Positions 1 through 64,000 of a stretch of 64,000 bases of DNA are shown piece by piece. Source of the DNA: Phreatobacter sp. (GTDB lineage: Bacteria > Pseudomonadota > Alphaproteobacteria > Rhizobiales > Phreatobacteraceae). Made by a program: the position numbers and the translations under genes. Location of the stretch: contig NZ_JAPZTZ010000023.1 in the NCBI RefSeq assembly GCF_027532945.1, forward strand, positions 1-64,000. The letters are read 5' to 3'. Position 1 is the stretch's first letter; each line of letters starts with the position of its first letter. The notes under the pieces were generated by a model that had not been told where the DNA came from, made no database searches, and saw only the letters and a list, made by a program, of their open reading frames with translations.

Positions 1-49
1 GACGCGTGTCCCGATATGCCGCCCGCGATCAACCGATCAGGAGATCATC

Positions 50-295
50 ATGAACTTCCGCACCCTGGCTCTCGCCACCCTCGCCATCGCTCCCCTCGCC
101 ACCGGCGCCCTCGCCGAGGACGTCTCCTCGTCCTTCGTCGGTACCCCGGAGCGCGACATCGTCAACACCGCCTCCCCCCGCGAGTTTACCGCCCCCCGCG
201 TGACCTATCGCTCCGCCCAGCGCGCCCAGAACGACGCGGCTCGCGCCTATGACCGCAACGCCGTTCCCGACTCCGCCGGCTCCCTGGGCCAGTAA
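50..295 (+). CDS. Small secreted protein of unknown function
   Basis: This 81-residue protein starts with a short lysine-free but arginine-containing N-terminus followed by a hydrophobic stretch ending at ALA-E around residue 23, a good Sec signal peptide. The remaining mature part is about 58 residues, hydrophilic, without cysteines, rich in Ala, Arg and Pro. A Shine-Dalgarno-like AGGAG lies 6-10 bases before the ATG. A strong intrinsic terminator follows 25 bases after the stop, so it is probably a single-gene unit. I do not recognise a family; a short periplasmic protein is all that can be said. Confidence 0.7.
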   Translation: MNFRTLALATLAIAPLATGALAEDVSSSFVGTPERDIVNTASPREFTAPRVTYRSAQRAQNDAARAYDRNAVPDSAGSLGQ

Positions 296-320
296 TCGGC
301 CGACACTCACAAGGCATGGA

Positions 321-348
321 AAAGCCGGGGCTCGCGCCCCGGCTTTTT
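321..348 (+). terminator. Intrinsic terminator of the small secreted protein gene
   Basis: A perfect 8-bp GC stem (324-331 with 336-343) closes a 4-base loop, extended by A:T pairs and followed by five T residues (344-348). It sits 25 bases after the stop at 295. Confidence 0.85.
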
Positions 349-426
349 CGTGAGCCTGACGCAACGCCGCGCGGCGGCCGGTGATGATCGGCGCCGTGAG
401 GCGGGGCGGAAGGAGAAGGGGAAGAA

Positions 427-503
427 TGGTACAGCCGCCCCGGATCGAACGGGGGACCTCCAGAGCCACAATCTGGCGCTCTAACCAACTGAGCTACGGC
501 TGC
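427..503 (-). tRNA. tRNA-His (anticodon GTG)
   Basis: The complement folds as a standard cloverleaf of 77 nt with encoded CCA (427-429). The anticodon loop TTGTGGC gives anticodon GTG for histidine. The acceptor stem runs from G1 (position 503) to U72, giving a G1-U72 wobble pair, and the discriminator is A73. The base before G1 is T, so no G-1 is encoded. This differs from the near-universal G-1:C73 of tRNA-His and matches the special tRNA-His class reported for Caulobacter and other alphaproteobacteria, whose HisRS reads the anticodon plus U72 and A73. Confidence 0.95.
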
Positions 504-642
504 ACGGCCCGGAGGGTCAAGCCCTGCGAGCGGCGCGCAACCTAGTCCGAAGGGTTCGGCAATGCAAGGCGCGCGCGACGCATTTTCGGAAGGCCTTTGG
601 AAATTCGCAAAGCCTTGAACGGCCACGCGGATTCAGCACCCA

Positions 643-672
643 CCAAGAAAAGGCCCGGGCCGAAGCCCGGGC
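643..672 (-). terminator. Candidate terminator downstream of the first phasin gene
   Basis: An 8-bp GC stem (653-660 with 665-672) with a TTCG loop on the minus strand is followed on that strand by CTTTTCTT. It lies about 75 bases after the phasin stop and would end minus-strand transcripts. Confidence 0.6.
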
Positions 673-709
673 TCAAGGTTCTGGCCGCGGCTGCAAGGAC
701 GCGGCCCGG

Positions 710-738
710 GAGAAAGCGCCTCCTCGCGAGCGAGGAGG
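710..738 (-). terminator. Hairpin immediately after the phasin stop
   Basis: An 8-bp inverted repeat (719-726 with 731-738) begins 9 bases beyond the phasin stop and is followed on the minus strand by GCGCTTTCT. The T-run is poor, so it may act together with the stronger hairpin further downstream. Confidence 0.45.
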
Positions 739-746
739 GGAATGGC

Positions 747-1289
747 TCAGGCGGTGGCGGTCTTGAGGACCTTGCCGACCTTCTCCTTGACCGGCTCGAT
801 GGTCTCGGTGGCGGTCTTCTGGGCGAGGGCGGTGAGATCCTTGCCCTGGGCCTGCATGGTCTCGAAGGCCTTGCGGACGAAGGCGGTCTGCAGCTCGATC
901 ACCTCGGCGACCGACTTGGCGCCCATCAGGTCGCGAGCATGGTCGAAGCTCGCGTTCATGTTGGTGCGGGCGGCCTCGATGCTCTTCAGGTGGAAGTCCT
1001 TCATGCCGGCGGAGGCGGTGACGTAGGTGTCCTCGACGAGGTCCGTGGTCTCCTCGGCAGCGGCCTTCATCTTGGCGTAGCCGTCCTTCATCTGTGCGAC
1101 CGCCTTGTCGGCGGCCTCACGCATGGCGGCCGGGACCTCCATCTTGGAGAGGTCGAAGGCGGCGCCGTCGAACTTCGGCATTTCGAACTTGGGCATCTCG
1201 AACTTCGTCATGTCGAAGGTCGGGAAGGGGAAGACCTGGGCGGCGGTGGCCGGCTTCTCGGTCTTGGGGGCTTTGGCGGCCTGGCTCAT
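747..1289 (-). CDS. Phasin family protein (PHA granule-associated)
   Basis: The protein has 180 residues from the ATG at 1289, which has AGGA about 10 bases upstream; the reading frame is open further upstream but that part does not look like protein. After a Lys/Pro-rich leader comes a repeated FEMPKFEMPKFD motif (about residues 25-40). A long amphipathic helical region follows with the phasin-typical pattern (FDHARDLMGAKSVAEVIELQ, then FVRKAFETMQAQ) and an amphipathic C-terminus. Phasins coat polyhydroxyalkanoate granules and limit their size. A second phasin lies 160 bases upstream on the same strand. The spacer between them holds a TGC-rich inverted pair resembling a PhaR operator, so expression may respond to polymer accumulation. 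Confidence 0.9.
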   Translation of the reverse strand: MSQAAKAPKTEKPATAAQVFPFPTFDMTKFEMPKFEMPKFDGAAFDLSKMEVPAAMREAADKAVAQMKDGYAKMKAAAEETTDLVEDTYVTASAGMKDFHLKSIEAARTNMNASFDHARDLMGAKSVAEVIELQTAFVRKAFETMQAQGKDLTALAQKTATETIEPVKEKVGKVLKTATA

Positions 1290-1412
1290 AGTGGGCAATC
1301 CTCGCGGGGAGCCTTGGCTTTGTAGCCGCCGGACCACTTCCCCGCTGGAGCCGGGCCGGCGCCGGGACGCGCGCTGGCGCCATCCCAATGCCGGATGCTC
1401 TATCAAGTTTGG

Positions 1413-1445
1413 TTGTGCATTGCAACAAACTATTGCATCGCACAA
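1413..1445 (-). promoter_or_regulatory. TGC-rich inverted repeat pair, candidate PhaR operator of the phasin gene
   Basis: The 13-mer TTGTGCATTGCAA at 1413-1425 is repeated in inverted orientation at 1433-1445 (TTGTGCGATGCAA on the minus strand, 11 of 13 matching). Each contains a TGCNNNGCA-like core. PhaR repressors of PHA-producing proteobacteria are known to bind TGC-rich sites with this type of core in phasin promoters. The pair lies 124-156 bases before the downstream phasin ATG. Assignment to PhaR is inferred; no phaR gene is in the window. Confidence 0.5.
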
Positions 1446-1449
1446 ATCA

Positions 1450-1830
1450 TCAGACCGGTTCTGTAGGATCCGCCAACCCGCCCTTGGCGGCCTTGCCGAG
1501 TTCGCGCGCCTGTTCCTCCATGGTCTTCAGCTGTTCCTTTAGGAAACGCTGCTGAATTTCCATCACCTCGGCCATGTCGCGGGCCTGAACGAGGCGTTGG
1601 GCATGTTCGAAGCTGGCGGCGACATTGGTCTCGGCGAAGGAGATGGCCTTGCGCCCGACCTCCTGGGCACTGGCCTGTACCGTGCCGGCGGAGGTTTCCA
1701 TGGCCGAGACAGTGCGCTGCGCCGCGCCGACAAAGCCATCGAAGGCCTTGCGCGCCTGTTCCACGCTCTTCTCGGCGAATTCCCGCATTTCCTGCGGAAT
1801 TTCGTAGCCGCCAGGGGCCTTGCCGCTCAT
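1450..1830 (-). CDS. Phasin family protein
   Basis: This 126-residue protein is almost entirely helical and shows the phasin_2 pattern: REFAEKSVEQARKAFDGFV near residue 16, AMETSAGTVQASAQEVGRKA in the middle, then SFEHAQRLVQARDMAEVMEI and FLKEQLKTMEEQARELGKAA. The ATG at 1830 has GGGAGG seven bases upstream. It precedes a second phasin gene on the same strand, but the 160-base spacer with a palindromic operator suggests separate promoters. The predicted role is to bind the PHA granule surface. The presence of two phasins implies an active PHA storage metabolism, although no PHA synthase is in this window. Confidence 0.88.
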   Translation of the reverse strand: MSGKAPGGYEIPQEMREFAEKSVEQARKAFDGFVGAAQRTVSAMETSAGTVQASAQEVGRKAISFAETNVAASFEHAQRLVQARDMAEVMEIQQRFLKEQLKTMEEQARELGKAAKGGLADPTEPV

Positions 1831-1914
1831 GCAAACCTCCCGAATCGCTCGCAGTCGCCTGCCGCAGGGGCATCCTAAGCCCCGGCCGGCAGCCGACGGA
1901 AGCCTCGGAAAGGA

Positions 1915-2748
1915 CTACGCGCGGCCGGGACGTTCGGATGCAGGGGGCGACGAGGCCTGGCGCGCCAGCTCGGCCCTGAGTGCCGCAAGTTCCTCCATCA
2001 CCGCGTCGAGGCGGCGAGCAACGTCCGTGGCGTCGCCCGATGCGGTTGCGGCGGCGGCCTTGTCCTGGGCGGCATCGGTATCGAGCGCCGTCACCACGAC
2101 ACCGATGAAGAGGTTCAGCGCCATGAAGGCGGAGATCACCATGAACAGGATGATGACGAACCAGCCGAAGGTGAATCCCTTCTCGGTGAGCGGCTTGACG
2201 ATGCCGTTCGACCAGTCGTCGAAGGTCATGGCCTGGAACAGCGTGTAGGCCGAGGCGCCGAGCGAACCGAACTGGTCAGGCAGCGCATCGCCATAGAGCT
2301 TCGTCACCACCACGGCGAAGACGTAGAAGATGATGCCGAGCAGCAGACCGATGGAGCCCATGCCGGGCATGGCGGTGATGAGGCCGCCGACCACGCGCCT
2401 GAGCGAGGGGATGGCGGTGATCAGCCTCAGGACGCGCAGGACGCGCAGCGCCCGCAGCACTGACAGGCTGTCGGTCGCCGGCACCAGGGCGATGAGGACG
2501 ACGAAGAGGTCGAACAGGCTCCAGGGATCGCGGAAGAAAGCACCGCGGCGCACCGCGATGCGGGCGACGAGTTCGGCCACGAAGATGCCGAGGATGACCG
2601 TGTCGATGGCAACCAGGACCGAGCCGAAGCGGCTCATCGCTGTCGGGCTCGTCTCCAGGCCCAAAGTGATCGCATTGACCACGATGAGGGCAATGATGAC
2701 GCGCTCGAAGCGCGGGTTCTCGATGAGACGGCGCAACGTTTCGATCAT
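1915..2748 (-). CDS. Bacterial voltage-gated cation channel (NaChBac/NavAb family) with a DDWSN selectivity filter
   Basis: The protein of 277 residues has the single-domain six-helix plan of prokaryotic Nav channels. S1 to S3 occupy about residues 16-90. The S4 voltage sensor (about 95-110) carries arginines at every third position (R99, R102, R105, R108). S5 covers about 131-150, and a pore helix with the filter TFDDWSN follows at 175-181, then S6 (about 193-222). A C-terminal heptad stretch (about 243-262) would form the usual tetrameric coiled coil. Four subunits make one inner-membrane pore. The filter differs from the sodium-type TLESWS: the key glutamate is aspartate and the next residue is also aspartate, as in the calcium-selective NavAb variants made in the laboratory. 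Calcium or mixed selectivity is therefore a reasonable inference, not proven. Confidence 0.9.
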   Translation of the reverse strand: MIETLRRLIENPRFERVIIALIVVNAITLGLETSPTAMSRFGSVLVAIDTVILGIFVAELVARIAVRRGAFFRDPWSLFDLFVVLIALVPATDSLSVLRALRVLRVLRLITAIPSLRRVVGGLITAMPGMGSIGLLLGIIFYVFAVVVTKLYGDALPDQFGSLGASAYTLFQAMTFDDWSNGIVKPLTEKGFTFGWFVIILFMVISAFMALNLFIGVVVTALDTDAAQDKAAAATASGDATDVARRLDAVMEELAALRAELARQASSPPASERPGRA

Positions 2749-3007
2749 GGCGCGGCGTATGGCTCGGGAGTTGTGGAGGGACGCAGGTGACCGGCTACCA
2801 CGGACCCCTTGACTACCGCCACGGAACAGATGTCACAGGTCGCCATGGTCGCGCGCCAAGGTTAACCCTAATCGGCGGTTGACGCTTCGTGAGCCCCGCC
2901 GCGCCGTGGACCTTTCGGCTCTGTTCCGACACAATCCATCAACACATCCTTCACCAATGGGCCGCGCCGGTGGCGCCGGCCCATCTCCTGTCCACGGGAT
3001 CGACCGC

Positions 3008-6000
3008 ATGACGTCTTCGTTCCCCAGCCCGTCCACGATCCTGTCCGAGCCCGAGGTCGCGCGCCTCGTGGCCGAGCCGGGCCCGTGGTGGCTGTGGACG
3101 GCGGATGCCGCGCGTCTGGTGGCGGCCAACACCACCGGCGCCCGCGCCATGGGGGCGACCGGCGTCGGCCCGGCGCTGGAGCGCACCTACTCGACCAGCC
3201 ACGCCTTCGCGGGCCAGGTGGCGCGGCTCGCTCCGAGCCTGCCGGCCGATGGCACGCCGCGTCAGGAGCGTCTGCGCATCGCTGGCCGCTTCGGGTCGGA
3301 AAGCGTCACCGCCGAGGCCTTTCGCATCCGTGCCGGGGAGGTCAGCCTCCTTGCCGTCCGCATCCCGGCCCTGCGCCGTGGCACGCCGCGCGAGGCGGTG
3401 CTCGGCTTCGTTGCCGACCTGCGCCTGCCGGCCCTCGCCTTCACGGCGGACGGCGCCCCCCTGGCGGCGAGCGATGCCTCCCATCCCCTGGCCGGTGCGG
3501 CACTTCGCGACCTCGTCGGCCCCGCCCATGACCAGTTGACCGCGCAGCTTGCGGCCCATGGCCGGGCCGTCGTCGATCTCGTCAACGGCCCCATGACCGT
3601 CATTGCGGTTCCCGGCACGGGCGTGCTCCTGGCGCTGCCCGCGCCCATCTCGGCCGATCAGGCGCCGACGGGCCTCAGGCTCGTCGCCGGAGCGCCAGAG
3701 GCACCGGCGCAGAAGATCACCCCGGCCGCAGACGCGCCGGTGGTGGAAGAGCCAGCCGCACCGCAGCCGGTCGTCGCCGAGACTGAAGCCACCGAGCCGG
3801 TCGTCGAAGAGCCCGTGATCGAGGCTACGGCCCCGGATGAAGCGCCGGCGGCTGCCTCGGAAGCGTCCGAGCCTGCGACCCCGCCCGTGGCTGAGCCGCC
3901 TGCCGCCGATACGATCGCCGACGAACCGGCCGTCGTGGCCGAAACCATCGCGAGCGCCGAGACTGCACCCACCGACACGGTCGTGGCCGATGTGCCTTCG
4001 GCCGATCTCAGTGTTGCCCCGGCCGCCGTGACGGAGGAGCCGGAGGAGGACACGTCGCTCGCGCCGCCTCAGCGCTTCGCCTGGAAGATGGATGGCGAGA
4101 CCCGCTTCCACGGGATTTCCCCGGACGAGGTCGCCGGCCCCGCCGGGCTGACGCTCGACGAGGCCGTGGCCCGCTACGGCATGGACCCCGATGGTGCGCT
4201 CAGCCGCGCCGTGACCGCCCGCCGCCCCTTCAGCGGCGTGCCCGCGCTCTGGCCGCTCGGTCTCGGACGCCGTCGCCTTGCCGTGACGCTCGCGGCCTTC
4301 CCTGCCCTGCGCGACGGAAGCTTCCAGGGCTATGCCGGCTTCGGCCTCGTGGTCGAGGAAGCCGCGCCGGCGATTGCCGATGCAGCGTCAGAGACGGCCT
4401 CCGGGCAGACGCCCGTAACGGTCGTCGCGGACGAGGCTCCGGTGATCGACGAGACGATCACCCAGGAGCCGATCACCGAAGAGCCGATCACCGAAAAGCC
4501 TATCGATGACGAGGCCGCGACCACCGAGGTGGCGGTGGTGAGCGAGGCCCTGGCCGACGCGACGTTGCACGAGGCATCGGAAACGGTGGCCGAGCAGGCC
4601 CAAGAGGCCCTGCCCGAAACCGGGACCCCGGAGGCGATGCCTGTTGCGGGCGTTGCGGAGGCTGCTGCCGAGGAGGTCACGGCCGGCGAGGATTCGTCGC
4701 AGACTCCCGACCTGCCGTCCGCGCCGGACGCGGCGGTGGCTGAGGCCGACCATGCCGCCCTGGCGGTCGAGACGCCGGAGGTTACCTCCGAGACGTCCGA
4801 CACCACCACCGAGGCTCCTGCTCCCGACGCTCCGACTGCCGAAACGGACGCCACGGCCGAGCCGCGCCCTGCCGGTGACGCAAGGCCGATGTTGACCGTC
4901 GTCACGACCCCGCCCAATGTCGTCGCCCTGCGCAGCACGGTCGGGCAGGACCCGAAGCGGCCCGGCCTGTCGCCAGGCGAGCGCAATGCGTTCCGCGAGA
5001 TCGCGCGAGCGCTGGGCGTGCGCACCGAGGACGGCACCGCGGAGACCGGTCCCGCCGCTGCGGCGCCGCTGCCGCCGCCCGCGGAACAGGCGCGCGAACC
5101 GGTGGTCGCACCTCTCGCCCCGACCTCGTCGGATGTCCCCGCTCCTGCGGCCGACGAGGCCCGCCCGACCGAGATCGCAGACGCGCCTTCCGTCGCTCCG
5201 GCCGATGCCGAGGCGTCCGACCAGGAGGCGCCTGCCGAGGAGACGCCTGCCAAGGAGACGCCCGCCGAGGATGTCCCCGCCGCAGCGGCGCCCGTGGCCT
5301 ATGTGGCATCCGGTACGCCGCACGGCCCTGTCCCCAGTGCCTTTGCCGGCGGCGGCGAGCCTTCACAGGATGCCGCTGCGCTGCTGGACAAGGTGCCGGC
5401 CGGCCTCGTCGTCCATCGCGGCAATGCCGTGCTCTTCGCCAACCGCACCCTGCTCGACTGGATCGGCTTCGCCTCGGCGACGGAGCTGGAGGATGCCGGC
5501 GGCGTGGCGCGCCTCTTCGCCGGTGGTCCTGACGACCATGCCGGCGCCGTGGCACTGACCACCCGGACCGGAGAGGCCGTCGCCGTCGACGCGCATCTCT
5601 CCCGCATCGCCTGGGGTGGCGAGGCCGCCTTTCTCTTCACGCTCACCCGCCACGTCGCCGACCCGCAGGCCGAGGCGGAGTCGACCACACTCACCGAGCT
5701 GCGCGGCCGCCTCGACGAGGTCGAGCAGATCCTCGACACGGCCACCGACGGCATCGTCATCGTCAATGCCGACGCCTCCATCGAGAGCATGAACCGCTCC
5801 GCCGAGGCGCTGTTCGGCTACGAGGCCGCCGAGGTGAAGGGCCGATCCATCACCGCGCTCTTCGCGCCCGAAAGCCACCGCTCGGCGCTCGACTATTGCG
5901 ACGGGCTGCTCTCGAACGGCGTCGCCAGTGTGCTCAACGACGGCCGTCAGGTCATCGGCCGGGTGAAGCAGGGTGGCCTCATCCCGCTCTACATGACCAT

Positions 6001-6823
6001 GGGCCGCACGGGACCTGCCGCACGACCGAAGCTCGCCGCCGTCTTCCGCGACATGACGCATTGGAAGAAAGCGGAGGAGGACCTCATCGCCGCCAAGCGC
6101 CAGGCCGAGCGGGCCTCGTCGCAGAAGTCGGATTTCCTCGCCAAGATCAGCCATGAGATCCGCACGCCGCTGAACGCGATCATCGGCTTCTCCGAGGTGA
6201 TGATGGAGGAGCGCTTCGGCCCCATGGGCAACGAGCGCTACCGCGACTACCTCAAGGACATCCACGCCTCCGGCGGCCATGTCCTGTCGCTGATCAACGA
6301 CCTGCTCGACCTCTCCAAGATCGAGGCCGGCAAGCTGGAGCTGTCCTTCACCAGCGTCGACCTCAACGACATGATCCAGTCGAGCGTGGCGATCATGCAG
6401 CCCCAGGCGAACCGCGAGCGCGTCATCATCCGCTCGTCGCTGCAGCCGCGCCTGCCGAACGTCGTCGCCGATTCCCGCTCGCTGCGGCAGATCGTGCTGA
6501 ACCTCCTCTCCAATGCCGTGAAGTTCACCCCGGCCGGCGGCCAGATCATCGTCTCGACCGGTCTGTCGGACCTCGGCGAGGCGGTGCTGAGGGTGCGCGA
6601 CACCGGCATCGGCATGACCGAAACCGAGCTGAAGGCCGCCATGGAGCCGTTCCGCCAGGTGCTCACCGCCAATCCGCGCGGCGCCAAGGGCACCGGCCTC
6701 GGCCTGCCGCTGACCAAGGCGCTGGTGGAGGCCAACCGCGCCTCCTTCGCCATCTCCTCGACCCCCAACCAGGGCACGCTGGTGGAGGTGGTCTTCCCGC
6801 CGACGCGGGTGCTGGCGGAATAG
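3008..6823 (+). CDS. Large PAS-domain sensor histidine kinase, PdhS/PleC/DivJ type
   Basis: The chosen ATG gives 1271 residues; an in-frame start 129 bases upstream exists, but that extension looks non-coding. The N-terminal part (about 10-225) is PAS-like, beginning around PWWLWTADAARLV. Very long Ala/Glu/Pro/Thr-rich stretches (about 230-350 and 455-775) flank a short globular piece. Two PAS-like segments follow, at about 788-880 and 897-1020. The HisKA box has phospho-accepting H1049 in SHEIRTPLNAIIGF, then the HATPase motifs NLLSNAVKF, DTGIGM and GTGLGLPL. The region after the H-box (RFGPMG, DLLDLSKIEAGK) is typical of alphaproteobacterial kinases acting on DivK and PleD. No transmembrane segment is evident. 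It probably controls cell-cycle or polarity signalling. It converges with vapC one base past its stop. Confidence 0.85.
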   Translation: MTSSFPSPSTILSEPEVARLVAEPGPWWLWTADAARLVAANTTGARAMGATGVGPALERTYSTSHAFAGQVARLAPSLPADGTPRQERLRIAGRFGSESVTAEAFRIRAGEVSLLAVRIPALRRGTPREAVLGFVADLRLPALAFTADGAPLAASDASHPLAGAALRDLVGPAHDQLTAQLAAHGRAVVDLVNGPMTVIAVPGTGVLLALPAPISADQAPTGLRLVAGAPEAPAQKITPAADAPVVEEPAAPQPVVAETEATEPVVEEPVIEATAPDEAPAAASEASEPATPPVAEPPAADTIADEPAVVAETIASAETAPTDTVVADVPSADLSVAPAAVTEEPEEDTSLAPPQRFAWKMDGETRFHGISPDEVAGPAGLTLDEAVARYGMDPDGALSRAVTARRPFSGVPALWPLGLGRRRLAVTLAAFPALRDGSFQGYAGFGLVVEEAAPAIADAASETASGQTPVTVVADEAPVIDETITQEPITEEPITEKPIDDEAATTEVAVVSEALADATLHEASETVAEQAQEALPETGTPEAMPVAGVAEAAAEEVTAGEDSSQTPDLPSAPDAAVAEADHAALAVETPEVTSETSDTTTEAPAPDAPTAETDATAEPRPAGDARPMLTVVTTPPNVVALRSTVGQDPKRPGLSPGERNAFREIARALGVRTEDGTAETGPAAAAPLPPPAEQAREPVVAPLAPTSSDVPAPAADEARPTEIADAPSVAPADAEASDQEAPAEETPAKETPAEDVPAAAAPVAYVASGTPHGPVPSAFAGGGEPSQDAAALLDKVPAGLVVHRGNAVLFANRTLLDWIGFASATELEDAGGVARLFAGGPDDHAGAVALTTRTGEAVAVDAHLSRIAWGGEAAFLFTLTRHVADPQAEAESTTLTELRGRLDEVEQILDTATDGIVIVNADASIESMNRSAEALFGYEAAEVKGRSITALFAPESHRSALDYCDGLLSNGVASVLNDGRQVIGRVKQGGLIPLYMTMGRTGPAARPKLAAVFRDMTHWKKAEEDLIAAKRQAERASSQKSDFLAKISHEIRTPLNAIIGFSEVMMEERFGPMGNERYRDYLKDIHASGGHVLSLINDLLDLSKIEAGKLELSFTSVDLNDMIQSSVAIMQPQANRERVIIRSSLQPRLPNVVADSRSLRQIVLNLLSNAVKFTPAGGQIIVSTGLSDLGEAVLRVRDTGIGMTETELKAAMEPFRQVLTANPRGAKGTGLGLPLTKALVEANRASFAISSTPNQGTLVEVVFPPTRVLAE

Positions 6824-6824
6824 C

Positions 6825-7226
6825 TCAGTCCGGCGAGACCAGGGCGAGCGTCGGAAAATAGGTCCGATAGCGCGCCGGATCTCGGGTCAACAGGGGCCAG
6901 CCGCGAGCAACGGCGTGGGCACCGATGAAAAAGTCGGGCAGAACGCCAGTCCGGACACCACCCGCGCGCCGATAGGCCTGGAACGCTTTCCCCGCCACGA
7001 ATAGGGCCTCGCGAGGTATCGGATCGACAACGAGGCCGACCTCTCCGATGGTCGCGTCGACCTCGTCGATCCCGGCAAAGCGCACCGACAGTTCGGCGTA
7101 AACCACATCGTTGATCGCAACGAGACCGTCGGTCAGCGAAAGCGCAAGGCGGGCCGCGCTCCAGGCTGCCCAGAGCGGATCGTCGGTGACGATGTCCAGC
7201 AGGACATTCGTATCGACGAGCATCAT
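6825..7226 (-). CDS. vapC: PIN-domain toxin (VapC-like RNase)
   Basis: The protein of 133 residues opens with [11 protein letters not shown], the first acidic motif of PIN nucleases. A conserved Glu (AELSVRF) follows near residue 44, and the DFFIGAHA motif with [10 protein letters not shown] gives the remaining acidic residues. PIN toxins of VapBC modules cleave tRNA or rRNA with a bound metal ion until neutralised by the antitoxin. The start overlaps the stop of the upstream AbrB-type antitoxin in an ATGA arrangement, the typical coupled toxin-antitoxin layout. A second ATG three bases downstream is equally possible as the start. Confidence 0.87.
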
Positions 7227-7471
7227 TCGACCGGATCACCGCGTGTCAAAGCCATGACTTCGTCAGTGCTCATGCCGGGACCGGCGATGCCGCGGATTCG
7301 GGCCACACGTTCGGCGGCGGTCCGGCGCGTGGCCGCGGGGGCCTTGCTCATGATGATTTCACCAGCCGAGCCGCTGGTGAATTCCACCTTGCTGCCGGGG
7401 ACTATGCCGAGCGCGTCGCGAACCCGCTTGGGGATCGTCACCTGGCCCTTCTGCGTCACGGTCGTCGCCAT
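7223..7471 (-). CDS. vapB: AbrB/MazE-type antitoxin (VapB-like)
   Basis: This 82-residue protein has an N-terminal swapped-hairpin DNA-binding domain of the AbrB family ([20 protein letters not shown], then PGSKVEF), about residues 4-45. A basic linker and an acidic C-terminal tail follow and would bind and block the PIN toxin encoded directly downstream with a 4-base overlap. Such antitoxins also repress their own promoter, presumably in the stretch between 7472 and 7644. The convergent kinase gene and divergent trpS set the limits of this two-gene unit. Confidence 0.87.
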
Positions 7472-7644
7472 GGCGAAGCTCCAGTCTTACCTGTCCTGAC
7501 CGAAGTATTACCATGCCGGTGGACGTCTTGCCACGCGCCCCCGCAGGCCAGCGTGCCGCGAGCCTTGAATCCCCCTGCGCCTCATGCGAGGAAGCCCGCC
7601 TTCGGCGCGGCAGACGGCCGCCCCTGCTTTGGGATTCCACCACC

Positions 7645-8682
7645 ATGGCGACCTTCAAGCCGCTCGTCTTCTCCGGCATGCAGCCGTCCGGCGACCTGCA
7701 CCTCGGCAATTATCTCGGCGCGCTGGTGAACTGGGTCGCCATGCAGGAGACCCACGACTGCATCTATTGCGTCGTCGACCTGCACGCGATCACCGTCTGG
7801 CAGGACCCGAAGGCGCTGCAGAAGGCGATCCGCGAGGTCACCGCCGCCTATATCGCTGCCGGCATCGACCCCAAGCGCTCCATCCTGTTCAACCAGAGCC
7901 AGGTCCACGAGCATGCCGAGCTGGCCTGGGTGTTCAATTGCATTGCGCGCATGGGCTGGATGAACCGCATGACGCAGTTCAAGGAGAAGGCCGGCAAGGA
8001 CAAGGAGAACGCCTCGCTCGGCCTCTTCGCCTATCCGAGCCTGATGGCCGCCGACATCCTCGCCTATCGCGCCACCCATGTGCCGGTCGGCGACGACCAG
8101 AAGCAGCACCTGGAGCTGACCCGCGACATCGCCATCAAGTTCAACAATGACTATGCCGAGCGCATCGCCGAGCTCGGCCATGGCGATGCCTTCTTCCCCG
8201 TCACCGAGCCGGTGATCATCGGCCCGGCGACGCGTGTCATGAGCCTGCGCGATGGCACCAAGAAGATGTCGAAGTCGGACCCCTCCGACTATTCTCGCAT
8301 CGCCCTCACCGATGACGCCGACACCATCGCGCAGAAGATCCGCAAGGCGCGCACCGACCCGGAGGCGCTGCCGAGCGAGGAGGCGGGGCTGAAGGGCCGC
8401 GCCGAGGCCGACAACCTCGTCGGCATCTTCGCAGCGCTGGCCGGCCGCACCAAGGCCGACGTGCTGGCGGAGTTCGGTGGCGGCCAGTTCTCCACCTTCA
8501 AAGCGGCGCTCGCCGACCTGTCGGTGGCCAAGCTCTCGCCGATCACCGCCGAGATGAAGCGGCTCGTCGCCGACCCCGCCGAGATCGACCGCATCCTCGC
8601 CCAGGGCGCCGAGCGGGCACGGGCGGTGGCGCGTCCGGTGATGGATTCGGTCAAGGACATTGTCGGCTTCGTCCGCGGCTGA
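7645..8682 (+). CDS. trpS: Tryptophan--tRNA ligase
   Basis: The protein of 345 residues charges tRNA-Trp with tryptophan in the cytoplasm. The class I signature appears as [11 protein letters not shown] (about 16-26), the equivalent of HIGH. The second signature is KMSKS at 207-211. The length is normal for bacterial TrpRS. The ATG at 7645 is preferred because the protein from [16 protein letters not shown] matches the usual TrpRS N-terminus, whereas the longer open frame starting at 7513 adds an unlikely Arg/Pro-rich leader. No strong ribosome binding site is visible. It stands alone between the VapBC pair and the amino-acid transporter genes. Confidence 0.97.
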
Positions 8683-8807
8683 CAGGCCGCACAGCACTCG
8701 TCCCCTGACCTGTCTGACAGGCAGTTGACTCTTTTCGCTCGCCTTCCGAGTGTGACGATGGATTTTCTCCGGCGGGCCTTCCGCCGGGGCCAGACGGAGC
8801 CTGTCCC

Positions 8808-9845
8808 ATGACCCATCTCGCCCGCGGCGCCCTCGGCGCCGCCCTCCTCGCGTTCGGCGCCGACGCCGCCGGGGCCCAGCAGCTCGCTCCCTCGCCGACC
8901 CTCGATGCGATCCGCGCCCGCGGCCATGTCGAGTGCGGCGTGCATCTCGGCCTGCCCGGCTTCTCCTTTGCCAATGACAGGGGCGAGTGGACAGGCCTCG
9001 ACGTCGACTTCTGCCGCGCCATCGCCGCCGCTGTCCTCGGCGACGCCAACAAGGTCCGCTACACGCCGACCTCCGTCCAGCAGCGCTGGCCGGTGCTGCA
9101 GTCGGGCCAGGTGGACCTGCTGTCGCGCAACACGACCATCACCTTCTCGCGCAATGTCACGCTCGGCGTGAACTTCCAGGGCATCAACTTCTACGAGGGC
9201 CAGTCCTTCATCGTGCGCACCTCCTCGGGCGCCAAGAAGCCGGCCGATCTCGAGAACGCCTCGATCTGCGTCGCCGCAGGCTCGACCGAGGAGCGCACCG
9301 CCGCCGACTTCTTCCGCGAGCGGAACATCAAGGTCACCATCATCAACTTCCAGAAGAACGACGACGCCATCGCCGCCTATGACGCCGGGCGCTGCGACAG
9401 CTACACCGCCGGCCTCGGCGCTCTCGCCGGCCAGCGCATCAAGCTGAAGACGCCGGCCGAGCATCTCATCATGACCGAGACCATCTCCAACGACCCGCAG
9501 GGTCCGGTGACCCGCTGGGGCGACGAGCGCTGGCAGGCCGTGGTGCGCTGGGTGCTCAACGGCATGATCGCCGCCGAATATCTCGGCGTGACCTCGAAGA
9601 ACGTCGACGACATGCGCGCCAATTCGAAGAGCGCCGAGATCCGCCGCCTGCTCGGCGCCGATGGCGGCTTCGGCGCCATGCTCGGCCTGTCGAACGACTG
9701 GATGTTCAACGCGATCAAGCAGGTTGGCAATTACGGAGAGAGCTACGAGCGCACCGTCGGAAAGGGCTCGCCGCTCGGCCTCGAGCGCGGCCAGAACCAG
9801 CTTTGGACCCGCGGCGGCATCCTCTTCACCTCGCCGTTCCAGTGA
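8808..9845 (+). CDS. aapJ: Amino-acid ABC transporter periplasmic binding protein (AapJ-like)
   Basis: The 345-residue protein has a Sec signal peptide (about residues 1-23, ending AGAQQ). It then shows the family 3 solute-binding fold: LDAIRARGHVECGVHLGLPG, GEWTGLDVDFCRAIAAAVLG, and DLLSRNTTITFSRN. AapJ binds L-amino acids broadly in rhizobia and delivers them to the AapQ/AapM permease. The order aapJ-aapQ-aapM follows. A clear terminator hairpin between aapJ and aapQ would lower expression of the membrane genes relative to the binding protein, a common arrangement in ABC importers. Confidence 0.93.
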   Translation: MTHLARGALGAALLAFGADAAGAQQLAPSPTLDAIRARGHVECGVHLGLPGFSFANDRGEWTGLDVDFCRAIAAAVLGDANKVRYTPTSVQQRWPVLQSGQVDLLSRNTTITFSRNVTLGVNFQGINFYEGQSFIVRTSSGAKKPADLENASICVAAGSTEERTAADFFRERNIKVTIINFQKNDDAIAAYDAGRCDSYTAGLGALAGQRIKLKTPAEHLIMTETISNDPQGPVTRWGDERWQAVVRWVLNGMIAAEYLGVTSKNVDDMRANSKSAEIRRLLGADGGFGAMLGLSNDWMFNAIKQVGNYGESYERTVGKGSPLGLERGQNQLWTRGGILFTSPFQ

Positions 9846-9884
9846 TCTTGCCTGAGATCCTGGCGCACCACGGCGCCTGACAAC

Positions 9885-9916
9885 GGCCTCCCGCACCCCG
9901 CGGGAGGCCTTTCTCC
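9885..9916 (+). terminator. Intercistronic terminator or attenuator between aapJ and aapQ
   Basis: A perfect 10-bp stem (9885-9894 with 9900-9909) with a 5-base loop is followed by TTTCTCC. It lies 40 bases after the aapJ stop and 21 bases before the aapQ start, so it probably gives partial termination or protects the aapJ mRNA end. Confidence 0.8.
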
Positions 9917-9936
9917 TTCCCCATCCGGCGAGCCCA

Positions 9937-11091
9937 GTGACCCGCTATTTCTACGACAAGCGTGTGCGCGAGATCTTCTGGCAGGTCGCCCTGTTGGCCG
10001 GCCTTGCCGCGGCCATCGTGCTGATCGTCCGCAACGCCTCGCAGAACATGCTCAATGCTGGCATGGCCACCGGCTTCGACTTCCTGTGGCGCACCTCCGG
10101 CATCAACGTGCCCTTCGTGCTCACCAGCTACTCGCCGGATTCCAATATCCTCGCGCTGCTCTGGGTCGGCGTCACCAACACGCTCGTCATCACGCTCTTC
10201 TCGGTCATCGCCGCGACGCTGCTCGGCTTCGTCATCGGCATCGCCCGGCTGTCCGCCAACAAGCTGCTCTCGGGCCTTGCCGGGGCCTTCATCGAGTTCG
10301 TCCGCAACGTCCCGCTGCTGTTCTTCGTGCTGTTCTGGTATTTCGGCGTCATCGCCGCCCTGCCGGGCCCGCGCCAGTCCATCAGCCTGTTCTCGGTCGC
10401 CTTCCTCAACAATCGCGGCCTCATCGTACCGGTGGCGACCGACGGCTGGGCCTTCCGCATCGCCGCGCTGATCGTGGTCCTCGCTCTCGTCGCCCAGCTC
10501 GTCATCGCGGTCTGGGCCAAGCGCCGGCGCGACGCGACGGGCGCCATCTTCCCGGTCTGGGCGACCGGCCTTGCCCTGCTCGTCGCCGTGCCGATCATCG
10601 CCTTCTCCATCGCCGCGGCGCTGAGCGCATGGGATGTTCCGGCGCTGCGCGGCTTCAACTATCGCGGCGGCTTCGTGCTGGTACCGGAATTCGTCGCGCT
10701 CTTCGCGGCGCTCACCACCTACACGGCCGGCTTCATCGCCGAGATCGTCCGCGGCGGCATCCAGTCGGTGGTGAAGGGCCAGTGGGAGGCGGCCTATGCG
10801 CTGGGCCTTCGCCCCAACCGCGCGCTCAACCTCGTGGTCATTCCGCAGGCCATGCGGGTGATGATCCCGCCGCTGACCAGCCAGTATCTCAACGTTTTGA
10901 AAAACTCGTCCTTCGGCGCCGCCATTGCCTTTCCCGAGCTGGTTTCGGTCTTTGTCGGCTCGGCGCTGACGAATACCGGCCAGGCCATCGAGATCATCGC
11001 CATCACGCTGGCGATCTATCTCGTCATCGGCCTTGCCGTGTCGGGCTTCATGAACTGGTACAACGCCAAGACCAAGCTGGTGACGCGATGA
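9937..11091 (+). CDS. aapQ: Amino-acid ABC transporter permease (AapQ-like)
   Basis: This 384-residue inner-membrane protein starts at a GTG, directly after the intercistronic hairpin. It contains the HisM/GlnP-type permease domain: a first cytoplasmic helix and TM, the conserved segment FIEFVRNVPLLFFVLFWYFG, and the EAA loop QWEAAYALGLRPNRALNLVV that contacts the ATPase. The large insertion between the N-terminal helices is typical of AapQ. It forms a heterodimeric channel with AapM. The stop overlaps the next start by four bases (ATGA), so translation is coupled. Confidence 0.93.
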   Translation: MTRYFYDKRVREIFWQVALLAGLAAAIVLIVRNASQNMLNAGMATGFDFLWRTSGINVPFVLTSYSPDSNILALLWVGVTNTLVITLFSVIAATLLGFVIGIARLSANKLLSGLAGAFIEFVRNVPLLFFVLFWYFGVIAALPGPRQSISLFSVAFLNNRGLIVPVATDGWAFRIAALIVVLALVAQLVIAVWAKRRRDATGAIFPVWATGLALLVAVPIIAFSIAAALSAWDVPALRGFNYRGGFVLVPEFVALFAALTTYTAGFIAEIVRGGIQSVVKGQWEAAYALGLRPNRALNLVVIPQAMRVMIPPLTSQYLNVLKNSSFGAAIAFPELVSVFVGSALTNTGQAIEIIAITLAIYLVIGLAVSGFMNWYNAKTKLVTR

Positions 11092-12158
11092 CCGCCGCCG
11101 CCATCCGCCCCGTCCGCCCCTCGCTGCTGCGCCGGCTGCGCACCGACTATTTCTCGACGCCGCTCGACGCCCTCGTCTCGCTCGCTTGCATCGCGGCCAT
11201 CGTCGCCATCGCCCTGCCGCTGCTGCGCTGGGCGGTGATCAACGCCAACTTCTCCGGCACGACGCGTGCCGACTGCACGGCGGGCGGCGCCTGCTGGGTC
11301 TTCATCAAGGCCCGCTTCGGCCAGTTCATGTACGGCTTCTACCCGCCAGCCGAACGCTGGCGGGTCGACCTTGCCGCGCTGCTACTGATCGGCACGGTGG
11401 CGCTGTCCTTCTGGCGCGGCCTGCCGCGCCGGGCGCTCACCGTCCCGGCGCTCTGGGCGGTGCTGCTCGTCGTCGACGCCTGGCTGCTCGCCGGCGGCTT
11501 CGGCCTGCCGCGCGTCGAGACCCGCCAGTGGGGCGGGCTGATGCTCACCGTCTTCCTCTCGGTCTATGCCGGCGTGCTCGCCGTGCCGCTCGGCATCTTG
11601 CTGGCCCTCGGCCGCCAGTCCGAGCTGCCCGTCATCCGCCTCGTCGCCACCATCTTCATCGAGTTCTGGCGCGGCGTTCCGATCATCACGGTGATCTTCC
11701 TCGCCTCCCTGCTGCTGCCGCTGGTCATGCCGGCGGGCTGGGACATCGACCGCCTCGTGCGCGCCCTTGTCGGCCTTGCCTTCGTCATCGCCGCCTATAT
11801 GGCGGAAGCCGTGCGCGGCGGCCTGCAGGCCATGCCCAAAGGCCAGGGCGAGGCAGCGGCGGCGAGCGGCCTCGGCTACTGGCAGACCACCGGCCTCATC
11901 GTCCTACCGCAGGCGCTGCGCATCTCCATGCCGGCCATGACCAACGAGTTCATCGCCCTGGTGAAGAACACCTCGCTGGTCTCCATCGTGTCGATCTTCG
12001 ACCTGCTCGGCATCGCCCAGGCCTCGCTCGCCGATCCCAACTGGGTCGGCATGAACATGGAAGCCTATGCCTTCTCAGGCGCGGTCTACTGGCTGATCTG
12101 CTTCGGCCTGTCGCGCTGGTCGCGGCATCTCGAGACGTCGCGCAAGACAACGCACTGA
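11088..12158 (+). CDS. aapM: Amino-acid ABC transporter permease (AapM-like)
   Basis: The 356-residue permease begins at ATG 11088, overlapping aapQ by four bases. The N-terminal RLRTDYFSTPLDALVS and the periplasmic piece TRADCTAGGACWVFIKARFG are characteristic of AapM, and FIEFWRGVPIITVIFLA and QGEAAAASGLGYWQTTGLIV are the permease signature and EAA loop. It pairs with AapQ in the importer. No ATPase gene (aapP) follows: the next gene, 98 bases on, is a CoA transferase. The energising subunit must therefore be encoded elsewhere or borrowed from another importer. Confidence 0.92.
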   Translation: MTAAAIRPVRPSLLRRLRTDYFSTPLDALVSLACIAAIVAIALPLLRWAVINANFSGTTRADCTAGGACWVFIKARFGQFMYGFYPPAERWRVDLAALLLIGTVALSFWRGLPRRALTVPALWAVLLVVDAWLLAGGFGLPRVETRQWGGLMLTVFLSVYAGVLAVPLGILLALGRQSELPVIRLVATIFIEFWRGVPIITVIFLASLLLPLVMPAGWDIDRLVRALVGLAFVIAAYMAEAVRGGLQAMPKGQGEAAAASGLGYWQTTGLIVLPQALRISMPAMTNEFIALVKNTSLVSIVSIFDLLGIAQASLADPNWVGMNMEAYAFSGAVYWLICFGLSRWSRHLETSRKTTH

Positions 12159-12255
12159 ACGACCAGAACCTGCGGCATCGGTGCCTTGCCGGCGTGTCAT
12201 TGCCGCCCCCGCGCGGCACGGCTAGGTCTTGCCTCCGCATTGTGAGGACCCCGCC

Positions 12256-13473
12256 ATGACCGCTCCCGCTCCGACGGCCACCGGCCCGCTCTCCGACATC
12301 AAGGTGATCGAGCTCGGCTCCTTCATCGCCGGGCCCTATGGCGGCCAGCTCCTCGCCGACATGGGCGCCGACCTCGTCAAATTCGAGGATCCCGGCAAGG
12401 GCGACCCGATGCGCCAGTGGGGTTTCGCCAAGAAGGACGGCGCCTCGGTCTGGTGGCCGGTCATCGGCCGCAACAAGAAGAGCGTCACCGTCGACCTGAG
12501 GAAGCCCAAGGGCCAGGAGATTTTGCGCCGGCTGCTCACGGATGCCGACGTTTTGCTGGAGAATTTCCGGCCCGGCACGCTGGAGAAATGGGGCCTTACC
12601 GTCGAGGCGCTGCATCAGCTGAACCCGAAGCTCGTCATCGCCCGCGTCTCCGGATACGGCCAGTACGGCCCCTATGCGGAGAAGGCGGGATTTGCCGCGG
12701 TCGCCGAGGCCATGGCGGGGATGCGCACCATCAACGGCTATCCGGACCGGCTCCCGACCCGCACGGGCCTGTCCATCGGCGACACGCTGGCCGGCATCTA
12801 CACCGCCTTCGGCATCGTCTCGGCGTTGCACCAGCGCTCCCGCGACGGCAAGGGCCAGGTCATCGATGTCGGTCTCACCGATGCGATCCTCGCCTCGATC
12901 GAGGGGATCGTCGCGGAATATTCCGTGACGGGCCATGTGCGCGGCCGCACCGGCCTCACCTCGCCGGGCTTTGCGCCCTCCAACATCTATCCGACGCTGG
13001 ACGGCCACCACATCGTCATCGGCGCCAATGCCGACACGATCTGCAAGCGGCTCTTCGCGGTGATGGGCATGGACTTCCTCAGCGAGGACCCGCGATTCGC
13101 CACCCATTCGGCCCGCGGCCAGCCGGACAACCAGGCGGAGATCGACCGGATCATCGCCGACTGGACGCGCACCAAGCCGCGCGATGCGCTCCTGAAGCTG
13201 CTCGACGGCGCGGCGGTGCCGGCCGGCGGCGTCAATGACGCTGAGGCCGTGGCGGCGGACCCGCATTTCCGCGCCCGCGACATGGTGGTGGAGGTCGAGA
13301 CGGCCGAGTTCGGGCGGATGCTCATGCAGGGCGTCGTGCCGAAGCTCACCCGCACCCCCGGCGCCATCCGCTGGCCGGGCGCCAAGCTCGGCGAGCACAC
13401 CGATGCGGTGTTGGCGGCGGCAGGCTTCTCGGCGGAGGAGATCGCGGCGATGCGGACCGGCGGGGTACTCTGA
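12256..13473 (+). CDS. Class III CoA-transferase (CaiB/BaiF family)
   Basis: The protein of 405 residues transfers CoA between carboxylic acids by a covalent aspartyl intermediate. The N-terminal signature LSDIKVIELGSFIAGPYGGQLLADMGA is diagnostic. NKKSVTVDLRKPKG and ADVLLENFRPGTLEKWG follow. The catalytic Asp is expected in GLSIGDTLAGI (about residue 176). The ATG at 12256 has GAGGA about 8 bases upstream, preferred over an ATG 27 bases earlier. The substrate cannot be told from sequence; formyl-CoA, carnitine, succinyl and mesaconyl transferases share the fold. It stands between the amino-acid permeases and the purine operon with non-coding spacers on both sides. Confidence 0.9.
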   Translation: MTAPAPTATGPLSDIKVIELGSFIAGPYGGQLLADMGADLVKFEDPGKGDPMRQWGFAKKDGASVWWPVIGRNKKSVTVDLRKPKGQEILRRLLTDADVLLENFRPGTLEKWGLTVEALHQLNPKLVIARVSGYGQYGPYAEKAGFAAVAEAMAGMRTINGYPDRLPTRTGLSIGDTLAGIYTAFGIVSALHQRSRDGKGQVIDVGLTDAILASIEGIVAEYSVTGHVRGRTGLTSPGFAPSNIYPTLDGHHIVIGANADTICKRLFAVMGMDFLSEDPRFATHSARGQPDNQAEIDRIIADWTRTKPRDALLKLLDGAAVPAGGVNDAEAVAADPHFRARDMVVEVETAEFGRMLMQGVVPKLTRTPGAIRWPGAKLGEHTDAVLAAAGFSAEEIAAMRTGGVL

Positions 13474-13541
13474 GGGGTCGCTGCATCCATCGCGCACCCA
13501 CCCGAATTGACTTCCCCACCCGCCCCGCGTGAGATCGGCCC

Positions 13542-14021
13542 ATGAGCACCGATCTCGACGCCCTGTTCATGGCCCACACCATCGCCTTGTCGCGCGAGCA
13601 TATGCGCGCCGGCCATGGCGGGCCCTTCGGGGCGGTGGTCGTGGTGGACGGCAAGGTCGTGGCCGAGGGCTGGAACCAGGTCACCTCCACCAATGACCCG
13701 ACGGCCCATGCCGAGGTCGTCGCCATCCGCCGCGCCTGTACCGCCCTCAACCGTTTCGACCTGCGCGGTGCGACGCTCTACACGAGCTGCGAGCCCTGCC
13801 CGATGTGCCTGTGCTCGGCGCTCTGGGCGCGGGTCGATCGCATCGTCTATGCCAACACCCGCGACGATGCCGCCGCCATCGGCTTCGACGATGCGCCCTT
13901 CTATGCCGAGATGGTGCGCGCCCCGGCCGTGACCATGGCGCGGATGGACCACACACCTTCCGACGAGGCCTGGGAGGTGTTCCGCGAATGGGCGGCCAAG
14001 CCCGACAAGGTCGAATATTGA
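13542..14021 (+). CDS. Cytidine/deoxycytidylate-deaminase-fold enzyme, probably guanine deaminase
   Basis: This 159-residue protein has the zinc-binding motifs of the CDA superfamily: [10 protein letters not shown] (about residues 57-66) and CEPCPMC (about 84-90), with the catalytic Glu in HAE. The length, GGPFGAVVV and the C-terminal [15 protein letters not shown] stretch fit the short bacterial guanine deaminase (GuaD) that converts guanine to xanthine, better than TadA. The next three genes, overlapping by one to four bases, encode a nucleoside-type ABC importer, which supports a purine-salvage or purine-catabolic role. TadA-like tRNA deaminase activity remains the main alternative. Confidence 0.8.
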
Positions 14022-15526
14022 TGGCTCCGCTGCTGGAGGCCCGAGGCATCGTCAAGCGCTTCGGCGCCTTCACCGCCAACGACCATGTCGACCTCGTCAT
14101 ATCGGAGGCGGAAAGCCACGCCCTGCTCGGCGAGAACGGCGCCGGCAAGTCGACGCTGGTGAAGATGCTCTACGGCCTGCTCCAGCCGACCGCCGGCACC
14201 ATCGCCTGGCAGGGTGCGCCGGTGACCATCGACAGCCCGGCGAGCGCGCGACAGCTCGGCATCGGCATGGTGTTTCAGCATTTCTCGCTGTTCGAGGCCC
14301 TGACTGTCGCCGAGAACGTCGCGCTGTCGCTGCCGGCGGGAACGGCCATGGCGCGGATCGAACAGGAGGTCGCGGACCTGTCGCGCGCCTATGGCCTGCC
14401 GCTGGAGCCGCGCCGCGAGGTCTGGCGCCTCTCGGTGGGCGAGCGCCAGCGTATCGAGATCGTCCGCGCCCTTCTCCAGAACCCGAAGCTGCTCATCCTC
14501 GACGAGCCGACCTCGGTCCTGACCCCGCAGGAGGCCGACCAGCTCTTTGCGACCCTCGACCGGCTGAAGGCGGAGGGGCGCAGCCTCCTCTACATCTCGC
14601 ACAAGCTGGAGGAGGTGCGCCGGCTCTGCGAGCGCGCGACCATCCTGCGCCTCGGCAAGGTGGTGGCGAGCCTCGACCCGCGCACCGAGAGCGCCGGCGG
14701 CCTCGCCCGGCTGATGGTCGGCACCGAGGTGAAGCAGCTGCGCGCCGTGAGCCACGCCACCGGCGAGGATCGGCTCGTCGTGCGGGGCCTGTCGCTCCCC
14801 GCAGCCGACAGCCACGGGACGGCGCTAAAGGACATCGCTCTTGCAGCGCGGGCCGGCGAGATCGTCGGCATCGCGGGCATTGCCGGCAATGGCCAGGACG
14901 AGCTCTTCGCCGCGCTCTCCGGCGAACGAACGACGGCGGCCGGTGCGATCGCCATCGATGGCAAGGCTGTCGGCGCCCTCGGCATCACCGCCCGCCGCAG
15001 GCTCGGCGCTGCCTTCGTGCCGGAGGAGCGGCTCGGCCATGGCGCTGCGCCGCGCCTGCCGCTCAGCGAGAACGCGCTGCTCTCCGGCCACGCCACCAAC
15101 GGCTTCGTGCGTGGCGGCTTCGTCGACACCAAGGCGCTCGCCGACTGGGTGAAACGTGTCATCGCCACCTTCGACGTGCGCACGGCGCGCCCCGACCCGG
15201 AGGCGCGGGCGCTGTCGGGCGGCAACCTGCAGAAATTCGTCGTCGGCCGCGAGCTGCTACGCGAGCCGCGGCTCCTGGTGGTGGCGCAGCCGACCTGGGG
15301 CGTCGATGCGGCGGCCGCCGCCACCATCCGCCAGGCGCTGGTCGACCTCGCGGCGCGGGGCGCCGCGGTGGTTGTCATCAGCCAGGACCTCGACGAGCTG
15401 TTCGAGCTCGCCGATCGCCTCGCGGTGATCTCCGAGGGGCGGCTCAGCGCGGCGCGGCCCACGGCCGAGCTCGACCGCGAAACGGTCGGACTGATGATGG
15501 GCGGCATCCACGGGGTCGCCGCATGA
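14021..15526 (+). CDS. Nucleoside/purine ABC transporter ATP-binding protein (duplicated ATPase)
   Basis: This 501-residue protein has two fused ABC domains, as in NupA, YufO and sugar importers. Domain 1 has Walker [10 protein letters not shown], signature [15 protein letters not shown] and Walker [12 protein letters not shown]. Domain 2 has a degenerate Walker A ([11 protein letters not shown]) and signature [15 protein letters not shown]. Only one half is thus expected to hydrolyse ATP well, normal for this class. The start ATG overlaps the deaminase stop (TGATG), and the stop overlaps the first permease start. The subunit energises uptake, probably of purine bases or nucleosides given the linked deaminase. 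Confidence 0.92.
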
Positions 15527-16599
15527 GGCTCATCCTCGAACGCCGCGACGATCGGCCCACCTGGCTGTCGCTTGCCTCGCCGCTCGCCGCGGTGGCGCTG
15601 ACCCTTGTCGCCGGCGCGCTCCTCTTCCTCGCCATCGGCAAGGACCCTGTCGCTGCGCTGAAGGTGTTCTTTCTCGATCCGCTCTCCGACGGCTGGGCGC
15701 TGCAGGAGCTCGCCGTCAAGGCGACACCGCTCATCCTCATCGCGGTTGGCCTCACCCTCTGCTACCGCGCCAATGTCTGGAACATCGGCGCCGAGGGGCA
15801 GCTGGTCATGGGCGCGATCTTCGGCTCCTGGCTGGCGCTCGCCACCCATGGCTCGCCGGACGGGCGCTGGGTCCTCGTCGCCATGCTGGCGCTCGGCGCG
15901 CTCGGCGGCATGGTCTGGGCCCTGATCCCGGCCCTGCTCAAGGCGCGGCTCGGGGTCAACGAGATCCTGTCGAGCCTCATGCTGGTCTATGTGGCCGAAC
16001 TCGCCCTCGACTATCTGGTACGCGGCCGCTGGCGCGACCCCAAGGGCTTCAACTTCCCGCAATCCGTCAATTTCGAGCCCGAAGCCACCATGCCGCTGCT
16101 CTTCGAGGCGGGGCGGCTGCATATCGGCTTCGTCCTCGCCGTGATCGTGGCGGTGGCGGCGGCGATCGTCCTCGGGCGCACCCTCAAGGGCTTCGAGATC
16201 CGCCTCGTGGGCGAGGCGCCGCGCGCCGCCCGCTTCGCCGGCTTCGACGACAGGCGCACCGTGCTCTTCGTCTTCGCGGTGTCCGGGGCGCTGGCGGGCC
16301 TTGCCGGGATCATCGAGGTGGCAGGGCCCATCGGCCAGCTCCAGCCCTCCATCTCGCCGGGCTACGGCTTCACCGCCATCATCGTCGCCTTCCTCGGCCG
16401 ACTGAACCCGATCGGCGCGCTCATCGCCGCGCTGTTCCTGGCCCTCACCTTCATCGGCGGCGAGAACGCCCAGATCGCGCTGCGCATTCCCCTCGACGTG
16501 ACGCGAGTCTTCCAGGGTCTGCTGCTCTTTTTCGTGCTGGGCTGCGACACGTTCCTGCTTTACCGGCTGCGCCTCGTCTCCCCTGCGAGGGCGGCCTGA
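15523..16599 (+). CDS. Nucleoside/purine ABC transporter permease (NupB/YufP-like)
   Basis: The inner-membrane permease of 358 residues belongs to the BPD_transp_2 family. Its signatures are [21 protein letters not shown] (about residues 80-100) and [18 protein letters not shown], with [15 protein letters not shown] as the coupling loop. About eight to ten hydrophobic helices are apparent. It overlaps the ATPase gene by four bases and the second permease by one base (TGATG), so all four genes of the cluster are translationally coupled. No BMP-family binding-protein gene is attached. Confidence 0.92.
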
Positions 16600-17516
16600 T
16601 GGGCATTTTCGAGGCGATCCTCCTCACCATCATCACCGCGGCGACGCCGCTCGCCATCGCCGCGCTTGGCGAGCTCGTCGTCGAACGCTCCGGCGTCCTC
16701 AATCTCGGCGTCGAGGGCATGATGATCATCGGCGCGGCGACAGGCTTTGCCGCCGCCATCGTCACCGGCTCGACACTCATCGGCTTTCTCGCCGGCATGG
16801 CGGCGGGCATGGTGCTGGCCGCCGTCTTTGCAGCGCTCGCCCTCGGCCTCGCCGCCAACCAGGTGGCGACGGGCCTTGCCCTCACCATCCTTGGCATCGG
16901 CCTGTCCGGCCTGATCGGCCGAGACTTCGTCGGCGCCCGCCGCGAGCCGCTGGCGAAGATCGTCATCCCCGGCCTCTCCGACCTGCCGATGGTCGGCAAG
17001 GTGTTCTTCGCCCAGGACCCGGTCGTCTACCTCTCGGTGGCGCTGGCCATCGGCGTCTGGTGGTTCCTGACGCGGAGCCGCAGCGGCCTCGTGCTGCGGG
17101 CGGTCGGCGAGAGCCATGCCTCCGCCCATGCGCTCGGCTATCCGGTGCTGCGCATCCGCTTCCTCGCCGTGCTGTTCGGTGGTGCCTGCTCGGGCATCGC
17201 CGGGGCCTATCTCTCGCTCGCCTACACGCCCTTCTGGTCGCCGGGCATGACCGCCGGGCGCGGCTGGATCGCGCTGGCCATCGTCGTCTTCGCCAGCTGG
17301 CTGCCGCTGCGGGCGATGCTCGGTGCCTATCTCTTCGGCGGTGTCACGGTCTTGCAGCTTCACGCCCAGGCGCGCGGCTGGGGCATTCCGAGCCAGGCCA
17401 TGTCAGCCCTGCCCTACCTTGCCACCATCCTCGTCCTCGTCGTGATCAGCCTGGGGTGCCGCGGCGAGGCGCAGGGACCGGCATCCCTGGGGACGCCTTT
17501 CGTCCCGGACCGTTGA
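16599..17516 (+). CDS. Nucleoside/purine ABC transporter permease (NupC/YufQ-like)
   Basis: This 305-residue permease carries the paired-subunit signatures GELVVERSGVLNLGVEGMMIIGA (start of the domain) and LVLRAVGESHASAHALGYPVLRIR (coupling loop). It forms the heterodimer with the preceding permease. The C-terminus ends with a hydrophobic helix, LPYLATILVLVVISL, as usual. A short GC hairpin follows directly at 17518-17536. Together with the ATPase and the guanine-deaminase-like enzyme, it makes a complete four-gene unit except for the substrate-binding lipoprotein. Confidence 0.92.
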   Translation: MGIFEAILLTIITAATPLAIAALGELVVERSGVLNLGVEGMMIIGAATGFAAAIVTGSTLIGFLAGMAAGMVLAAVFAALALGLAANQVATGLALTILGIGLSGLIGRDFVGARREPLAKIVIPGLSDLPMVGKVFFAQDPVVYLSVALAIGVWWFLTRSRSGLVLRAVGESHASAHALGYPVLRIRFLAVLFGGACSGIAGAYLSLAYTPFWSPGMTAGRGWIALAIVVFASWLPLRAMLGAYLFGGVTVLQLHAQARGWGIPSQAMSALPYLATILVLVVISLGCRGEAQGPASLGTPFVPDR

Positions 17517-17517
17517 T

Positions 17518-17548
17518 GCAGCGTCGCTGACGCTGCGGAAGGCCCTTT
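17518..17548 (+). terminator. Weak hairpin at the end of the purine operon
   Basis: An 8-bp stem (17518-17525 with 17529-17536) with a 3-base loop starts two bases after the last permease stop. A TTTT run comes only eight bases after the stem, so termination would be inefficient. Confidence 0.4.
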
Positions 17549-17741
17549 TGCGACCCTAGTTATTCCAGACACTTGCGTCGGTGCGACAACGGTTCCGCGC
17601 ATCCGCGGACAGGCACGCGTGTCGGGCGGTCGCATTGACTTGTCCGGGGGTACTCCTTACGCCTTGGGGTCAATAAGCCGGCTTGGTGACGCTTCCGAAA
17701 AGGGGCGCCGACCCTGGATCAAGAAGCATCGGAGGAGCCCC

Positions 17742-18329
17742 ATGGCTCTGCGCATTTCGGGGAAGAATCTCGACATCGGCGAGGCCCTGCGCGAGCGGAT
17801 CGCCGGCCGCGTCGGCGATGCCGCCCAGCGCTACATTGACGGCCGCGTCAACGGCCATGTCACCGTCGAGAAGGAGGCCCACGGCTTCCGCACCGTCGCA
17901 GCGCTGCATCTTCCCACCGGAATGTCGTTGCAGGCCGAGGCCTTTGCCGCCGACCCCTATGCCGCCTGCGACCTCGGCGTAGAGCGCATCGAGAAGCGGC
18001 TGCGCCGCTATGCGCGCCGCCTCAAGGACCGCGCCGGCCATCACGCCGTGCCGGTCGGCGTCGAGACCCCCTATGTCGTCATCGAGACGCCGCGCGATGC
18101 TGCCCATGACGAGGCCGAGAGTGCCTTCGAGCCGGTCATCATCGCCGAGCAGACCACGTCGCTGCGCCGGCTGACGGTGGCCGATGCGGTGCTGGAACTC
18201 GACCTCACCGGCGCTTCGGCGCTGGTCTTCCTCCATGCGGTGCATGGACGCGTGAACGTGGTGTACCGACGCTCGGACGGCCATGTCGGCTGGATCGATC
18301 CGCCGGCCACCGCCAACGGGACCGCCTGA
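17742..18329 (+). CDS. hpf: Ribosome hibernation promoting factor, long form
   Basis: The 195-residue protein starts at ATG 17742 with GGAGGA six bases upstream. The N-terminal beta-alpha-beta domain (MALRISGKNLDIGEALRERI) is the HPF/YfiA ribosome-binding fold. The C-terminal half (about 135-190, TTSLRRLTVADAVLELDL, then VNVVYRRSDGHVGWIDP) is the long-HPF dimerisation domain that promotes 100S ribosomes during stationary phase. ptsN follows 91 bases downstream, the usual alphaproteobacterial order, but rpoN, which normally precedes hpf, is absent: an ABC permease gene lies upstream. The 225-base spacer in front has a TTGACT at 17635-17640 that could be a -35 box, with no convincing -10. Confidence 0.93.
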   Translation: MALRISGKNLDIGEALRERIAGRVGDAAQRYIDGRVNGHVTVEKEAHGFRTVAALHLPTGMSLQAEAFAADPYAACDLGVERIEKRLRRYARRLKDRAGHHAVPVGVETPYVVIETPRDAAHDEAESAFEPVIIAEQTTSLRRLTVADAVLELDLTGASALVFLHAVHGRVNVVYRRSDGHVGWIDPPATANGTA

Positions 18330-18420
18330 CCCGCAACCGCGGTCGTCATGGCACCGTCATTGCATAGCGAGTAGTGCGTTTCCCGTAGAATCGCACCGCC
18401 CCTCTCGGAGAAGGCAGACA

Positions 18421-18885
18421 ATGCCGCTTCCAGACATCATCGCCGATGGCGCGATCATCCCCTCGCTCCGCGCCGAGTCGAAGACCCATCTGCTCAAGGA
18501 ACTGGCGACGCGAGCCGCGGCCCTCACCGGCCGCGCCGCCGACGAGATCTTCACCACCCTGTCCGAGCGCGAGAATCTCGGGTCGACCGGTGCCGGCGGC
18601 GGCATCGCCATCCCGCATGGCAAGCTGCCGAAGCTGCCGCGGGTCTTCGGCCTGTTCGCCCGGCTGGAGAGGCCGGTGGATTTCGATTCGATCGACGGCC
18701 AGCCCGTGGACCTGGTCTTCACCCTGCTCGCGCCCGAGGGGGCCGGCGCCGACCATCTGAAGGCGCTGTCCCGCATCGCGCGGCTCACCCGCGATCCCGC
18801 CAATGTGCAGAAGCTGCGCGCCGCCCGCGACGAAGCGACGCTGCGCGTGCTGCTCGCCCAGTCTCCGGCCACCCACGCGGCCTGA
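18421..18885 (+). CDS. ptsN: Nitrogen-regulatory PTS IIA protein
   Basis: This 154-residue protein is EIIA-Ntr, the terminal phosphate acceptor of the regulatory PTS-Ntr system, which signals nitrogen and carbon state and affects potassium transport and PHA metabolism in alphaproteobacteria. The phosphorylation site is His66 in IAIPHGKLPKLP, and the N-terminal helix LLKELATRAAALTG and RENLGSTG motif are typical. GGAGAAGG lies eight bases before the ATG. It follows hpf in the same direction and is probably co-transcribed. Confidence 0.95.
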   Translation: MPLPDIIADGAIIPSLRAESKTHLLKELATRAAALTGRAADEIFTTLSERENLGSTGAGGGIAIPHGKLPKLPRVFGLFARLERPVDFDSIDGQPVDLVFTLLAPEGAGADHLKALSRIARLTRDPANVQKLRAARDEATLRVLLAQSPATHAA

Positions 18886-18999
18886 CGGCCGCGTCGCTGT
18901 GATCCGCCGCGACACGTCTGCGTGAAAGCGCCTTGGCCCGCGGGGTCGGGCGGCCTAAACTCAGATCGGACTGGGAAACGGCGCAGCCCCGGAGTGAGC

Positions 19000-19557
19000 G
19001 TGTCCGACCGAATCGCCTTCGACGATTGCCTGCAGCTGGTGCTGAAGCTCGACGCCATGGTTCCGGCGCCGGCGCAGCCCAAGCGGCTCGATGCCCTGTT
19101 CCGCGACCTCGCGCGGTTCAAGCCGCACCAGCCGGCCTATGAGCTGCAGGACCTCATCTGGGCGGTGTGGACCAATCACGAGGACGAGTTCGCCGACCAG
19201 GCCATGGAGCAGGCGATCAACGCCATCGCGCTGAAGGACTATGACGTCGCCCAGCTCGTGCTGGATGCGCTGGTGGACGCCCGGCCCGAATGGTCGGAGG
19301 CCTGGAACAAGCGCGCGACGCTGCACTTCATCCGGGGCGACGACGCCTATGCGGTGCGTGACGTGATGGAGACGCTGAAGCGCGAACCGCGCCATTTCGG
19401 CGCCCTGTCCGGTTTCGCGCAGATCTGCCTGAAACATGCCCGCGAAGCCGAGGCTCTGGTGGCCTTCGAGGCGGCGCTTGCCATCAACCCGCATCTGGAG
19501 GGCGTCGCCGCCCTCGTCGCCGAGATGCACGCCAAGGGCGGACGCGTCCTGCACTGA
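19000..19557 (+). CDS. TPR-repeat protein of unknown function
   Basis: From the GTG at 19000 (GGAG at 18991-18994) the protein has 185 residues. Another GTG six bases earlier or the ATG at 18922 are alternatives. The region about 75-175 contains helix pairs of TPR type: WSEAWNKRATLHFIRGDDAYAVRD, FGALSGFAQICLKHA and EALVAFEAALAINPHLEG. The N-terminal part FDDCLQLVLKLDAMVP and WTNHEDEFADQAMEQAI is conserved-looking but unfamiliar. There is no signal peptide, so it is probably cytoplasmic and acts through protein contacts. It lies between ptsN and a membrane protein gene with small spacers. Confidence 0.75.
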   Translation: MSDRIAFDDCLQLVLKLDAMVPAPAQPKRLDALFRDLARFKPHQPAYELQDLIWAVWTNHEDEFADQAMEQAINAIALKDYDVAQLVLDALVDARPEWSEAWNKRATLHFIRGDDAYAVRDVMETLKREPRHFGALSGFAQICLKHAREAEALVAFEAALAINPHLEGVAALVAEMHAKGGRVLH

Positions 19558-19622
19558 GACGGCTGCCGCGTGGCCTCGCGGCGCGCTAGACCGGCTGCCC
19601 CACTCGCTGCGGCCGGTCTCCC

Positions 19623-20414
19623 TTGTTCCTCATCGCCCTCCTCACCAAGGCCCTGACGACCGCGGCCATCGTGCTCGCCGCCTCGTTTGTCGCGGAGCGG
19701 GCACGGCCCTTCCTCGCGGCGCTCGTTCTGGCCCTGCCGATCTCCACCGGCCCGGCCTATGTCATCCTCGCGCTGGACCACGATGCCGGATTCATTGCGG
19801 AAGCCGCGCTTTCCAGCCTTGCCGGCAATGTCGCCATCGCTCCCGCCGCCATCGCCTATGCGCTGCTGGCGCGGCGCGGCGGGGGGCTCATCGTCTCCTA
19901 TGCGGCGATGATCACCGCCTGGCTCGCGGCGGCGCTGGCGGTGAAGGCCTTTGCCTGGGGCACGGTCTCAGCCGTCATCCTGAACCTCGTCGTCTTCGGG
20001 CTCGCCACGGCACTCACCTGGGGCTGGCGCGGCGGCGAGAAGCCGGCGCGGGTCGAACGCCGCTGGTATGATCTGCCGCTGCGGGCGGCGATCGTCGTCT
20101 CGGTGGTGGTGGCGGTGATCCTCGTCTCGGAGCGGCTCGGGCCGGGAGCGACCGGCATCGCCGCGCTGTTCCCGGCAAGCTTCTCGAGCTTCATCCTTCT
20201 GATGCATCGCCGCCTCGGCGGGCCGGCGGTGGCCTCCGCCTTCGTCAATGGCATGACGATGATCTTCGGCTTCACCGGCTTCCTGCTGGCGCTGCATCTC
20301 TTCGCGGCGCAGGGGGCGGTCTGGACGGGCCTTGCCGTCGGCCTCGCCATTCCCGTGGCCTGGTCGGCGCTGCTGCTGGTGCTCAGCCGGCGGGCCGCCC
20401 GCGCCGCGCCTTGA
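19623..20414 (+). CDS. Multi-pass membrane protein of unknown function
   Basis: The 263-residue protein has about eight hydrophobic segments and no large soluble domain. It starts at a TTG, with the peptide [20 protein letters not shown] forming the first helix. Features such as [20 protein letters not shown] and [19 protein letters not shown] are seen in conserved unannotated proteobacterial membrane proteins, but I cannot assign a substrate. Its 3' end overlaps the 3' end of mutS on the other strand by 32 bases. Confidence 0.75.
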
Positions 20415-23142
20415 GCGCGTAGAGCGCCTCCTGCGCCTCACGCGGCGTCATGTCGTCGGGATCCATCGTGTCGAGCAGGTCGAGCGCGGGATCGGGCGGC
20501 GGCGCGGCGGGAGCCGGACGCGGCGCCACGGCGAAGAGCGGCAGGTCGTCGATCATGCGACGCGTCGGTGCCGTGCGGTCTGTCGCCTCGAGTTCGGCCA
20601 GCACCTGCCGGGCGCGCTCGACCACGGCGGGGGGAAGCCCCGCGAGCTTCGCCACCTGGATGCCGTAGGAGCGGTCGGCGGCGCCCTCGCCCACCTCGTG
20701 GAGGAAGATGACGTCGCCGCGCCATTCCTTCACCCGCATCGTGGCATTGGACAGCCGCGGCAGCCGCCGCGACAGCACGGTCAGCTCGTGGAAATGGGTG
20801 GCGAAGAGCGCCCGGCAACGGTTGGTCTCGTGCAGGTGCTCCACCGCTGCCCAGGCGATGGAGAGGCCGTCGAAGGTCGCCGTGCCGCGGCCGATCTCGT
20901 CGAGGATGACGAGAGCGCGGGGACCGGCCTGATTGAGGATGGCAGCGGTCTCGACCATCTCGACCATGAAGGTCGAGCGGCCGCGGGCAAGGTCGTCAGC
21001 GGCGCCGACACGCGAGAACAGCCGGTCGACGATGCCGAGATGGGCCGAGGCCGCCGGCACGAAGGAGCCCATCTGGGCGAGCACCGCGACCAGCGCGTTC
21101 TGGCGCAGGAAGGTCGACTTGCCCGCCATGTTCGGGCCGGTGATGAGCCAGATGCGGCCGGCGGGCGCCTCCGACCGGCCGTCATGGCCGGACAGGTCGC
21201 AGTCATTGGCCACAAACGGCGCCTTGCCGCGGATGGCCTGCTCGACCACGGGATGGCGGGCCTGCTTCACCGCGAAGGCGAGCGAGGTGTCGACCAGCGG
21301 CCGGTAATAGCTTTCCTCCGCCGCCAGCGTCGCCAGCGAGGCCGCAACGTCCAGCACCGCCACCGCCTCCGCCGCGGCGCGGATGTCATCGGCCATGGCG
21401 AGCACGGCGCGGGCGAGATCGGCGAAGACCTCCTGTTCGAGGCCGAGCGCCCGGTCGGCGGCTCCGGCGATCTTCGCCTCGAGCTGGCCGAGCTCGGTGG
21501 TGGAGAAGCGCATCGCCCCCGCCATGGTCTGGCGGTGGATGAAGGTCTCGTTGAGCGGGGCTTTCAGGAACGTCTCGCCGTGCTGCTGCGCCACCTCGAC
21601 GAAATAGCCGAGCACGTTGTTGTGCTTGACCTTGAGGGTGCGGATGCCGGTCTCCTCGGCATAGCGCGCCTGGAGCGAGGCGATGACGCGGCGGCTCTCG
21701 TCGCGCAGCGCCCGGGTCTCGTCGAGGGCGGGCAGGTAACCGGCGCGGACGAAGCCGCCGTCGCGCTTGAGCAGCGGCAAGTCGACATCGAGCGCCTGGG
21801 CAAGCCTGTCGGCGAGGGTGGGCGAGGGACGGGCGAGGCCCTCGGCCGCAGCGCCCAGCTCGCCGGCGGCGACATCACCGAGCAGGGTCGCGAGGCTGAC
21901 GGCGGCGACGAGTCCCTGGCCGATGGCGGCGAGGTCACGCGGGCCGCCGCGGTCCATGGCGATGCGGGTCAATGCCCGCGCCATGTCGGGGGCTTCCTCA
22001 AGGCGGGCGCGGATCTCGGCCCGCAAGGACGGCGCAGCGACGAGGGCCTCGACGGCGTCGAGCCGGGCGGTGATGGCAGCGGGGTCGGTCAGGGGGCTTG
22101 CGAGCCGCACCGCGAGGAGGCGCGCGCCGGCCGCGGTCACGGTGCGGTCGATGGCGGCAAGGAGCGAGCCCTGCCGCTCGCCGCCGAGGGTGCGGACGAG
22201 TTCGAGATTGGCCCGGGTCGCCGCGTCGATGAGCATGGCGGCGCCGGCTGCCTCGCGCACCGGAGGGGTGAGCGGCGCGCGAGTCGCGATCTGCGTGCGC
22301 TCGACATAGGTCACGACCGCGGCGGCGGCGGTGAGTTCGAGGCGCGAGAAAGCGCCGAAGCCGTCGAGCGTGCCGACGCCGAAATAGCCGGCAAGGCGGC
22401 GCTCGGCGGTGGCCCCGTCGAAGAGGTCGCGCGGCACCGGCGACACCGCACGGAAGGAGCGCCAGAAATCGGCAAGGCCGGTATCGGCATAGAGCGCGTC
22501 GGAAATGACGATTTCGCGCGGGTCGACGCGAGCGATGTCGGCGGCAAGACGCCCGCCATCGGTTTCGGCGACGCGGAACTCGCCGGTGGAGATGTCGACC
22601 CAGGCGAGGCCGAAACCCTCGCCAGCGATGGAGGAGGTGCGGGCGCGGGCGACAGTGAGGAGGAAGTTGCTGCGACGGGCGTCGAGGAGCGAGTCCTCTG
22701 TCAGCGTGCCGGGGGTGACGAGGCGGACGACGTCGCGCTTCACCACCGATTTCGAGCCGCGCTTCTTCGCTTCCGCCGGATCTTCGACCTGCTCGCAGAC
22801 GGCGACCTTGAAGCCAAGCTGGATGAGGCGCTGGAGATAGTCGTCCGCCGCATGGACCGGCACGCCGGCCATGGGGATGTCCTCGCCGAGATGCTTGCCG
22901 CGCTTGGTCAGGGCGATGCCGAGGGCGCGGGAGGCGGCGACCGCATCGTCGAAGAACAGCTCGTAGAAATCGCCCATCCGGTAGAACAGCAGCGAATCCG
23001 GGTTCGCCGCCTTGATCTCGATGTACTGCTCCATCATCGGCGTGACGCGGCCCTCCGCCTCGGCGGGCGGGCTTGCGGCAGCGGGAGGGGGCGCGGGGTC
23101 GAGCATCGCCGGGACGCTCGCAGGTGAGGCGTGCGAATTCAA
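20383..23142 (-). CDS. mutS: DNA mismatch repair protein MutS
   Basis: The protein of 919 residues recognises base mismatches and small loops and starts methyl-independent or strand-directed repair with MutL. The mismatch-contact Phe-X-Glu lies in [12 protein letters not shown] (about residues 56-67). The ATPase has Walker [14 protein letters not shown], Walker [12 protein letters not shown] and THFHEL. The C-terminus ends with a conserved short dimerisation-type tail. The longest frame starts at a TTG (23142). An ATG 36 bases inside (23106) is also plausible, and neither has a clear ribosome binding site. No mutL is in the window. Confidence 0.96.
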
Positions 23143-23179
23143 CCGCGCCGCGCGCTCCGCCCACAGGGTTTGGGGGTCG

Positions 23180-23914
23180 TCAGACGATCCGGGCCAATTC
23201 CGCCTGCACGCGAAGCAGCTTCGGCAGGATCTCCGCCACGATCACGCCGGGCGGAAAGCGCGTCGCCTGCGTGCCGACATTGATCGCCGCCACCACCTTG
23301 CCCTCGCGGTCGATGACCGGCACGGCGATGGAGGTCAGGCCCACCTCCAGCTCCTGGTCGATGACCGCATAGCCGGCGGTGCGCGCCGCGGCGACGCGCG
23401 CCATGACCGCCTCGACCGACGTGGCGGTCGCCCGGGTCAGCGCCCGGCGGTCCGAGGCCTCGACCCGGCGGCGGGCCTCGTCCTCGGGCAGGGCGGCGAG
23501 CAGCACCCGGCCCATCGAGGTGCAATAGGCCGGCAGCCGCGAGCCAACCGACAGGCCCACCGACATGATTCGCTTGGTAGCGGCGCGGGCGACATAGACG
23601 ATGTCGCGGCCATCGAGGAGCGAGGCCGAGGAGCTCTCGCCGATCTCCTCGCTGAGCCGCTCCAGCGCGTTCTGCAAGACCGCCGTCAGCGGCGTGGAGG
23701 AGAGATAGGCGTAGCCGAGCTGGAGCACGCGAGGGGTCAGCGCGAAGTGCCGGCCGTCGGTCTCGGCATAGCCGATGCGGGCGAGGGTGATGAGGCAGCG
23801 GCGCGCCGTGGCGCGGCTGAGGCCGGTCATACGGGCGACATCGGCAATGGTGAGGCGCGGATGGCCGGCATCGAAACAGGCGATCACGGCGAGGCCCTTC
23901 TCGAGGCCCAGCAT
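23180..23914 (-). CDS. IclR-family transcription regulator (PcaR/PobR-like)
   Basis: The 244-residue protein has an N-terminal winged helix-turn-helix ([20 protein letters not shown], about residues 20-42) and a C-terminal effector-binding domain (about 75-240) with [17 protein letters not shown] and [20 protein letters not shown]. This combination matches the PcaR/PcaU/PobR branch of IclR proteins, regulators of the beta-ketoadipate pathway. The ATG at 23914 is the only usable start, since the frame upstream has no start codon before a stop. A perfect 15-bp palindrome lies 58 bases upstream, between this gene and the divergent amidotransferase gene, and a matching pair precedes the CoA-transferase gene at the end of the window. 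Confidence 0.9.
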
Positions 23915-23971
23915 GTGGTCGCGGTCGATCTGGCGGAAGGGGGCGGCGTCCAGGGTCGGCCTCAGGCGATT

Positions 23972-23986
23972 GTGCGGTCACCGCAC
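23972..23986. promoter_or_regulatory. Perfect palindrome GTGCGGTCACCGCAC, candidate IclR operator
   Basis: Seven-base arms flank a single central base. It lies 58 bases upstream of the IclR ATG and 97 bases upstream of the divergent amidotransferase gene. It has the form GTGCG-N5-CGCAC, the same as sites at 63791-63824. PcaR of Pseudomonas putida is reported to bind a related 15-mer. Autoregulation is inferred. Confidence 0.55.
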
Positions 23987-24083
23987 GTCTTGCCGTTTTT
24001 GCGCGGATGGGGCAACGGAATTCCGTCCCTTGCTGCCATCAGGTCACGGGGCGTCTCGCAGACCGTCCTCCCGAAGGCCTCCC

Positions 24084-24947
24084 ATGTCGCTCCGCCTCCT
24101 CGTCATCGAAGGCAACACCGCCGCCGATCGTGCCCGCCACGCCGCCGGCCGTGGTGCGACCCCCTCCGAGGCCTATGCGGAGGTGCTGCGCGAACTCGCG
24201 CCCGACGCCGTCTGCGACATCGCCTTTCCCGCCGATCCCGGCGCGAACCTGCCGGATGCCGGCGGCCTCGAGGGCTATGACGGCGTGGCGCTCACCGGTT
24301 CGTCGCTGAACCTCTACGACATGACCCCAGAGATCCGCTCGCAGATCGATCTCGCCCGTCAGGTGTTCGCTTCGGGAACACCGGTCTTCGGATCGTGCTG
24401 GGGCCTGCAGGTGCTCACCACCGCCGCCGGCGGTGTGGTGCGGAAGAACCCGAAGGGCCGCGAGATGGGCTTCGCCCGCAAGATCACCGCCAACGAGGCG
24501 GGCCGCACCCATCCGATGCTTGCCGGCCGGCCGATCGCCTTCGACGCTCCCGCCGTCCACCAGGACGAGGTGGAGACCATGGCACCGGGCACGACGCTGC
24601 TCGCCTCCAACGGCATGAGCGCGGTGCAGGCGGCGGAGATCCGCGTCGGCCAGGGCATCGCCTGGGCGGTGCAGTACCATCCGGAATTCTCCCTCGCCGA
24701 GGTCGCGGCCATTGGCGGCGCGCTCGGACCCCGCCTCGTCGATGAGGGCTTCTTCGAGGACATGGAGGCCCTTGCGCGCTGGCGTTCCGACCTCGATGCC
24801 CTTAATGTCGATCCGGCGAACACCCCCGTCGCCTGGCGCCATGGCCTGGATGTCGAGCTGCTCGACACCGGCCGTCGCAGAACCGAGATCGCCAATTGGC
24901 TGAGCGCCATGGTGAGACCGAAGAAGAGCTTACGCGGCCGCGCCTGA
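24084..24947 (+). CDS. Class I glutamine amidotransferase-like protein
   Basis: This 287-residue protein has the class I amidotransferase triad: Cys105 in GSCWGLQV, and His199 with Glu201 in QYHPEFS. There is no synthetase domain, so it is a stand-alone GMP-synthase-glutaminase-like hydrolase of the YfeJ/GuaA-related group. Such proteins may hydrolyse gamma-glutamyl compounds, but the substrate is not evident here. The C-terminal 60 residues (DALNVDPANTPVAWRHGLD) are a family-specific extension. It is transcribed away from the IclR gene, and the shared spacer carries the palindrome. A methyltransferase gene starts 21 bases downstream. Confidence 0.85.
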   Translation: MSLRLLVIEGNTAADRARHAAGRGATPSEAYAEVLRELAPDAVCDIAFPADPGANLPDAGGLEGYDGVALTGSSLNLYDMTPEIRSQIDLARQVFASGTPVFGSCWGLQVLTTAAGGVVRKNPKGREMGFARKITANEAGRTHPMLAGRPIAFDAPAVHQDEVETMAPGTTLLASNGMSAVQAAEIRVGQGIAWAVQYHPEFSLAEVAAIGGALGPRLVDEGFFEDMEALARWRSDLDALNVDPANTPVAWRHGLDVELLDTGRRRTEIANWLSAMVRPKKSLRGRA

Positions 24948-24968
24948 ACAAGCGGCCAGGGGGGCCGC

Positions 24969-26045
24969 ATGACTTCGTCGACGCCTGCGTCATCGCGACC
25001 CCAACTGGGACTGAGGCCCGCCTCTCTCGCCACACGCTGGACGCGGGTGCTCTATGAGGGCCTGGTCTACGGCGCCGCCTATGCCATCCCCACCTTCTTC
25101 GCGACGAGCCCGAAGCGGGTGGATCCCGAATGGATCTGGCACTTCTGCACCTGCGACCGGACCGCTATCGAGCAGGGCTTTGTCGATCACTGGCCGCCCG
25201 CGCCGTTCCGCCGGCGGATCATCAAGGGTTTCCTCGACCAGACCCATGCCGAGGGCATCGAGTATCACTACGACGTCTCGAACGCGTTCTACGCGCTGTT
25301 CCTCGACCGCGACTACATGTTCTACACCTGCGCCGACTTCAACGCCCCGACCGACACGATCGAGGATGCGCAGCGGAACAAGGCCAATCACATCCTGGGC
25401 CTGCTCGACCCGCGGCCCGGCGAGAAGATCATCGAACTCGGCTGCGGCTGGGGCGGGATGCTCAAGCATATCAGTGCGGCCATCGGCGACGGCAGCAACC
25501 TGTCGGGCCTGACCCTGTCACGCGACCAGGTGGACTACATCCGCACCCATCTCGGCTTTTCCGTCGCGCTCGCCGATCTCATCACCCATGATTACGGGAC
25601 CGAGACCTACGACAAGATCTATGCGATCGGCGCCCTGGAACATGTGCGGCCGGACAGCATCCTGCCGCTGTTCCAGCGCCTCCATGCCGCGCTGAAGCCG
25701 GGCGGCCGCATGGTGCAGCACTTCTTCTCGCTCAACGGCACCGACCCCGTGCCGCCGTCGATGCTCGGAGCCCAGGCCTATTTCCCGGGATCGATCCTGT
25801 CGCTGCATAGCGACATCCGCGCCAAGGCGGAACGCGCCGGTTTCCGCATCGCCCACGATTCCGCGCATGACTACCGGCCAACCCTGCGCGCCTGGTTCGA
25901 CCGGCTGGTCGAGAACCGCGACCAGGCCGAGGCCCTGGTCGGGCATCACGTGGTGAACAAGTATTTCGTCTATTTCGCCATGTCTTGGCGGTTCTTCGAC
26001 CTCAAGCAGTCAACGCTGCACCGTCTCGTGCTGATGAAGGACTGA
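24969..26045 (+). CDS. SAM-dependent methyltransferase of the cyclopropane-fatty-acid synthase family
   Basis: The 358-residue protein resembles CFA/mycolic acid synthases, which transfer a methyl or methylene group from SAM to unsaturated acyl chains of phospholipids. The hallmark YHYDVSNAFYALFLD (about residues 98-112) precedes YMFYTCADF with the Cys that lies in the active site of the family. The SAM-binding loop is IELGCGWGGMLKH (about 156-168). The N-terminal lipid-binding domain of classical Cfa is short here, so the product could be cyclopropanated, methylated or another modified lipid. It is 21 bases behind the amidotransferase gene and probably co-transcribed, and converges with lepA. 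Confidence 0.85.
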   Translation: MTSSTPASSRPQLGLRPASLATRWTRVLYEGLVYGAAYAIPTFFATSPKRVDPEWIWHFCTCDRTAIEQGFVDHWPPAPFRRRIIKGFLDQTHAEGIEYHYDVSNAFYALFLDRDYMFYTCADFNAPTDTIEDAQRNKANHILGLLDPRPGEKIIELGCGWGGMLKHISAAIGDGSNLSGLTLSRDQVDYIRTHLGFSVALADLITHDYGTETYDKIYAIGALEHVRPDSILPLFQRLHAALKPGGRMVQHFFSLNGTDPVPPSMLGAQAYFPGSILSLHSDIRAKAERAGFRIAHDSAHDYRPTLRAWFDRLVENRDQAEALVGHHVVNKYFVYFAMSWRFFDLKQSTLHRLVLMKD

Positions 26046-26076
26046 AGGGTCGGGCCGCCGCGACAGGCGACCCGCC

Positions 26077-27882
26077 TCACGCGTCCATCTTGAGCGCGGC
26101 GATGAAGGCTTCCTGCGGGATGTCGACCTTGCCGAACTGGCGCATCTTCTTCTTGCCCTCCTTCTGCTTGTCCAGAAGCTTGCGCTTGCGGGAGATGTCG
26201 CCGCCGTAGCACTTGGCGGTGACGTCCTTGCGCAGGGCCGAGATGGTCTCGCGGGCGATGACCTTGGCGCCGATCGAGGCCTGGATCGGGATCTTGAAGA
26301 GGTGCTGCGGGATGAGGTCCTTCAGCTTCTCGCACATGGCGCGGCCGCGGCTCTCGGCGCGGTTGCGGTGGACGAGCATGGAGAGGGCGTCGACCGGTTC
26401 GCCATTGACCAGGAGCGACATCTTCACGAGGTCGCCCTCGCGATAGTCGGTGATCTGGTAGTCGAAGGAGGCATAGCCCTTCGAGATCGACTTCAGCCGG
26501 TCGTAGAAGTCGAAGACCACCTCGTTGAGCGGCAGGTCATAGGTGACCATGGCGCGCGAGCCGACATAGGTCAGGTCGATCTGCACACCGCGGCGGTCCT
26601 GGCAGAGCTTCAGCACCGAGCCGAGATAGTCGTCCGGCGTCATAATCTTGGCGCGGATCCACGGCTCCGAGATGATCTCGATCTTCATCGGATCGGGCAT
26701 GTCGGCCGGGTTGTGCAGCTCGATCAGCGTGCCGTCGCGCTGGAGGATCTGGTAGACGACCGAGGGCGCGGTGGCGATGAGGTCGAGGTTGAACTCGCGC
26801 TCCAGCCGCTCCTGGATGATCTCGAGGTGGAGGAGCCCGAGGAAGCCGCAGCGGAAGCCGAAGCCAAGCGCCGCCGAACTCTCCATCTCGAACGAGAAGC
26901 TGGCGTCGTTGAGGCGCAGCTTGCCCATGGCGGCACGCAGGTCCTCGAAATCGGCGGCGTCCTGGGGGAAGAGGCCGCAGAAGACCACGGGCTGGGCCGG
27001 CTTGAAACCCGGCAGGGCCGCGGCGGTCGGCTTCTTCTCGTCGGTGATCGTGTCGCCGACGCGGGTATCGGCGACCTCCTTGATGGACGCGGTGATGAAG
27101 CCGACCTCGCCGGGGCCAAGATCCGTCACGTCGCGCATCTTCGGCGTGAAGACGCCGATCTTGTCGATGTCGTAGACGGCGTCCGTGCCCATCATCTTGA
27201 TGCGCTGGCCCTTCTTCATCGTGCCGTCGATGACGCGCACGAGGACGACGACGCCGAGATAGGGGTCGTACCAGCTATCGACCAGCATCGCCTTGAGCGG
27301 CGCGGCCTTGTCGCCCTTCGGCGCGGGCAGGCGCTGGACGATGGCCTCCAGCACGGCGGGAATGTTGAGGCCGGTCTTGGCCGAGACCTCGACGGCATCC
27401 GACGCGTCGAGGCCGATGACATCTTCGATCTGCTGCTTGACGCGCTCCGGCTCGGCGGCGGGCAGGTCGATCTTGTTCAGCACCGGCACGATCTCGTGGC
27501 CGGCATCGAGCGCCTGATAGACATTGGCCAGCGTCTGGGCCTCGACGCCCTGGGAGGCGTCGACGACGAGGATCGAGCCCTCGCAGGCGGCCAGCGAACG
27601 CGACACCTCATAGGCGAAGTCGACGTGGCCAGGCGTGTCCATGAGGTTCAGGACATAGGTCTTGCCATCGCTCGCGGTGTAGTCAAGGCGCACCGTCTGC
27701 GCCTTGATGGTGATGCCGCGCTCTTTCTCGATGTCCATGTTGTCGAGGACCTGTTCGGTCATCTCGCGTTCGGACAGGCCGCCGGTGACCTGGATGAGGC
27801 GGTCGGCGAGCGTCGATTTGCCGTGGTCGATATGGGCCACGATCGAGAAGTTGCGGATGAGGTCGAGCGGCGTGTCGGTCAT
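26077..27882 (-). CDS. lepA: Elongation factor 4 (LepA), ribosome back-translocating GTPase
   Basis: The 601-residue GTPase matches the usual LepA length from the ATG at 27882 ([12 protein letters not shown]). An in-frame ATG 12 bases upstream is possible, but the long upstream extension is not LepA-like. G1 is [10 protein letters not shown]3 is DTPGHVDF and G4 is NKID. Domains II, III and V and the LepA-specific C-terminal domain with the [20 protein letters not shown] loop are present. The factor acts on stalled or mistranslocated ribosomes under ionic or cold stress. A universal stress protein gene diverges from it across a 163-base spacer. Confidence 0.97.
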
Positions 27883-28045
27883 GTGCTGGCACATAGCAGC
27901 CCACCCCCATCTTTCCAAGGATTGCGACGCGATGCCACCGCGTTGTGATGCCGGAACGCGCCATCGCCGCCCCGCGCCGGCCGCTTGCCAAGGCTGCGGC
28001 GGGGGTGCGACATAGCGCCGTTGCGGTGCGCAGGAGAGGCCCCGA

Positions 28046-28543
28046 ATGACCCGCAAGCGCGAAGCCTACCAGTCCGGCCACACCCCGAAATTCATGGTGG
28101 TGGTGGACGAGACAGCCGAATGCGACCGCGCCATCGTGTTCGCCGCCCGCCGTGCCGCCCGCACCGGCCACCGTCTGCTCATGCTCGCCGTGATCGAGCC
28201 GAAGGTGGGCGACGGACAGGCGCTTTTCGGCGTCGCCGATGTGATGCGCGCTGAGGCCCACGCGGACGCACGCGCCAAGCTCGACGCCGCCGCCGACCGG
28301 ACGATGACCCTGGTCGGCGTGGAGCCGGAACTCGTCGTCCGCGAGGGCAAGCTCAGCGAAGCGATCCTCGCCCAGATCGAGGAGGACCCGGACGTCGCCA
28401 TCCTCGTGCTCGCTGCCGGCACGGGGAAGGACGGGCCGGGACCGCTGGTCTCCAGCCTCGCCCGCACCGCCGGCTCCTATCCGATCCCCGTCGCCATCGT
28501 GCCGGGCCAGCTCTCCGACGAAGAGATCGAGGCGCTCGCCTGA
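28046..28543 (+). CDS. Universal stress protein (UspA family)
   Basis: This protein of 165 residues has the single UspA fold. [22 protein letters not shown] is the first strand and helix. [11 protein letters not shown] follows, with a C-terminal [20 protein letters not shown] segment near the nucleotide-binding loop. The classical GX2GX9G(S/T) motif is present only in diverged form, so ATP binding is uncertain. Such proteins accumulate during growth arrest or membrane stress. It is divergent from lepA and converges with the hydrolase gene seven bases past its stop. Confidence 0.88.
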
Positions 28544-28549
28544 TCGCCC

Positions 28550-29893
28550 TCACCAGGTCAGTTCGGCAATCGCAATGCGGTTTTCGGCCGTGCTCCAGGC
28601 CCGCGCCACGACGCGCTCCTCGTTGAACAGGCCGGCGACCGGCCGGCCGATCTCGGAGGCGGGCAGGCGCAGCGTCGTCGCCGCGTCGGTGGCGACGCCT
28701 TTGGTGACATCGCCCGGCTCGCGGCCGTCGAGCAGAACCACGTCGCGGGGAATGCCGAAATAGCCGCGCGGACGGGTCATCTGCACGACGGCGCCGGCGG
28801 CGCGGTCGGCATCGGTCAGCGGCCGGGCCGGGCGCAGGTGGACCACCGCCGACGAGCGCGGGAAGGGCGAGCGGTAGATGTGGGTGACGGGCGCGCCCGG
28901 CGCGGCAAGGACGAATTCCAGCGCATCGGTCGGGCGGACGATGGCCGGGCCCCAGCGGCCGTCGGCTGCTGTGGTCACGTCGAGGATCGCCTCGCCGCGG
29001 CGCTCACCGGTGGCCGAATCGACCCGGAAGACGGTGAGTTTCGCGCCCTCCACCCCGCGATTGGTCGGCACGCCGCCGGGATTGCCGGTGACGAGTCCGG
29101 AAAGCCGCACCTCCGCCTCGGCCGGCACGGCGAGTGTCTGCGGCTCGGTGCCGGCGATGAAGCGGTGGATCTCGCGGAAGGCGCGGGGGTGGAAGGCGAC
29201 CTCGCGGTGGTCGAGCTGTCCGAGGGCGATGTTGGTCGCGCCCCGCAGGGTCGGTCCCTCCGCATCGATGCCGGTGGCAACCCCCGGCCGGCCGACGAAG
29301 CGGCCGTCGGCTTGCGCGAACTTGTCGTTGCCGTCGCTGCGGAGCGTCAGGAAGGCCGTACCCTCCACCACGTCGCTGTCGCGGCGGTTGAGCATGGTCA
29401 GGAAGGGGCCGCGGCCATTGAACTCGCTGCCGGGATTGGCGTCCCAGGCGAAGACGCCGCGGTTGGGCGTGCCACAGAGCACGGCATGGCTGACCTTGGG
29501 CGCGCCGCCAGCCTCGACGACGAAGTTGCGCACGGCATTGCCGCCGCGCGAGCTCGCCACCAGGGCGAGACGGGTCGCGCCGGTGCGGGCGAGCAGGGCA
29601 TCGACCGCGGCGGTGAGTTCGCGCAGCTGATCGGCCGTGCCGGAGCGGCCGGCCTGGGCCACCGCATCGTCGTTGCGCGACAGCGGATCGGTGAAGTTGA
29701 GGGCGTGGAGGCGATCGGACGGCCAGCCATTCGCCTCGAAGCGCCAGAGCGTCGTCATCCAGAGCGCGGCATGGTCGCCATTGCCATGGACGAAGAGGAT
29801 CGGCGTCGCCGGGCGCGGCTGGGCGCGCGCCGGCAGGATGGCGGCAGCGGCAAGGGTGGTCCCCGTCACGAGGATCTGGCGGCGTGTAGGCAT
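28550..29893 (-). CDS. Tat-exported alpha/beta-hydrolase (lipase-like)
   Basis: The 447-residue precursor starts MPTRRQILVTGTTLAAAAIL, a twin-arginine signal (R4-R5) followed by PARAQ cleavage near residue 24. The hydrolase begins PILFVHGNGDHAALW with an oxyanion HGN motif. The nucleophile elbow reads ALVASSRGGNAV, an A-X-S-X-G variant. A C-terminal domain of about 200 residues (from EAEVRLSGLVTG) looks like a beta-sandwich of the kind found behind secreted esterases. GGGAG lies eight bases before the ATG. An extracytoplasmic esterase or lipase is predicted; polyester depolymerase activity is possible but not shown by any motif. Confidence 0.8.
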   Translation of the reverse strand: MPTRRQILVTGTTLAAAAILPARAQPRPATPILFVHGNGDHAALWMTTLWRFEANGWPSDRLHALNFTDPLSRNDDAVAQAGRSGTADQLRELTAAVDALLARTGATRLALVASSRGGNAVRNFVVEAGGAPKVSHAVLCGTPNRGVFAWDANPGSEFNGRGPFLTMLNRRDSDVVEGTAFLTLRSDGNDKFAQADGRFVGRPGVATGIDAEGPTLRGATNIALGQLDHREVAFHPRAFREIHRFIAGTEPQTLAVPAEAEVRLSGLVTGNPGGVPTNRGVEGAKLTVFRVDSATGERRGEAILDVTTAADGRWGPAIVRPTDALEFVLAAPGAPVTHIYRSPFPRSSAVVHLRPARPLTDADRAAGAVVQMTRPRGYFGIPRDVVLLDGREPGDVTKGVATDAATTLRLPASEIGRPVAGLFNEERVVARAWSTAENRIAIAELTW

Positions 29894-30065
29894 GGTGTTT
29901 CTCCCGGGGGAATACAGACTGGTGGAGGCGGAGGTTTCGTCAACCCGGCCGTGCGGCCGCTTTGCAGTTGACGTGAGGCGCGCGGATCGCCACATCATTG
30001 AGAGGATCAGTTTTTTGAATCATTCCAATCGGCCCGGCCTTGAACCGGCGTACGGGGAGAGCAGC

Positions 30066-30626
30066 ATGTTCATCCAGACCGAAGCCACGCCCAATCCCGC
30101 GACCCTGAAGTTCCTGCCCGGCCGCACGGTGCTGCCCGAGGGCACGCTGCACATGCCGAACCTGGATGCCGCGCGCCAGTCGCCGCTTGCCGAGAAGCTC
30201 TTCGCCATCGACGGCGTCGCGGGTGTCTTCTACGGCAATGATTTCATCACTGTGACGAAGGGCTCGGCCGAATGGCCGCACCTCAAGCCGGCGATCCTCG
30301 GCGCGATCATGGAGCATTTCATGTCGGGCCAGCCGCTGGTCCGCAGCGACAGCGCCCCGGCGGCCGAGGAAGATGCGGAGTTCTTCGATCCCGCCGACGC
30401 CGGCACGGTCGATACGATCAAGGAGCTGCTGGAGACCCGGGTGCGCCCGGCAGTGGCTGCCGACGGCGGCGACATCACCTTCCGCGGCTACAAGGACGGG
30501 ATCGTCTATCTCGCCATGCAGGGCTCCTGCTCGGGCTGCCCGTCCTCGACCGCGACGCTGAAGCACGGCATCCAGAACCTGATGCGCCACTTCCTCCCCG
30601 ACGTGCGCGAGGTCCAGGCCATCTGA
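30066..30626 (+). CDS. nfuA: Fe-S cluster scaffold/carrier protein (NfuA/NifU C-terminal type)
   Basis: The protein of 186 residues has an N-terminal Nfu_N domain (FIQTEATPNPATLKFLPGR) and a C-terminal NifU-like domain with the CSGC motif (Cys155, Cys158) that holds a 4Fe-4S cluster shared by a dimer. It delivers clusters to apo-proteins such as lipoate synthase and aconitase. GGGGAGAGCAGC precedes the ATG. A TTGACG at 29968-29973 may be part of its promoter. It stands alone between the divergent hydrolase and tsaB. The N-terminal Nfu_N form is typical of alphaproteobacteria and mitochondria. Confidence 0.95.
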   Translation: MFIQTEATPNPATLKFLPGRTVLPEGTLHMPNLDAARQSPLAEKLFAIDGVAGVFYGNDFITVTKGSAEWPHLKPAILGAIMEHFMSGQPLVRSDSAPAAEEDAEFFDPADAGTVDTIKELLETRVRPAVAADGGDITFRGYKDGIVYLAMQGSCSGCPSSTATLKHGIQNLMRHFLPDVREVQAI

Positions 30627-30688
30627 CGCAGCAGCTTCAGCCGCAAGTCGGCCTTCACCGGCGCGGCGCGAGGGTGTAGCACCGCCGC

Positions 30689-31369
30689 ATGCTGGTCCTC
30701 GCCCTCGACACGGCCCTGGGAGCCTGTTCGGTCGCCGTTCTCGACGCCGACCGCGACGTGATCCTCGCCTCCGCCTCGGAGGCGATGGAGCGCGGCCATG
30801 CCGAGCGCCTGATCCCGCTCATTGCGGAGACCTGTGCGGCGGCGGGGATCGCGCCGCGCGACTGCCGTCGCTTCGTCGCCACCACCGGACCCGGCAGCTT
30901 CACCGGCCTGCGCGTCGCACTGTCCGCCGCCCGCGCCATGGCGCTGGCCGCCGGTGGTGAGGCGGTCGGACTATCGACCCTTGCCGTGCTGGCCGAGCCC
31001 CACCTGACCGCCCGCGAACAGCTCGCCGTGCTGGCCGCCATCGATGCCCGCCACAGCCATGTCTATGCGGCGCTCCTGGGCGCTGATCGCAGCATCCTGC
31101 AAGCGCCGGCCTATCTGCCGCGCGAGCAGGCGGCAGTGCTCGCCGCGGCGGCCGGCCCCGTGGCCCTCGTCGGCCCGGGCACGGAGGCGGTGATGGAGGC
31201 CTGGCCCGCAGATGCCGCTCCGCCCGCGCTGTGCGACAGCCGCGCCGCGCCCGACATCACCGTTCTCGCCCGGCTCGGCGCTGCGGTGGACCCGGCGCTC
31301 GCCCCCTGCCGGCCGCTCTACCTCAAGGCCGTCGACGCCAAGACCAGCGCGGAGGCGCGCCGCCCGTGA
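30689..31369 (+). CDS. tsaB: tRNA t6A37 biosynthesis protein TsaB
   Basis: This 226-residue member of the ASKHA fold starts MLVLALDTALGACSVAVLD and has the TsaB motif TGPGSFTGLRVALSAA (about residues 67-82). TsaB lacks catalysis itself and holds TsaD and TsaE together in the complex that adds threonylcarbamoyl to A37 of ANN-reading tRNAs. Its stop overlaps the rimI start by three bases. tsaE lies two genes downstream as a fusion, so two of the three complex partners are encoded within 5 kb; tsaD is not in this window. Confidence 0.95.
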   Translation: MLVLALDTALGACSVAVLDADRDVILASASEAMERGHAERLIPLIAETCAAAGIAPRDCRRFVATTGPGSFTGLRVALSAARAMALAAGGEAVGLSTLAVLAEPHLTAREQLAVLAAIDARHSHVYAALLGADRSILQAPAYLPREQAAVLAAAAGPVALVGPGTEAVMEAWPADAAPPALCDSRAAPDITVLARLGAAVDPALAPCRPLYLKAVDAKTSAEARRP

Positions 31370-31869
31370 CCTCGATCTACGATGTCGGCCTCTGGTGGTG
31401 GCCGCGCCCCGAACCGGTGGTGGGGCCGGCCGAGCGCGCCGATTGCGACGAGCTGGCGACCATCCACGCCGGCGCCTTCCATCGCGGCTGGGGCGCCGAG
31501 GACATCGCCGCCATGCTCATCGAGCGCAATGTCCTCGCCCATGTCATCCGGCGCCGGCCCACCGCGCCGCCGGCCGGCTTCATCCTCAGCCGCATCGCCG
31601 CCGACGAGGCGGAGATCCTCACCGTCGCGGTGTCGACGCGGCTGCGCGGGCGCGGCTACGGCGCCCGGCTGCTCAAGGCCCATATCCCCGACCTGATGCG
31701 CGCCGGGGTCCGCACCCTCTTCCTCGAGGTGGAGGTCGGCAACACCCCCGCCATCCGGCTCTACGAGCGTTCCGGCTTCGTCACGATCGGTCGCCGCAAG
31801 GGGTATTACCGCACCGAGGCGGGCACCACCGAGGCCATCACCATGCGGCGCGATCTGCCGGCGCTGTGA
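31366..31869 (+). CDS. rimI: Ribosomal protein S18-alanine N-acetyltransferase-like GNAT enzyme
   Basis: This 167-residue protein begins with GTG overlapping the end of tsaB. It has the GNAT acetyl-CoA loop TRLRGRGYGARLLKAHI (motif A, about residues 89-105) and motif B NTPAIRLYERSGFVTIGRRKGYY. The length, the tsaB linkage and the final region are typical of RimI, which acetylates the N-terminus of S18. The tryptophan-rich N-terminus (LWWWPRPEP) is a local extension. Confidence 0.9.
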   Translation: MTSIYDVGLWWWPRPEPVVGPAERADCDELATIHAGAFHRGWGAEDIAAMLIERNVLAHVIRRRPTAPPAGFILSRIAADEAEILTVAVSTRLRGRGYGARLLKAHIPDLMRAGVRTLFLEVEVGNTPAIRLYERSGFVTIGRRKGYYRTEAGTTEAITMRRDLPAL

Positions 31870-31916
31870 CGCATCGGAAGAGCGCGCGCGATTTTCCTCG
31901 CGCCGTTCTCGTTCTG

Positions 31917-31935
31917 GACTCTTAAACGCAGAGTC
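31917..31935. promoter_or_regulatory. GACTCT/AGAGTC inverted repeat with two GANTC sites upstream of divL
   Basis: A 6-bp inverted repeat with a 7-base spacer contains GACTC (31917-31921) and GAGTC (31931-31935), both CcrM methylation motifs. It ends 11 bases before the divL ATG used here. Cell-cycle-timed methylation near a divL promoter is plausible; no factor can be assigned from sequence. Confidence 0.35.
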
Positions 31936-31946
31936 ATCGCGAGGGT

Positions 31947-34565
31947 ATGGTGGACGTGATTCGCGGTGCGGGCGGCACCATCGCGGATCGCTCCCAAGGG
32001 CAAGAGGTGCCGAACCGCGGACGACAAGGACAGGCGATGCCGGGCCTCAGCAGGGTCGAGGACGCATCAGACCAGCCGGGATCATCGGACCGGCGCCTGC
32101 CGAAGGGGCTCGCGACGCTGTCCGCCGCCACCGCCGCACTCCTCGGCTCCACCGCGCTCGCCTCCGCCGAGATCGTGGGACCGGCCCTGTCGGAGGTTCT
32201 CGGCACCATCCGCGCCCATGAATGGGCGGCGTTCGGGCTCAATGTCGGCGTCGTCGTCTTCGGGGTGGTGACCGCCATCGGCCTGCTGCGCGCGCGGGCC
32301 AAAGCCGCCATGGACGCCCAGAGCGCCCGGAGCGAGATCAACGAGCTGCGCCTCGCCCTCGACCGCCTCACCGAGCTGCTCACCCTCGACCCCCATGTCA
32401 TCGTCGTCTGGGGCGGCGACCGCGACGAGCCCGACATCACCGGCGACGTGACGCTGGTCACCGACCTGCCCTCGCCGCGGCGGGTGCTCGCCTTCGGCGC
32501 CTGGCTACCGCCGGAGCCCGCCGCCGAGCTGGAACGCGCCGTCGACGCCCTGCGCCAGTCCGGCACGCCCTTCACCCTCGATCTCGTCAGCCAGGGCGGC
32601 CAGCCCATCGAGGCGGAGGGCCGGCCCATCGCCGGACGCGCCGTGCTGCGGCTGCGCCATGTCGGCGGCGCGCGGGCCGAACTCGTGCGCCTGCGCGCCG
32701 AACACGATGCCCTGGTGCGCGAGACGGCAGCCGTCCGCTCCTTCCTCGGCAGCCTCGCCCTGCCCGTCTGGCTGCGCGATGCCGATGGGCGGCTCACCTG
32801 GGTCAATACCGCCTATGCCGCCGCAACCGATGCCGCCGACGGCGAACAGGCGGTGGCCTCGGGCGCCGAACTCCTCGCCGCCTCCGACCGCAACGAGGCC
32901 GCGATAGCCCGCAGCGCCCGCACGCCCTTCGCCCGCCGCGTTGCCGCCGTGGCGGCCGGACAGCGGCGCATCTTCGACGTGGTCGAACGGCCGGCGGGCC
33001 TCGGCTCGGCCGGCATGGCAGTGGACGTCACCGAGCTCGAGACCATCCGCTCCGAACTCTCGGTCGAGATGGAGACGCACAAGCGCACCCTCGACCAGCT
33101 CGCCACCGCCGTCGCCATTTTCGATGCCGGCAAGCGCCTCGTCTTCAACAACGAGGCCTTCCGCCAGCTCTGGGACCTCGAACCCGCCTTCCTCCACCAG
33201 GCACCGACCGACGGCGACATCCTTGACCGGCTGCGCGAGCGGCGGCTGCTCCCGGAGCAGTCGAACTTCCGCGAATGGATGCGGACGCTTCACCAGATCT
33301 ACGAGGCGGTGGACACCGAGCCGCGCATCCTCGAATGGCCGCTGCCCGACGGGCGCTTCCTGCGCGTGGTGCAGAACCCCGACCCGGCCGGCGGCGTCAC
33401 CTATGTCTTCGAGGACCTCACCCAGCGCCTGCAGCTGGAGACGCAGGTCCAGGCGCTCGGCCGCGTCCAGCGCGAGACCATCGACAATCTCGATGAGGCG
33501 GTGGCCGTGTTCGGCCCCGACGGACGGCTGTCGCTGTCGAACCGCGCCTTCGCGGCGCTCTGGGAGATCAAGGACACCATGCTCGAGGGCCGTCCGGCCA
33601 TCGACCAGGTGGCGGCCCTCTGCCTGTCCTATGTTCGCGATGCCCGGGTCTGGATGGACATTCGCGGCGCGGTGACGGCCGTCGCCGACGAGCGTCAGCC
33701 GCGCTCGGTGCGCATTGAGCGCAACGACGGCTCGGTGATCGACACCCGCACGGCGCCGCTGCCGGGTGGCGCGACGCTGGTGACATTCCGCAACGTCACC
33801 GACATGGTCATGGTCGAGCGGGCGCTGACCGAGCGCAACGAGGCGCTGGAATCCGCGGCCAAGCTGCGCAACGACTTCGTCCACCACGTCTCCTACCAGC
33901 TGCGCACGCCGCTCACGACCATCATCGGCTTCGCGCAGGTGCTGGACGACCCGGCCATCGGCCCGCTCAACGACAAGCAGCGCGAATATCTCGGCTATAT
34001 CGGCGCTTCCTCGGCCTCACTCCTGTCTATCATCGACGACGTGCTCGACCTCGCCACCATCGACGCGGGCGTCATGCAGCTCGAACTGTCCGAGGTCGAT
34101 ATCAGGACGGCGATCCAGGCGGCGGTGGACGCCGTGCGCGACCGCATCGCCGAGAACCAGATCCGCCTGGAGACCCGCATCGCCCGCGATATCGGCACAT
34201 TCCAGGCCGACGCCCAGCGCATCCGCCAGGTGCTGTTCAACCTGCTGACCAATGCCATCGGCTTCTCCGACCGCGGCGGGCTGGTCGTGCTCGACGCGGC
34301 GCGCGAGGGCGAGGAGATCGTCTTCAAGGTGCGCGACCAGGGCCGCGGCATCGCTCCCGACATGGTCGGCCGGATGTTCGAGCGCTTCGAGACGCGGACC
34401 AGCGGCACCCGCCACCGCGGCGCCGGCCTCGGGCTGTCCATCGTCCAGAGCTTCGTCCACCTGCATCGCGGCCGGATCGAGGTTGAGAGTGCGCCGGGCG
34501 CGGGTACGCAGGTCAAGGTGGCGCTGCCCGCCCATCTCGAGGACCTCTCGAAAGCCGCCGAATGA
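31947..34565 (+). CDS. divL: DivL-type tyrosine pseudo-histidine kinase controlling CckA-CtrA
   Basis: The 872-residue protein has one or two N-terminal hydrophobic segments (about 52-75 and 92-112), several PAS domains (about 255-620), a dimerisation box and an HATPase domain (NLLTNAIGFS, DQGRGIAPDM, GAGLGLSIVQSF). The phospho-accepting position is tyrosine: HVSYQLRTPLTTIIGF with Tyr650, instead of SHELRTPL. This is the hallmark of DivL, which in Caulobacter binds phospho-free DivK and switches CckA between kinase and phosphatase to control CtrA. The ATG at 31947 has GAGGG close by, and an ATG at 32037 is an alternative. Its stop overlaps the next start by four bases, coupling it to tsaE-amgK. 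Confidence 0.95.
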   Translation: MVDVIRGAGGTIADRSQGQEVPNRGRQGQAMPGLSRVEDASDQPGSSDRRLPKGLATLSAATAALLGSTALASAEIVGPALSEVLGTIRAHEWAAFGLNVGVVVFGVVTAIGLLRARAKAAMDAQSARSEINELRLALDRLTELLTLDPHVIVVWGGDRDEPDITGDVTLVTDLPSPRRVLAFGAWLPPEPAAELERAVDALRQSGTPFTLDLVSQGGQPIEAEGRPIAGRAVLRLRHVGGARAELVRLRAEHDALVRETAAVRSFLGSLALPVWLRDADGRLTWVNTAYAAATDAADGEQAVASGAELLAASDRNEAAIARSARTPFARRVAAVAAGQRRIFDVVERPAGLGSAGMAVDVTELETIRSELSVEMETHKRTLDQLATAVAIFDAGKRLVFNNEAFRQLWDLEPAFLHQAPTDGDILDRLRERRLLPEQSNFREWMRTLHQIYEAVDTEPRILEWPLPDGRFLRVVQNPDPAGGVTYVFEDLTQRLQLETQVQALGRVQRETIDNLDEAVAVFGPDGRLSLSNRAFAALWEIKDTMLEGRPAIDQVAALCLSYVRDARVWMDIRGAVTAVADERQPRSVRIERNDGSVIDTRTAPLPGGATLVTFRNVTDMVMVERALTERNEALESAAKLRNDFVHHVSYQLRTPLTTIIGFAQVLDDPAIGPLNDKQREYLGYIGASSASLLSIIDDVLDLATIDAGVMQLELSEVDIRTAIQAAVDAVRDRIAENQIRLETRIARDIGTFQADAQRIRQVLFNLLTNAIGFSDRGGLVVLDAAREGEEIVFKVRDQGRGIAPDMVGRMFERFETRTSGTRHRGAGLGLSIVQSFVHLHRGRIEVESAPGAGTQVKVALPAHLEDLSKAAE

Positions 34566-36070
34566 CAGACGCCTTCCGCCACGCCCGCATGCTCGCCAAC
34601 GAGGCCGAGACGCGACAGCTCGCGATGGATCTCGCCATGGCGGTCCAGCCGAACGACGTGGTGACGCTGGAGGGCGATCTCGGCGCCGGCAAGTCCACCC
34701 TCGCCCGGGCGCTGATCCGCGCCATAGCCGAGGACGACATGCTGGAGGTGCCGAGCCCGACCTTCGCCATCGTCCAGCCCTACGACCTTGCCCGCCTGCC
34801 GGTGGTCCATGCCGACCTTTACCGCCTGACCTCCCCCGACGAGATCGCCGAGATTGGCTGGGACGAGGTCTCCGACCGGGCGCTGCTCATCGTCGAATGG
34901 CCCGACCGGCTGGACGGCGCGCTCTCCGGCGACCGCCTGGAGATCATCCTGACGCTGGCGCCGGGGCGTGGCCCCAATGCCCGCAACGCGGTTCTCGTCG
35001 GCCATGGCAGCTGGGGTCCGCGGCTGGAGCGCCTCATGGCGCTGCGCGGCTTCCTCGACAATGCCGGCTGGGGCGGCTCGCTGCGCCGCCACCTGCAGGG
35101 CGATGCCTCCTCGCGCTCCTACGAGCGCCTGCTCGACGGCCAGCGCCGCGCGGTGCTGATGAACGCGCCGAAGAAGCCCGACGGGCCGGTGGTGAAGAAC
35201 GGCCTGCCCTACAGCCGCATCGCCCATCTCGCCGAAGACATGGTGCCCTTCGTCGCCATGGCCGAGGGCTTGCGCGACATCGGGCTGTCGACGCCGGAGA
35301 TCGAGGCGGTGGACCTCGACCAGGGCTTCCTCGTCATCGAGGATCTCGGCCGCGACGGCGTCATCCGTGACGGTGCGCCGATCCCCGAGCGCTACATGGC
35401 CGCGGTCGACGTGCTGGCCCTCATCCATGCGCGCCCGCGCCCGGCGCAGCTGGCGACCCCCAAGGGCCCCTATGCCCTCCCCGCCTATGACCGCGACGCG
35501 CTGACCATCGAGGTGGAACTGCTCCTCGACTGGTATCTGCCGATGAAGGGCGCCCGCATTCCGGCGAGCGAGAAATATGTCTTCCTGCAGCGCTGGACAG
35601 AGCTGTTCGGCGAGGTCGAAAAGGCGCCGCAGACCTGGGTGCTGCGCGACTTCCATTCGCCGAACCTCATCTGGCTGGAGGGCCGCGAGGGCGTCGAACG
35701 CGTCGGCCTCATCGACTTCCAGGACGCGGTGATGGGCCCGGCGGCCTATGACGTCGCCTCGCTCCTTCAGGATGCGCGGATCACCGTGCCGGAGGAGCTG
35801 GAGCTCCAGCTCCTGTCGCGCTACGCGGCCGCCCGCCGTGCCGCCGATCCCAGCTTCGACATGGCCGCCTTCGCGCGGCTCTACGCCATCATGGGCGCGC
35901 AGCGCGCCACCAAGATCCTCGGCATCTTCGCCCGCCTCGACCAGCGCGACGGCAAGCCCCAGTACCTCGCCCACCTGCCGCGCATCTGGGCCTATCTGCA
36001 GCGCTGCCTCGCCCATCCCGCGCTGGAGCGGGTGAAGCGCTGGGTCGACGACCGCGTGACGCCGCCGTGA
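34562..36070 (+). CDS. tsaE: TsaE-AmgK fusion: t6A ATPase plus anomeric N-acetylmuramate/N-acetylglucosamine kinase
   Basis: This 502-residue protein joins two enzymes. Residues about 1-150 are TsaE, the ATPase of the tRNA t6A complex, with Walker A EGDLGAGKSTLAR and LYRLTSPDEIAEIGWDE. Residues about 155-500 are an aminoglycoside-phosphotransferase-like kinase with VLRDFHSPNLIWLEG (catalytic loop Asp) and GLIDFQDAVMGPAAYDVASL (metal-binding Asp), the pattern of AmgK. AmgK phosphorylates the anomeric carbon of MurNAc and GlcNAc in the MurU recycling route, and murU follows with a 4-base overlap. Related fusions occur in other alphaproteobacteria. No frameshift separates the halves. Confidence 0.93.
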   Translation: MTDAFRHARMLANEAETRQLAMDLAMAVQPNDVVTLEGDLGAGKSTLARALIRAIAEDDMLEVPSPTFAIVQPYDLARLPVVHADLYRLTSPDEIAEIGWDEVSDRALLIVEWPDRLDGALSGDRLEIILTLAPGRGPNARNAVLVGHGSWGPRLERLMALRGFLDNAGWGGSLRRHLQGDASSRSYERLLDGQRRAVLMNAPKKPDGPVVKNGLPYSRIAHLAEDMVPFVAMAEGLRDIGLSTPEIEAVDLDQGFLVIEDLGRDGVIRDGAPIPERYMAAVDVLALIHARPRPAQLATPKGPYALPAYDRDALTIEVELLLDWYLPMKGARIPASEKYVFLQRWTELFGEVEKAPQTWVLRDFHSPNLIWLEGREGVERVGLIDFQDAVMGPAAYDVASLLQDARITVPEELELQLLSRYAAARRAADPSFDMAAFARLYAIMGAQRATKILGIFARLDQRDGKPQYLAHLPRIWAYLQRCLAHPALERVKRWVDDRVTPP

Positions 36071-36780
36071 CGACAATCGACAGCGCCATGGTGCTGGCCG
36101 CCGGTCTCGGCACGCGGATGCGGCCGATCACCGACCGCATCCCCAAGCCCCTCGTGGAGGTCGCCGGCAAGACGCTGCTCGACCATGTGCTGGATCCGCT
36201 GGCCGCGGCCGGCGTGACGCGCGCGGTGGTCAATGTCCACCACCTCGCCGACCAGATCGAGCGGGCGGTTCAGGGCCGGAGGCAGCCGGCGGTGACGATC
36301 TCCGACGAGCGGGCGCAGATCCTCGATTCCGGCGGCGGGGTGATGCAGGCGCTGGGCGAGCTCGGCGAGACCTTCCTCATCCGCAACGCCGATTCCTTCT
36401 GGCGCGACCGCGACAGCTCCAACATCGCCCGGCTGATGGCGGCCTTCGATCCGGCCGTCATGGACACGCTGCTTCTGCTCGCGCCGATGGAGGGTAGCGT
36501 CGGTTTCGACGGGCCGGGCGATTTCTTCCGCGACGAGGCCGGTCGGCTCACCCGGCGCGGCCAGGCGGCACGCGCGCCTTTCGCCTATGCCGGCGCAGCG
36601 GTGATGCGACGGGAGGATTTCGCCGGGCGAACCGCGGGCGAGATCTTCTCGCTTAACGCGCTGTGGAACGCCTCGCTGGCCAAGGGCCGGCTGTTCGGGC
36701 TGGTGCTCGACGGGCTCTGGCTGCATGTCGGCACGCCCGCAGCCATCGGCGAGGCGGAGCGGGCGCTCGCCGCCTTCTGA
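36067..36780 (+). CDS. murU: N-acetylmuramate-1-phosphate uridylyltransferase
   Basis: The 237-residue nucleotidyltransferase starts at a GTG that overlaps the amgK stop. [29 protein letters not shown] (about residues 8-36) is the nucleotide-binding loop. [14 protein letters not shown] and the NADSFW motif (metal-binding Asp) are in the MurU pattern. With AmgK it converts MurNAc to UDP-MurNAc, bypassing de novo synthesis and the fosfomycin target MurA. A murA gene is also present at 58.5 kb, so both routes are available. Confidence 0.92.
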
Positions 36781-36865
36781 CTTCCCTTTCCGCCCCTGCG
36801 GGTGTATGTGCCCGCCTCCCATCCGCTTCCACCCGGTCCGATCCCGGGCGAAGGACGTCACGACC

Positions 36866-37276
36866 ATGGCCAAACGATTCGATACGGGCTCCGGCCCGTC
36901 CCAGCGGCAATTGCGCGTCGGCGAGCTCATGCGCCACGGCCTCGCCGAGATCCTGTCCCGCGGCGAGATCCAGGACCCGGTGCTCGAGACCACCATCGTC
37001 ACGGTGCCGGAGGTCCGCATGTCGCCGGACCTGAAGATCGCCACTTGCTTCGTCATGCCGCTCGGCGGCCAGAACCAGGAGGCGGTGATCCAGGCGCTGG
37101 CCCGCAACAAGCGCTACCTGCGCGGCGAGCTCGCCCACCGCACGAACCTGAAATTCGCGCCCGACCTGCGCTTCCGCATCGACACCTCCTTCGAGGAGGG
37201 CTCGCGCATTGACCGCCTGCTCGACAGCGAGGCGGTGCAGCGCGACGTGCGCCGCGAGGGCGAGGACGAGGCATGA
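36866..37276 (+). CDS. rbfA: Ribosome-binding factor A
   Basis: The protein of 136 residues binds the 30S subunit and assists 16S rRNA 5'-end maturation. [20 protein letters not shown] is the first helix, [17 protein letters not shown] and [19 protein letters not shown] are the KH-like core. The ATG at 36866 is used; the open frame upstream is a non-coding leader. It overlaps truB by four bases as in most bacteria, but infB, the usual upstream neighbour, is replaced here by murU 85 bases away, so a promoter is expected in 36781-36865. Confidence 0.95.
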
Positions 37277-38196
37277 ACCAGCCACGCTCCAAGAAGGTCG
37301 ATGTCCACGGCTGGGTGGTGCTCGACAAGGATTTCGACATGACCTCGACCCATGCGGTGTCGCAGGTCCGCCGCCTGTTCAACGCCAAGAAGGGCGGCCA
37401 TGCCGGCACGCTCGACCCGCGCGCCACGGGCCTGCTGCCCATCGCCCTAGGGGAAGCGACCAAGACCGTCCCCTTCGTCATGGACGGCCGCAAGACCTAT
37501 CGCTTTACCGTCGCCTGGGGCGCCGAGACCGCCACCGACGACACCGAGGGCGAGGTGACGGCCCGTTCCGACACCCGGCCGACGCGCGAGGCGGTGGAAG
37601 CGGTGCTGCCGCGCTATACCGGCACGATCATGCAGGTGCCGCCGAAATTCTCCGCCATCAAGGTGGGCGGCGAACGCGCCTATGATCTCGCCCGCGACGG
37701 CGAGGAGGTGACGCTGGAGGCCCGTCCCATCACGGTCGAGAGCCTCAAGCTTGTCGCCTTCTCCGCCGAGAGCGCCGCCTTCGAGGCCGAATGCGGCAAG
37801 GGCACCTATGTCAGGGCGATTGCCCGCGACATCGGCCGCGACCTCGGCTGTCTCGGCCATGTCACCGAGCTGCGCCGCACCCGCGTCGGCCCCTTCGGCG
37901 AGGACGACACCGTGACGCTGGAGGAGCTGCGCGAGCTCGTCGAGGGGCAGATCGCCGACCAGACCCTGGAGGACGCCCTGCTGCCCGTCGAGGCGGCGCT
38001 CTCCGAGGTGCCGGAGGTCAAGGTGAACCGCGACGTGGCGGGCCGGCTGCTGCGCGGCCAGAGCTCGATCCTGCGCGGCCGCGATGCGCCGATCGAGGGA
38101 ACGGTCTGGGCCTCCTGCGGCGGCGACCCCATCGCGCTCTGCGAGGTCGAGGCCGGCGAACTGGTGCCGCGCCGCGTCTTCGTCTTCGGCCCCTGA
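37273..38196 (+). CDS. truB: tRNA pseudouridine(55) synthase
   Basis: This 307-residue enzyme makes pseudouridine in the T-loop of nearly all tRNAs. The catalytic Asp lies in [16 protein letters not shown] (about residues 40-55). [17 protein letters not shown] and [22 protein letters not shown] are TruB motifs, and a C-terminal PUA-like domain closes the protein. The start overlaps rbfA (ATGA). rpsO and pnp, the frequent downstream genes, are missing; tRNA-Leu follows 71 bases later. Confidence 0.97.
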
Positions 38197-38267
38197 CGGC
38201 CACGGGGCGCTTTCCCGACACAGGCACGTTGACGTGCCCCGCCGGGCTCGCTATGAGAGCCGCCTTC

Positions 38268-38352
38268 GCCCAGATGGCGGAATTGGTAGACGCACTGCTT
38301 TCAGGTAGCAGCGCCGCGAGGCGTGGAGGTTCGAGTCCTCTTCTGGGCACCA
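38268..38352 (+). tRNA. tRNA-Leu (anticodon CAG)
   Basis: This class II tRNA of 85 nt includes an encoded CCA (38350-38352). The acceptor stem GCCCAGA pairs with TCTGGGC, the anticodon stem CTGCT/AGCAG encloses loop TTCAGGT with anticodon CAG, and a variable arm is present. It reads CUG, one of the preferred leucine codons in this GC-rich genome. Confidence 0.96.
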
Positions 38353-38361
38353 ATTTCACAG

Positions 38362-38398
38362 CGCCCGCGTGCCACCCGCACGCGGGCGTTTGCTTTTT
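38362..38398 (+). terminator. Intrinsic terminator after tRNA-Leu
   Basis: An 11-bp GC stem (38362-38372 with 38378-38388) has a 5-base loop and is followed by TTTGCTTTTT. Confidence 0.88.
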
Positions 38399-38543
38399 CA
38401 GGCACGTGAATACCAGCCGCGGCGCGGGGTTGAAGGGGTCGCTGAGGGCTCAGCGACGGCCCTGATGAGGCATCTCGCCCCCGGCGGTTTCGCCACCGCC
38501 CGTCTCGTCCCGGTCCCGACGACGACCGTCGCGATCGGCGGCG

Positions 38544-38870
38544 TCAGGGGCCCGGCTCCGGGGCAACGAGGAACCGGACGCCCATGGTGGCGCCGTCGCG
38601 CCAGACCACCTCGCAATGGCGCTGGGCCTGGCGGCCGACCGCGAGGCGCAGGAGGAACTCCTCGCCGATCTGATCGGGGTCGCGGGCAATGAGCCGGGCG
38701 CCGGTCTGCGAGACGTCCAGAATCGTGCAAGCCGTCTCGACACCGTCCGCGAGGTTCTCGATGCGGGCGCTGTACCGGAGATCCTGCCGCCGGCCGCCGC
38801 GCCGACGCTCGCTGATGCTCTGCTTTGCTATTGCGGGATGTCCCACCTCCCGACTGCAACCTAGCGTCAT
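38544..38870 (-). CDS. PilZ-domain protein (c-di-GMP receptor candidate)
   Basis: This 108-residue protein consists essentially of one PilZ domain. An arginine cluster RRRGGRRQDLR (about residues 22-32) is followed at the right spacing by DVSQTGARL (about 51-59), the D/N-X-S-X-X-G motif; the two together bind cyclic di-GMP. No effector domain is fused, so output must go through a partner protein. It is a monocistronic gene on the minus strand between tRNA-Leu and the Tim44-like gene. A 9-bp hairpin lies about 90 bases downstream but lacks a T-run. Confidence 0.85.
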   Translation of the reverse strand: MTLGCSREVGHPAIAKQSISERRRGGRRQDLRYSARIENLADGVETACTILDVSQTGARLIARDPDQIGEEFLLRLAVGRQAQRHCEVVWRDGATMGVRFLVAPEPGP

Positions 38871-39063
38871 TCCGTTGCGAAAGGCTTTCCGACCCGCGGA
38901 AGGCGGCCCGGCGCCCCCGGCGCGGGCGTGCTGCGAGGCGGCATGCCGCAGTGGACTGGCGGGCTTCGAAAAAGACCTTATCTGAGAGCCACGATGCAGC
39001 TACACTGAAGGCCCCTCGCGGCGTGCTGCGGATCGGGACGAGCCTGTTTCTCTCAACGGCGAC

Positions 39064-39786
39064 ATGACCAACGTGTTCGACATCTACACGATCATCTTCC
39101 TCGCCCTCGCGGTGTTCATCTTCTTCCGGCTGCGGAGCGTGCTCGGCACGAAGACCGGCTCGGAGCAGGATCCCTTTCGGCCGCGTGACCTTCCCCCCGG
39201 TGCCCGGCCTCCGGGCGCGCCCGGCCCGCAGGGTGGCGAGGTGATCCCGCTGCCGAACCGCGGTCCCGCGCCGGCTCCGGTCGCCCTCGATCCGGCCGAG
39301 CCGCGCTGGGGCACCTTTGCCGCGCCCGGCACCCCGCTCGCCCACGGCTTCGACGGCATCGCCTCGCGCGACCCGTCCTTCGAGCCCGGCGGCTTCATCG
39401 GCGGCGCCAAGGCTGCCTATGAGATGATCGTCCTCGCCTTCGCCGCGGGGGATCGCCGCATGCTGCGCGACCTGCTCGCCAAGGACGTGTTCGACGGCTT
39501 CGAGGCGGCGATCCGCGAGCGCGAGACGCGCGGCGAGCAGGTGGAAACCCGCTTCGTCGGCATCGAGCGCGCCGAGATCGTCGACGCCCAAATGCGCGCA
39601 GACCAGGCTCAGGTGACGATGAAGTTCGTCTCGCAGCTCGTCACCGCCACCCGCGACCGCAGCGGCACGGTGGTGGAGGGCTCGCCGGACAAGGTCGTCG
39701 ACGTGACGGATGTGTGGACCTTCGCCCGCAACGTCACCGACCGTGACCCGAACTGGCGCCTCATCGCCACCGAAGCCGGCGGCTGA
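39064..39786 (+). CDS. Tim44-like membrane-anchored protein
   Basis: The 240-residue protein has an N-terminal transmembrane anchor (FDIYTIIFLALAVFIFFRL, about residues 5-23), a Pro/Gly/Ala-rich linker (about 30-90) and a C-terminal Tim44/NTF2-like domain (about 105-235: YEMIVLAFAAGDRRMLRDLL, then QVTMKFVSQLVTATRD and VWTFARNV). The alphaproteobacterial homologue of mitochondrial Tim44 is an inner-membrane protein of uncertain role. The order Tim44-like, mltA, smr is conserved in Hyphomicrobiales and repeated here with 23- and minus-4-base spacings. Confidence 0.88.
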   Translation: MTNVFDIYTIIFLALAVFIFFRLRSVLGTKTGSEQDPFRPRDLPPGARPPGAPGPQGGEVIPLPNRGPAPAPVALDPAEPRWGTFAAPGTPLAHGFDGIASRDPSFEPGGFIGGAKAAYEMIVLAFAAGDRRMLRDLLAKDVFDGFEAAIRERETRGEQVETRFVGIERAEIVDAQMRADQAQVTMKFVSQLVTATRDRSGTVVEGSPDKVVDVTDVWTFARNVTDRDPNWRLIATEAGG

Positions 39787-39809
39787 TCCTCTTCGCGCGG
39801 GGACGGCCC

Positions 39810-41279
39810 ATGCGATCGCGATCGACACGGCTGTCCCTGATCCCGGCCCTGGCGGCTCTGCTCGCCGTCACGAGCCTGGGGAACCCGGCACAGGCCGGCT
39901 CAAGCGACCTCCTGCTCCTCCTGCCGGCGCCGGCCCCTGCCGTTGCGGCAGACCCTGCGCCGGCCGCTCCCGCGCCGGCGGCCCCGTCCGCAGCGGTGCA
40001 GCCGCCAGAGCCCACGGCGCCCGCGCAGCCCTCCGTTCCAGCCACACCTCCCACTACGGCCACCCCGCCCGCCACGGCTGCCCAGCCAGCGGAACCGGAG
40101 GCCGAGGCCGCCACGTCCCACGCCTCGGGCTTCCCCTTCGTCTATCCGGAGACCTGGAGCGAGGCGGCCCGCTTCGCGGACCTGCCCGGCTGGGCGGAAG
40201 ACCGGCAGGATCTCGCCCTCAAGGCCTTCCGCATCTCCTGCCGCACGATCCTCGCCGCCTCCGGCCCGCCGCGCACCGCGCCGCGAATCTGGCAGGCCGT
40301 GCGCGAGATCTGCCCGCGCGCCATGGCCCTGCCCGATCCGGTCACGGCGGCGGCGGCGCGCGCCTTCTTCGAGGCCGAGTTCCGCCCGGTCCGTATCGCC
40401 CGCTTCGGCGAGCGCACCGAGGCTGACGGCTTCCTCACCGGCTATTACGAGCCAGAGGTGCTGGCCGCACGCGAGCGCAGCGACGCCTTTCCGGCCCCCT
40501 TTCACGCCAAGCCCGAGGATCTCGTCTCGGCCCGCGGCGGCGCCGGCTTCGATGCCCGTTCGGGTGCCGGGCGCTGGGTCAACGGCCGCTTCCTGCCCTA
40601 TTTCGACCGCGGCGAGATCGAGGAGGGTGCGCTGGCCGGGCGGGGGCTGGAGATCGCCTATGCGCGCGATCCGGTCGACGTCATGTTCACGCAGATCCAG
40701 GGATCGGCGCGGCTGCGCTTTCCCGATGGCTCGACCCTGCGCATCGGCTATGCCGCCCATAACGGCCACCGCTACGTGCCGGTGGGCCGGGTGATGATCG
40801 AGCGCGGCATCGCGAACCGCGAGCAGATGTCGATGGATTTCATCCGCGCCTGGATGGCCGACAATCCGGAGCCCGCCCGCGACGTGCGCCGGCAGAACCG
40901 CTCCTATGTCTTCTTCCGGGTGAAGAGCGAGCTCTCGGCCGAGGACGGGCCGATCGGCGCCCAGGGCGTGCCGGTGACGGACTGGCGCACCATCGCCGTC
41001 GACCGCAACGTCCACGCCTATGGCACGCCGGTCTTCATCGAAGGCCTGATGCCGACCGGTATCGGCGAGACGGGCGAGCCCTTCCGGCGGCTCATGGTGA
41101 TGCAGGACACCGGCTCCGCCATTGTCGGCCCCGCGCGCGGCGACCTCTATCTCGGCACCGGGCCCGAGGCGGGATCGGTGGCGGGCCGCATCCGCCACCG
41201 CGCCAACTGGTTCGTGCTGCTGCCGAAGAGCCTCTCGCCGGAGGCGGCGCAGGTGCCGGTGCCGGAGCCGCGGCCGTGA
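39810..41279 (+). CDS. mltA: Membrane-bound lytic murein transglycosylase A
   Basis: This 489-residue protein starts with a signal peptide (about 1-29), then a long Ala/Pro-rich linker (about 40-105). The MltA double-psi barrel domain follows, with GYYEPEVLAARERSDAFPAP, FTQIQGSARLRFPDG and the 3D-type segment MVMQDTGSAIVGPARGDLY containing the catalytic Asp. MltA cleaves the MurNAc-GlcNAc bond to give 1,6-anhydro ends that feed recycling. No lipobox cysteine is visible at the signal-peptide end, so it may be soluble or tethered through the linker. The stop overlaps smr by four bases (GTGA). Confidence 0.93.
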   Translation: MRSRSTRLSLIPALAALLAVTSLGNPAQAGSSDLLLLLPAPAPAVAADPAPAAPAPAAPSAAVQPPEPTAPAQPSVPATPPTTATPPATAAQPAEPEAEAATSHASGFPFVYPETWSEAARFADLPGWAEDRQDLALKAFRISCRTILAASGPPRTAPRIWQAVREICPRAMALPDPVTAAAARAFFEAEFRPVRIARFGERTEADGFLTGYYEPEVLAARERSDAFPAPFHAKPEDLVSARGGAGFDARSGAGRWVNGRFLPYFDRGEIEEGALAGRGLEIAYARDPVDVMFTQIQGSARLRFPDGSTLRIGYAAHNGHRYVPVGRVMIERGIANREQMSMDFIRAWMADNPEPARDVRRQNRSYVFFRVKSELSAEDGPIGAQGVPVTDWRTIAVDRNVHAYGTPVFIEGLMPTGIGETGEPFRRLMVMQDTGSAIVGPARGDLYLGTGPEAGSVAGRIRHRANWFVLLPKSLSPEAAQVPVPEPRP

Positions 41280-41854
41280 GCCGCCGCAAGAGGGACCTCT
41301 CGGCCGAGGACAAGCGCCTGTGGTCGCATGTGGCGCGGTCCGTCACGCCGCTCGACCCGGCGCGGGTGGCCCCGGAGCCCGAGCCCGAACCGGCGCCCCC
41401 CGTGGTCGAGGTGGCACCGGTGAAGCCCGCCCGCCGCACGGCGACCAAGGCCGTGCCGCCCGCGCCCCCAGCGCCGCCCCCACTCGCCGCCCTGGAGAAG
41501 GGCCTGAAGCGCCAGTTGCTGCGCGGCCGGCGGGATGCCGATGCGCGGATCGACCTGCACGGGCTCACCCAGGATGCGGCGCATCGCCGGCTCATCGCCT
41601 TCCTGCGCCGCGCCCAGGCCGAGGGCCACCAGTTGGTCATCGTCATCACCGGCAAGGGCGCGCCGAAGCGCCTGCGCGACATTGACGAGGACACGTTCCG
41701 CCCCGACCCCTATGCCTCGCGCGGCGTGCTCAGGCGAGTGGTGCCGGAATGGCTGTCGCTGCCGGAGATGCGGCCCCTCGTCATCGGCTTCGAGGAGGCG
41801 GCTCCCGGCCATGGCGGCGCCGGCGCGCTCTATGTGCGCATCCGCCGCCCCTGA
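41276..41854 (+). CDS. Smr-domain protein (MutS2 C-terminal-like nuclease/nickase)
   Basis: The 192-residue protein starts at a GTG overlapping mltA. The N-terminal 85 residues are basic and Pro-rich. The C-terminal half is the Smr domain: RIDLHGLTQDAAHRRLIAFL (about residues 98-117), LVIVITGKGAPKR and GGAGALYVRIRR at the end. Smr domains of bacteria nick or cleave nucleic acid and can act in RNA rescue; the cellular task of this stand-alone form is not known. The gene order with mltA is conserved in this bacterial group. Confidence 0.88.
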   Translation: MSRRKRDLSAEDKRLWSHVARSVTPLDPARVAPEPEPEPAPPVVEVAPVKPARRTATKAVPPAPPAPPPLAALEKGLKRQLLRGRRDADARIDLHGLTQDAAHRRLIAFLRRAQAEGHQLVIVITGKGAPKRLRDIDEDTFRPDPYASRGVLRRVVPEWLSLPEMRPLVIGFEEAAPGHGGAGALYVRIRRP

Positions 41855-41960
41855 GGCGCCGAACCCGTCGATTTCGCGCCGCTGTGGCCCGGGCGCCCTT
41901 GACCCGGCGGCATCGCCCGTGGATCGTCGCGGCAGCATTCGATCCGCAGTGAGACGCCCC

Positions 41961-42500
41961 ATGCGCCCGCGCCTTCTTGCCCTCCTCGTCGCCCTTGCCG
42001 CCGGTCTGGCCCATGCGCCGGCCGAGGCGCAGACCGCCGGCCCCCGCGGGCTCAACGGCACGACCTGGACGACGAGCCGCGTGCCCGGCGACCTCGCCGG
42101 CCTCGGCGAGGATCTCAGGATGCGTGGCGTTGCCGGCGTGCTGCTGTTCCGCGATCCGCGCTATCAGAACCAGCTGCTGCCCTGCGATGACAGCGCCGCG
42201 CTGGAGAAGATCCAGCGGCGCTTTGCCGAGAAGGAGGAGCGGTTCTGGAACTCGCGCCTCACCATCCGCGGCTTCGACCATGTGCGGCTCGTCACCACCA
42301 ATCCCTATAACCAGAACCTGATCCCGCGGCGCTTCTGCACGGCGCGGGCCGTGCTCTCCGACGGACGGGTGCGCCGCGTCGACTATGCGATCCTCGAGGA
42401 CCAGGGGATCATCGGCGCCACCTACGGCGTGGAGTGGTGCGTCACCGGCCTCGACCGCGGCCGCAGCTTCGACCCGTCCTGCCGGATGGCCCGTCCCTGA
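41961..42500 (+). CDS. Secreted protein of unknown function with four cysteines
   Basis: The 179-residue protein has a clear Sec signal peptide (MRPRLLALLVALAAGLAHAP, cleavage near EAQTA at about 24). The mature domain contains exactly four cysteines (LLPCDD, RRFCTA, EWCVTG, PSCRMA), which suggests two disulfide bonds in the periplasm. I do not recognise a named family, although similar short alphaproteobacterial secreted proteins of this type exist. It is followed 97 bases later by the RNase T2 gene, also secreted and cysteine-rich. Confidence 0.75.
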   Translation: MRPRLLALLVALAAGLAHAPAEAQTAGPRGLNGTTWTTSRVPGDLAGLGEDLRMRGVAGVLLFRDPRYQNQLLPCDDSAALEKIQRRFAEKEERFWNSRLTIRGFDHVRLVTTNPYNQNLIPRRFCTARAVLSDGRVRRVDYAILEDQGIIGATYGVEWCVTGLDRGRSFDPSCRMARP

Positions 42501-42597
42501 CGGCGGCCCGTGACGGCGCGGACCGCCATCCGGAAAACTCCGTTCTTGTTTCGTTCCTGAGAGACGGCGACACTGCCGGCAGCGTGGGAGGTGTTCC

Positions 42598-43326
42598 ATG
42601 GTCGGTATGCGGCTGGTTCTCCGGGCAGTGCGTGGCGGCCGGATGGCCGTACTTTGTGCGGCGCTCCTCGCCGCGGGGCTGACGGCGGGGCTTGCCACCG
42701 CAACGCTGGCACGGGCGCAGGCCCAGCCGGGCGCCGCGCCGGGCTCCTTCGACTTCTTCGTGCTGGCCCTGTCCTGGTCGCCATCCTTCTGCGAGGCCAA
42801 TGCCGAGCGCACCTCGCAGTCCATGCAATGCGCCGGTGACAGGCCCTTCGCCTTCGTCGTCCATGGCCTCTGGCCGCAGCGCACCCGCGGCTTCCCGGAA
42901 TATTGCCAGGTGCCGCCGCCCTATCTCGACCGCTCCGTCATCAACGGCATGCTCGACATCATGCCGGCGCCGGGCCTGGTGCGACACCAGTGGGCCAAGC
43001 ACGGCACCTGTTCCGACGCCCGCTCACCGCGCAGCTATTTCGAGCAGGTGCGCCAGGCCCGCGCCAAGATCCGCATTCCCCGGGAGTTCGAGGCCCTCGC
43101 CGAGCCGAAGACGGTGACGCCGGATGAGGTGGAGGAGGCTTTCGTCCGCGCCAATCCGGGGCTCGGCCGCGACATGGTCGCCGTCCAGTGCGACCAGCGC
43201 CGCTTGCGCGAGGTGCGCATCTGCATCGGCCGCGACATGAACTTCACCGCCTGCGAGGAGATCGACCGGCGCGCCTGCCGGGCGCAGCGCCTCGTCATGC
43301 CGCCGGTCAGGTCCGGCCGCAGCTGA
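42598..43326 (+). CDS. Ribonuclease T2 family protein (periplasmic RNase I type)
   Basis: The 242-residue precursor has a signal segment (about 15-41, ending ARAQAQ). The RNase T2 conserved active-site segments are FVVHGLWPQ (CAS I) and HQWAKHGTC (CAS II), each with a catalytic His, and LSWSPSFC is the typical entry strand. Cysteines expected for disulfides are present. It degrades RNA without base specificity through 2',3'-cyclic intermediates in the periplasm or medium. GGGAGG precedes the ATG by eight bases. No downstream gene shares its strand; a 487-base convergent spacer follows. Confidence 0.93.
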   Translation: MVGMRLVLRAVRGGRMAVLCAALLAAGLTAGLATATLARAQAQPGAAPGSFDFFVLALSWSPSFCEANAERTSQSMQCAGDRPFAFVVHGLWPQRTRGFPEYCQVPPPYLDRSVINGMLDIMPAPGLVRHQWAKHGTCSDARSPRSYFEQVRQARAKIRIPREFEALAEPKTVTPDEVEEAFVRANPGLGRDMVAVQCDQRRLREVRICIGRDMNFTACEEIDRRACRAQRLVMPPVRSGRS

Positions 43327-43350
43327 TCCCGTGGACGTCTGACGCGGCGC

Positions 43351-43393
43351 GTTAACCCTCGGACCGGGCGGTGAACGAATCCCGTCCGAATCA
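43351..43393. repeat. 43-bp repeat, copy 1, with two GANTC sites and a GTTAAC
   Basis: This copy begins GTTAACCCT and ends CCGTCCGAATCA, with GAATC at 43377-43381 and 43388-43392. It matches copy 2 (43618-43660) at 36 of 43 positions without gaps. It lies in the convergent 487-base spacer between the RNase T2 gene and the E1-like gene, in which no gene is supported. Confidence 0.8.
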
Positions 43394-43617
43394 CGGACAT
43401 CGGTTGGATCGTGGTTCGTTCTGGCGGAATGGCGGGGGTTTCGGGCCGATCGCGGACGCGTGTCGCGCGGTGTGGTGCGCGGACGGGCGCTTAGGCCCAT
43501 GGTGGAGATGACCGGCGCGTGCCGTTTCGGGGCAGGGCGCCGTCGCGCAGGTCCGAGGGACTGTGGGTCGCCTGAGCCCTTCAAGGTCGGACGGATGACG
43601 CCGCGACACCTGTCGCC

Positions 43618-43660
43618 GTTAACCCTTCGATCAGCCGGCGAACGAATCGCGTCCGAATCA
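43618..43660. repeat. 43-bp repeat, copy 2, with two GANTC sites and a GTTAAC
   Basis: This direct repeat of 43351-43393 is 267 bases downstream, with GAATC at 43644-43648 and 43655-43659 at the same 11-base spacing. A further isolated GGTTAACCCC occurs near 43782. The rest of 43327-43813 shows no convincing coding potential or terminator. Confidence 0.8.
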
Positions 43661-43813
43661 GGAGAACAGCCGCGTTCCGGCTTTGCCCCCGGCCAAATCG
43701 GGCCGGACCGGGCCGCGCCGAGACCGTAGCGGGCCATCAGAAACCGTATGCCGTCGCGCGGGACACCGCCGCCAAGCCTGGCGGTTAACCCCGTCGTCCC
43801 GCCCCGGGACGGC

Positions 43814-46204
43814 TCAGGCGAGCTGGCGCAGGTAGCGGACGGGGCGGGCGCCCATCACCGCCTGGGCGGCATGGAGGATGGCATTGGCGTCGATGCCGTG
43901 GTGGCGGTAGAGATCGTCGATCGTGCCGGTCTGGCCGAAATGCTCGACACCGAGCGAGCGCACCCGATGGCCGTGGACGGCGCCGAGCCAGGCCAGCGTC
44001 GCCGGATGGCCGTCGATCACCGTCACCAGGCCGCAATCGCGCGACAGCCCGCCGAGCAGCCGCTCCACATGACTCGTCGCGCCGTGATGGCCGCGCTGAC
44101 GGGCGCGTTCGACCGCCGTCCAGCCCGCATTGAGCCGGTCGGCGGAGGTAATCGCGAGGACCCCGACATCGCGGTGGGTCTCGGCGAGGAGCCCCGCCGC
44201 GGCGATGGCCTCGGGCGCCACGGCGCCCATATAGGCGATCACCACCGAGGCGTTCGGCCCGGGCCTGCGCATCCAGTAGGCGCCATTGATGACATCGGCG
44301 GACAGCGCCGCGTCCATGGCACGCTGCGGCTGGTCGATGGTGCGGGTCGACAGGCGCAGATAGACCGAGCCGCCGGTCTCGTCGCGCAGCCAGGTCTCCT
44401 CGTCCGGATCGCCCTCGCCGTCGCGCTGCATATAGTCGAAGCCGAAGCGCATGATGGCGGCGAGTTCGTCGACGAAGGCCGGCTCGAAGGCGGCGAGGCC
44501 GTCCTGCGCCATGCCGATCAGCGGGGTGGCGATCGACTGGTGGGCGCCGCCCTCGGGGGCCAGCGTCACGCCGGACGGCGTCGCCACCAGCATGAAGCGG
44601 GCATCCTGGTAGCAGGCATAGTTGAGGGCATCGAGGCCGCGCTGGATGAACGGGTCATAGAGCGTGCCGACGGGCAGCAGCCTCTCGCCGTGGATGGAAT
44701 GGGTGAGGCCGAGGGCCGAGAGCAGGATGAAGAGGTTCATCTCGGCGATGCCGAGTTCGATATGCTGGCCCTTCGGCGAGAAATCCCAGGCGAAGGTCGA
44801 GGGGATGCGCTCCTGGCGGAACGTGTCCGCCAGCGCCTCGCGGGCGAAGAGGCCGCGGCGGTTGACGAAGGCGCCGAGATTGGTCGAGACGGTCACGTCC
44901 GGCGAGCAGGTGACGATGCGCTCGGCGAAGGGTTCGTTGCCCCGCGCGATCTCGTTGAGGATGAGACCGAAGCCCTGCTGGGTCGACATCGAGGCTTGAG
45001 CCGGCACGGCGAGACGCTCGGGGATCGGCAGCTTGCCGGCAGTGTAGCGGCGGCGGCCGCGCGCCGCGAAGGGCACGCGCTTCAGGAAGGTCTTGAGGTC
45101 GGCCTCTGGCACTGACAGGCCCTCGAAGGGCTCCCATTCGCGCCCCGGCGTCACGTTCATGGCGGCGCGGAAGGCCTCCATCTGCGTCGGCGTCATCAGC
45201 CCCGCATGGTTGTCCTTGTGGCCCTGGAAGGGCAGGCCGAAGCCCTTGATCGTATAGGCGATGAAACAGACCGGCCGGTCGTGGTCGATGCTCTCGAAGG
45301 CTTCGAGCAGCGAGGGCATGTCGTGGCCGGCAAGGTTCGTCATCAGCCGGGCGAGTTCCGCATCGGAGCGCCGATCGAGGAGCGCCGTCACCGCGCCCTG
45401 GTCGCCGATATCGTCCTGCAGGCGCTTCCGCCAGGCCGCGCCGCCCTGGTAGCAGAGCGCCGCATAGAGCTGGTTCGGGCAGGTGTCGATCCACTGGCGC
45501 AGCCGCTCGCCGCCGGGCTCGGCAAAGGCGGCTTCCAGCAGCTTGCCATATTTCAGGATCACCACGTCCCAGCCGAAATTGCGGAACATGGCCTCGAAGC
45601 GCTCCCACAGGCCCTCGCGCACCACAGCGTCGAGGCTCTGGCGGTTGTAGTCGACCACCCACCAGGTGTTCCTGAGGCCGTGCTTCCAGCCCTCGATGAG
45701 CGCCTCGTAGATATTGCCCTCATCCATCTCGGCATCGCCGATCAGCGCGACCATGCGGCCCTCGGGCCGGTCCGTGCCCCAGCCATGGGCGCGCACATAG
45801 TCCTGGGCGAGCGAGGAGAACAGCGTCTGGGCGACGCCAAGCCCGACCGAGCCGGTGGAGAAATCGACGTCGTCGCCGTCCTTGGTGCGGGAGGGGTAGC
45901 TCTGCGCGCCCTTGTAGCCGCGGAAATTCTCCAGCTTCTCACGCGTCTGGTTCCCCAGCAGATACTGGATGGCGTGGAAGTTCGGGCTCGCATGCGGCTT
46001 CACCGCCACCCGGTCCTCGGGCCGCAGCACGGCGAAATAGAGTGCCGTCATGATGGTGGCGAGCGAGGCGGAGGAGGCCTGGTGGCCGCCGACCTTCAGG
46101 CAGTCGCGGTTGTCGCGCAGATGGTTGGCATTGTGGATCGTCCAGGAGGCGAGCCAGAGGATCTTCTGCTCAAGCGCGGCGAGGGCCTTCAGGCGGTCGG
46201 TCAC
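43814..46204 (-). CDS. Homodimeric 2-oxoacid dehydrogenase E1 / transketolase-like (MdeB type)
   Basis: The protein has 796 residues from the GTG at 46204, which has CGGAGA six bases upstream; longer ATG starts lack a ribosome binding site. It is an AceE-like thiamine-diphosphate enzyme with the binding motif GDAEMDEGNIYEALIEGW (about residues 160-177) followed by VVDYNRQSLD. The central pyrimidine domain has HIELGIAEMNLFILLSALGL. It lacks a linked E2/E3, unlike a normal PDH operon. The divergent gene is an Lrp-type regulator, the arrangement of MdeB/MdeR of Pseudomonas putida, where MdeB acts on 2-oxobutyrate from methionine breakdown. A role in amino-acid-derived 2-oxoacid oxidation is inferred; no methionine gamma-lyase is nearby. 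Confidence 0.85.
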   Translation of the reverse strand: MTDRLKALAALEQKILWLASWTIHNANHLRDNRDCLKVGGHQASSASLATIMTALYFAVLRPEDRVAVKPHASPNFHAIQYLLGNQTREKLENFRGYKGAQSYPSRTKDGDDVDFSTGSVGLGVAQTLFSSLAQDYVRAHGWGTDRPEGRMVALIGDAEMDEGNIYEALIEGWKHGLRNTWWVVDYNRQSLDAVVREGLWERFEAMFRNFGWDVVILKYGKLLEAAFAEPGGERLRQWIDTCPNQLYAALCYQGGAAWRKRLQDDIGDQGAVTALLDRRSDAELARLMTNLAGHDMPSLLEAFESIDHDRPVCFIAYTIKGFGLPFQGHKDNHAGLMTPTQMEAFRAAMNVTPGREWEPFEGLSVPEADLKTFLKRVPFAARGRRRYTAGKLPIPERLAVPAQASMSTQQGFGLILNEIARGNEPFAERIVTCSPDVTVSTNLGAFVNRRGLFAREALADTFRQERIPSTFAWDFSPKGQHIELGIAEMNLFILLSALGLTHSIHGERLLPVGTLYDPFIQRGLDALNYACYQDARFMLVATPSGVTLAPEGGAHQSIATPLIGMAQDGLAAFEPAFVDELAAIMRFGFDYMQRDGEGDPDEETWLRDETGGSVYLRLSTRTIDQPQRAMDAALSADVINGAYWMRRPGPNASVVIAYMGAVAPEAIAAAGLLAETHRDVGVLAITSADRLNAGWTAVERARQRGHHGATSHVERLLGGLSRDCGLVTVIDGHPATLAWLGAVHGHRVRSLGVEHFGQTGTIDDLYRHHGIDANAILHAAQAVMGARPVRYLRQLA

Positions 46205-46304
46205 GGCGGTCTCCGGGCGGCGGCGGGGAGAAGAAAGACGCGCGATCATGCCAACAGGAGCCGGAGCATTCACACCAAAGATCATCTGACAGATGGGACA
46301 CAAT

Positions 46305-46319
46305 CAGCAGATCCTGCTA
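46305..46319. promoter_or_regulatory. Lrp-type binding box CAGCAGATCCTGCTA
   Basis: This 15-mer matches the Escherichia coli Lrp consensus YAGHAWATTWTDCTR at 12 of 15 positions, with perfect AGCAG/CTGCT arms. It lies 31 bases before the lrp-like start and 100 bases before the E1-like start, in the shared divergent promoter region. Confidence 0.65.
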
Positions 46320-46350
46320 ATTCTTCGCCTCTCAAGAGTGGAAGATCGCC

Positions 46351-46812
46351 ATGACGCTCGATGCCATCGACCGCCGCATCCTCGCCGAGCTGCAGCGCGA
46401 CGGGCGCATCACCAACCAGGCCCTGGCGGAAAAGGTGGGGCTCTCCGCGACGCCCTGCCTGCGCCGGGTGAAGCGGCTGGAGGAGGCCGGCATCCTGCGC
46501 GGCTATGTGGCCGTGGTCGACCAGAAGGCGGTGGACCTCCCCGTGAGCATCTTCATCTCGATCAAGCTGGAGCGCCAGCGCGAGGAGGACCTCGACCGCT
46601 TCGCCGAGGCCGTGTCGCGCTGGCCGGAGGTGATGGAGTGCTACCTGATGACCGGCCAGCGCGATTATCTCATGCGCGTCGTCTGCGCCGACCTGCCGGC
46701 CTATGAGCGTTTCCTGAAGGCCCGGCTCACACGCCTCGACGGCATCGCCTCGATCGAGAGCTCCTTCGCCCTTGCCCAGGTGAAGCACACCAACGTGCTG
46801 CCGATCGGGTAA
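46351..46812 (+). CDS. Lrp/AsnC-family transcription regulator (MdeR-like)
   Basis: This 153-residue regulator has an N-terminal helix-turn-helix (IDRRILAELQRDGRITNQAL, then GLSATPCLRRVKRLEEAGIL, about residues 6-50) and a C-terminal RAM ligand-binding domain (about 65-150) including VMECYLMTGQRDYLMRVVC. GGAAG is eight bases before the ATG. It diverges from the 2-oxoacid dehydrogenase gene, with an Lrp box between them, so it most likely senses an amino acid and controls that enzyme and itself. Confidence 0.93.
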   Translation: MTLDAIDRRILAELQRDGRITNQALAEKVGLSATPCLRRVKRLEEAGILRGYVAVVDQKAVDLPVSIFISIKLERQREEDLDRFAEAVSRWPEVMECYLMTGQRDYLMRVVCADLPAYERFLKARLTRLDGIASIESSFALAQVKHTNVLPIG

Positions 46813-46832
46813 GGGCCCTGGGCCGTGGGACA

Positions 46833-47261
46833 TCAGTCGTTGGGGTGGGTCCCCTCGAAGCGGAAGCCGTCCGCCTTCTTCGTGAAGCTGAACAGCATGT
46901 CGCCGCAGGTCAGGACATAGTAGCCGTCGCTGCCGGGCGGCTTGTCGTAAACAGGGCGCGCCGTCTGCAGGCAGCTGCGGTTTCGCTGCGTGAACATCTG
47001 CCGATAGATCCGGCTCTCGAAATAGGCCCGGTCGCGGTGGGCGTCGTCATAGTAGATCGGCATGCGGGTGAGCGAGGCCACGGCGCTCGGGTCGTTGGCG
47101 CGCAGTGCGGTGCGGAACTCGGCGATGAAGGTGCGGAATTCGGCCTGGACGGCCGGCGGGGCGGGCGGGTCGCGCTGGGCGAGGGCGTTGCTGCCCGACA
47201 GGACGGTGACGGCCAACCCGAAGGCGGCGGCGGAGGCAGAGAAGCGACGCGTGAATGACAT
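46833..47261 (-). CDS. Secreted protein of unknown function
   Basis: This protein of 142 residues begins with an RR-containing hydrophobic signal peptide (MSFTRRFSASAAAFGLAVTV, cleavage near ALAQR at about 29). The mature part (AEFRTFIAEFRTALRANDPS, then ASLTRMPIYYDD) resembles small NTF2/DUF4440-like periplasmic proteins that have a helix followed by a curved sheet. It has two cysteines (SCLQTA, LTCGDM) likely to pair. The ATG at 47261 follows AGGATCC. The frame continues upstream without homology-like character, so the shorter start is used. Function unknown. Confidence 0.72.
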   Translation of the reverse strand: MSFTRRFSASAAAFGLAVTVLSGSNALAQRDPPAPPAVQAEFRTFIAEFRTALRANDPSAVASLTRMPIYYDDAHRDRAYFESRIYRQMFTQRNRSCLQTARPVYDKPPGSDGYYVLTCGDMLFSFTKKADGFRFEGTHPND

Positions 47262-47529
47262 GATCGAGGATCCTTCCGGGTGAGGGTGTCCGAGGTCCCC
47301 GGCGGTCGCCTCCGTCGCCGCGTGCGGGTCGAAGGCCGCATCGGCCATGGAGGCCACCGCCCCTCTGACGCCTTGGCTATGGCAGCGCGACGCTGAGCTT
47401 CCGTGCCGGTACGGAAGAGGCTGTGTTTCCAATGAGACAGGCTGCGTTTCGGCGCCGCAGGGCCTCGCCTTTGACAGCGCGCCTTCAGGCTCTACCCTCT
47501 CGCCCACCGCATCAGGAGGCCGAGCGACC

Positions 47530-49419
47530 ATGCAGCGACCCATCCTTCCGCGCCGAACCCCGCGCCCGTCTCGCCGCACCGTCCTGACCCTCGCCGCCGG
47601 CGCGGCCAGCGCCGGACTCCTCCTGACGCGTGGCGCGCTGGCGCAGGCCGAGACCGAAAGCCATGGCCTCTCCTCCTTCGGCGACCTCAAATATCCCGCC
47701 GACTTCCGCCATTACGACTATGTGAATCCGCAAGCGCCCAAGGGTGGCACTTTCGTCCATACGGCGGCGAGCTGGGCGTTCAACCAGAACCCCACCACCT
47801 TCAACACGATGAACACGCTGGTCCTGCGCGGCGACGCGCCGCCCGGCCTCGACGGCATTTTCGCCAGCCTGATGACCGGCTCCGGCGACGAGCCGGATTC
47901 CATGTATGGCCTCGTCGCCGAGCGCGTCCGCATGAGCGCCGACGGGCTCACCTATCGCTTCACCATCCGCGATGCCGCGCGGTTCCACGACGGCACGCCG
48001 ATCACCGCCGAGGATGTCGCCTGGTCGTTCCTGACGCTGAAGGAGAAGGGGCATCCGCTGCTGCGCGTCGTGTTGCGCGACCTCGCGGGCGCCGAGGCGG
48101 AGAGCGCCAAGGTCGTCGTCATCCGCTTCGCACCCGGTCGATCGCGCTCGCTGCCGCTCACCATCGCCGGCCTGCCGATCCTGTCGAAGGCCTGGTACGC
48201 CAACCGCGATTTCGAGGCCTCCACCATGGACGTGCCGCTCGGCTCGGCCGCCTACAAGGTCGGCCGCTTCGAGGCGGGCCGCTTCATCGAATATGACCGT
48301 GTCAGGGACTGGTGGGGCGAGAAGCTGCCCGTCGCGCTCGGCCAGAACAATTTCGACACGATCCGCCTCGAATTCTTCCGCGACCGCGACGTCGCCTTCG
48401 AGGCCTTCAAGAGCCGTACCTACACGTTCCGCGAGGAGTTCACCTCGCGCGCCTGGGCGACGCAGTACGACTTCCCCGCCGCCAAGGATGGCCGGGTCGT
48501 GCGCCGCGAGATTTCCGACGAGACGCCGTCGGGCGCGCAGGGCTGGTTCATCAACACCCGCCGCGAGAAGTTCGCCCATCCGAAGCTGCGCGAGGCGCTC
48601 GGCCTCGCCTTCGATTTCGAATGGACGAACAAGAACGTCATGTTCGACAGCTACCGGCGCACCCATTCCTTCTTCCAGAACTCGCCGCTCATGGCGACCG
48701 GCGCGCCGTCTGCCGAAGAGCTCGCCGTGCTCGAGCCCTTCCCGGGCCGGACGCCTGACGAGGTCTTTGGCGAGCCCTATGTGCCGCCCGTGTCCAACGG
48801 CTCGGGCCAGGACCGCAATCTTCTCCGCCTGGCGACGCAGCTGCTGCGCGAGGCGGGTTTCACGTTGAGGGACAACCGTCTCCTCGACCCGGCGGGCCGG
48901 GCCATGACGGTGGAGTTCCTCGACTTCGACAATTCGCTGGAGCGCCACACCCAGCCCTTCGTGGCGAATCTCCGCCGCCTCGGCATCGAGGCCAACATCC
49001 GCAGGGTGGATTCGGCCCAGTACCAGGCGCGGCTGAAGGACTATGACTTCGACCTGACGATCCGCCGCTATTCGCTGTCGCTCACGCCCGGCGAATCGCT
49101 GCGCACCTTCTTCGGCTCGCAGAGCGGCCGCCAGCCGGGCTCGCAGAACCTTGCCGGCATCGCCGATCCGGTCATCGACGCGCTGATCGACAAGATCCTC
49201 GCCGCCAACAGCCGCGCCGAGCTGACCGTGCTCTGCCGCTGCCTCGACCGGGTGCTGCGCGCCGGGCGCTACTGGGTGCCCAACTGGTACAAGCCGTCGA
49301 GCTGGCTGGCCTATTGGGACATGTTCGGCTTCCCCGAGACCAAGCCGCGCTATGCCAAGGGCGTGCCATCCACCTGGTGGTTCGACCCGGCCAAGGCGGC
49401 GCGGATCGAGCGGAGCTGA
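47530..49419 (+). CDS. Peptide-type ABC transporter binding protein (YejA-like, family 5)
   Basis: The precursor of 629 residues has a twin-arginine-type leader (RPSRRTVLTLAAGAASAG, about 13-30) and cleavage near ALAQA. The family 5 solute-binding fold follows with YDYVNPQAPKGGTFV (about 62-76), typical of the YejA branch that binds oligopeptides and microcin C. DGTPITAEDVAWSFLTLK is the family signature. GGAGG lies nine bases before ATG 47530. No yejBEF-like permease or ATPase genes are adjacent. The gene faces away from the small secreted protein gene across a 268-base spacer. Confidence 0.9.
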   Translation: MQRPILPRRTPRPSRRTVLTLAAGAASAGLLLTRGALAQAETESHGLSSFGDLKYPADFRHYDYVNPQAPKGGTFVHTAASWAFNQNPTTFNTMNTLVLRGDAPPGLDGIFASLMTGSGDEPDSMYGLVAERVRMSADGLTYRFTIRDAARFHDGTPITAEDVAWSFLTLKEKGHPLLRVVLRDLAGAEAESAKVVVIRFAPGRSRSLPLTIAGLPILSKAWYANRDFEASTMDVPLGSAAYKVGRFEAGRFIEYDRVRDWWGEKLPVALGQNNFDTIRLEFFRDRDVAFEAFKSRTYTFREEFTSRAWATQYDFPAAKDGRVVRREISDETPSGAQGWFINTRREKFAHPKLREALGLAFDFEWTNKNVMFDSYRRTHSFFQNSPLMATGAPSAEELAVLEPFPGRTPDEVFGEPYVPPVSNGSGQDRNLLRLATQLLREAGFTLRDNRLLDPAGRAMTVEFLDFDNSLERHTQPFVANLRRLGIEANIRRVDSAQYQARLKDYDFDLTIRRYSLSLTPGESLRTFFGSQSGRQPGSQNLAGIADPVIDALIDKILAANSRAELTVLCRCLDRVLRAGRYWVPNWYKPSSWLAYWDMFGFPETKPRYAKGVPSTWWFDPAKAARIERS

Positions 49420-49476
49420 CCTGTGCATCTCGCCTCAGGGTTGCAAGGGGGCGTGTTTTTGGACTAACGACGCGAC

Positions 49477-49737
49477 ATGGGAATGGGGCATGCCACAGGC
49501 GTGATCGGGCTCTTGCGACACCATTTGCGGCGGGGGCGGCGGTGGCTGCGGCGGCGGCGCGCGCTGTCGCTCCGGGTGGCGCGCCTGGAGGCCGAGGTCG
49601 AGCACCTGCGCCACGGCCTCGACGCCACCAGCGCCCTCTATGAACGCAGGCTCGATCAGCTCACCGCACGGCTCGTGGAGATGGAGGCCGCCGCGACACC
49701 GGGCGCCGGCAGCCAGGACCGTCCGGGCGGGCGATGA
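49477..49737 (+). CDS. Small arginine-rich coiled-coil protein
   Basis: The 86-residue protein has a basic region (HHLRRGRRWLRRRRALSLRV, about residues 15-34), then a heptad stretch of about 30 residues (ARLEAEVEHLRHGLDATSAL) likely to form a coiled coil. The stop overlaps the next start in ATGA fashion, which argues that it is a real gene translated with the glycosyltransferase behind it. I recognise no family. A start at the internal ATG six bases later is also possible. Confidence 0.5.
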   Translation: MGMGHATGVIGLLRHHLRRGRRWLRRRRALSLRVARLEAEVEHLRHGLDATSALYERRLDQLTARLVEMEAAATPGAGSQDRPGGR

Positions 49738-49892
49738 CGGCGCCACGGGTCGTCCAGCTGGTGAACTTTCCGCTCCGGGAGATTGTCACCGGCGGACAGA
49801 TCCGTACCGACCGCCTCGGCCGCCTCATCGAGCGGCTAGGCGGCGATCGCCGGCCGCTCTGCGTGACGCCGCGACGATGGCGGGCCGGATGA
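49734..49892 (+). pseudogene. N-terminal fragment of a glycosyltransferase, out of frame with the rest
   Basis: The frame encodes about 52 residues that look like the start of a GT-B glycosyltransferase (VQLVNFPLREIVTGGQIRTD, then RLGRLIERLGG) before a TGA at 49890-49892. The continuation (DDIALDTESDRWVTADPHAF) is in the next frame, which is open from 49867. The frames overlap in 49867-49892, so a single-base indel, for example in the GGG run at 49882-49884, would unite them. Either a real mutation or a sequencing error is possible. Confidence 0.6.
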
Positions 49893-49923
49893 CATCGCCC
49901 TCGATACCGAATCCGACCGCTGG

Positions 49924-50943
49924 GTGACGGCCGATCCTCACGCCTTCGAACTGCGTCTCGCCGATGCCGTCCGGCGCGACCCGGCCTTGCGTCACCGCCT
50001 CGCGGCCCGCCTGGAGATGCTGGCACCGGACGTCATCTGGTGCGAGCAGCCCTTTCTCTGGCCGCTGGTGGCGCCGCTGGCCGAAAGCAAAGCGATCACC
50101 GTTGTCTATAGTGGCCACAATGTCGAATGGCGCGCCCGTCGGGAGCTCCTCGCCCGCCTCGGCCGCACGGCCCCGGCCATCGTCGAGCGGCTCGCCACGC
50201 TGGAGCGCGCCCTCATCGCCCGCGCCGACCTGGTCATTGGCTGCAGCGAGGCCGATGCGGCGGGATATCGGGCCATGGGCGCAACCAGCGTCGCGCTCGT
50301 GCCGAACGGCGCCGACCCGCCGGTCGCGGGCGACAACAGCGATGCCGCGGCGCTGGCGCGGTTGCAGGCCCGCCTTGACCCCGGCCTGCCGGTCCTCGCC
50401 TTCATCGGCGCCGATTACCTGCCCAACTGGATCGGCCTGCGCGATCTCGTGGTCACGTCCATGGCGCCGGGCGGAGCCCTCGCCGGCTTTCAGCTCCTGC
50501 TCATGGGCGAGGTCTGCCGACCCTATGCGGACTGGCTGCGGCAGCGGGGCGGGGCCATGCCGCAGATCCACGCCCTCGGGCGCGTCGACGCAGCGACGCG
50601 GAGCGCCGCATTCCGCCTCGCGGATGTGGCGATCCTGCCGCTGACGACCGGCGGCGGAACCAGTCTGAAGACCGCCGAGGCGCTGCTCGGCATGAGCGAG
50701 GTGGTGGGCACGCCCATCGCCTTCCGCGGCCATAAGGAGCGGACGGGGGCACCCGGGGTTCATTGCGTCGCGCCGGATGCCTTTGCCGCAGGGCTGGCGG
50801 CGCTCGACCTCACCGACCGCGATGCGATCCGCGCCCGGGCCGGGGCGCGCAGGCCTGAGGTGGCGGGCTGCAGCTGGGACGCCGTGCTCGCTGCGGCCGC
50901 CGCCGATCCGGCGATCGGCGCGGTGCTGCGGGTCGCTCGATGA
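49924..50943 (+). CDS. Glycosyltransferase (GT-B fold), main part of a probably frameshifted gene
   Basis: From the GTG at 49924 the open part gives 339 residues. The frame is open back to 49867, and the missing N-terminus lies in another frame at 49734-49892. The segment VYSGHNVEWRARRELLARLG is typical of family 4-like enzymes, and LVIGCSEADAAGYRAMG leads into the C-terminal domain. GGGTSLKTAEALLGMSEVVG near residue 235 matches the sugar-nucleotide-binding motif of group 1 transferases. If intact, it would add a sugar to a surface glycan. It overlaps the next glycosyltransferase by four bases (ATGA). Confidence 0.75.
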   Translation: MTADPHAFELRLADAVRRDPALRHRLAARLEMLAPDVIWCEQPFLWPLVAPLAESKAITVVYSGHNVEWRARRELLARLGRTAPAIVERLATLERALIARADLVIGCSEADAAGYRAMGATSVALVPNGADPPVAGDNSDAAALARLQARLDPGLPVLAFIGADYLPNWIGLRDLVVTSMAPGGALAGFQLLLMGEVCRPYADWLRQRGGAMPQIHALGRVDAATRSAAFRLADVAILPLTTGGGTSLKTAEALLGMSEVVGTPIAFRGHKERTGAPGVHCVAPDAFAAGLAALDLTDRDAIRARAGARRPEVAGCSWDAVLAAAAADPAIGAVLRVAR

Positions 50944-52163
50944 GGCTGCACCTGCTCTCCCCCGTGCCGCCAGCGCCCACGGGCACGGCCGACTACCTGC
51001 GCCAGCTCGTCGACGATCTGATCACCGCCCGCGGACCGGAGGTCGTCTCCCGACTCGTGCTGTGGGACGAGGTCGGCCCGGACCATCCGGGGCTCATGAC
51101 CCGCGCCGGACAGCTGCCGGTGCGGCCCGCCGCGGGCCTCAACGCGCAGGCCATGGCACCGGGCGACCTCGCCGTGGTTTTCCTCGCCGCCAATACGTTT
51201 CACGGCTGGATCTGGGGGGCCCTGGCCCGCGGCCTGCCCGTGCCTGTCATCGCCGTCATCCACGACCTCAGCACCTATCCGCTGATCCGCAGCCTTGCCC
51301 GCAAGAGGCTCTACGGACTTGGCCCCGCCGAGGAGAAGGCGGCCCTGGTGGACGAGCATGGGGCCGGAACCGCGCGGCTCATCGCCGGCTTCGACGACCT
51401 GCCGGAGACCGGGCGCTATTTCATCCTCGGTCTCGGCCTCGCCACGCGGCAGGCCTCGGGCCTCATCGTTCATTCGCATTATGCGCGGCTGCGACTGATG
51501 ACGGAGCGGATCGCCGGCGCGCCCCTGTCGCCGGTGCGCGTGGCGCGGCACCCGGCGCCCTTTGGGCCATCGCCGCCGCCGGTTCCACCGCGCGAGGCCG
51601 GAGCCCCGTTCACCGTGGGATCCGTCGGCTTCTTCAATCCGACCAAGCGGAACCACGTGCTGATCGACGCCTTCGCGGCCTTCCTGCGCGGCCTTCCGGC
51701 GGAGGACCAGGCCGCGACGCAGCTGGTCTTTGTCGGCGCCATCGACGCGGAGCAACGCCGCGCCGCCGCGGCCCGGGCCGCCGACGCCGGCATCGGCGAC
51801 CGGGTGACATTCACCGGCTATGTCGACGAGGAGACGCTCACCGCCTGGCAACAGCGCCTCGACCTGCAGGTGAACCTGCGGTTTCCGTCCTGCGGGGAGA
51901 CCTCCGGCACGCTCGCCCGCGCCCAGGCGCTCGGCATTCCCGTCGTGGTCTCGGACTTCGCGGCCTTCCGGGAGGAGGCGGCGCTGGCGCATCTGCCTGT
52001 GGATCCGCCGGAGGAGTTCGAGGCGCTGCTGGCGGTGATCCGCGCCCGCCATGCCGACTGGCGCGCCGGCCGGCCGGCACCGGCGCCGCGACGGGCCTCG
52101 ACCGCGCCGGAACCAGAGAGTTTCGACGCCGTGCTCGCCGCCTTCGAGCGCGACCTTGGGTGA
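50940..52163 (+). CDS. Group 1 glycosyltransferase (GT4 family)
   Basis: This 407-residue protein begins with a glycine-poor variant of the GT-B entry (MRLHLLSPVPPAPTGTADYL). The second Rossmann domain contains TVGSVGFFNPTKRNHVLIDAF and FPSCGETSGTLARAQALGIP, which carries the conserved E-X7-E-like donor site in altered form. It is coupled to the preceding transferase, and both probably act on one glycan. The C-terminal 30 residues are Pro/Ala-rich. The donor and acceptor cannot be predicted. It converges with nhaA four bases past its stop. Confidence 0.88.
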   Translation: MRLHLLSPVPPAPTGTADYLRQLVDDLITARGPEVVSRLVLWDEVGPDHPGLMTRAGQLPVRPAAGLNAQAMAPGDLAVVFLAANTFHGWIWGALARGLPVPVIAVIHDLSTYPLIRSLARKRLYGLGPAEEKAALVDEHGAGTARLIAGFDDLPETGRYFILGLGLATRQASGLIVHSHYARLRLMTERIAGAPLSPVRVARHPAPFGPSPPPVPPREAGAPFTVGSVGFFNPTKRNHVLIDAFAAFLRGLPAEDQAATQLVFVGAIDAEQRRAAAARAADAGIGDRVTFTGYVDEETLTAWQQRLDLQVNLRFPSCGETSGTLARAQALGIPVVVSDFAAFREEAALAHLPVDPPEEFEALLAVIRARHADWRAGRPAPAPRRASTAPEPESFDAVLAAFERDLG

Positions 52164-52167
52164 GCCG

Positions 52168-53364
52168 TCAGCGGCTCGGGGTGGGGACCGCCTCGCGCTT
52201 GGCCACCAGCAGCACCAGCGTGCCGACAACCGCCGACAGGATCGACCCGGCGAGCACGCCGACCTTCACCTGGTCCTGCAGCACCGCGCTGGACGGGAAG
52301 GCGAGCAGGCCGATGAACAGGCTCATGGTGAAGCCGATGCCGCAAAGCAGGGCGACGCCATAGACCTGCGGCCAGGTGGCATCCTCCGGCCGGTCGGCCC
52401 AGCCGAGGCGCACGGCGAGGAAGGTCGTGCCGAAGACGCCGACCTGCTTGCCGACGAAGAGTCCGGCGGCGATGCCGAGCGGCAGCGGCGCCAGCAGCGA
52501 GGCGAGCGAGAAACCGGCCAGCGACACGCCGGCATTGGCGAAGCCGAAGATCGGCACGATGGCGAAGGCGACCCAGGGCTGGATGGCGTGTTCCAGCACG
52601 TGCAGCGGCGAGTGATCGTCGCCGCGGCCATCGGCGCCGCGGAGCGGGATGGTGAGGGCCAGCGCGACGCCGGCCAGCGTCGCGTGGACGCCGGATTTCA
52701 GCACCAGAACCCAGAGGACGGCGCCGAGCAGGAGATAGGGCGCGAGCGAGCGCACATTCATGCGGTTGAGGACGGCGAGGACGGCCAGCACGCCAAAGGC
52801 GCCGGCGAGCCAGGCGAGCGACAGATTGGCCGTGTAGAAGGCGGCGATGATGATGACCGCGCCGAGATCGTCGATGATGGCGAGGGCCGTGAGGAAGATC
52901 TTGAGCGAGACCGGCACGCGGGGCCCGAGAAGGGCCAGCACGCCGAGGGCGAAGGCGATGTCGGTGGCAGTCGGGATGGCCCAGCCGCGCAGCGTCTCGC
53001 CCGAGGCGGCGTTGAACGCGACGAAGACGAGGCCGGGGGCCACCATGCCGCCCGCGGCGGCGATGCCGGGCAGCACGCGGCGCGGCCATGTCGCGAGCTG
53101 GCCGTCGAGGAACTCGCGCTTGATCTCGAGGCCGACCAGCAGGAAGAACACCGCCATCAAGAGGTCGTTGATCCAGTGGAGCAGGTTCAAGGGGCCGATA
53201 TAGGCCTTGAGCGCGGCGAAATAGGCGGGCGCGAGCGGGGAATTCGCCACGACCATGGCCAGCGCCGCGGCGACCATGAGCACGATGCCGCCGGCGGCCG
53301 AGCTCTCGAAGAAGGCGCGCAGCACCGATCGGGCGCGGGGCGAGGGGGCGTGATGGGCGGACAA
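52168..53364 (-). CDS. nhaA: Na+/H+ antiporter NhaA
   Basis: The 398-residue, 12-helix inner-membrane antiporter starts at TTG 53364, which has GAGGAG seven bases upstream and gives the normal NhaA length; an ATG 81 bases earlier has no ribosome binding site. The essential aspartates occur in [18 protein letters not shown] and [17 protein letters not shown], matching D133 and the D163/D164 pair of the E. coli protein. NhaA exports sodium in exchange for two protons at alkaline pH or high salt. It is a single gene on the minus strand. Confidence 0.95.
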
Positions 53365-53616
53365 GGCTGCGCTCCTCGGAACGGTTCGGTCCAGGTCTCC
53401 GTTTCGGGCTGATCCCGGCGCACGCAGCACACGCCTCGGGGCCAAGACCTACGGTTTCCGCCACGGCGGATCAACCCGTGACGGCGGGTGAGGGATCGGC
53501 GGCAGGGTGTCGCGCTTCCAACAGCGATGCTGCTAAGTTTGATTATTGTCTGTCTCGACCATTTGGAGATCGCGGGCGACGTCCCGGGATTGCCGCGCCG
53601 CCGTGGAGGTAGTTTT

Positions 53617-54123
53617 TTGGAAAGCACAGACTGGGTCCAGCGTGAGGGGCAAGCGAACGCGGCCAGAAGGATGGCGCAGCAAGGGATAGGTTTTCATATT
53701 GCGGCGTTGCGCGCGCTAGAGGGGCGCGCTGATCGAAACGGCGAAGTGGAGTGGCTCCCCATTCCTGCAGTTACGAACCTAGCCTTTGCTTGCGAGCTCT
53801 ACCTGAAGTCACTTTTGTTTTTTGAGAAAGGAACTACTACCCGCGAACATCGTCTTTCTGTAATTTTCTCTCAGCTTAGCGACGACGTGCAGCAAGATGC
53901 GGCCACTCATTTTGGGGCAGGGGACCTCCGCGGCCGCCTTGCGGAATTTTCAAACGCATTCGTAGAATGGCGTTACATATTTGAGCAATTATCGGCTTCA
54001 CTAAATAACAGAGAGTTATTAGACGTTGCGGGAACACTTCTAGACGTCGTCACGAAACACATCGGACTCGGAGCGGATTACGCTCGGAAGATAAAGGCGC
54101 AGCGAGACTGGAGTCGGATCTAG
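53617..54123 (+). CDS. HEPN-like orphan protein, possibly defence related
   Basis: From the TTG at 53617, with GGAGG seven bases upstream, the protein has 168 residues. The stretch VTNLAFACELYLKSLLFFEK, then TTTREHRLSVIFSQLSDDV, follows the helical pattern of HEPN-domain proteins, in which a conserved R-X-H-like motif lies between the second and third helices. HEPN domains act as RNases in toxin-antitoxin and abortive-infection systems, but no nucleotidyltransferase or other partner is adjacent. Base composition is visibly lower in GC than in the neighbouring genes, a sign of recent acquisition. The function is therefore a tentative suggestion. Confidence 0.5.
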   Translation: MESTDWVQREGQANAARRMAQQGIGFHIAALRALEGRADRNGEVEWLPIPAVTNLAFACELYLKSLLFFEKGTTTREHRLSVIFSQLSDDVQQDAATHFGAGDLRGRLAEFSNAFVEWRYIFEQLSASLNNRELLDVAGTLLDVVTKHIGLGADYARKIKAQRDWSRI

Positions 54124-54176
54124 GGCGCGTCTCAACCGCAACGTGAACAGGATTTGAGCAGGGAAACCTGAGAAAA

Positions 54177-54202
54177 TGGTGCTGCGATAGAGGATTGAAC
54201 TC
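54177..54202. repeat. Truncated copy of the tRNA-Thr 3' end, candidate attachment-site remnant
   Basis: Twenty-six bases match the 3' terminal part (CCA, acceptor and T arm) of the tRNA-Thr gene at 57978-58003 with one mismatch, in the same orientation. The rest of the tRNA is absent. The remaining stretch to 54555 holds no gene I can support. Confidence 0.75.
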
Positions 54203-54555
54203 GTACACAAACACCAACCTTCGCCAAGCCGAAGCAAGGAGCGTCATCCCGAGCACTCCGCCCAAAAACGCAACCGCCGCTGGGAAGACATGTCGCCGCC
54301 GCCTGCATCGTCGATTGTAGCTGCAGGCCTTGAGACTGCCCCTGAATCGCCGGTCTCAGGTCAAGACGTCATCGCCATTCGAAAAAGCCTTCAACGGCTT
54401 TGCTATGGAAAAAGCCACGGGGTCGGAACCAGCTGACGAGACCCGATACCGCCATTTCCACCCTTGCATCAACGTACCTCTGGGCTTGCTAAACGGTTGT
54501 GCGTAGAACGCTTGAGCATTATCGACGCGCCGAGCGAGAGGTTGATTCTTTGACG

Positions 54556-56067
54556 ATGGAAACCATGACCAAGGCGGATACGGTCATTATAGGTGCCGGT
54601 CCGGCCGGTCTCACAGCCGCATATTTGCTGACACAGCATGGACGGTCGGTGACCATCATCGAAGCCGACCCCCACTACGTCGGCGGCATCAGCCGCACCG
54701 TCAATTACAAGGGCTTTCTGTTTGATATCGGAGGCCATCGCTTCTTTTCGAAGTCGGCCGAAATCGTCGCACTCTGGCGGGAAATTCTCCCCGACGATTT
54801 CATCCGTCGGCCAAGGCTCAGCCGCATCTACTACGGTGGAAAATACTATTCCTATCCGCTGCGCGCAGGGGAAGCTCTTGGCAATCTCGGTCTGGTCGAG
54901 GCGGGCCTGTGCGTCCTCTCCTATTTGAAAGCCAGGCTATTTCCACGCCGGGATGTCAAAACCTTTCACCAATGGGTCTCGAACCAGTTCGGCGAGCGGC
55001 TCTATCGCATGTTCTTCAAGACTTACACGGAAAAGGTCTGGGGCATGTCCTGCGACGAGATTTCCGCGGATTGGGCCGCCCAGCGGATCAAGGGGCTCAA
55101 CCTCCTTGAAGCGGCCACGGCGGCTCTGCGCAAGTCGCTGTGGCCAGACGCGGTGGCCATCGGCAAGGATGGCAGGCCGATCAAGACCTTGATCGAACAG
55201 TTCGACTACCCTCGCCTTGGCCCCGGCATGATGTGGGAAGCCGCGGCCGCCAGTGTCGTCGCCCGCGGCGGCGTGCTCCATATGGGACAAGCGCTCGGTG
55301 GGATTACGCGCGACAGCGACAGCGGCCGCTACATTGTGTCGGCCACCGATCAGCTCGGCCGGCAGCACCGCTATGAGGCGGACCATGTCATATCGTCAGC
55401 GCCCCTTCGCGACCTGGCCGATGCAATCGAGCCCCAACTGGCCTCCCGTTCGGCCGCCGACGGGCTGCGCTATCGCGACTTCATCACCGTCGCGCTGATC
55501 GTCGACCAGCCTGATCTGTTCGACGACAACTGGATCTACATCCACGATCCTGCGGTGAAGGTCGGCCGCATCCAGAATTTCCGGTCCTGGTCTCCGGACA
55601 TGGTGCCCGATCCCAAGCTTGCCTGCCTGGGTCTCGAATACTTCTGTTTCGAGGGCGACACGCTCTGGACCAGCAGCGACGAGGAGCTCATCGCGCTCGC
55701 CCGGCGCGAACTCGCGACGATCGGGCTCGCATCGGAGGCCGACTGCATCGACGGCTGTGTGGTACGCCAGCAAAAGGCCTATCCGGTCTACGACGAAACC
55801 TACAAGACCCATGTCGAAGCGATCCGCGGTGAACTCGCCGAACGGATGCCGAACTTGCACCTCGTGGGCCGGAACGGCATGCACAAGTACAACAATCAGG
55901 ATCATGCGATGATGACGGCCATGTTGGCGGTCGAGAACATCGTGGCGGGACGGCAGGTCTATGACGTCTGGAACGTCAATGAGGATGCTGAGTACCATGA
56001 GGCCGGCGAAGGTGGCCGGGTCGCGGCCCTCGCGAGCCTTCGCGCGGTCCCGCAGCGTGTCCGCTGA
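54556..56067 (+). CDS. FAD-dependent oxidoreductase (protoporphyrinogen-oxidase/UDP-galactopyranose-mutase-like)
   Basis: The protein of about 503 residues starts with a dinucleotide-binding motif VIIGAGPAGLTAAYLLTQHG (about residues 9-28) and EADPHYVGGISRTVNYKGF, and has the second signature GGHRFFSK near residue 60. It belongs to the broad family that includes UDP-galactopyranose mutase and HemY-like oxidases. The FAD-interacting C-terminus has LVGRNGMHKYNNQDHAMMTA. In this genomic context with GtrA and a GT-C-like protein a role in lipid-linked sugar metabolism is likely. ATG 54565 is an alternative start. Confidence 0.85.
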   Translation: METMTKADTVIIGAGPAGLTAAYLLTQHGRSVTIIEADPHYVGGISRTVNYKGFLFDIGGHRFFSKSAEIVALWREILPDDFIRRPRLSRIYYGGKYYSYPLRAGEALGNLGLVEAGLCVLSYLKARLFPRRDVKTFHQWVSNQFGERLYRMFFKTYTEKVWGMSCDEISADWAAQRIKGLNLLEAATAALRKSLWPDAVAIGKDGRPIKTLIEQFDYPRLGPGMMWEAAAASVVARGGVLHMGQALGGITRDSDSGRYIVSATDQLGRQHRYEADHVISSAPLRDLADAIEPQLASRSAADGLRYRDFITVALIVDQPDLFDDNWIYIHDPAVKVGRIQNFRSWSPDMVPDPKLACLGLEYFCFEGDTLWTSSDEELIALARRELATIGLASEADCIDGCVVRQQKAYPVYDETYKTHVEAIRGELAERMPNLHLVGRNGMHKYNNQDHAMMTAMLAVENIVAGRQVYDVWNVNEDAEYHEAGEGGRVAALASLRAVPQRVR

Positions 56068-56506
56068 CGCCTCCTCGCCCACCGGCGGGCCGGCGCCGTC
56101 ACGACGGACCGGAGGCGTATGGTGGCGACAGGTCGTCGCCTATGGCCTGGTCAGCACCCTGGCCTTGGCCATCGATACCGGGCTGTTTCTCGCATTGATG
56201 AGCTGGAACTTTGCGAGCGTCATCGCAGCTTCCCTGGGCTATCTGGCCGGGCTGCTGCTTCATTTCGCTTTGTCCAGCCGCTTCGTTTTTGACGGCGTCG
56301 CGACCGGCAAGCCACAGGCACGGTTGTTGACTGAGTTCGCCGCGAGCGGCCTCGCAGGCCTCGCCGTGACGGCGGCGACGGTCGCTGTCGCCGTCGACGT
56401 CGCAGGGCTGGAACCGCCTGTTGCAAAGCTTGGCGCCATCGCTCTGAGCTTCGGCATTGTCTTCCTGCTACGCCGGCACCTGGTCTTCTCGGTGCGTCGC
56501 CGATGA
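56057..56506 (+). CDS. GtrA-family membrane protein
   Basis: From the GTG at 56057 the protein has 149 residues; ATG 55997 would add 20 residues but overlap the oxidoreductase gene by 71 bases. The four-helix GtrA fold is clear: RQVVAYGLVSTLALAIDTGL (first helix), SLGYLAGLLLHFALSSRFVF, EFAASGLAGLAVTAATVAVA and GAIALSFGIVFLLRRHLVF. GtrA proteins are thought to flip or present lipid-linked sugars for glycan or O-antigen modification. The stop overlaps the next start by four bases. Confidence 0.85.
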   Translation: MSADASSPTGGPAPSRRTGGVWWRQVVAYGLVSTLALAIDTGLFLALMSWNFASVIAASLGYLAGLLLHFALSSRFVFDGVATGKPQARLLTEFAASGLAGLAVTAATVAVAVDVAGLEPPVAKLGAIALSFGIVFLLRRHLVFSVRRR

Positions 56507-57939
56507 CGCGCCCGCCGCCGGCAGTTGCCATGCAAACTGCGCCGTGGCTTTGGCCGACCATCTTGGTCGTCGCCTTCGTTGTGCTCGCTACCGCCGGCGC
56601 AGTTCACCATACGATGTGGCGCGACGAGATTCAGGCGTGGCTGATCGCACGTGACAGCAACGGTCTCCGCGATCTGATCTGGAACCTGCGCTATGAGGGG
56701 CATCCGCCGCTCTGGCATCTCGTCCTGATGCCACTGACGCGATTTGCCGCCGATCCCCGGCTCATGCATGTGCCGGTCATTCTGTGCATGACCGCCGTGG
56801 TTGCACTGGTGCTGTGGCGTGCGCCAATGACCCGCGTCGAGAAGATCCTCTTCCCCTTTGGCTATTTCGTGCTGTTCGAGTACGGCGTGAAGAGCCGCAG
56901 CTATGCCATTGGCGCCCTCCTTCTGATTGTCTTCTGCTGCCTTTGGCAGCAACGGCGACGGCACCCGTTCCTCCTGGCGGCAACGCTGGTCCTGCTAGCG
57001 CAGGTTCATATCCTCTGCGCCATTCTGGCCGCCGCCGCATTTCTGGCGATTGTAGCCGCCCGGCTGTGGGAGGATGGCGATGACTCGCTACCCGGCCGCG
57101 CCGAAGCCCTGGCCACCTTAATCTTCGCCCTCGGCTGGCTCGCGGCCGTCGCCCTTCCGGCCCATGCGGCCATCACTGGCGGTGCCACAACCTTGCCGCG
57201 GGCGCTGTGGTCCCGCCTCGGTGAGATCGCCAGCGTCTCGGCCCTGCTCGGGCCCTCCCACAATGCCCTGACCGCCGTTCCGGCTCTGGCGATCATTGTG
57301 GCCACGCTCGTGGCGCTGCGTCACCGACCCGCCGCTTTGGTTTTTCTCGTCGTCGCCCTGACTGGGACGATTGGCGTCTTCTTCGCGGTCTATGGCAGCA
57401 ATACCTGGCACCGCGGGCTGCTTTTTCTTGCCTTTATCGTCGCCACTTGGCTGGCCCGCATACAGGATCCGGCGCCGACTGGGCCCGGGCGACGCCTGCT
57501 CTCGGGTCTCGTGTTGTCAGTCCTGTGCGCTCAAGCCCTGACAGGCCCCGCGGCCCTCTGGACCACGGCCCGCGAGCCGCTGTCGCGGGCCCGCGATACC
57601 GCCGCATTCATTCGAACCATGGGCTGGGAGGGCGACCCCCTGGTCGGTATGGCGGACGATACTACAAGCGCTGTGGTGGGCCACCTTGGTGTCGCTCGAG
57701 CCTTTTATGCCAATGCCGGTCGCTGGGGGTCCTTTGTGCTTTGGGATCGCAGACGGCTGGTCCCTCGATCTCCAGCGGAATTGCTGGCGGAGCTCGCCGC
57801 CGTGCCGACGCCGCATACACTGGTTGCCCGGCCGGATTTTGCGTCGGATCTGATTGCTGCCGCCGGCTATCGCGAAATGGCGCGCTTCACTGGCGCCACC
57901 GATCCTCTCGAAAACTACGTCGTCTGGCGCAAACCGTGA
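56503..57939 (+). CDS. GT-C-like polytopic membrane glycosyltransferase candidate
   Basis: The 478-residue protein has about ten hydrophobic helices. After the first helix comes the loop MWRDEIQAWLIARDS with a D-E pair, then NLRYEGHPPLWHLVL, the pattern of the PMT/ArnT/GT39-like superfamily that uses polyprenyl-phosphate sugars. FEYGVKSRSYAIGALLL is the second conserved loop. The C-terminal soluble tail of about 110 residues (from AALWTTAREPLSRARDTAAF) would lie outside the membrane. With GtrA and the oxidoreductase it completes a three-gene coupled cassette. Confidence 0.82.
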   Translation: MTRPPPAVAMQTAPWLWPTILVVAFVVLATAGAVHHTMWRDEIQAWLIARDSNGLRDLIWNLRYEGHPPLWHLVLMPLTRFAADPRLMHVPVILCMTAVVALVLWRAPMTRVEKILFPFGYFVLFEYGVKSRSYAIGALLLIVFCCLWQQRRRHPFLLAATLVLLAQVHILCAILAAAAFLAIVAARLWEDGDDSLPGRAEALATLIFALGWLAAVALPAHAAITGGATTLPRALWSRLGEIASVSALLGPSHNALTAVPALAIIVATLVALRHRPAALVFLVVALTGTIGVFFAVYGSNTWHRGLLFLAFIVATWLARIQDPAPTGPGRRLLSGLVLSVLCAQALTGPAALWTTAREPLSRARDTAAFIRTMGWEGDPLVGMADDTTSAVVGHLGVARAFYANAGRWGSFVLWDRRRLVPRSPAELLAELAAVPTPHTLVARPDFASDLIAAAGYREMARFTGATDPLENYVVWRKP

Positions 57940-57977
57940 GGCTAACGTCTCAAGCGCCCTTCAGTCGAGAAGGAGAT

Positions 57978-58052
<75 letters not shown>

Positions 58053-58203
58053 AGGCCCGACGCGCGTCCAAGCGGTGCGCGGTGCGAACGAGGCGCGTTC
58101 CTGCCACAGGGTGCGGCGGGATGCAAGGGCGGCGGGGCGAATTGGTGGAGAGGACGTTGCGGGGGCGTCCGGCGGGCGGCAGGATCGCGCGGAGAGCAGC
58201 GGG

Positions 58204-58380
58204 ATGGCGGGCATGGCGGAGAAGGATGCGGACGCGGCGGGCGGGGCGCTGGCTGCCGGCGAGACGGGAAAACCGCGCGATCCCCGCGCCGAGCGGCTCG
58301 CGGCGCAGCTGCGCGCCAACCTGAAGCGCCGCAAGGAGCAGGCGAAAGCCCGGGCCTCCGGCGAGGACGAGGCCGGCTGA
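58204..58380 (+). CDS. Small conserved-looking protein upstream of murA
   Basis: This 58-residue hydrophilic protein ends with a strongly basic helix (DPRAERLAAQLRANLKRRKE, then QAKARASGEDEAG). Similar short proteins precede murA in many Hyphomicrobiales. GGAGAG lies 9-14 bases before ATG 58204, and ATG 58213 is the alternative. It has no membrane segment or known motif. The 183-base gap to murA suggests murA has its own promoter. Confidence 0.6.
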   Translation: MAGMAEKDADAAGGALAAGETGKPRDPRAERLAAQLRANLKRRKEQAKARASGEDEAG

Positions 58381-58563
58381 ACCTTGCCGCCCTCCCGGGC
58401 GGTGGCCTGGCACCGGCCCGATTTGCGCCGCAGAGCCTTCCTTGTTTCGCCCCCCTTGGTCGGCTAGACGATGGCTCGGCCGCGGCGGCATGCTCCAGAA
58501 ACCCCGCCGGGCGATTCGACGGCGGGCGCCGCGACGGCGAGCCCTCCCTCCGAGGAGTTCCGC

Positions 58564-59856
58564 ATGGACCGCATCCGCATCACGGGTGGACGCCCGCTTC
58601 ACGGCACGATTCCGATTTCCGGGGCGAAGAACGCCGCCCTGCCGCTGATGATCGCCTCGCTGCTCACCGAGGACGAGCTGACGCTGGCCAATGTGCCGCG
58701 CCTCTCCGACGTGTCGAACCTCGCCCGCATCCTCGGCAATCACGGCGTTGACGTGACCATCGCCGGCAAGCGCAACGGCGACGAGGTGCTGACCGGCCAG
58801 ACCGTGCGTCTCAATGCCCGCTCCATCGTCGACACGACGGCGCCCTATGAGCTGGTCTCCACGATGCGCGCCAGCTTCTGGGTGATCGCGCCGCTGCTCG
58901 CCCGCATGGGCCGGGCCAAGGTGTCTCTGCCGGGCGGCTGCGCCATCGGTACGCGGCCGGTGGACCTGCTGCTCATGGCGCTGGAGCGCCTCGGCGCGAC
59001 CATCGACATCGATGCCGGATATGCTGTCGTCTCGGCCGAGAAGGGCCTGAGGGGCGCCGAGATCGATTTCCCGAAGGTGACGGTCGGCGGCACGCATGTG
59101 GCGCTGATGGCCGCCTCCCTCGCCGAGGGCACGACGGTGATCCACAATGCCGCGCGCGAGCCGGAGATCGTGGATCTGGCCGACTGCCTCATCAAGATGG
59201 GCGCACGCATCAAGGGCCATGGCAGCCCGACCATCGAGGTGACGGGCGTGACGCGCCTGCGCGGCGCGCACCACGCCGTGGTGGCCGACCGCATCGAGAC
59301 CGGAACCTATGCCATGTGCGTCGCCATGGCCGGCGGCGACGTGCTGCTGGAGGGTGCGCGGCCCGAGCTGCTTCAGTCGGCGCTCGACGTGCTGGTCGAG
59401 GCCGGCGCCGAGATCTCCTCGACCAACGCGGGCATCCGGGTGAAGCGCAACGGCCACGGCCTTTCGCCTGTGTCGGTGACGACCGATCCCTATCCGGGTT
59501 TCCCGACCGACCTCCAGGCCCAGCTCATGGGCCTCATGACCCGCGCCAAGGGTACCTCGCGCATCACCGAGACGATCTTCGAGAACCGCTTCATGCATGT
59601 GCAGGAGCTGGCCCGCCTCGGCGCTCATATCCATCTCGACGGCCAGACCGCCACCATCGAGGGCGTCGACACGCTGAAGGGCGCACCGGTCATGGCGACC
59701 GACCTGCGCGCCTCGGTGTCGCTCGTCATCGCCGCGCTGGCCGCGCAGGGCGAGACCATGGTCAACCGCGTCTATCACCTCGACCGCGGCTTCGAGCGGC
59801 TGGAGACCAAGCTCTCGGCGGTCGGCGCCGATGTGGAGCGCATCTCCGGCGGCTGA
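58564..59856 (+). CDS. murA: UDP-N-acetylglucosamine 1-carboxyvinyltransferase
   Basis: This 430-residue enzyme makes the first committed step of peptidoglycan synthesis, transferring enolpyruvate from PEP to UDP-GlcNAc. The N-terminus [20 protein letters not shown] is diagnostic. The catalytic, fosfomycin-reactive cysteine is Cys126 in [27 protein letters not shown] gives a good ribosome binding site for ATG 58564. The earlier open frame encodes an unlikely leader. A MurU/AmgK bypass is encoded at 34.5-36.8 kb, so the cell may tolerate fosfomycin when recycling. Confidence 0.97.
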
Positions 59857-59880
59857 GGCCTGTCCCATCCTTCCAAAAGC

Positions 59881-59917
59881 GAACGGCGCGGGAGCAATCC
59901 CGCGCCGTTCGTGTTTT
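59881..59917. terminator. Bidirectional terminator between murA and the dipeptide permease genes
   Basis: A perfect 13-bp stem (59881-59893 with 59898-59910) with a GCAA loop has GTGTTTT after it on the plus strand and CTTTTGG after it on the minus strand. It serves the two convergent transcription units. Confidence 0.85.
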
Positions 59918-59937
59918 CAGGACGCTTGCCCTGAGAC

Positions 59938-60819
59938 TCAGATCGTCTTGGCCAGCCGCGGATCGAGCGCGTCGCGCAAGCCGTCGCCGAGGAGGTTCAC
60001 GGCGAGCACGGTGACCGACAGGAAGAGCGCCGGGAAGAGCACGATGTAGAACTTCACCTGCCAGAGTGCCCGGCCCTCGGCCATGATGTTGCCCCAGGAC
60101 GGGATGATCGGCGGGGTGCCGGCGCCGATGAAGGACAGGATCGCCTCGGTGATCATGGCGGCGGCGCAGATATAGGTCGCCTGGACGATGATCGGCGCCA
60201 GCGTGTTCGGCAGGATATGCTTGACGATGATGACCGGCGTCGAGGTGCCGGCGGCCACCGCCGCATCCACATAGGGCTGCTCGCGCAGGCTCAGCACCAC
60301 GCCGCGGACGAGGCGCGAGACGCGCGGGATCTCGGCAATGGTGATGGCGAGGATGACGTTGCCGACCGAGCCGCGGGTCAGCGCCATCAGCGCGATGGCG
60401 AGCAGGATGGAGGGGATCGACATGATGCCGTCCATCACCCGCATGATGATGGCGTCCGCCTTGCGGATGAAACCGGCGATGAGGCCAATGGTCAGACCGA
60501 TCACTGAGGCAAGGATGGCGACCGAGAAGCCGACCACCAGCGAGACGCGGGCGCCGTAGAGCACGCGGGAATAGATGTCGCGGCCGAGCATGTCGGTGCC
60601 GAACCAGAACTGCGCCGAGGGCTCGCGGGTGCGCATGCGCGTCGAGATCGCCGTCGGGTCAACGGTGCCGAGGAAGGGCGCGAAGATGGCGACGAGGATG
60701 ATCGAGACGAGGATGGTCGAGCCGATCGCGATGGTCGGATAGCGGCGCACAAGGCGCCACAGGCCGACGCGCTTCGGCGCCTCGTCGGCGGGAACGGTGG
60801 TGGGGCTCTGCACTGTCAA
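59938..60819 (-). CDS. Dipeptide/oligopeptide ABC transporter permease (DppC-like)
   Basis: The 293-residue permease of the BPD_transp_1 family has an N-terminal OppC-type leader helix (YPTIAIGSTILVSIILVAIF), then FWFGTDMLGRDIYSRVLYGARVSL, the signature of DppC/OppC. The EAA loop reads QPYVDAAVAAGTSTPVIIVKHILPN. It starts at a TTG that overlaps the DppB stop (TTGA). It forms a heterodimer with DppB. No ATPase genes follow. Confidence 0.9.
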   Translation of the reverse strand: MTVQSPTTVPADEAPKRVGLWRLVRRYPTIAIGSTILVSIILVAIFAPFLGTVDPTAISTRMRTREPSAQFWFGTDMLGRDIYSRVLYGARVSLVVGFSVAILASVIGLTIGLIAGFIRKADAIIMRVMDGIMSIPSILLAIALMALTRGSVGNVILAITIAEIPRVSRLVRGVVLSLREQPYVDAAVAAGTSTPVIIVKHILPNTLAPIIVQATYICAAAMITEAILSFIGAGTPPIIPSWGNIMAEGRALWQVKFYIVLFPALFLSVTVLAVNLLGDGLRDALDPRLAKTI

Positions 60820-61757
60820 TAGCGGATCCTCGGATCGACGAGCGTGTAGACGAGGTCAACGGCGAGGTTGACGAGGACGTAGATGAAGGAGAACAGCAGG
60901 ACGAGGCCCTGGATGACCGGATAGTCGCGCCTCAGGATCGCATCGACGGTGAGGCGGCCGAGGCCGGGAATGGCGAAGACGCTCTCGGTGACCACCGCGC
61001 CGCCGATGAGCAGCGCGACGCCGATGCCGATGACGGTGATGACCGGCACGGCGGCGTTCTTAAGCGCGTGGAGGAAAAGCACCGTGCGCTGGGACAGGCC
61101 TTTGGCGCGGGCCGTGCGGATGTAGTCCTGCTGGAGGACCTCCATCATCGTGGCGCGGGTGATGCGGGCGATGAGCGCGATATAGACCATGCCCAGCGCG
61201 ATGGAGGGCAGGATCAGGTTCTCCAGCCATGGCCAGAAGCCGCGGGAGATCGGCGTGTAGCCCTGGACGGGCAGCCAGTCGAGCTCGAGGGCGAAGACAT
61301 AGGCGAGGATATAGCCGACCACGAAGACCGGCACGGAAAAGCCGAAGACGGCGAAGCCCATGATGGTGCGGTCGATGATCGTACCGGCTTTCCAGGCGGC
61401 CAGGACGCCGAGCGGAACGGCGATGCTCACCGCGATGATCAGCGTCACCACCATCAGTGACAGCGTCGGCTCGAGGCGCTGGGCGATGAGCTGGGTCACC
61501 GGCAGGCCGGTGAAGATGGAGGTGCCGAGGTCGAAACGGGCGATCTGCCAGACCCATTCGCCGAAGCGGATGACGAAGGGCCGGTCGAGGCCGAGCGAGC
61601 GGCGGATCTTCTCAACATCCTCCGGCGTCGCCTGGTCGCCGGCGATCACCGCCGCGGGGTCGCCGGGGGCAATGTAGAGCAACGAGAAGACGAAGAGTGC
61701 CACCACGGCCATGACCGGGATCGTCGCGAGGATGCGGCGGACGACATAGACGAACAT
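60816..61757 (-). CDS. Dipeptide/oligopeptide ABC transporter permease (DppB-like)
   Basis: The permease of 313 residues begins MFVYVVRRILATIPVMAVVA, the usual DppB first helix, and has LYIAPGDPAAVIAG and RSLGLDRPFVIRFGEWV. The EAA loop is QDYIRTARAKGLSQRTVLFLHALKN (about 195-219). It lies downstream of the binding-protein gene with an 82-base gap and overlaps dppC by four bases. The substrate is probably a peptide or peptide-like solute, and only two membrane subunits and one binding protein are encoded here. Confidence 0.92.
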   Translation of the reverse strand: MFVYVVRRILATIPVMAVVALFVFSLLYIAPGDPAAVIAGDQATPEDVEKIRRSLGLDRPFVIRFGEWVWQIARFDLGTSIFTGLPVTQLIAQRLEPTLSLMVVTLIIAVSIAVPLGVLAAWKAGTIIDRTIMGFAVFGFSVPVFVVGYILAYVFALELDWLPVQGYTPISRGFWPWLENLILPSIALGMVYIALIARITRATMMEVLQQDYIRTARAKGLSQRTVLFLHALKNAAVPVITVIGIGVALLIGGAVVTESVFAIPGLGRLTVDAILRRDYPVIQGLVLLFSFIYVLVNLAVDLVYTLVDPRIRY

Positions 61758-61839
61758 CGGCGGGGAATCTCACATGTGGGGCCGGGGGCGGCGGACCGCC
61801 CCCGGCAGGAGGAGTGTCAGGGGATGCGCGGCCCTGCCG

Positions 61840-63441
61840 TCAGGCCTTGGCGACGTCCCAGAAGAAGGGCAGCGGGCCCTTCGTGATGCCGGTCACATTG
61901 CTGCGCCAGGCGGTGTAGGTGAGGAAGAAGCCCGGCGGCACGAAGACGACGTTCTCCACCGCGGCCTTGTTGAGGGCACGGATGGCGGCCTTCTCCTCGT
62001 CCAGGTTCTTGGCGTCGAACCAGGCGGTGACCTGCCTCTCAACCTCCGGGATGTCCGGCCAGCCGAACCAGGCACGGTCGCCATTGGCGCGGATGGCCGT
62101 GTAGCCGGCCGGGTTGGTGCAGTCGGCGCCGGCATGCCAGGAGAAGAAGATGTTCCAGCCGCCCTGGGCCGGAGGCGTCTTCAGCGCGCGGCGCTGGCCG
62201 GTCGTGCCCCAGTCGGTGGCGACGAAGTCGACATTCATGCCGATGCGCTTCAGGAGCTGGTGGGCGACGTCGCCCTGCGCCTTGGTCACCGGCTGGTCCT
62301 GCGCCACCACCATGGTCACCGGCTCGCCCTTGTAGCCGCTCTCGGCGAGCAGGCGCTTGGCCAGCTCGATGTTGCGCGGACCCTTGAGGATGTCGCCGCC
62401 TTCCTCGGTGTAGAGCGGCGTGCCCGGAGTGAAGAAGCCCGGCAGCGGCTTCCACAGGCTGTCGTCGGAGCCGACGATGGCCCGCATGAACTCCTCCTGG
62501 TCGAGCGCGGCGAGGATCGCCCGGCGGGCGCGCACGTCGTTGAAGGGCGGATGCAGGTGGTTGAGACGGAAGGCGCCGATATTGCCGAGCGGATCGCCGA
62601 TATCGACACGGATGTTGCGGTTGCGGCGGAGCACCGGCACGAGGTCGGCGATCGGGTTCTCCCACCAGTCGACCTCGCCGTTCTGCAGCGCCGCCGAGGC
62701 GGTCGCCGGATCCGGCATGATCACCCACTCGATGCGGTCGACCAGCATGCGCTTGCCGCCGGCGAGCCAGGAGGCCTTCTCCGAGCGCGGCACATAGTCG
62801 GCAAACTTCTCGAACACCGCGCGGGCGCCCGGCACCCAGTCGCCGCGGACGAACCTCATTGGACCGGAGCCGATATACTCGGTGATCTGCTGGAACGGGT
62901 CGGTACGTGCGATGCGCTCCGGCATGATGAAGGAGCATGGCGCGTTGTTCTTCGCCAGTGCCAGCAGCATCTTCGGATAGGGTGCCGAGAGCACCCACTT
63001 GAAGGTGCGGTCGTCGACGGCGACGAGCTCTTTCTGCAGGGCCTTGATCATCAGGCCCATGGGATCGCGGGCCGACCAGCGGATGAGGGAGGCGACGCAG
63101 TCCTTGGCGAGGACCGGCGTGCCGTCATGGAACTTCAGGCCCGAGCGCAGCTTGAAGGTCCAGGTGAGGCCATCGGAGGAGACCTCCTCCGACTCGACCA
63201 TCTGCCGCTGCGGCGTGAGGGTTTCGTCGACGCCGTAGAGCGTGTCCCAGACGAGGGCCGCGGCATTGCGGACCACGTACTGGGTCCCCCAGATCGGGTC
63301 GAAATTGGCAAGGTTCGCCTGCGGCACGAAGCGCAGCGTCTTGGCGGCGGCCCCTTGCGACAGGGCGGGTGCGGCGAGGCCGGCCGTGCCGGCCACCAGC
63401 CCGGCGCCCGCGCCGGCCTTGATGAATGTTCTGCGGTCCAT
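61840..63441 (-). CDS. ABC transporter substrate-binding protein, family 5 (DppA-like)
   Basis: The 533-residue precursor begins MDRRTFIKAGAGAGLVAG, a Tat-type signal with cleavage near ALSQG (about 29). LRFVPQANLANFDPIWGTQY and SGLKFHDGTPVLAKDCVASL are motifs of the family that binds di- and oligopeptides and related nutrients. GGGAGA precedes ATG 63441 by ten bases; the frame is open further upstream, but without a signal-like leader. It is the first gene of the unit with DppB- and DppC-like permeases. The ATPases must be encoded elsewhere. Confidence 0.92.
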   Translation of the reverse strand: MDRRTFIKAGAGAGLVAGTAGLAAPALSQGAAAKTLRFVPQANLANFDPIWGTQYVVRNAAALVWDTLYGVDETLTPQRQMVESEEVSSDGLTWTFKLRSGLKFHDGTPVLAKDCVASLIRWSARDPMGLMIKALQKELVAVDDRTFKWVLSAPYPKMLLALAKNNAPCSFIMPERIARTDPFQQITEYIGSGPMRFVRGDWVPGARAVFEKFADYVPRSEKASWLAGGKRMLVDRIEWVIMPDPATASAALQNGEVDWWENPIADLVPVLRRNRNIRVDIGDPLGNIGAFRLNHLHPPFNDVRARRAILAALDQEEFMRAIVGSDDSLWKPLPGFFTPGTPLYTEEGGDILKGPRNIELAKRLLAESGYKGEPVTMVVAQDQPVTKAQGDVAHQLLKRIGMNVDFVATDWGTTGQRRALKTPPAQGGWNIFFSWHAGADCTNPAGYTAIRANGDRAWFGWPDIPEVERQVTAWFDAKNLDEEKAAIRALNKAAVENVVFVPPGFFLTYTAWRSNVTGITKGPLPFFWDVAKA

Positions 63442-63790
63442 CGTCGTGGTTCTCCCTCGGAAACCGATCCCCGCCCGTTCCTGCCGATGCCGGCAAGCCG
63501 GCACCGGCGGCCTGGATTGTTGTCCGGGGCCCGGCGGGGGCAGCCTAGCCTTTGGCAAGGGGCGTGCCATAGGGTCTTTTCCCAAGACGCGTGCCGCGCT
63601 GCGGGCCGGATGATCCGGAGTTCTTCTGATTCCTGCATAATTTAGCGCCAGGCCCGGCTTTTCGGCATGAAGGCCATGCAAGAGGCGGCCACGGATTTTT
63701 TCTTCGCGAGCCCGCGGCCAGAGATTCTTTTGGGCGGTCCCGCACGGACATGCCCAACAAACGCGCCTTGCCGCCGCATGGACGCATGTT

Positions 63791-63824
63791 GTGCGTTTAA
63801 CGCACTATCGTCCGCATATCGCAC
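63791..63824. promoter_or_regulatory. Tandem GTSCG-N5-CGCAC palindromes, candidate IclR/PcaR operator
   Basis: Site 1, GTGCGTTTAACGCAC (63791-63805), has perfect 7-base arms. Site 2, GTCCGCATATCGCAC (63810-63824), has one arm mismatch, and their centres are 19 bp apart. They lie 66-99 bases before the CoA-transferase start. The 63442-63889 region otherwise holds no gene I can support. The pattern matches the palindrome near the IclR gene at 23972-23986. Confidence 0.6.
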
Positions 63825-63889
63825 TTGACAGGCGCGCGGCCCGGCGCGAGGAGTCGCGCCACAGAGGAAACGACGAGGAGACGGACCGC

Positions 63890-64000
63890 ATGGCCGCGTT
63901 CATGTCCCTGCACGACGCCATCGCCGCGAACCTTCGCGCCGGCGACAGCGTGGCGATGGAAGGGTTCACCCATCTCATCCCCTATGCCGCCGGTCACGAG
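63890..64000 (+). CDS. 3-oxoacid/3-oxoadipate CoA-transferase subunit A, truncated by the window end
   Basis: Only the first 37 codons are visible. The start MAAFMSLHDAIAANLRAGDS is followed by VAMEGFTHLIPYAAGHE, the GFTHLIP pattern of the A subunit of PcaI/GctA-type CoA transferases. GAGGAG lies about 11 bases before the ATG. The tandem IclR-type palindromes upstream fit control of aromatic-acid (beta-ketoadipate) breakdown. The remainder, and the expected B subunit, are outside the window. Confidence 0.8.
   Translation, partial: MAAFMSLHDAIAANLRAGDSVAMEGFTHLIPYAAGHE

Follow-up and report, generated by a model that had tools for sequence, protein, structure and literature searches.

A native NavAb-like bacterial channel with a CavAb-like TFDDWSN selectivity filter in Phreatobacter and its relatives

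The window, which is the whole stretch of 64,000 nucleotides analysed in this study, comes from a Phreatobacter-group alphaproteobacterium and contains, at positions 1915-2748, an open reading frame of 277 amino acids. The gene lies on the minus strand, which the sequence-only reading had not given, with its ATG at 2748 and its stop codon at 1917-1915, and the starts of its orthologues coincide. The protein matches the Pfam Ion_trans family at 7.8e-41 (140 bits, cut-off 25), and no NCBIfam model matched it. A sequence search of the PDB returned human CaV3.2 as its top row (1.5e-64, summed over several domains), and the other best rows were CavAb and NavAb chains (3.9e-64). The genome's second Ion_trans gene, a K+-channel-like ORF with the motif TTVGYGD, was set aside.

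Downstream of the channel are two phasin genes (747-1830, minus strand), and divergent from it is a histidine kinase gene (2879-6823, plus strand) whose product combines PAS domains with an extended N-terminal region rich in Ala, Pro and Glu. At 6825-7471 (minus strand) lies a toxin-antitoxin pair, in which the gene for a PIN-domain protein overlaps that for a MazE-type antitoxin. The PAS/histidine-kinase gene and the phasin genes are kept in five Phreatobacter-group loci (the window and L014-L017). No neighbour cluster was common to all 12 loci compared, and thus no partner gene is proposed; none of the neighbour genes at these loci points to Ca2+. A consensus promoter scan of 1400-3100 found no promoter, and the sole terminator-like site from the scan of this region lies inside the gene and was rejected as being at chance level.

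The AlphaFold2 monomer model (77 aligned relatives) has a mean pLDDT of 92.0 and a pTM of 0.68. The predicted parts, all on the minus strand, are the voltage-sensor helices S1, S2 and S3 at residues 12-32, 35-67 and 75-88 (together 2485-2715), S4 at residues 93-112 (2413-2472), a linker helix at residues 114-125, S5 at residues 127-152 (2293-2370), pore helix P1 at residues 163-174 (2227-2262), pore helix P2 at residues 179-189 (2182-2214), S6 with its cytoplasmic extension at residues 195-236 (2041-2166) and a C-terminal helix at residues 239-266 (1951-2034). The selectivity filter T175-F-D-D-W-S-N181 is encoded at 2206-2226 (minus strand). The four S4 arginines named in the sequence-only reading (R99, R102, R105 and R108) are all present and are invariant across the 77 aligned relatives. 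The C-terminal coiled coil that it had claimed is also predicted here, from the helix and from its heptad pattern, in which Leu, Ile, Val or Met make up 75% of the a and d positions at the best register, a value reached by 39 of 10,000 shuffles. The Ion_trans match, the six helices with a P1-filter-P2 pore, the S4 arginines and the predicted coiled coil are those of a NavAb-like BacNav, and the gene product is confirmed as a single-domain, six-helix voltage-gated channel of that group. Foldseek gave CavAb (5klb) as the best row for the model (E 1.8e-15), and NavAb and CavAb entries tied in VIA-align (Z 20.5 to 20.0). Thus the fold supports the channel type and cannot separate Na+ from Ca2+ channels.

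The filter was compared with those of the channels of known structure. F160 of the query aligns with residue 160 of 6juh and the alignment is ungapped through the filter, so the NavAb numbering is unshifted; residues 175-181 lie within the filter of the CavAb and NavAb chains, at the NavAb residue numbers first proposed for them. The CavAb chains 4ms2, 5klb, 5klg, 6juh, 6ke5 and 6keb read TLDDWSN in their alignment letters, which is the TLESWSM of NavAb with E177D, S178D and M181N. The TFDDWSN of the window is identical at six of the seven residues: T175, Asp177, Asp178, W179 and an Asn at position 181, where a CavAb-type filter has Asn or Asp, are all present, and the sole difference is Phe176 for Leu176. 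The parallel with CavAb drawn in the sequence-only reading therefore holds and is closer than claimed, although the nearest engineered filter is TLDDWSN and not the TLDDWSD that had been cited. CavAb also shares the fold and frame of the 277-residue channel, with about 41% of residues identical along the entire chain, but is an engineered NavAb, whereas the natural channel has F176, K185, L187, K190 and an extra G191 after P2.

Other filter types fit less well. TLESWxxG is the motif definition of the Na+-selective BacNavs (PMC4225499), and the corresponding residues here are TFDDWSNG. NavAb and the NavAb-like BacNavs with TLESWSM resemble the query channel in architecture, S4, coiled coil and phylogenetic group, but carry the TLESW Na+-selectivity motif that it lacks. 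CavMr, reported in 2020 as a native prokaryotic Cav (PMC7041947; PMC7041941), has the heptapeptide TLEGWVD, as assembled from PMC7041947 and PMC12919392. It is likewise natural, single-domain and prokaryotic, with a Ca2+ preference of the kind proposed here, but it requires Gly4 and Val6 in its filter and is an AnclNav, whereas the query has Asp178 and Ser180 at these positions and belongs to the NavAb-like group (PMC7041947). Thus the 277-residue channel is a BacNav by structure and descent, is outside the Na+-selective TLESW class and is not of the CavMr type.

The occurrence of the filter was surveyed at several taxonomic levels. Ten of the 12 genomes searched in the genus had a match, and all ten matches carried TFDDW; one genome (G009) encodes both a TFDDWSG channel (L007) and a TLESWSM paralogue (L013). 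The presence of TFDDW in every matching genome of the genus and in other genera indicates that it is no isolated misread. In the order, 224 of 397 genomes matched at E<=0.001, and the best 150 matches listed included 107 TLESWSM and 13 TFDDW channels, ten of the latter from the window's genus and three from one other family. Among 85 channels at the best 80 of at least 560 confirmed named loci, 11 had TFDDW, and their carriers were Phreatobacter, Rhabdaerophilum, Enterovirga, and Beijerinckiaceae or Hyphomicrobiales assemblies. When both sets were pooled, TFDDW made up 24 of the 235 matches listed, or 19 of 225 distinct sequences. The two sets overlap in at least five identical protein pairs. 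Four relatives in the genus group of the window (L005, L007, L008 and L009) are letter-identical to proteins of named records, namely L014 from Rhizobiales bacterium Ga0077556 and L015-L017 from Phreatobacter sp. In a sample of the class, 91 of 385 genomes had a channel at E<=1e-40. The DNA pattern FQxxTxDDW, with motif position 4 left partly free, was found in two of these 385 genomes, the window's and G639, which has a divergent channel with the filter TFDDWIE. In the phylum sample it was found in two of 398, the window's and G287, a member of the clade described below. The filter is thus rare and old, not common.

With the filter columns masked, 18 TFDDW rows formed one clade, both in a quick tree of 113 rows (SH-aLRT 97) and in a careful tree of 67 rows (bootstrap/aLRT 100/99). 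For the latter, 46 of the 113 rows had been dropped, namely long branches, the two L233 rows, and TLESWSM or other rows that resembled one another. A larger group (98/95) encloses the clade and includes TLESWSM, TLDGWS[GSA], TLDAWSD, TLEGWVD and TLEDWAA channels, which indicates a filter-diverse region of the tree. The tree was rooted on NavAb and was built without named AnclNav sequences (CavMr, NavPp); the clade is placed in the NavAb-like group and outside AnclNav because it is nested among TLESWSM channels with NavAb as the root. A Roseococcus channel (L091) with the filter TLDDWAN has as its partner, at 100/100, a channel with TLESWSE, far from the TFDDW clade, and this pairing suggests that its DDW filter is likely a separate gain. 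The Roseococcus channel lacks Gly182 in the alignment.

All 19 distinct members of the clade share T175, F176, D177, D178, W179, G182, K185 and L187. At position 180, 18 members have Ser and one has Ala, and position 181 is divided between Asn (11 members) and Gly (eight), so that about half of the clade has Gly where CavAb has Asn181. F176, D177 and D178 were found in 19 of 19 clade members and in 0 of 155 TLESWSM sequences, a count that shows constancy and is no test, since the two groups are defined by the filter. K185 and L187 lie outside this definition and were likewise found in all 19, compared with 0 and 2 of the 155 TLESWSM sequences. Clade-fixed columns were taken as those with a residue in at least 90% of the clade and in at most 15% of the 155 TLESWSM sequences. 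Eleven were identified (94, 111, 176, 177, 178, 185, 187, 190, 209, 222 and 223), and those independent of the grouping include K185 and L187 in P2, K190 just past it, and M209, L222 and D223 in S6. The dN/dS values of eight pairs ranged from about 0.05 to 0.29, and the TFDDW channels are under purifying selection.

Our reading, which we hold at a probability of roughly 0.6, is that the gene encodes a native homotetrameric voltage-gated NavAb-like BacNav whose CavAb-like filter would admit Ca2+ preferentially on depolarisation, and which may thereby provide physiological Ca2+ entry. The analogy with CavAb gives good support for a channel that conducts calcium or mixed cations, because all three CavAb substitutions are present, fixed in the clade and under purifying selection. 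In the proposed mechanism, S4 with R99, R102, R105 and R108 would shift with depolarisation and open the S6 gate. The four D178 carboxylates would form a ring at the pore mouth (Spafford's "beacon", HFS+1), and the four D177 carboxylates at the HFS site would lie beneath it. The change of Met181 to Asn or Gly would remove a residue that favours monovalent ions in NavAb. Hydrated Ca2+ would then bind serially and move on by knock-on, as proposed for CavAb. F176 would contribute only its backbone carbonyl, and no block is expected from it; L176F in NavAb created no divalent block (PMC10349818), and the same paper notes Phe at 176 in some BacNavs and AnclNavs. Published mutants of NavAb itself back every step of this scheme. 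S178D alone raised the Ca/Na permeability about 100-fold (PMC10120453, citing Tang 2014), the three substitutions of CavAb together gave a PCa/PNa of about 400 (PMC10761118), and M181A mutants were described as non-selective, with about 10-fold Ca2+ selectivity (PMC12919392).

Several observations hold the calcium reading at this level. First, natural channels with acidic filters are known that behave otherwise. NavPp (TLEDWTD) has Glu at filter position 3 and three acidic residues, prefers Na+ (PCa/PNa 0.308) and is blocked by Ca2+, and its authors concluded that charge alone is insufficient for Ca2+ selectivity (PMC7041947). NsvBa (TLDSWGS) lacks Asp at position 4 and is non-selective; Asp at the HFS site alone accompanies the lost selectivity, and when an LDDWADG filter was grafted into this channel, divalents passed and so did K+ and Rb+ (PMC4225499). 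Extra aspartates alone are thus no guarantee of calcium selectivity. Secondly, residues 175-192 carry a net charge of -1 in 18 of 19 clade members and -1 in 137 of 155 TLESWSM sequences, so the filter region is no more negative than theirs, because K190 offsets the extra Asp. Third, no Na_Ca_ex antiporter domain was found in the window's genome by a search that matches 11 of 14 control genomes, and a matching Ca2+ export route was therefore not found there. Finally, eight of the 19 distinct clade members carry Gly and not Asn at 181, and the neighbour genes give no hint of Ca2+.

The principal alternative is a channel that is either mixed-cation or blocked by Ca2+, in which the DD pair would bind Ca2+ and the pore would fail to reject monovalents; it would conduct Na+ and K+ along with Ca2+, or conduct Na+ and be blocked by millimolar Ca2+. 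NavPp and the NsvBa graft behave in this way, Asp for Glu at the HFS site loosens selectivity (PMC4225499), and the clade-fixed K190 balances the local charge. We nevertheless consider it rather unlikely, since NavAb is the closest scaffold and responds to S178D and to the triple change with the roughly 100-fold and 400 values given above, and since NavPp is an AnclNav, a group apart from the NavAb-like channels among which the TFDDW clade is nested. Another reading is that the channel is tuned to a different divalent, such as Mg2+ or Mn2+, with Ca2+ as one among its ions; it could fit the double ring, which, being all aspartate, would not by itself be specific for Ca2+, but the preference of CavAb-type filters for Ca2+ in the cited studies, together with neighbour genes that suggest no other metal, makes this highly improbable. 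The least probable reading, and one to which we give very little weight, is that the native context preserves Na+ selectivity despite the aspartates. The voltage sensor and scaffold are of the Na+-channel type and the relatives around the clade are TLESWSM channels, but E177, S178 and M181, which make NavAb Na+-selective, have all been changed, and each change is in a direction that lowers Na+/Ca2+ discrimination in published mutants.

A 2026 paper describes CavMr as the only identified prokaryotic Cav (PMC12919392), and the CavMr filter works differently from that of CavAb. No native DDWS filter was found in the full-text literature searched, which excludes subscription papers, and the channel papers matched concern engineered filters. 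We see an even chance that the TFDDW channels represent a second, independent origin of bacterial voltage-gated calcium channels, within the NavAb-like group and by the substitutions that the engineers of CavAb made, in an old, conserved clade of freshwater-associated Hyphomicrobiales, with a further origin in Roseococcus. One Phreatobacter abstract and one "pond" record give rise to the idea that the habitat may be freshwater with little Na+. Nature may have reached the engineered CavAb solution unaided. If the clade conducts Ca2+, CavAb would have a natural counterpart for which it can serve as a model, and a branch with TLESWSM relatives would offer a natural setting in which to follow the switch from Na+ to Ca2+. 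The two channels of G009 lend themselves to comparison within one genome. Should the clade not conduct Ca2+, it could help to explain why DDWSN is enough in the NavAb scaffold but not in others. CatSper1, a one-domain Ca2+ channel, carries a beacon aspartate at each subunit position (PMC10120453), as is proposed for the query, but it is part of a eukaryotic heterotetrameric sperm channel and is no close relative.

Other unusual filters were noted among the channels surveyed. NavAb-like channels of six loci (L110, L138, L101, L103, L078 and L088) have Asp at the HFS site followed by Gly (TLDGWS[G/S/A]) and lie near the TFDDW clade in the tree. Three NavAb-like loci (L033, L068 and L073) carry the CavMr heptapeptide TLEGWVD, possibly another convergent calcium-type filter, and two TLEGWVD genes are adjacent in L033 and likewise in L073. 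Adjacent channel genes with unlike filters occur in L048 (TLEDWAA and TLEGWNE), L083 (TLEAWAD and TLEGWNE) and L233 (TFDDWIE and TLEGWAE), and the neighbouring L201 (TLEGWSD) and L222 (TLESWSM) on one G327 contig also have unlike filters.
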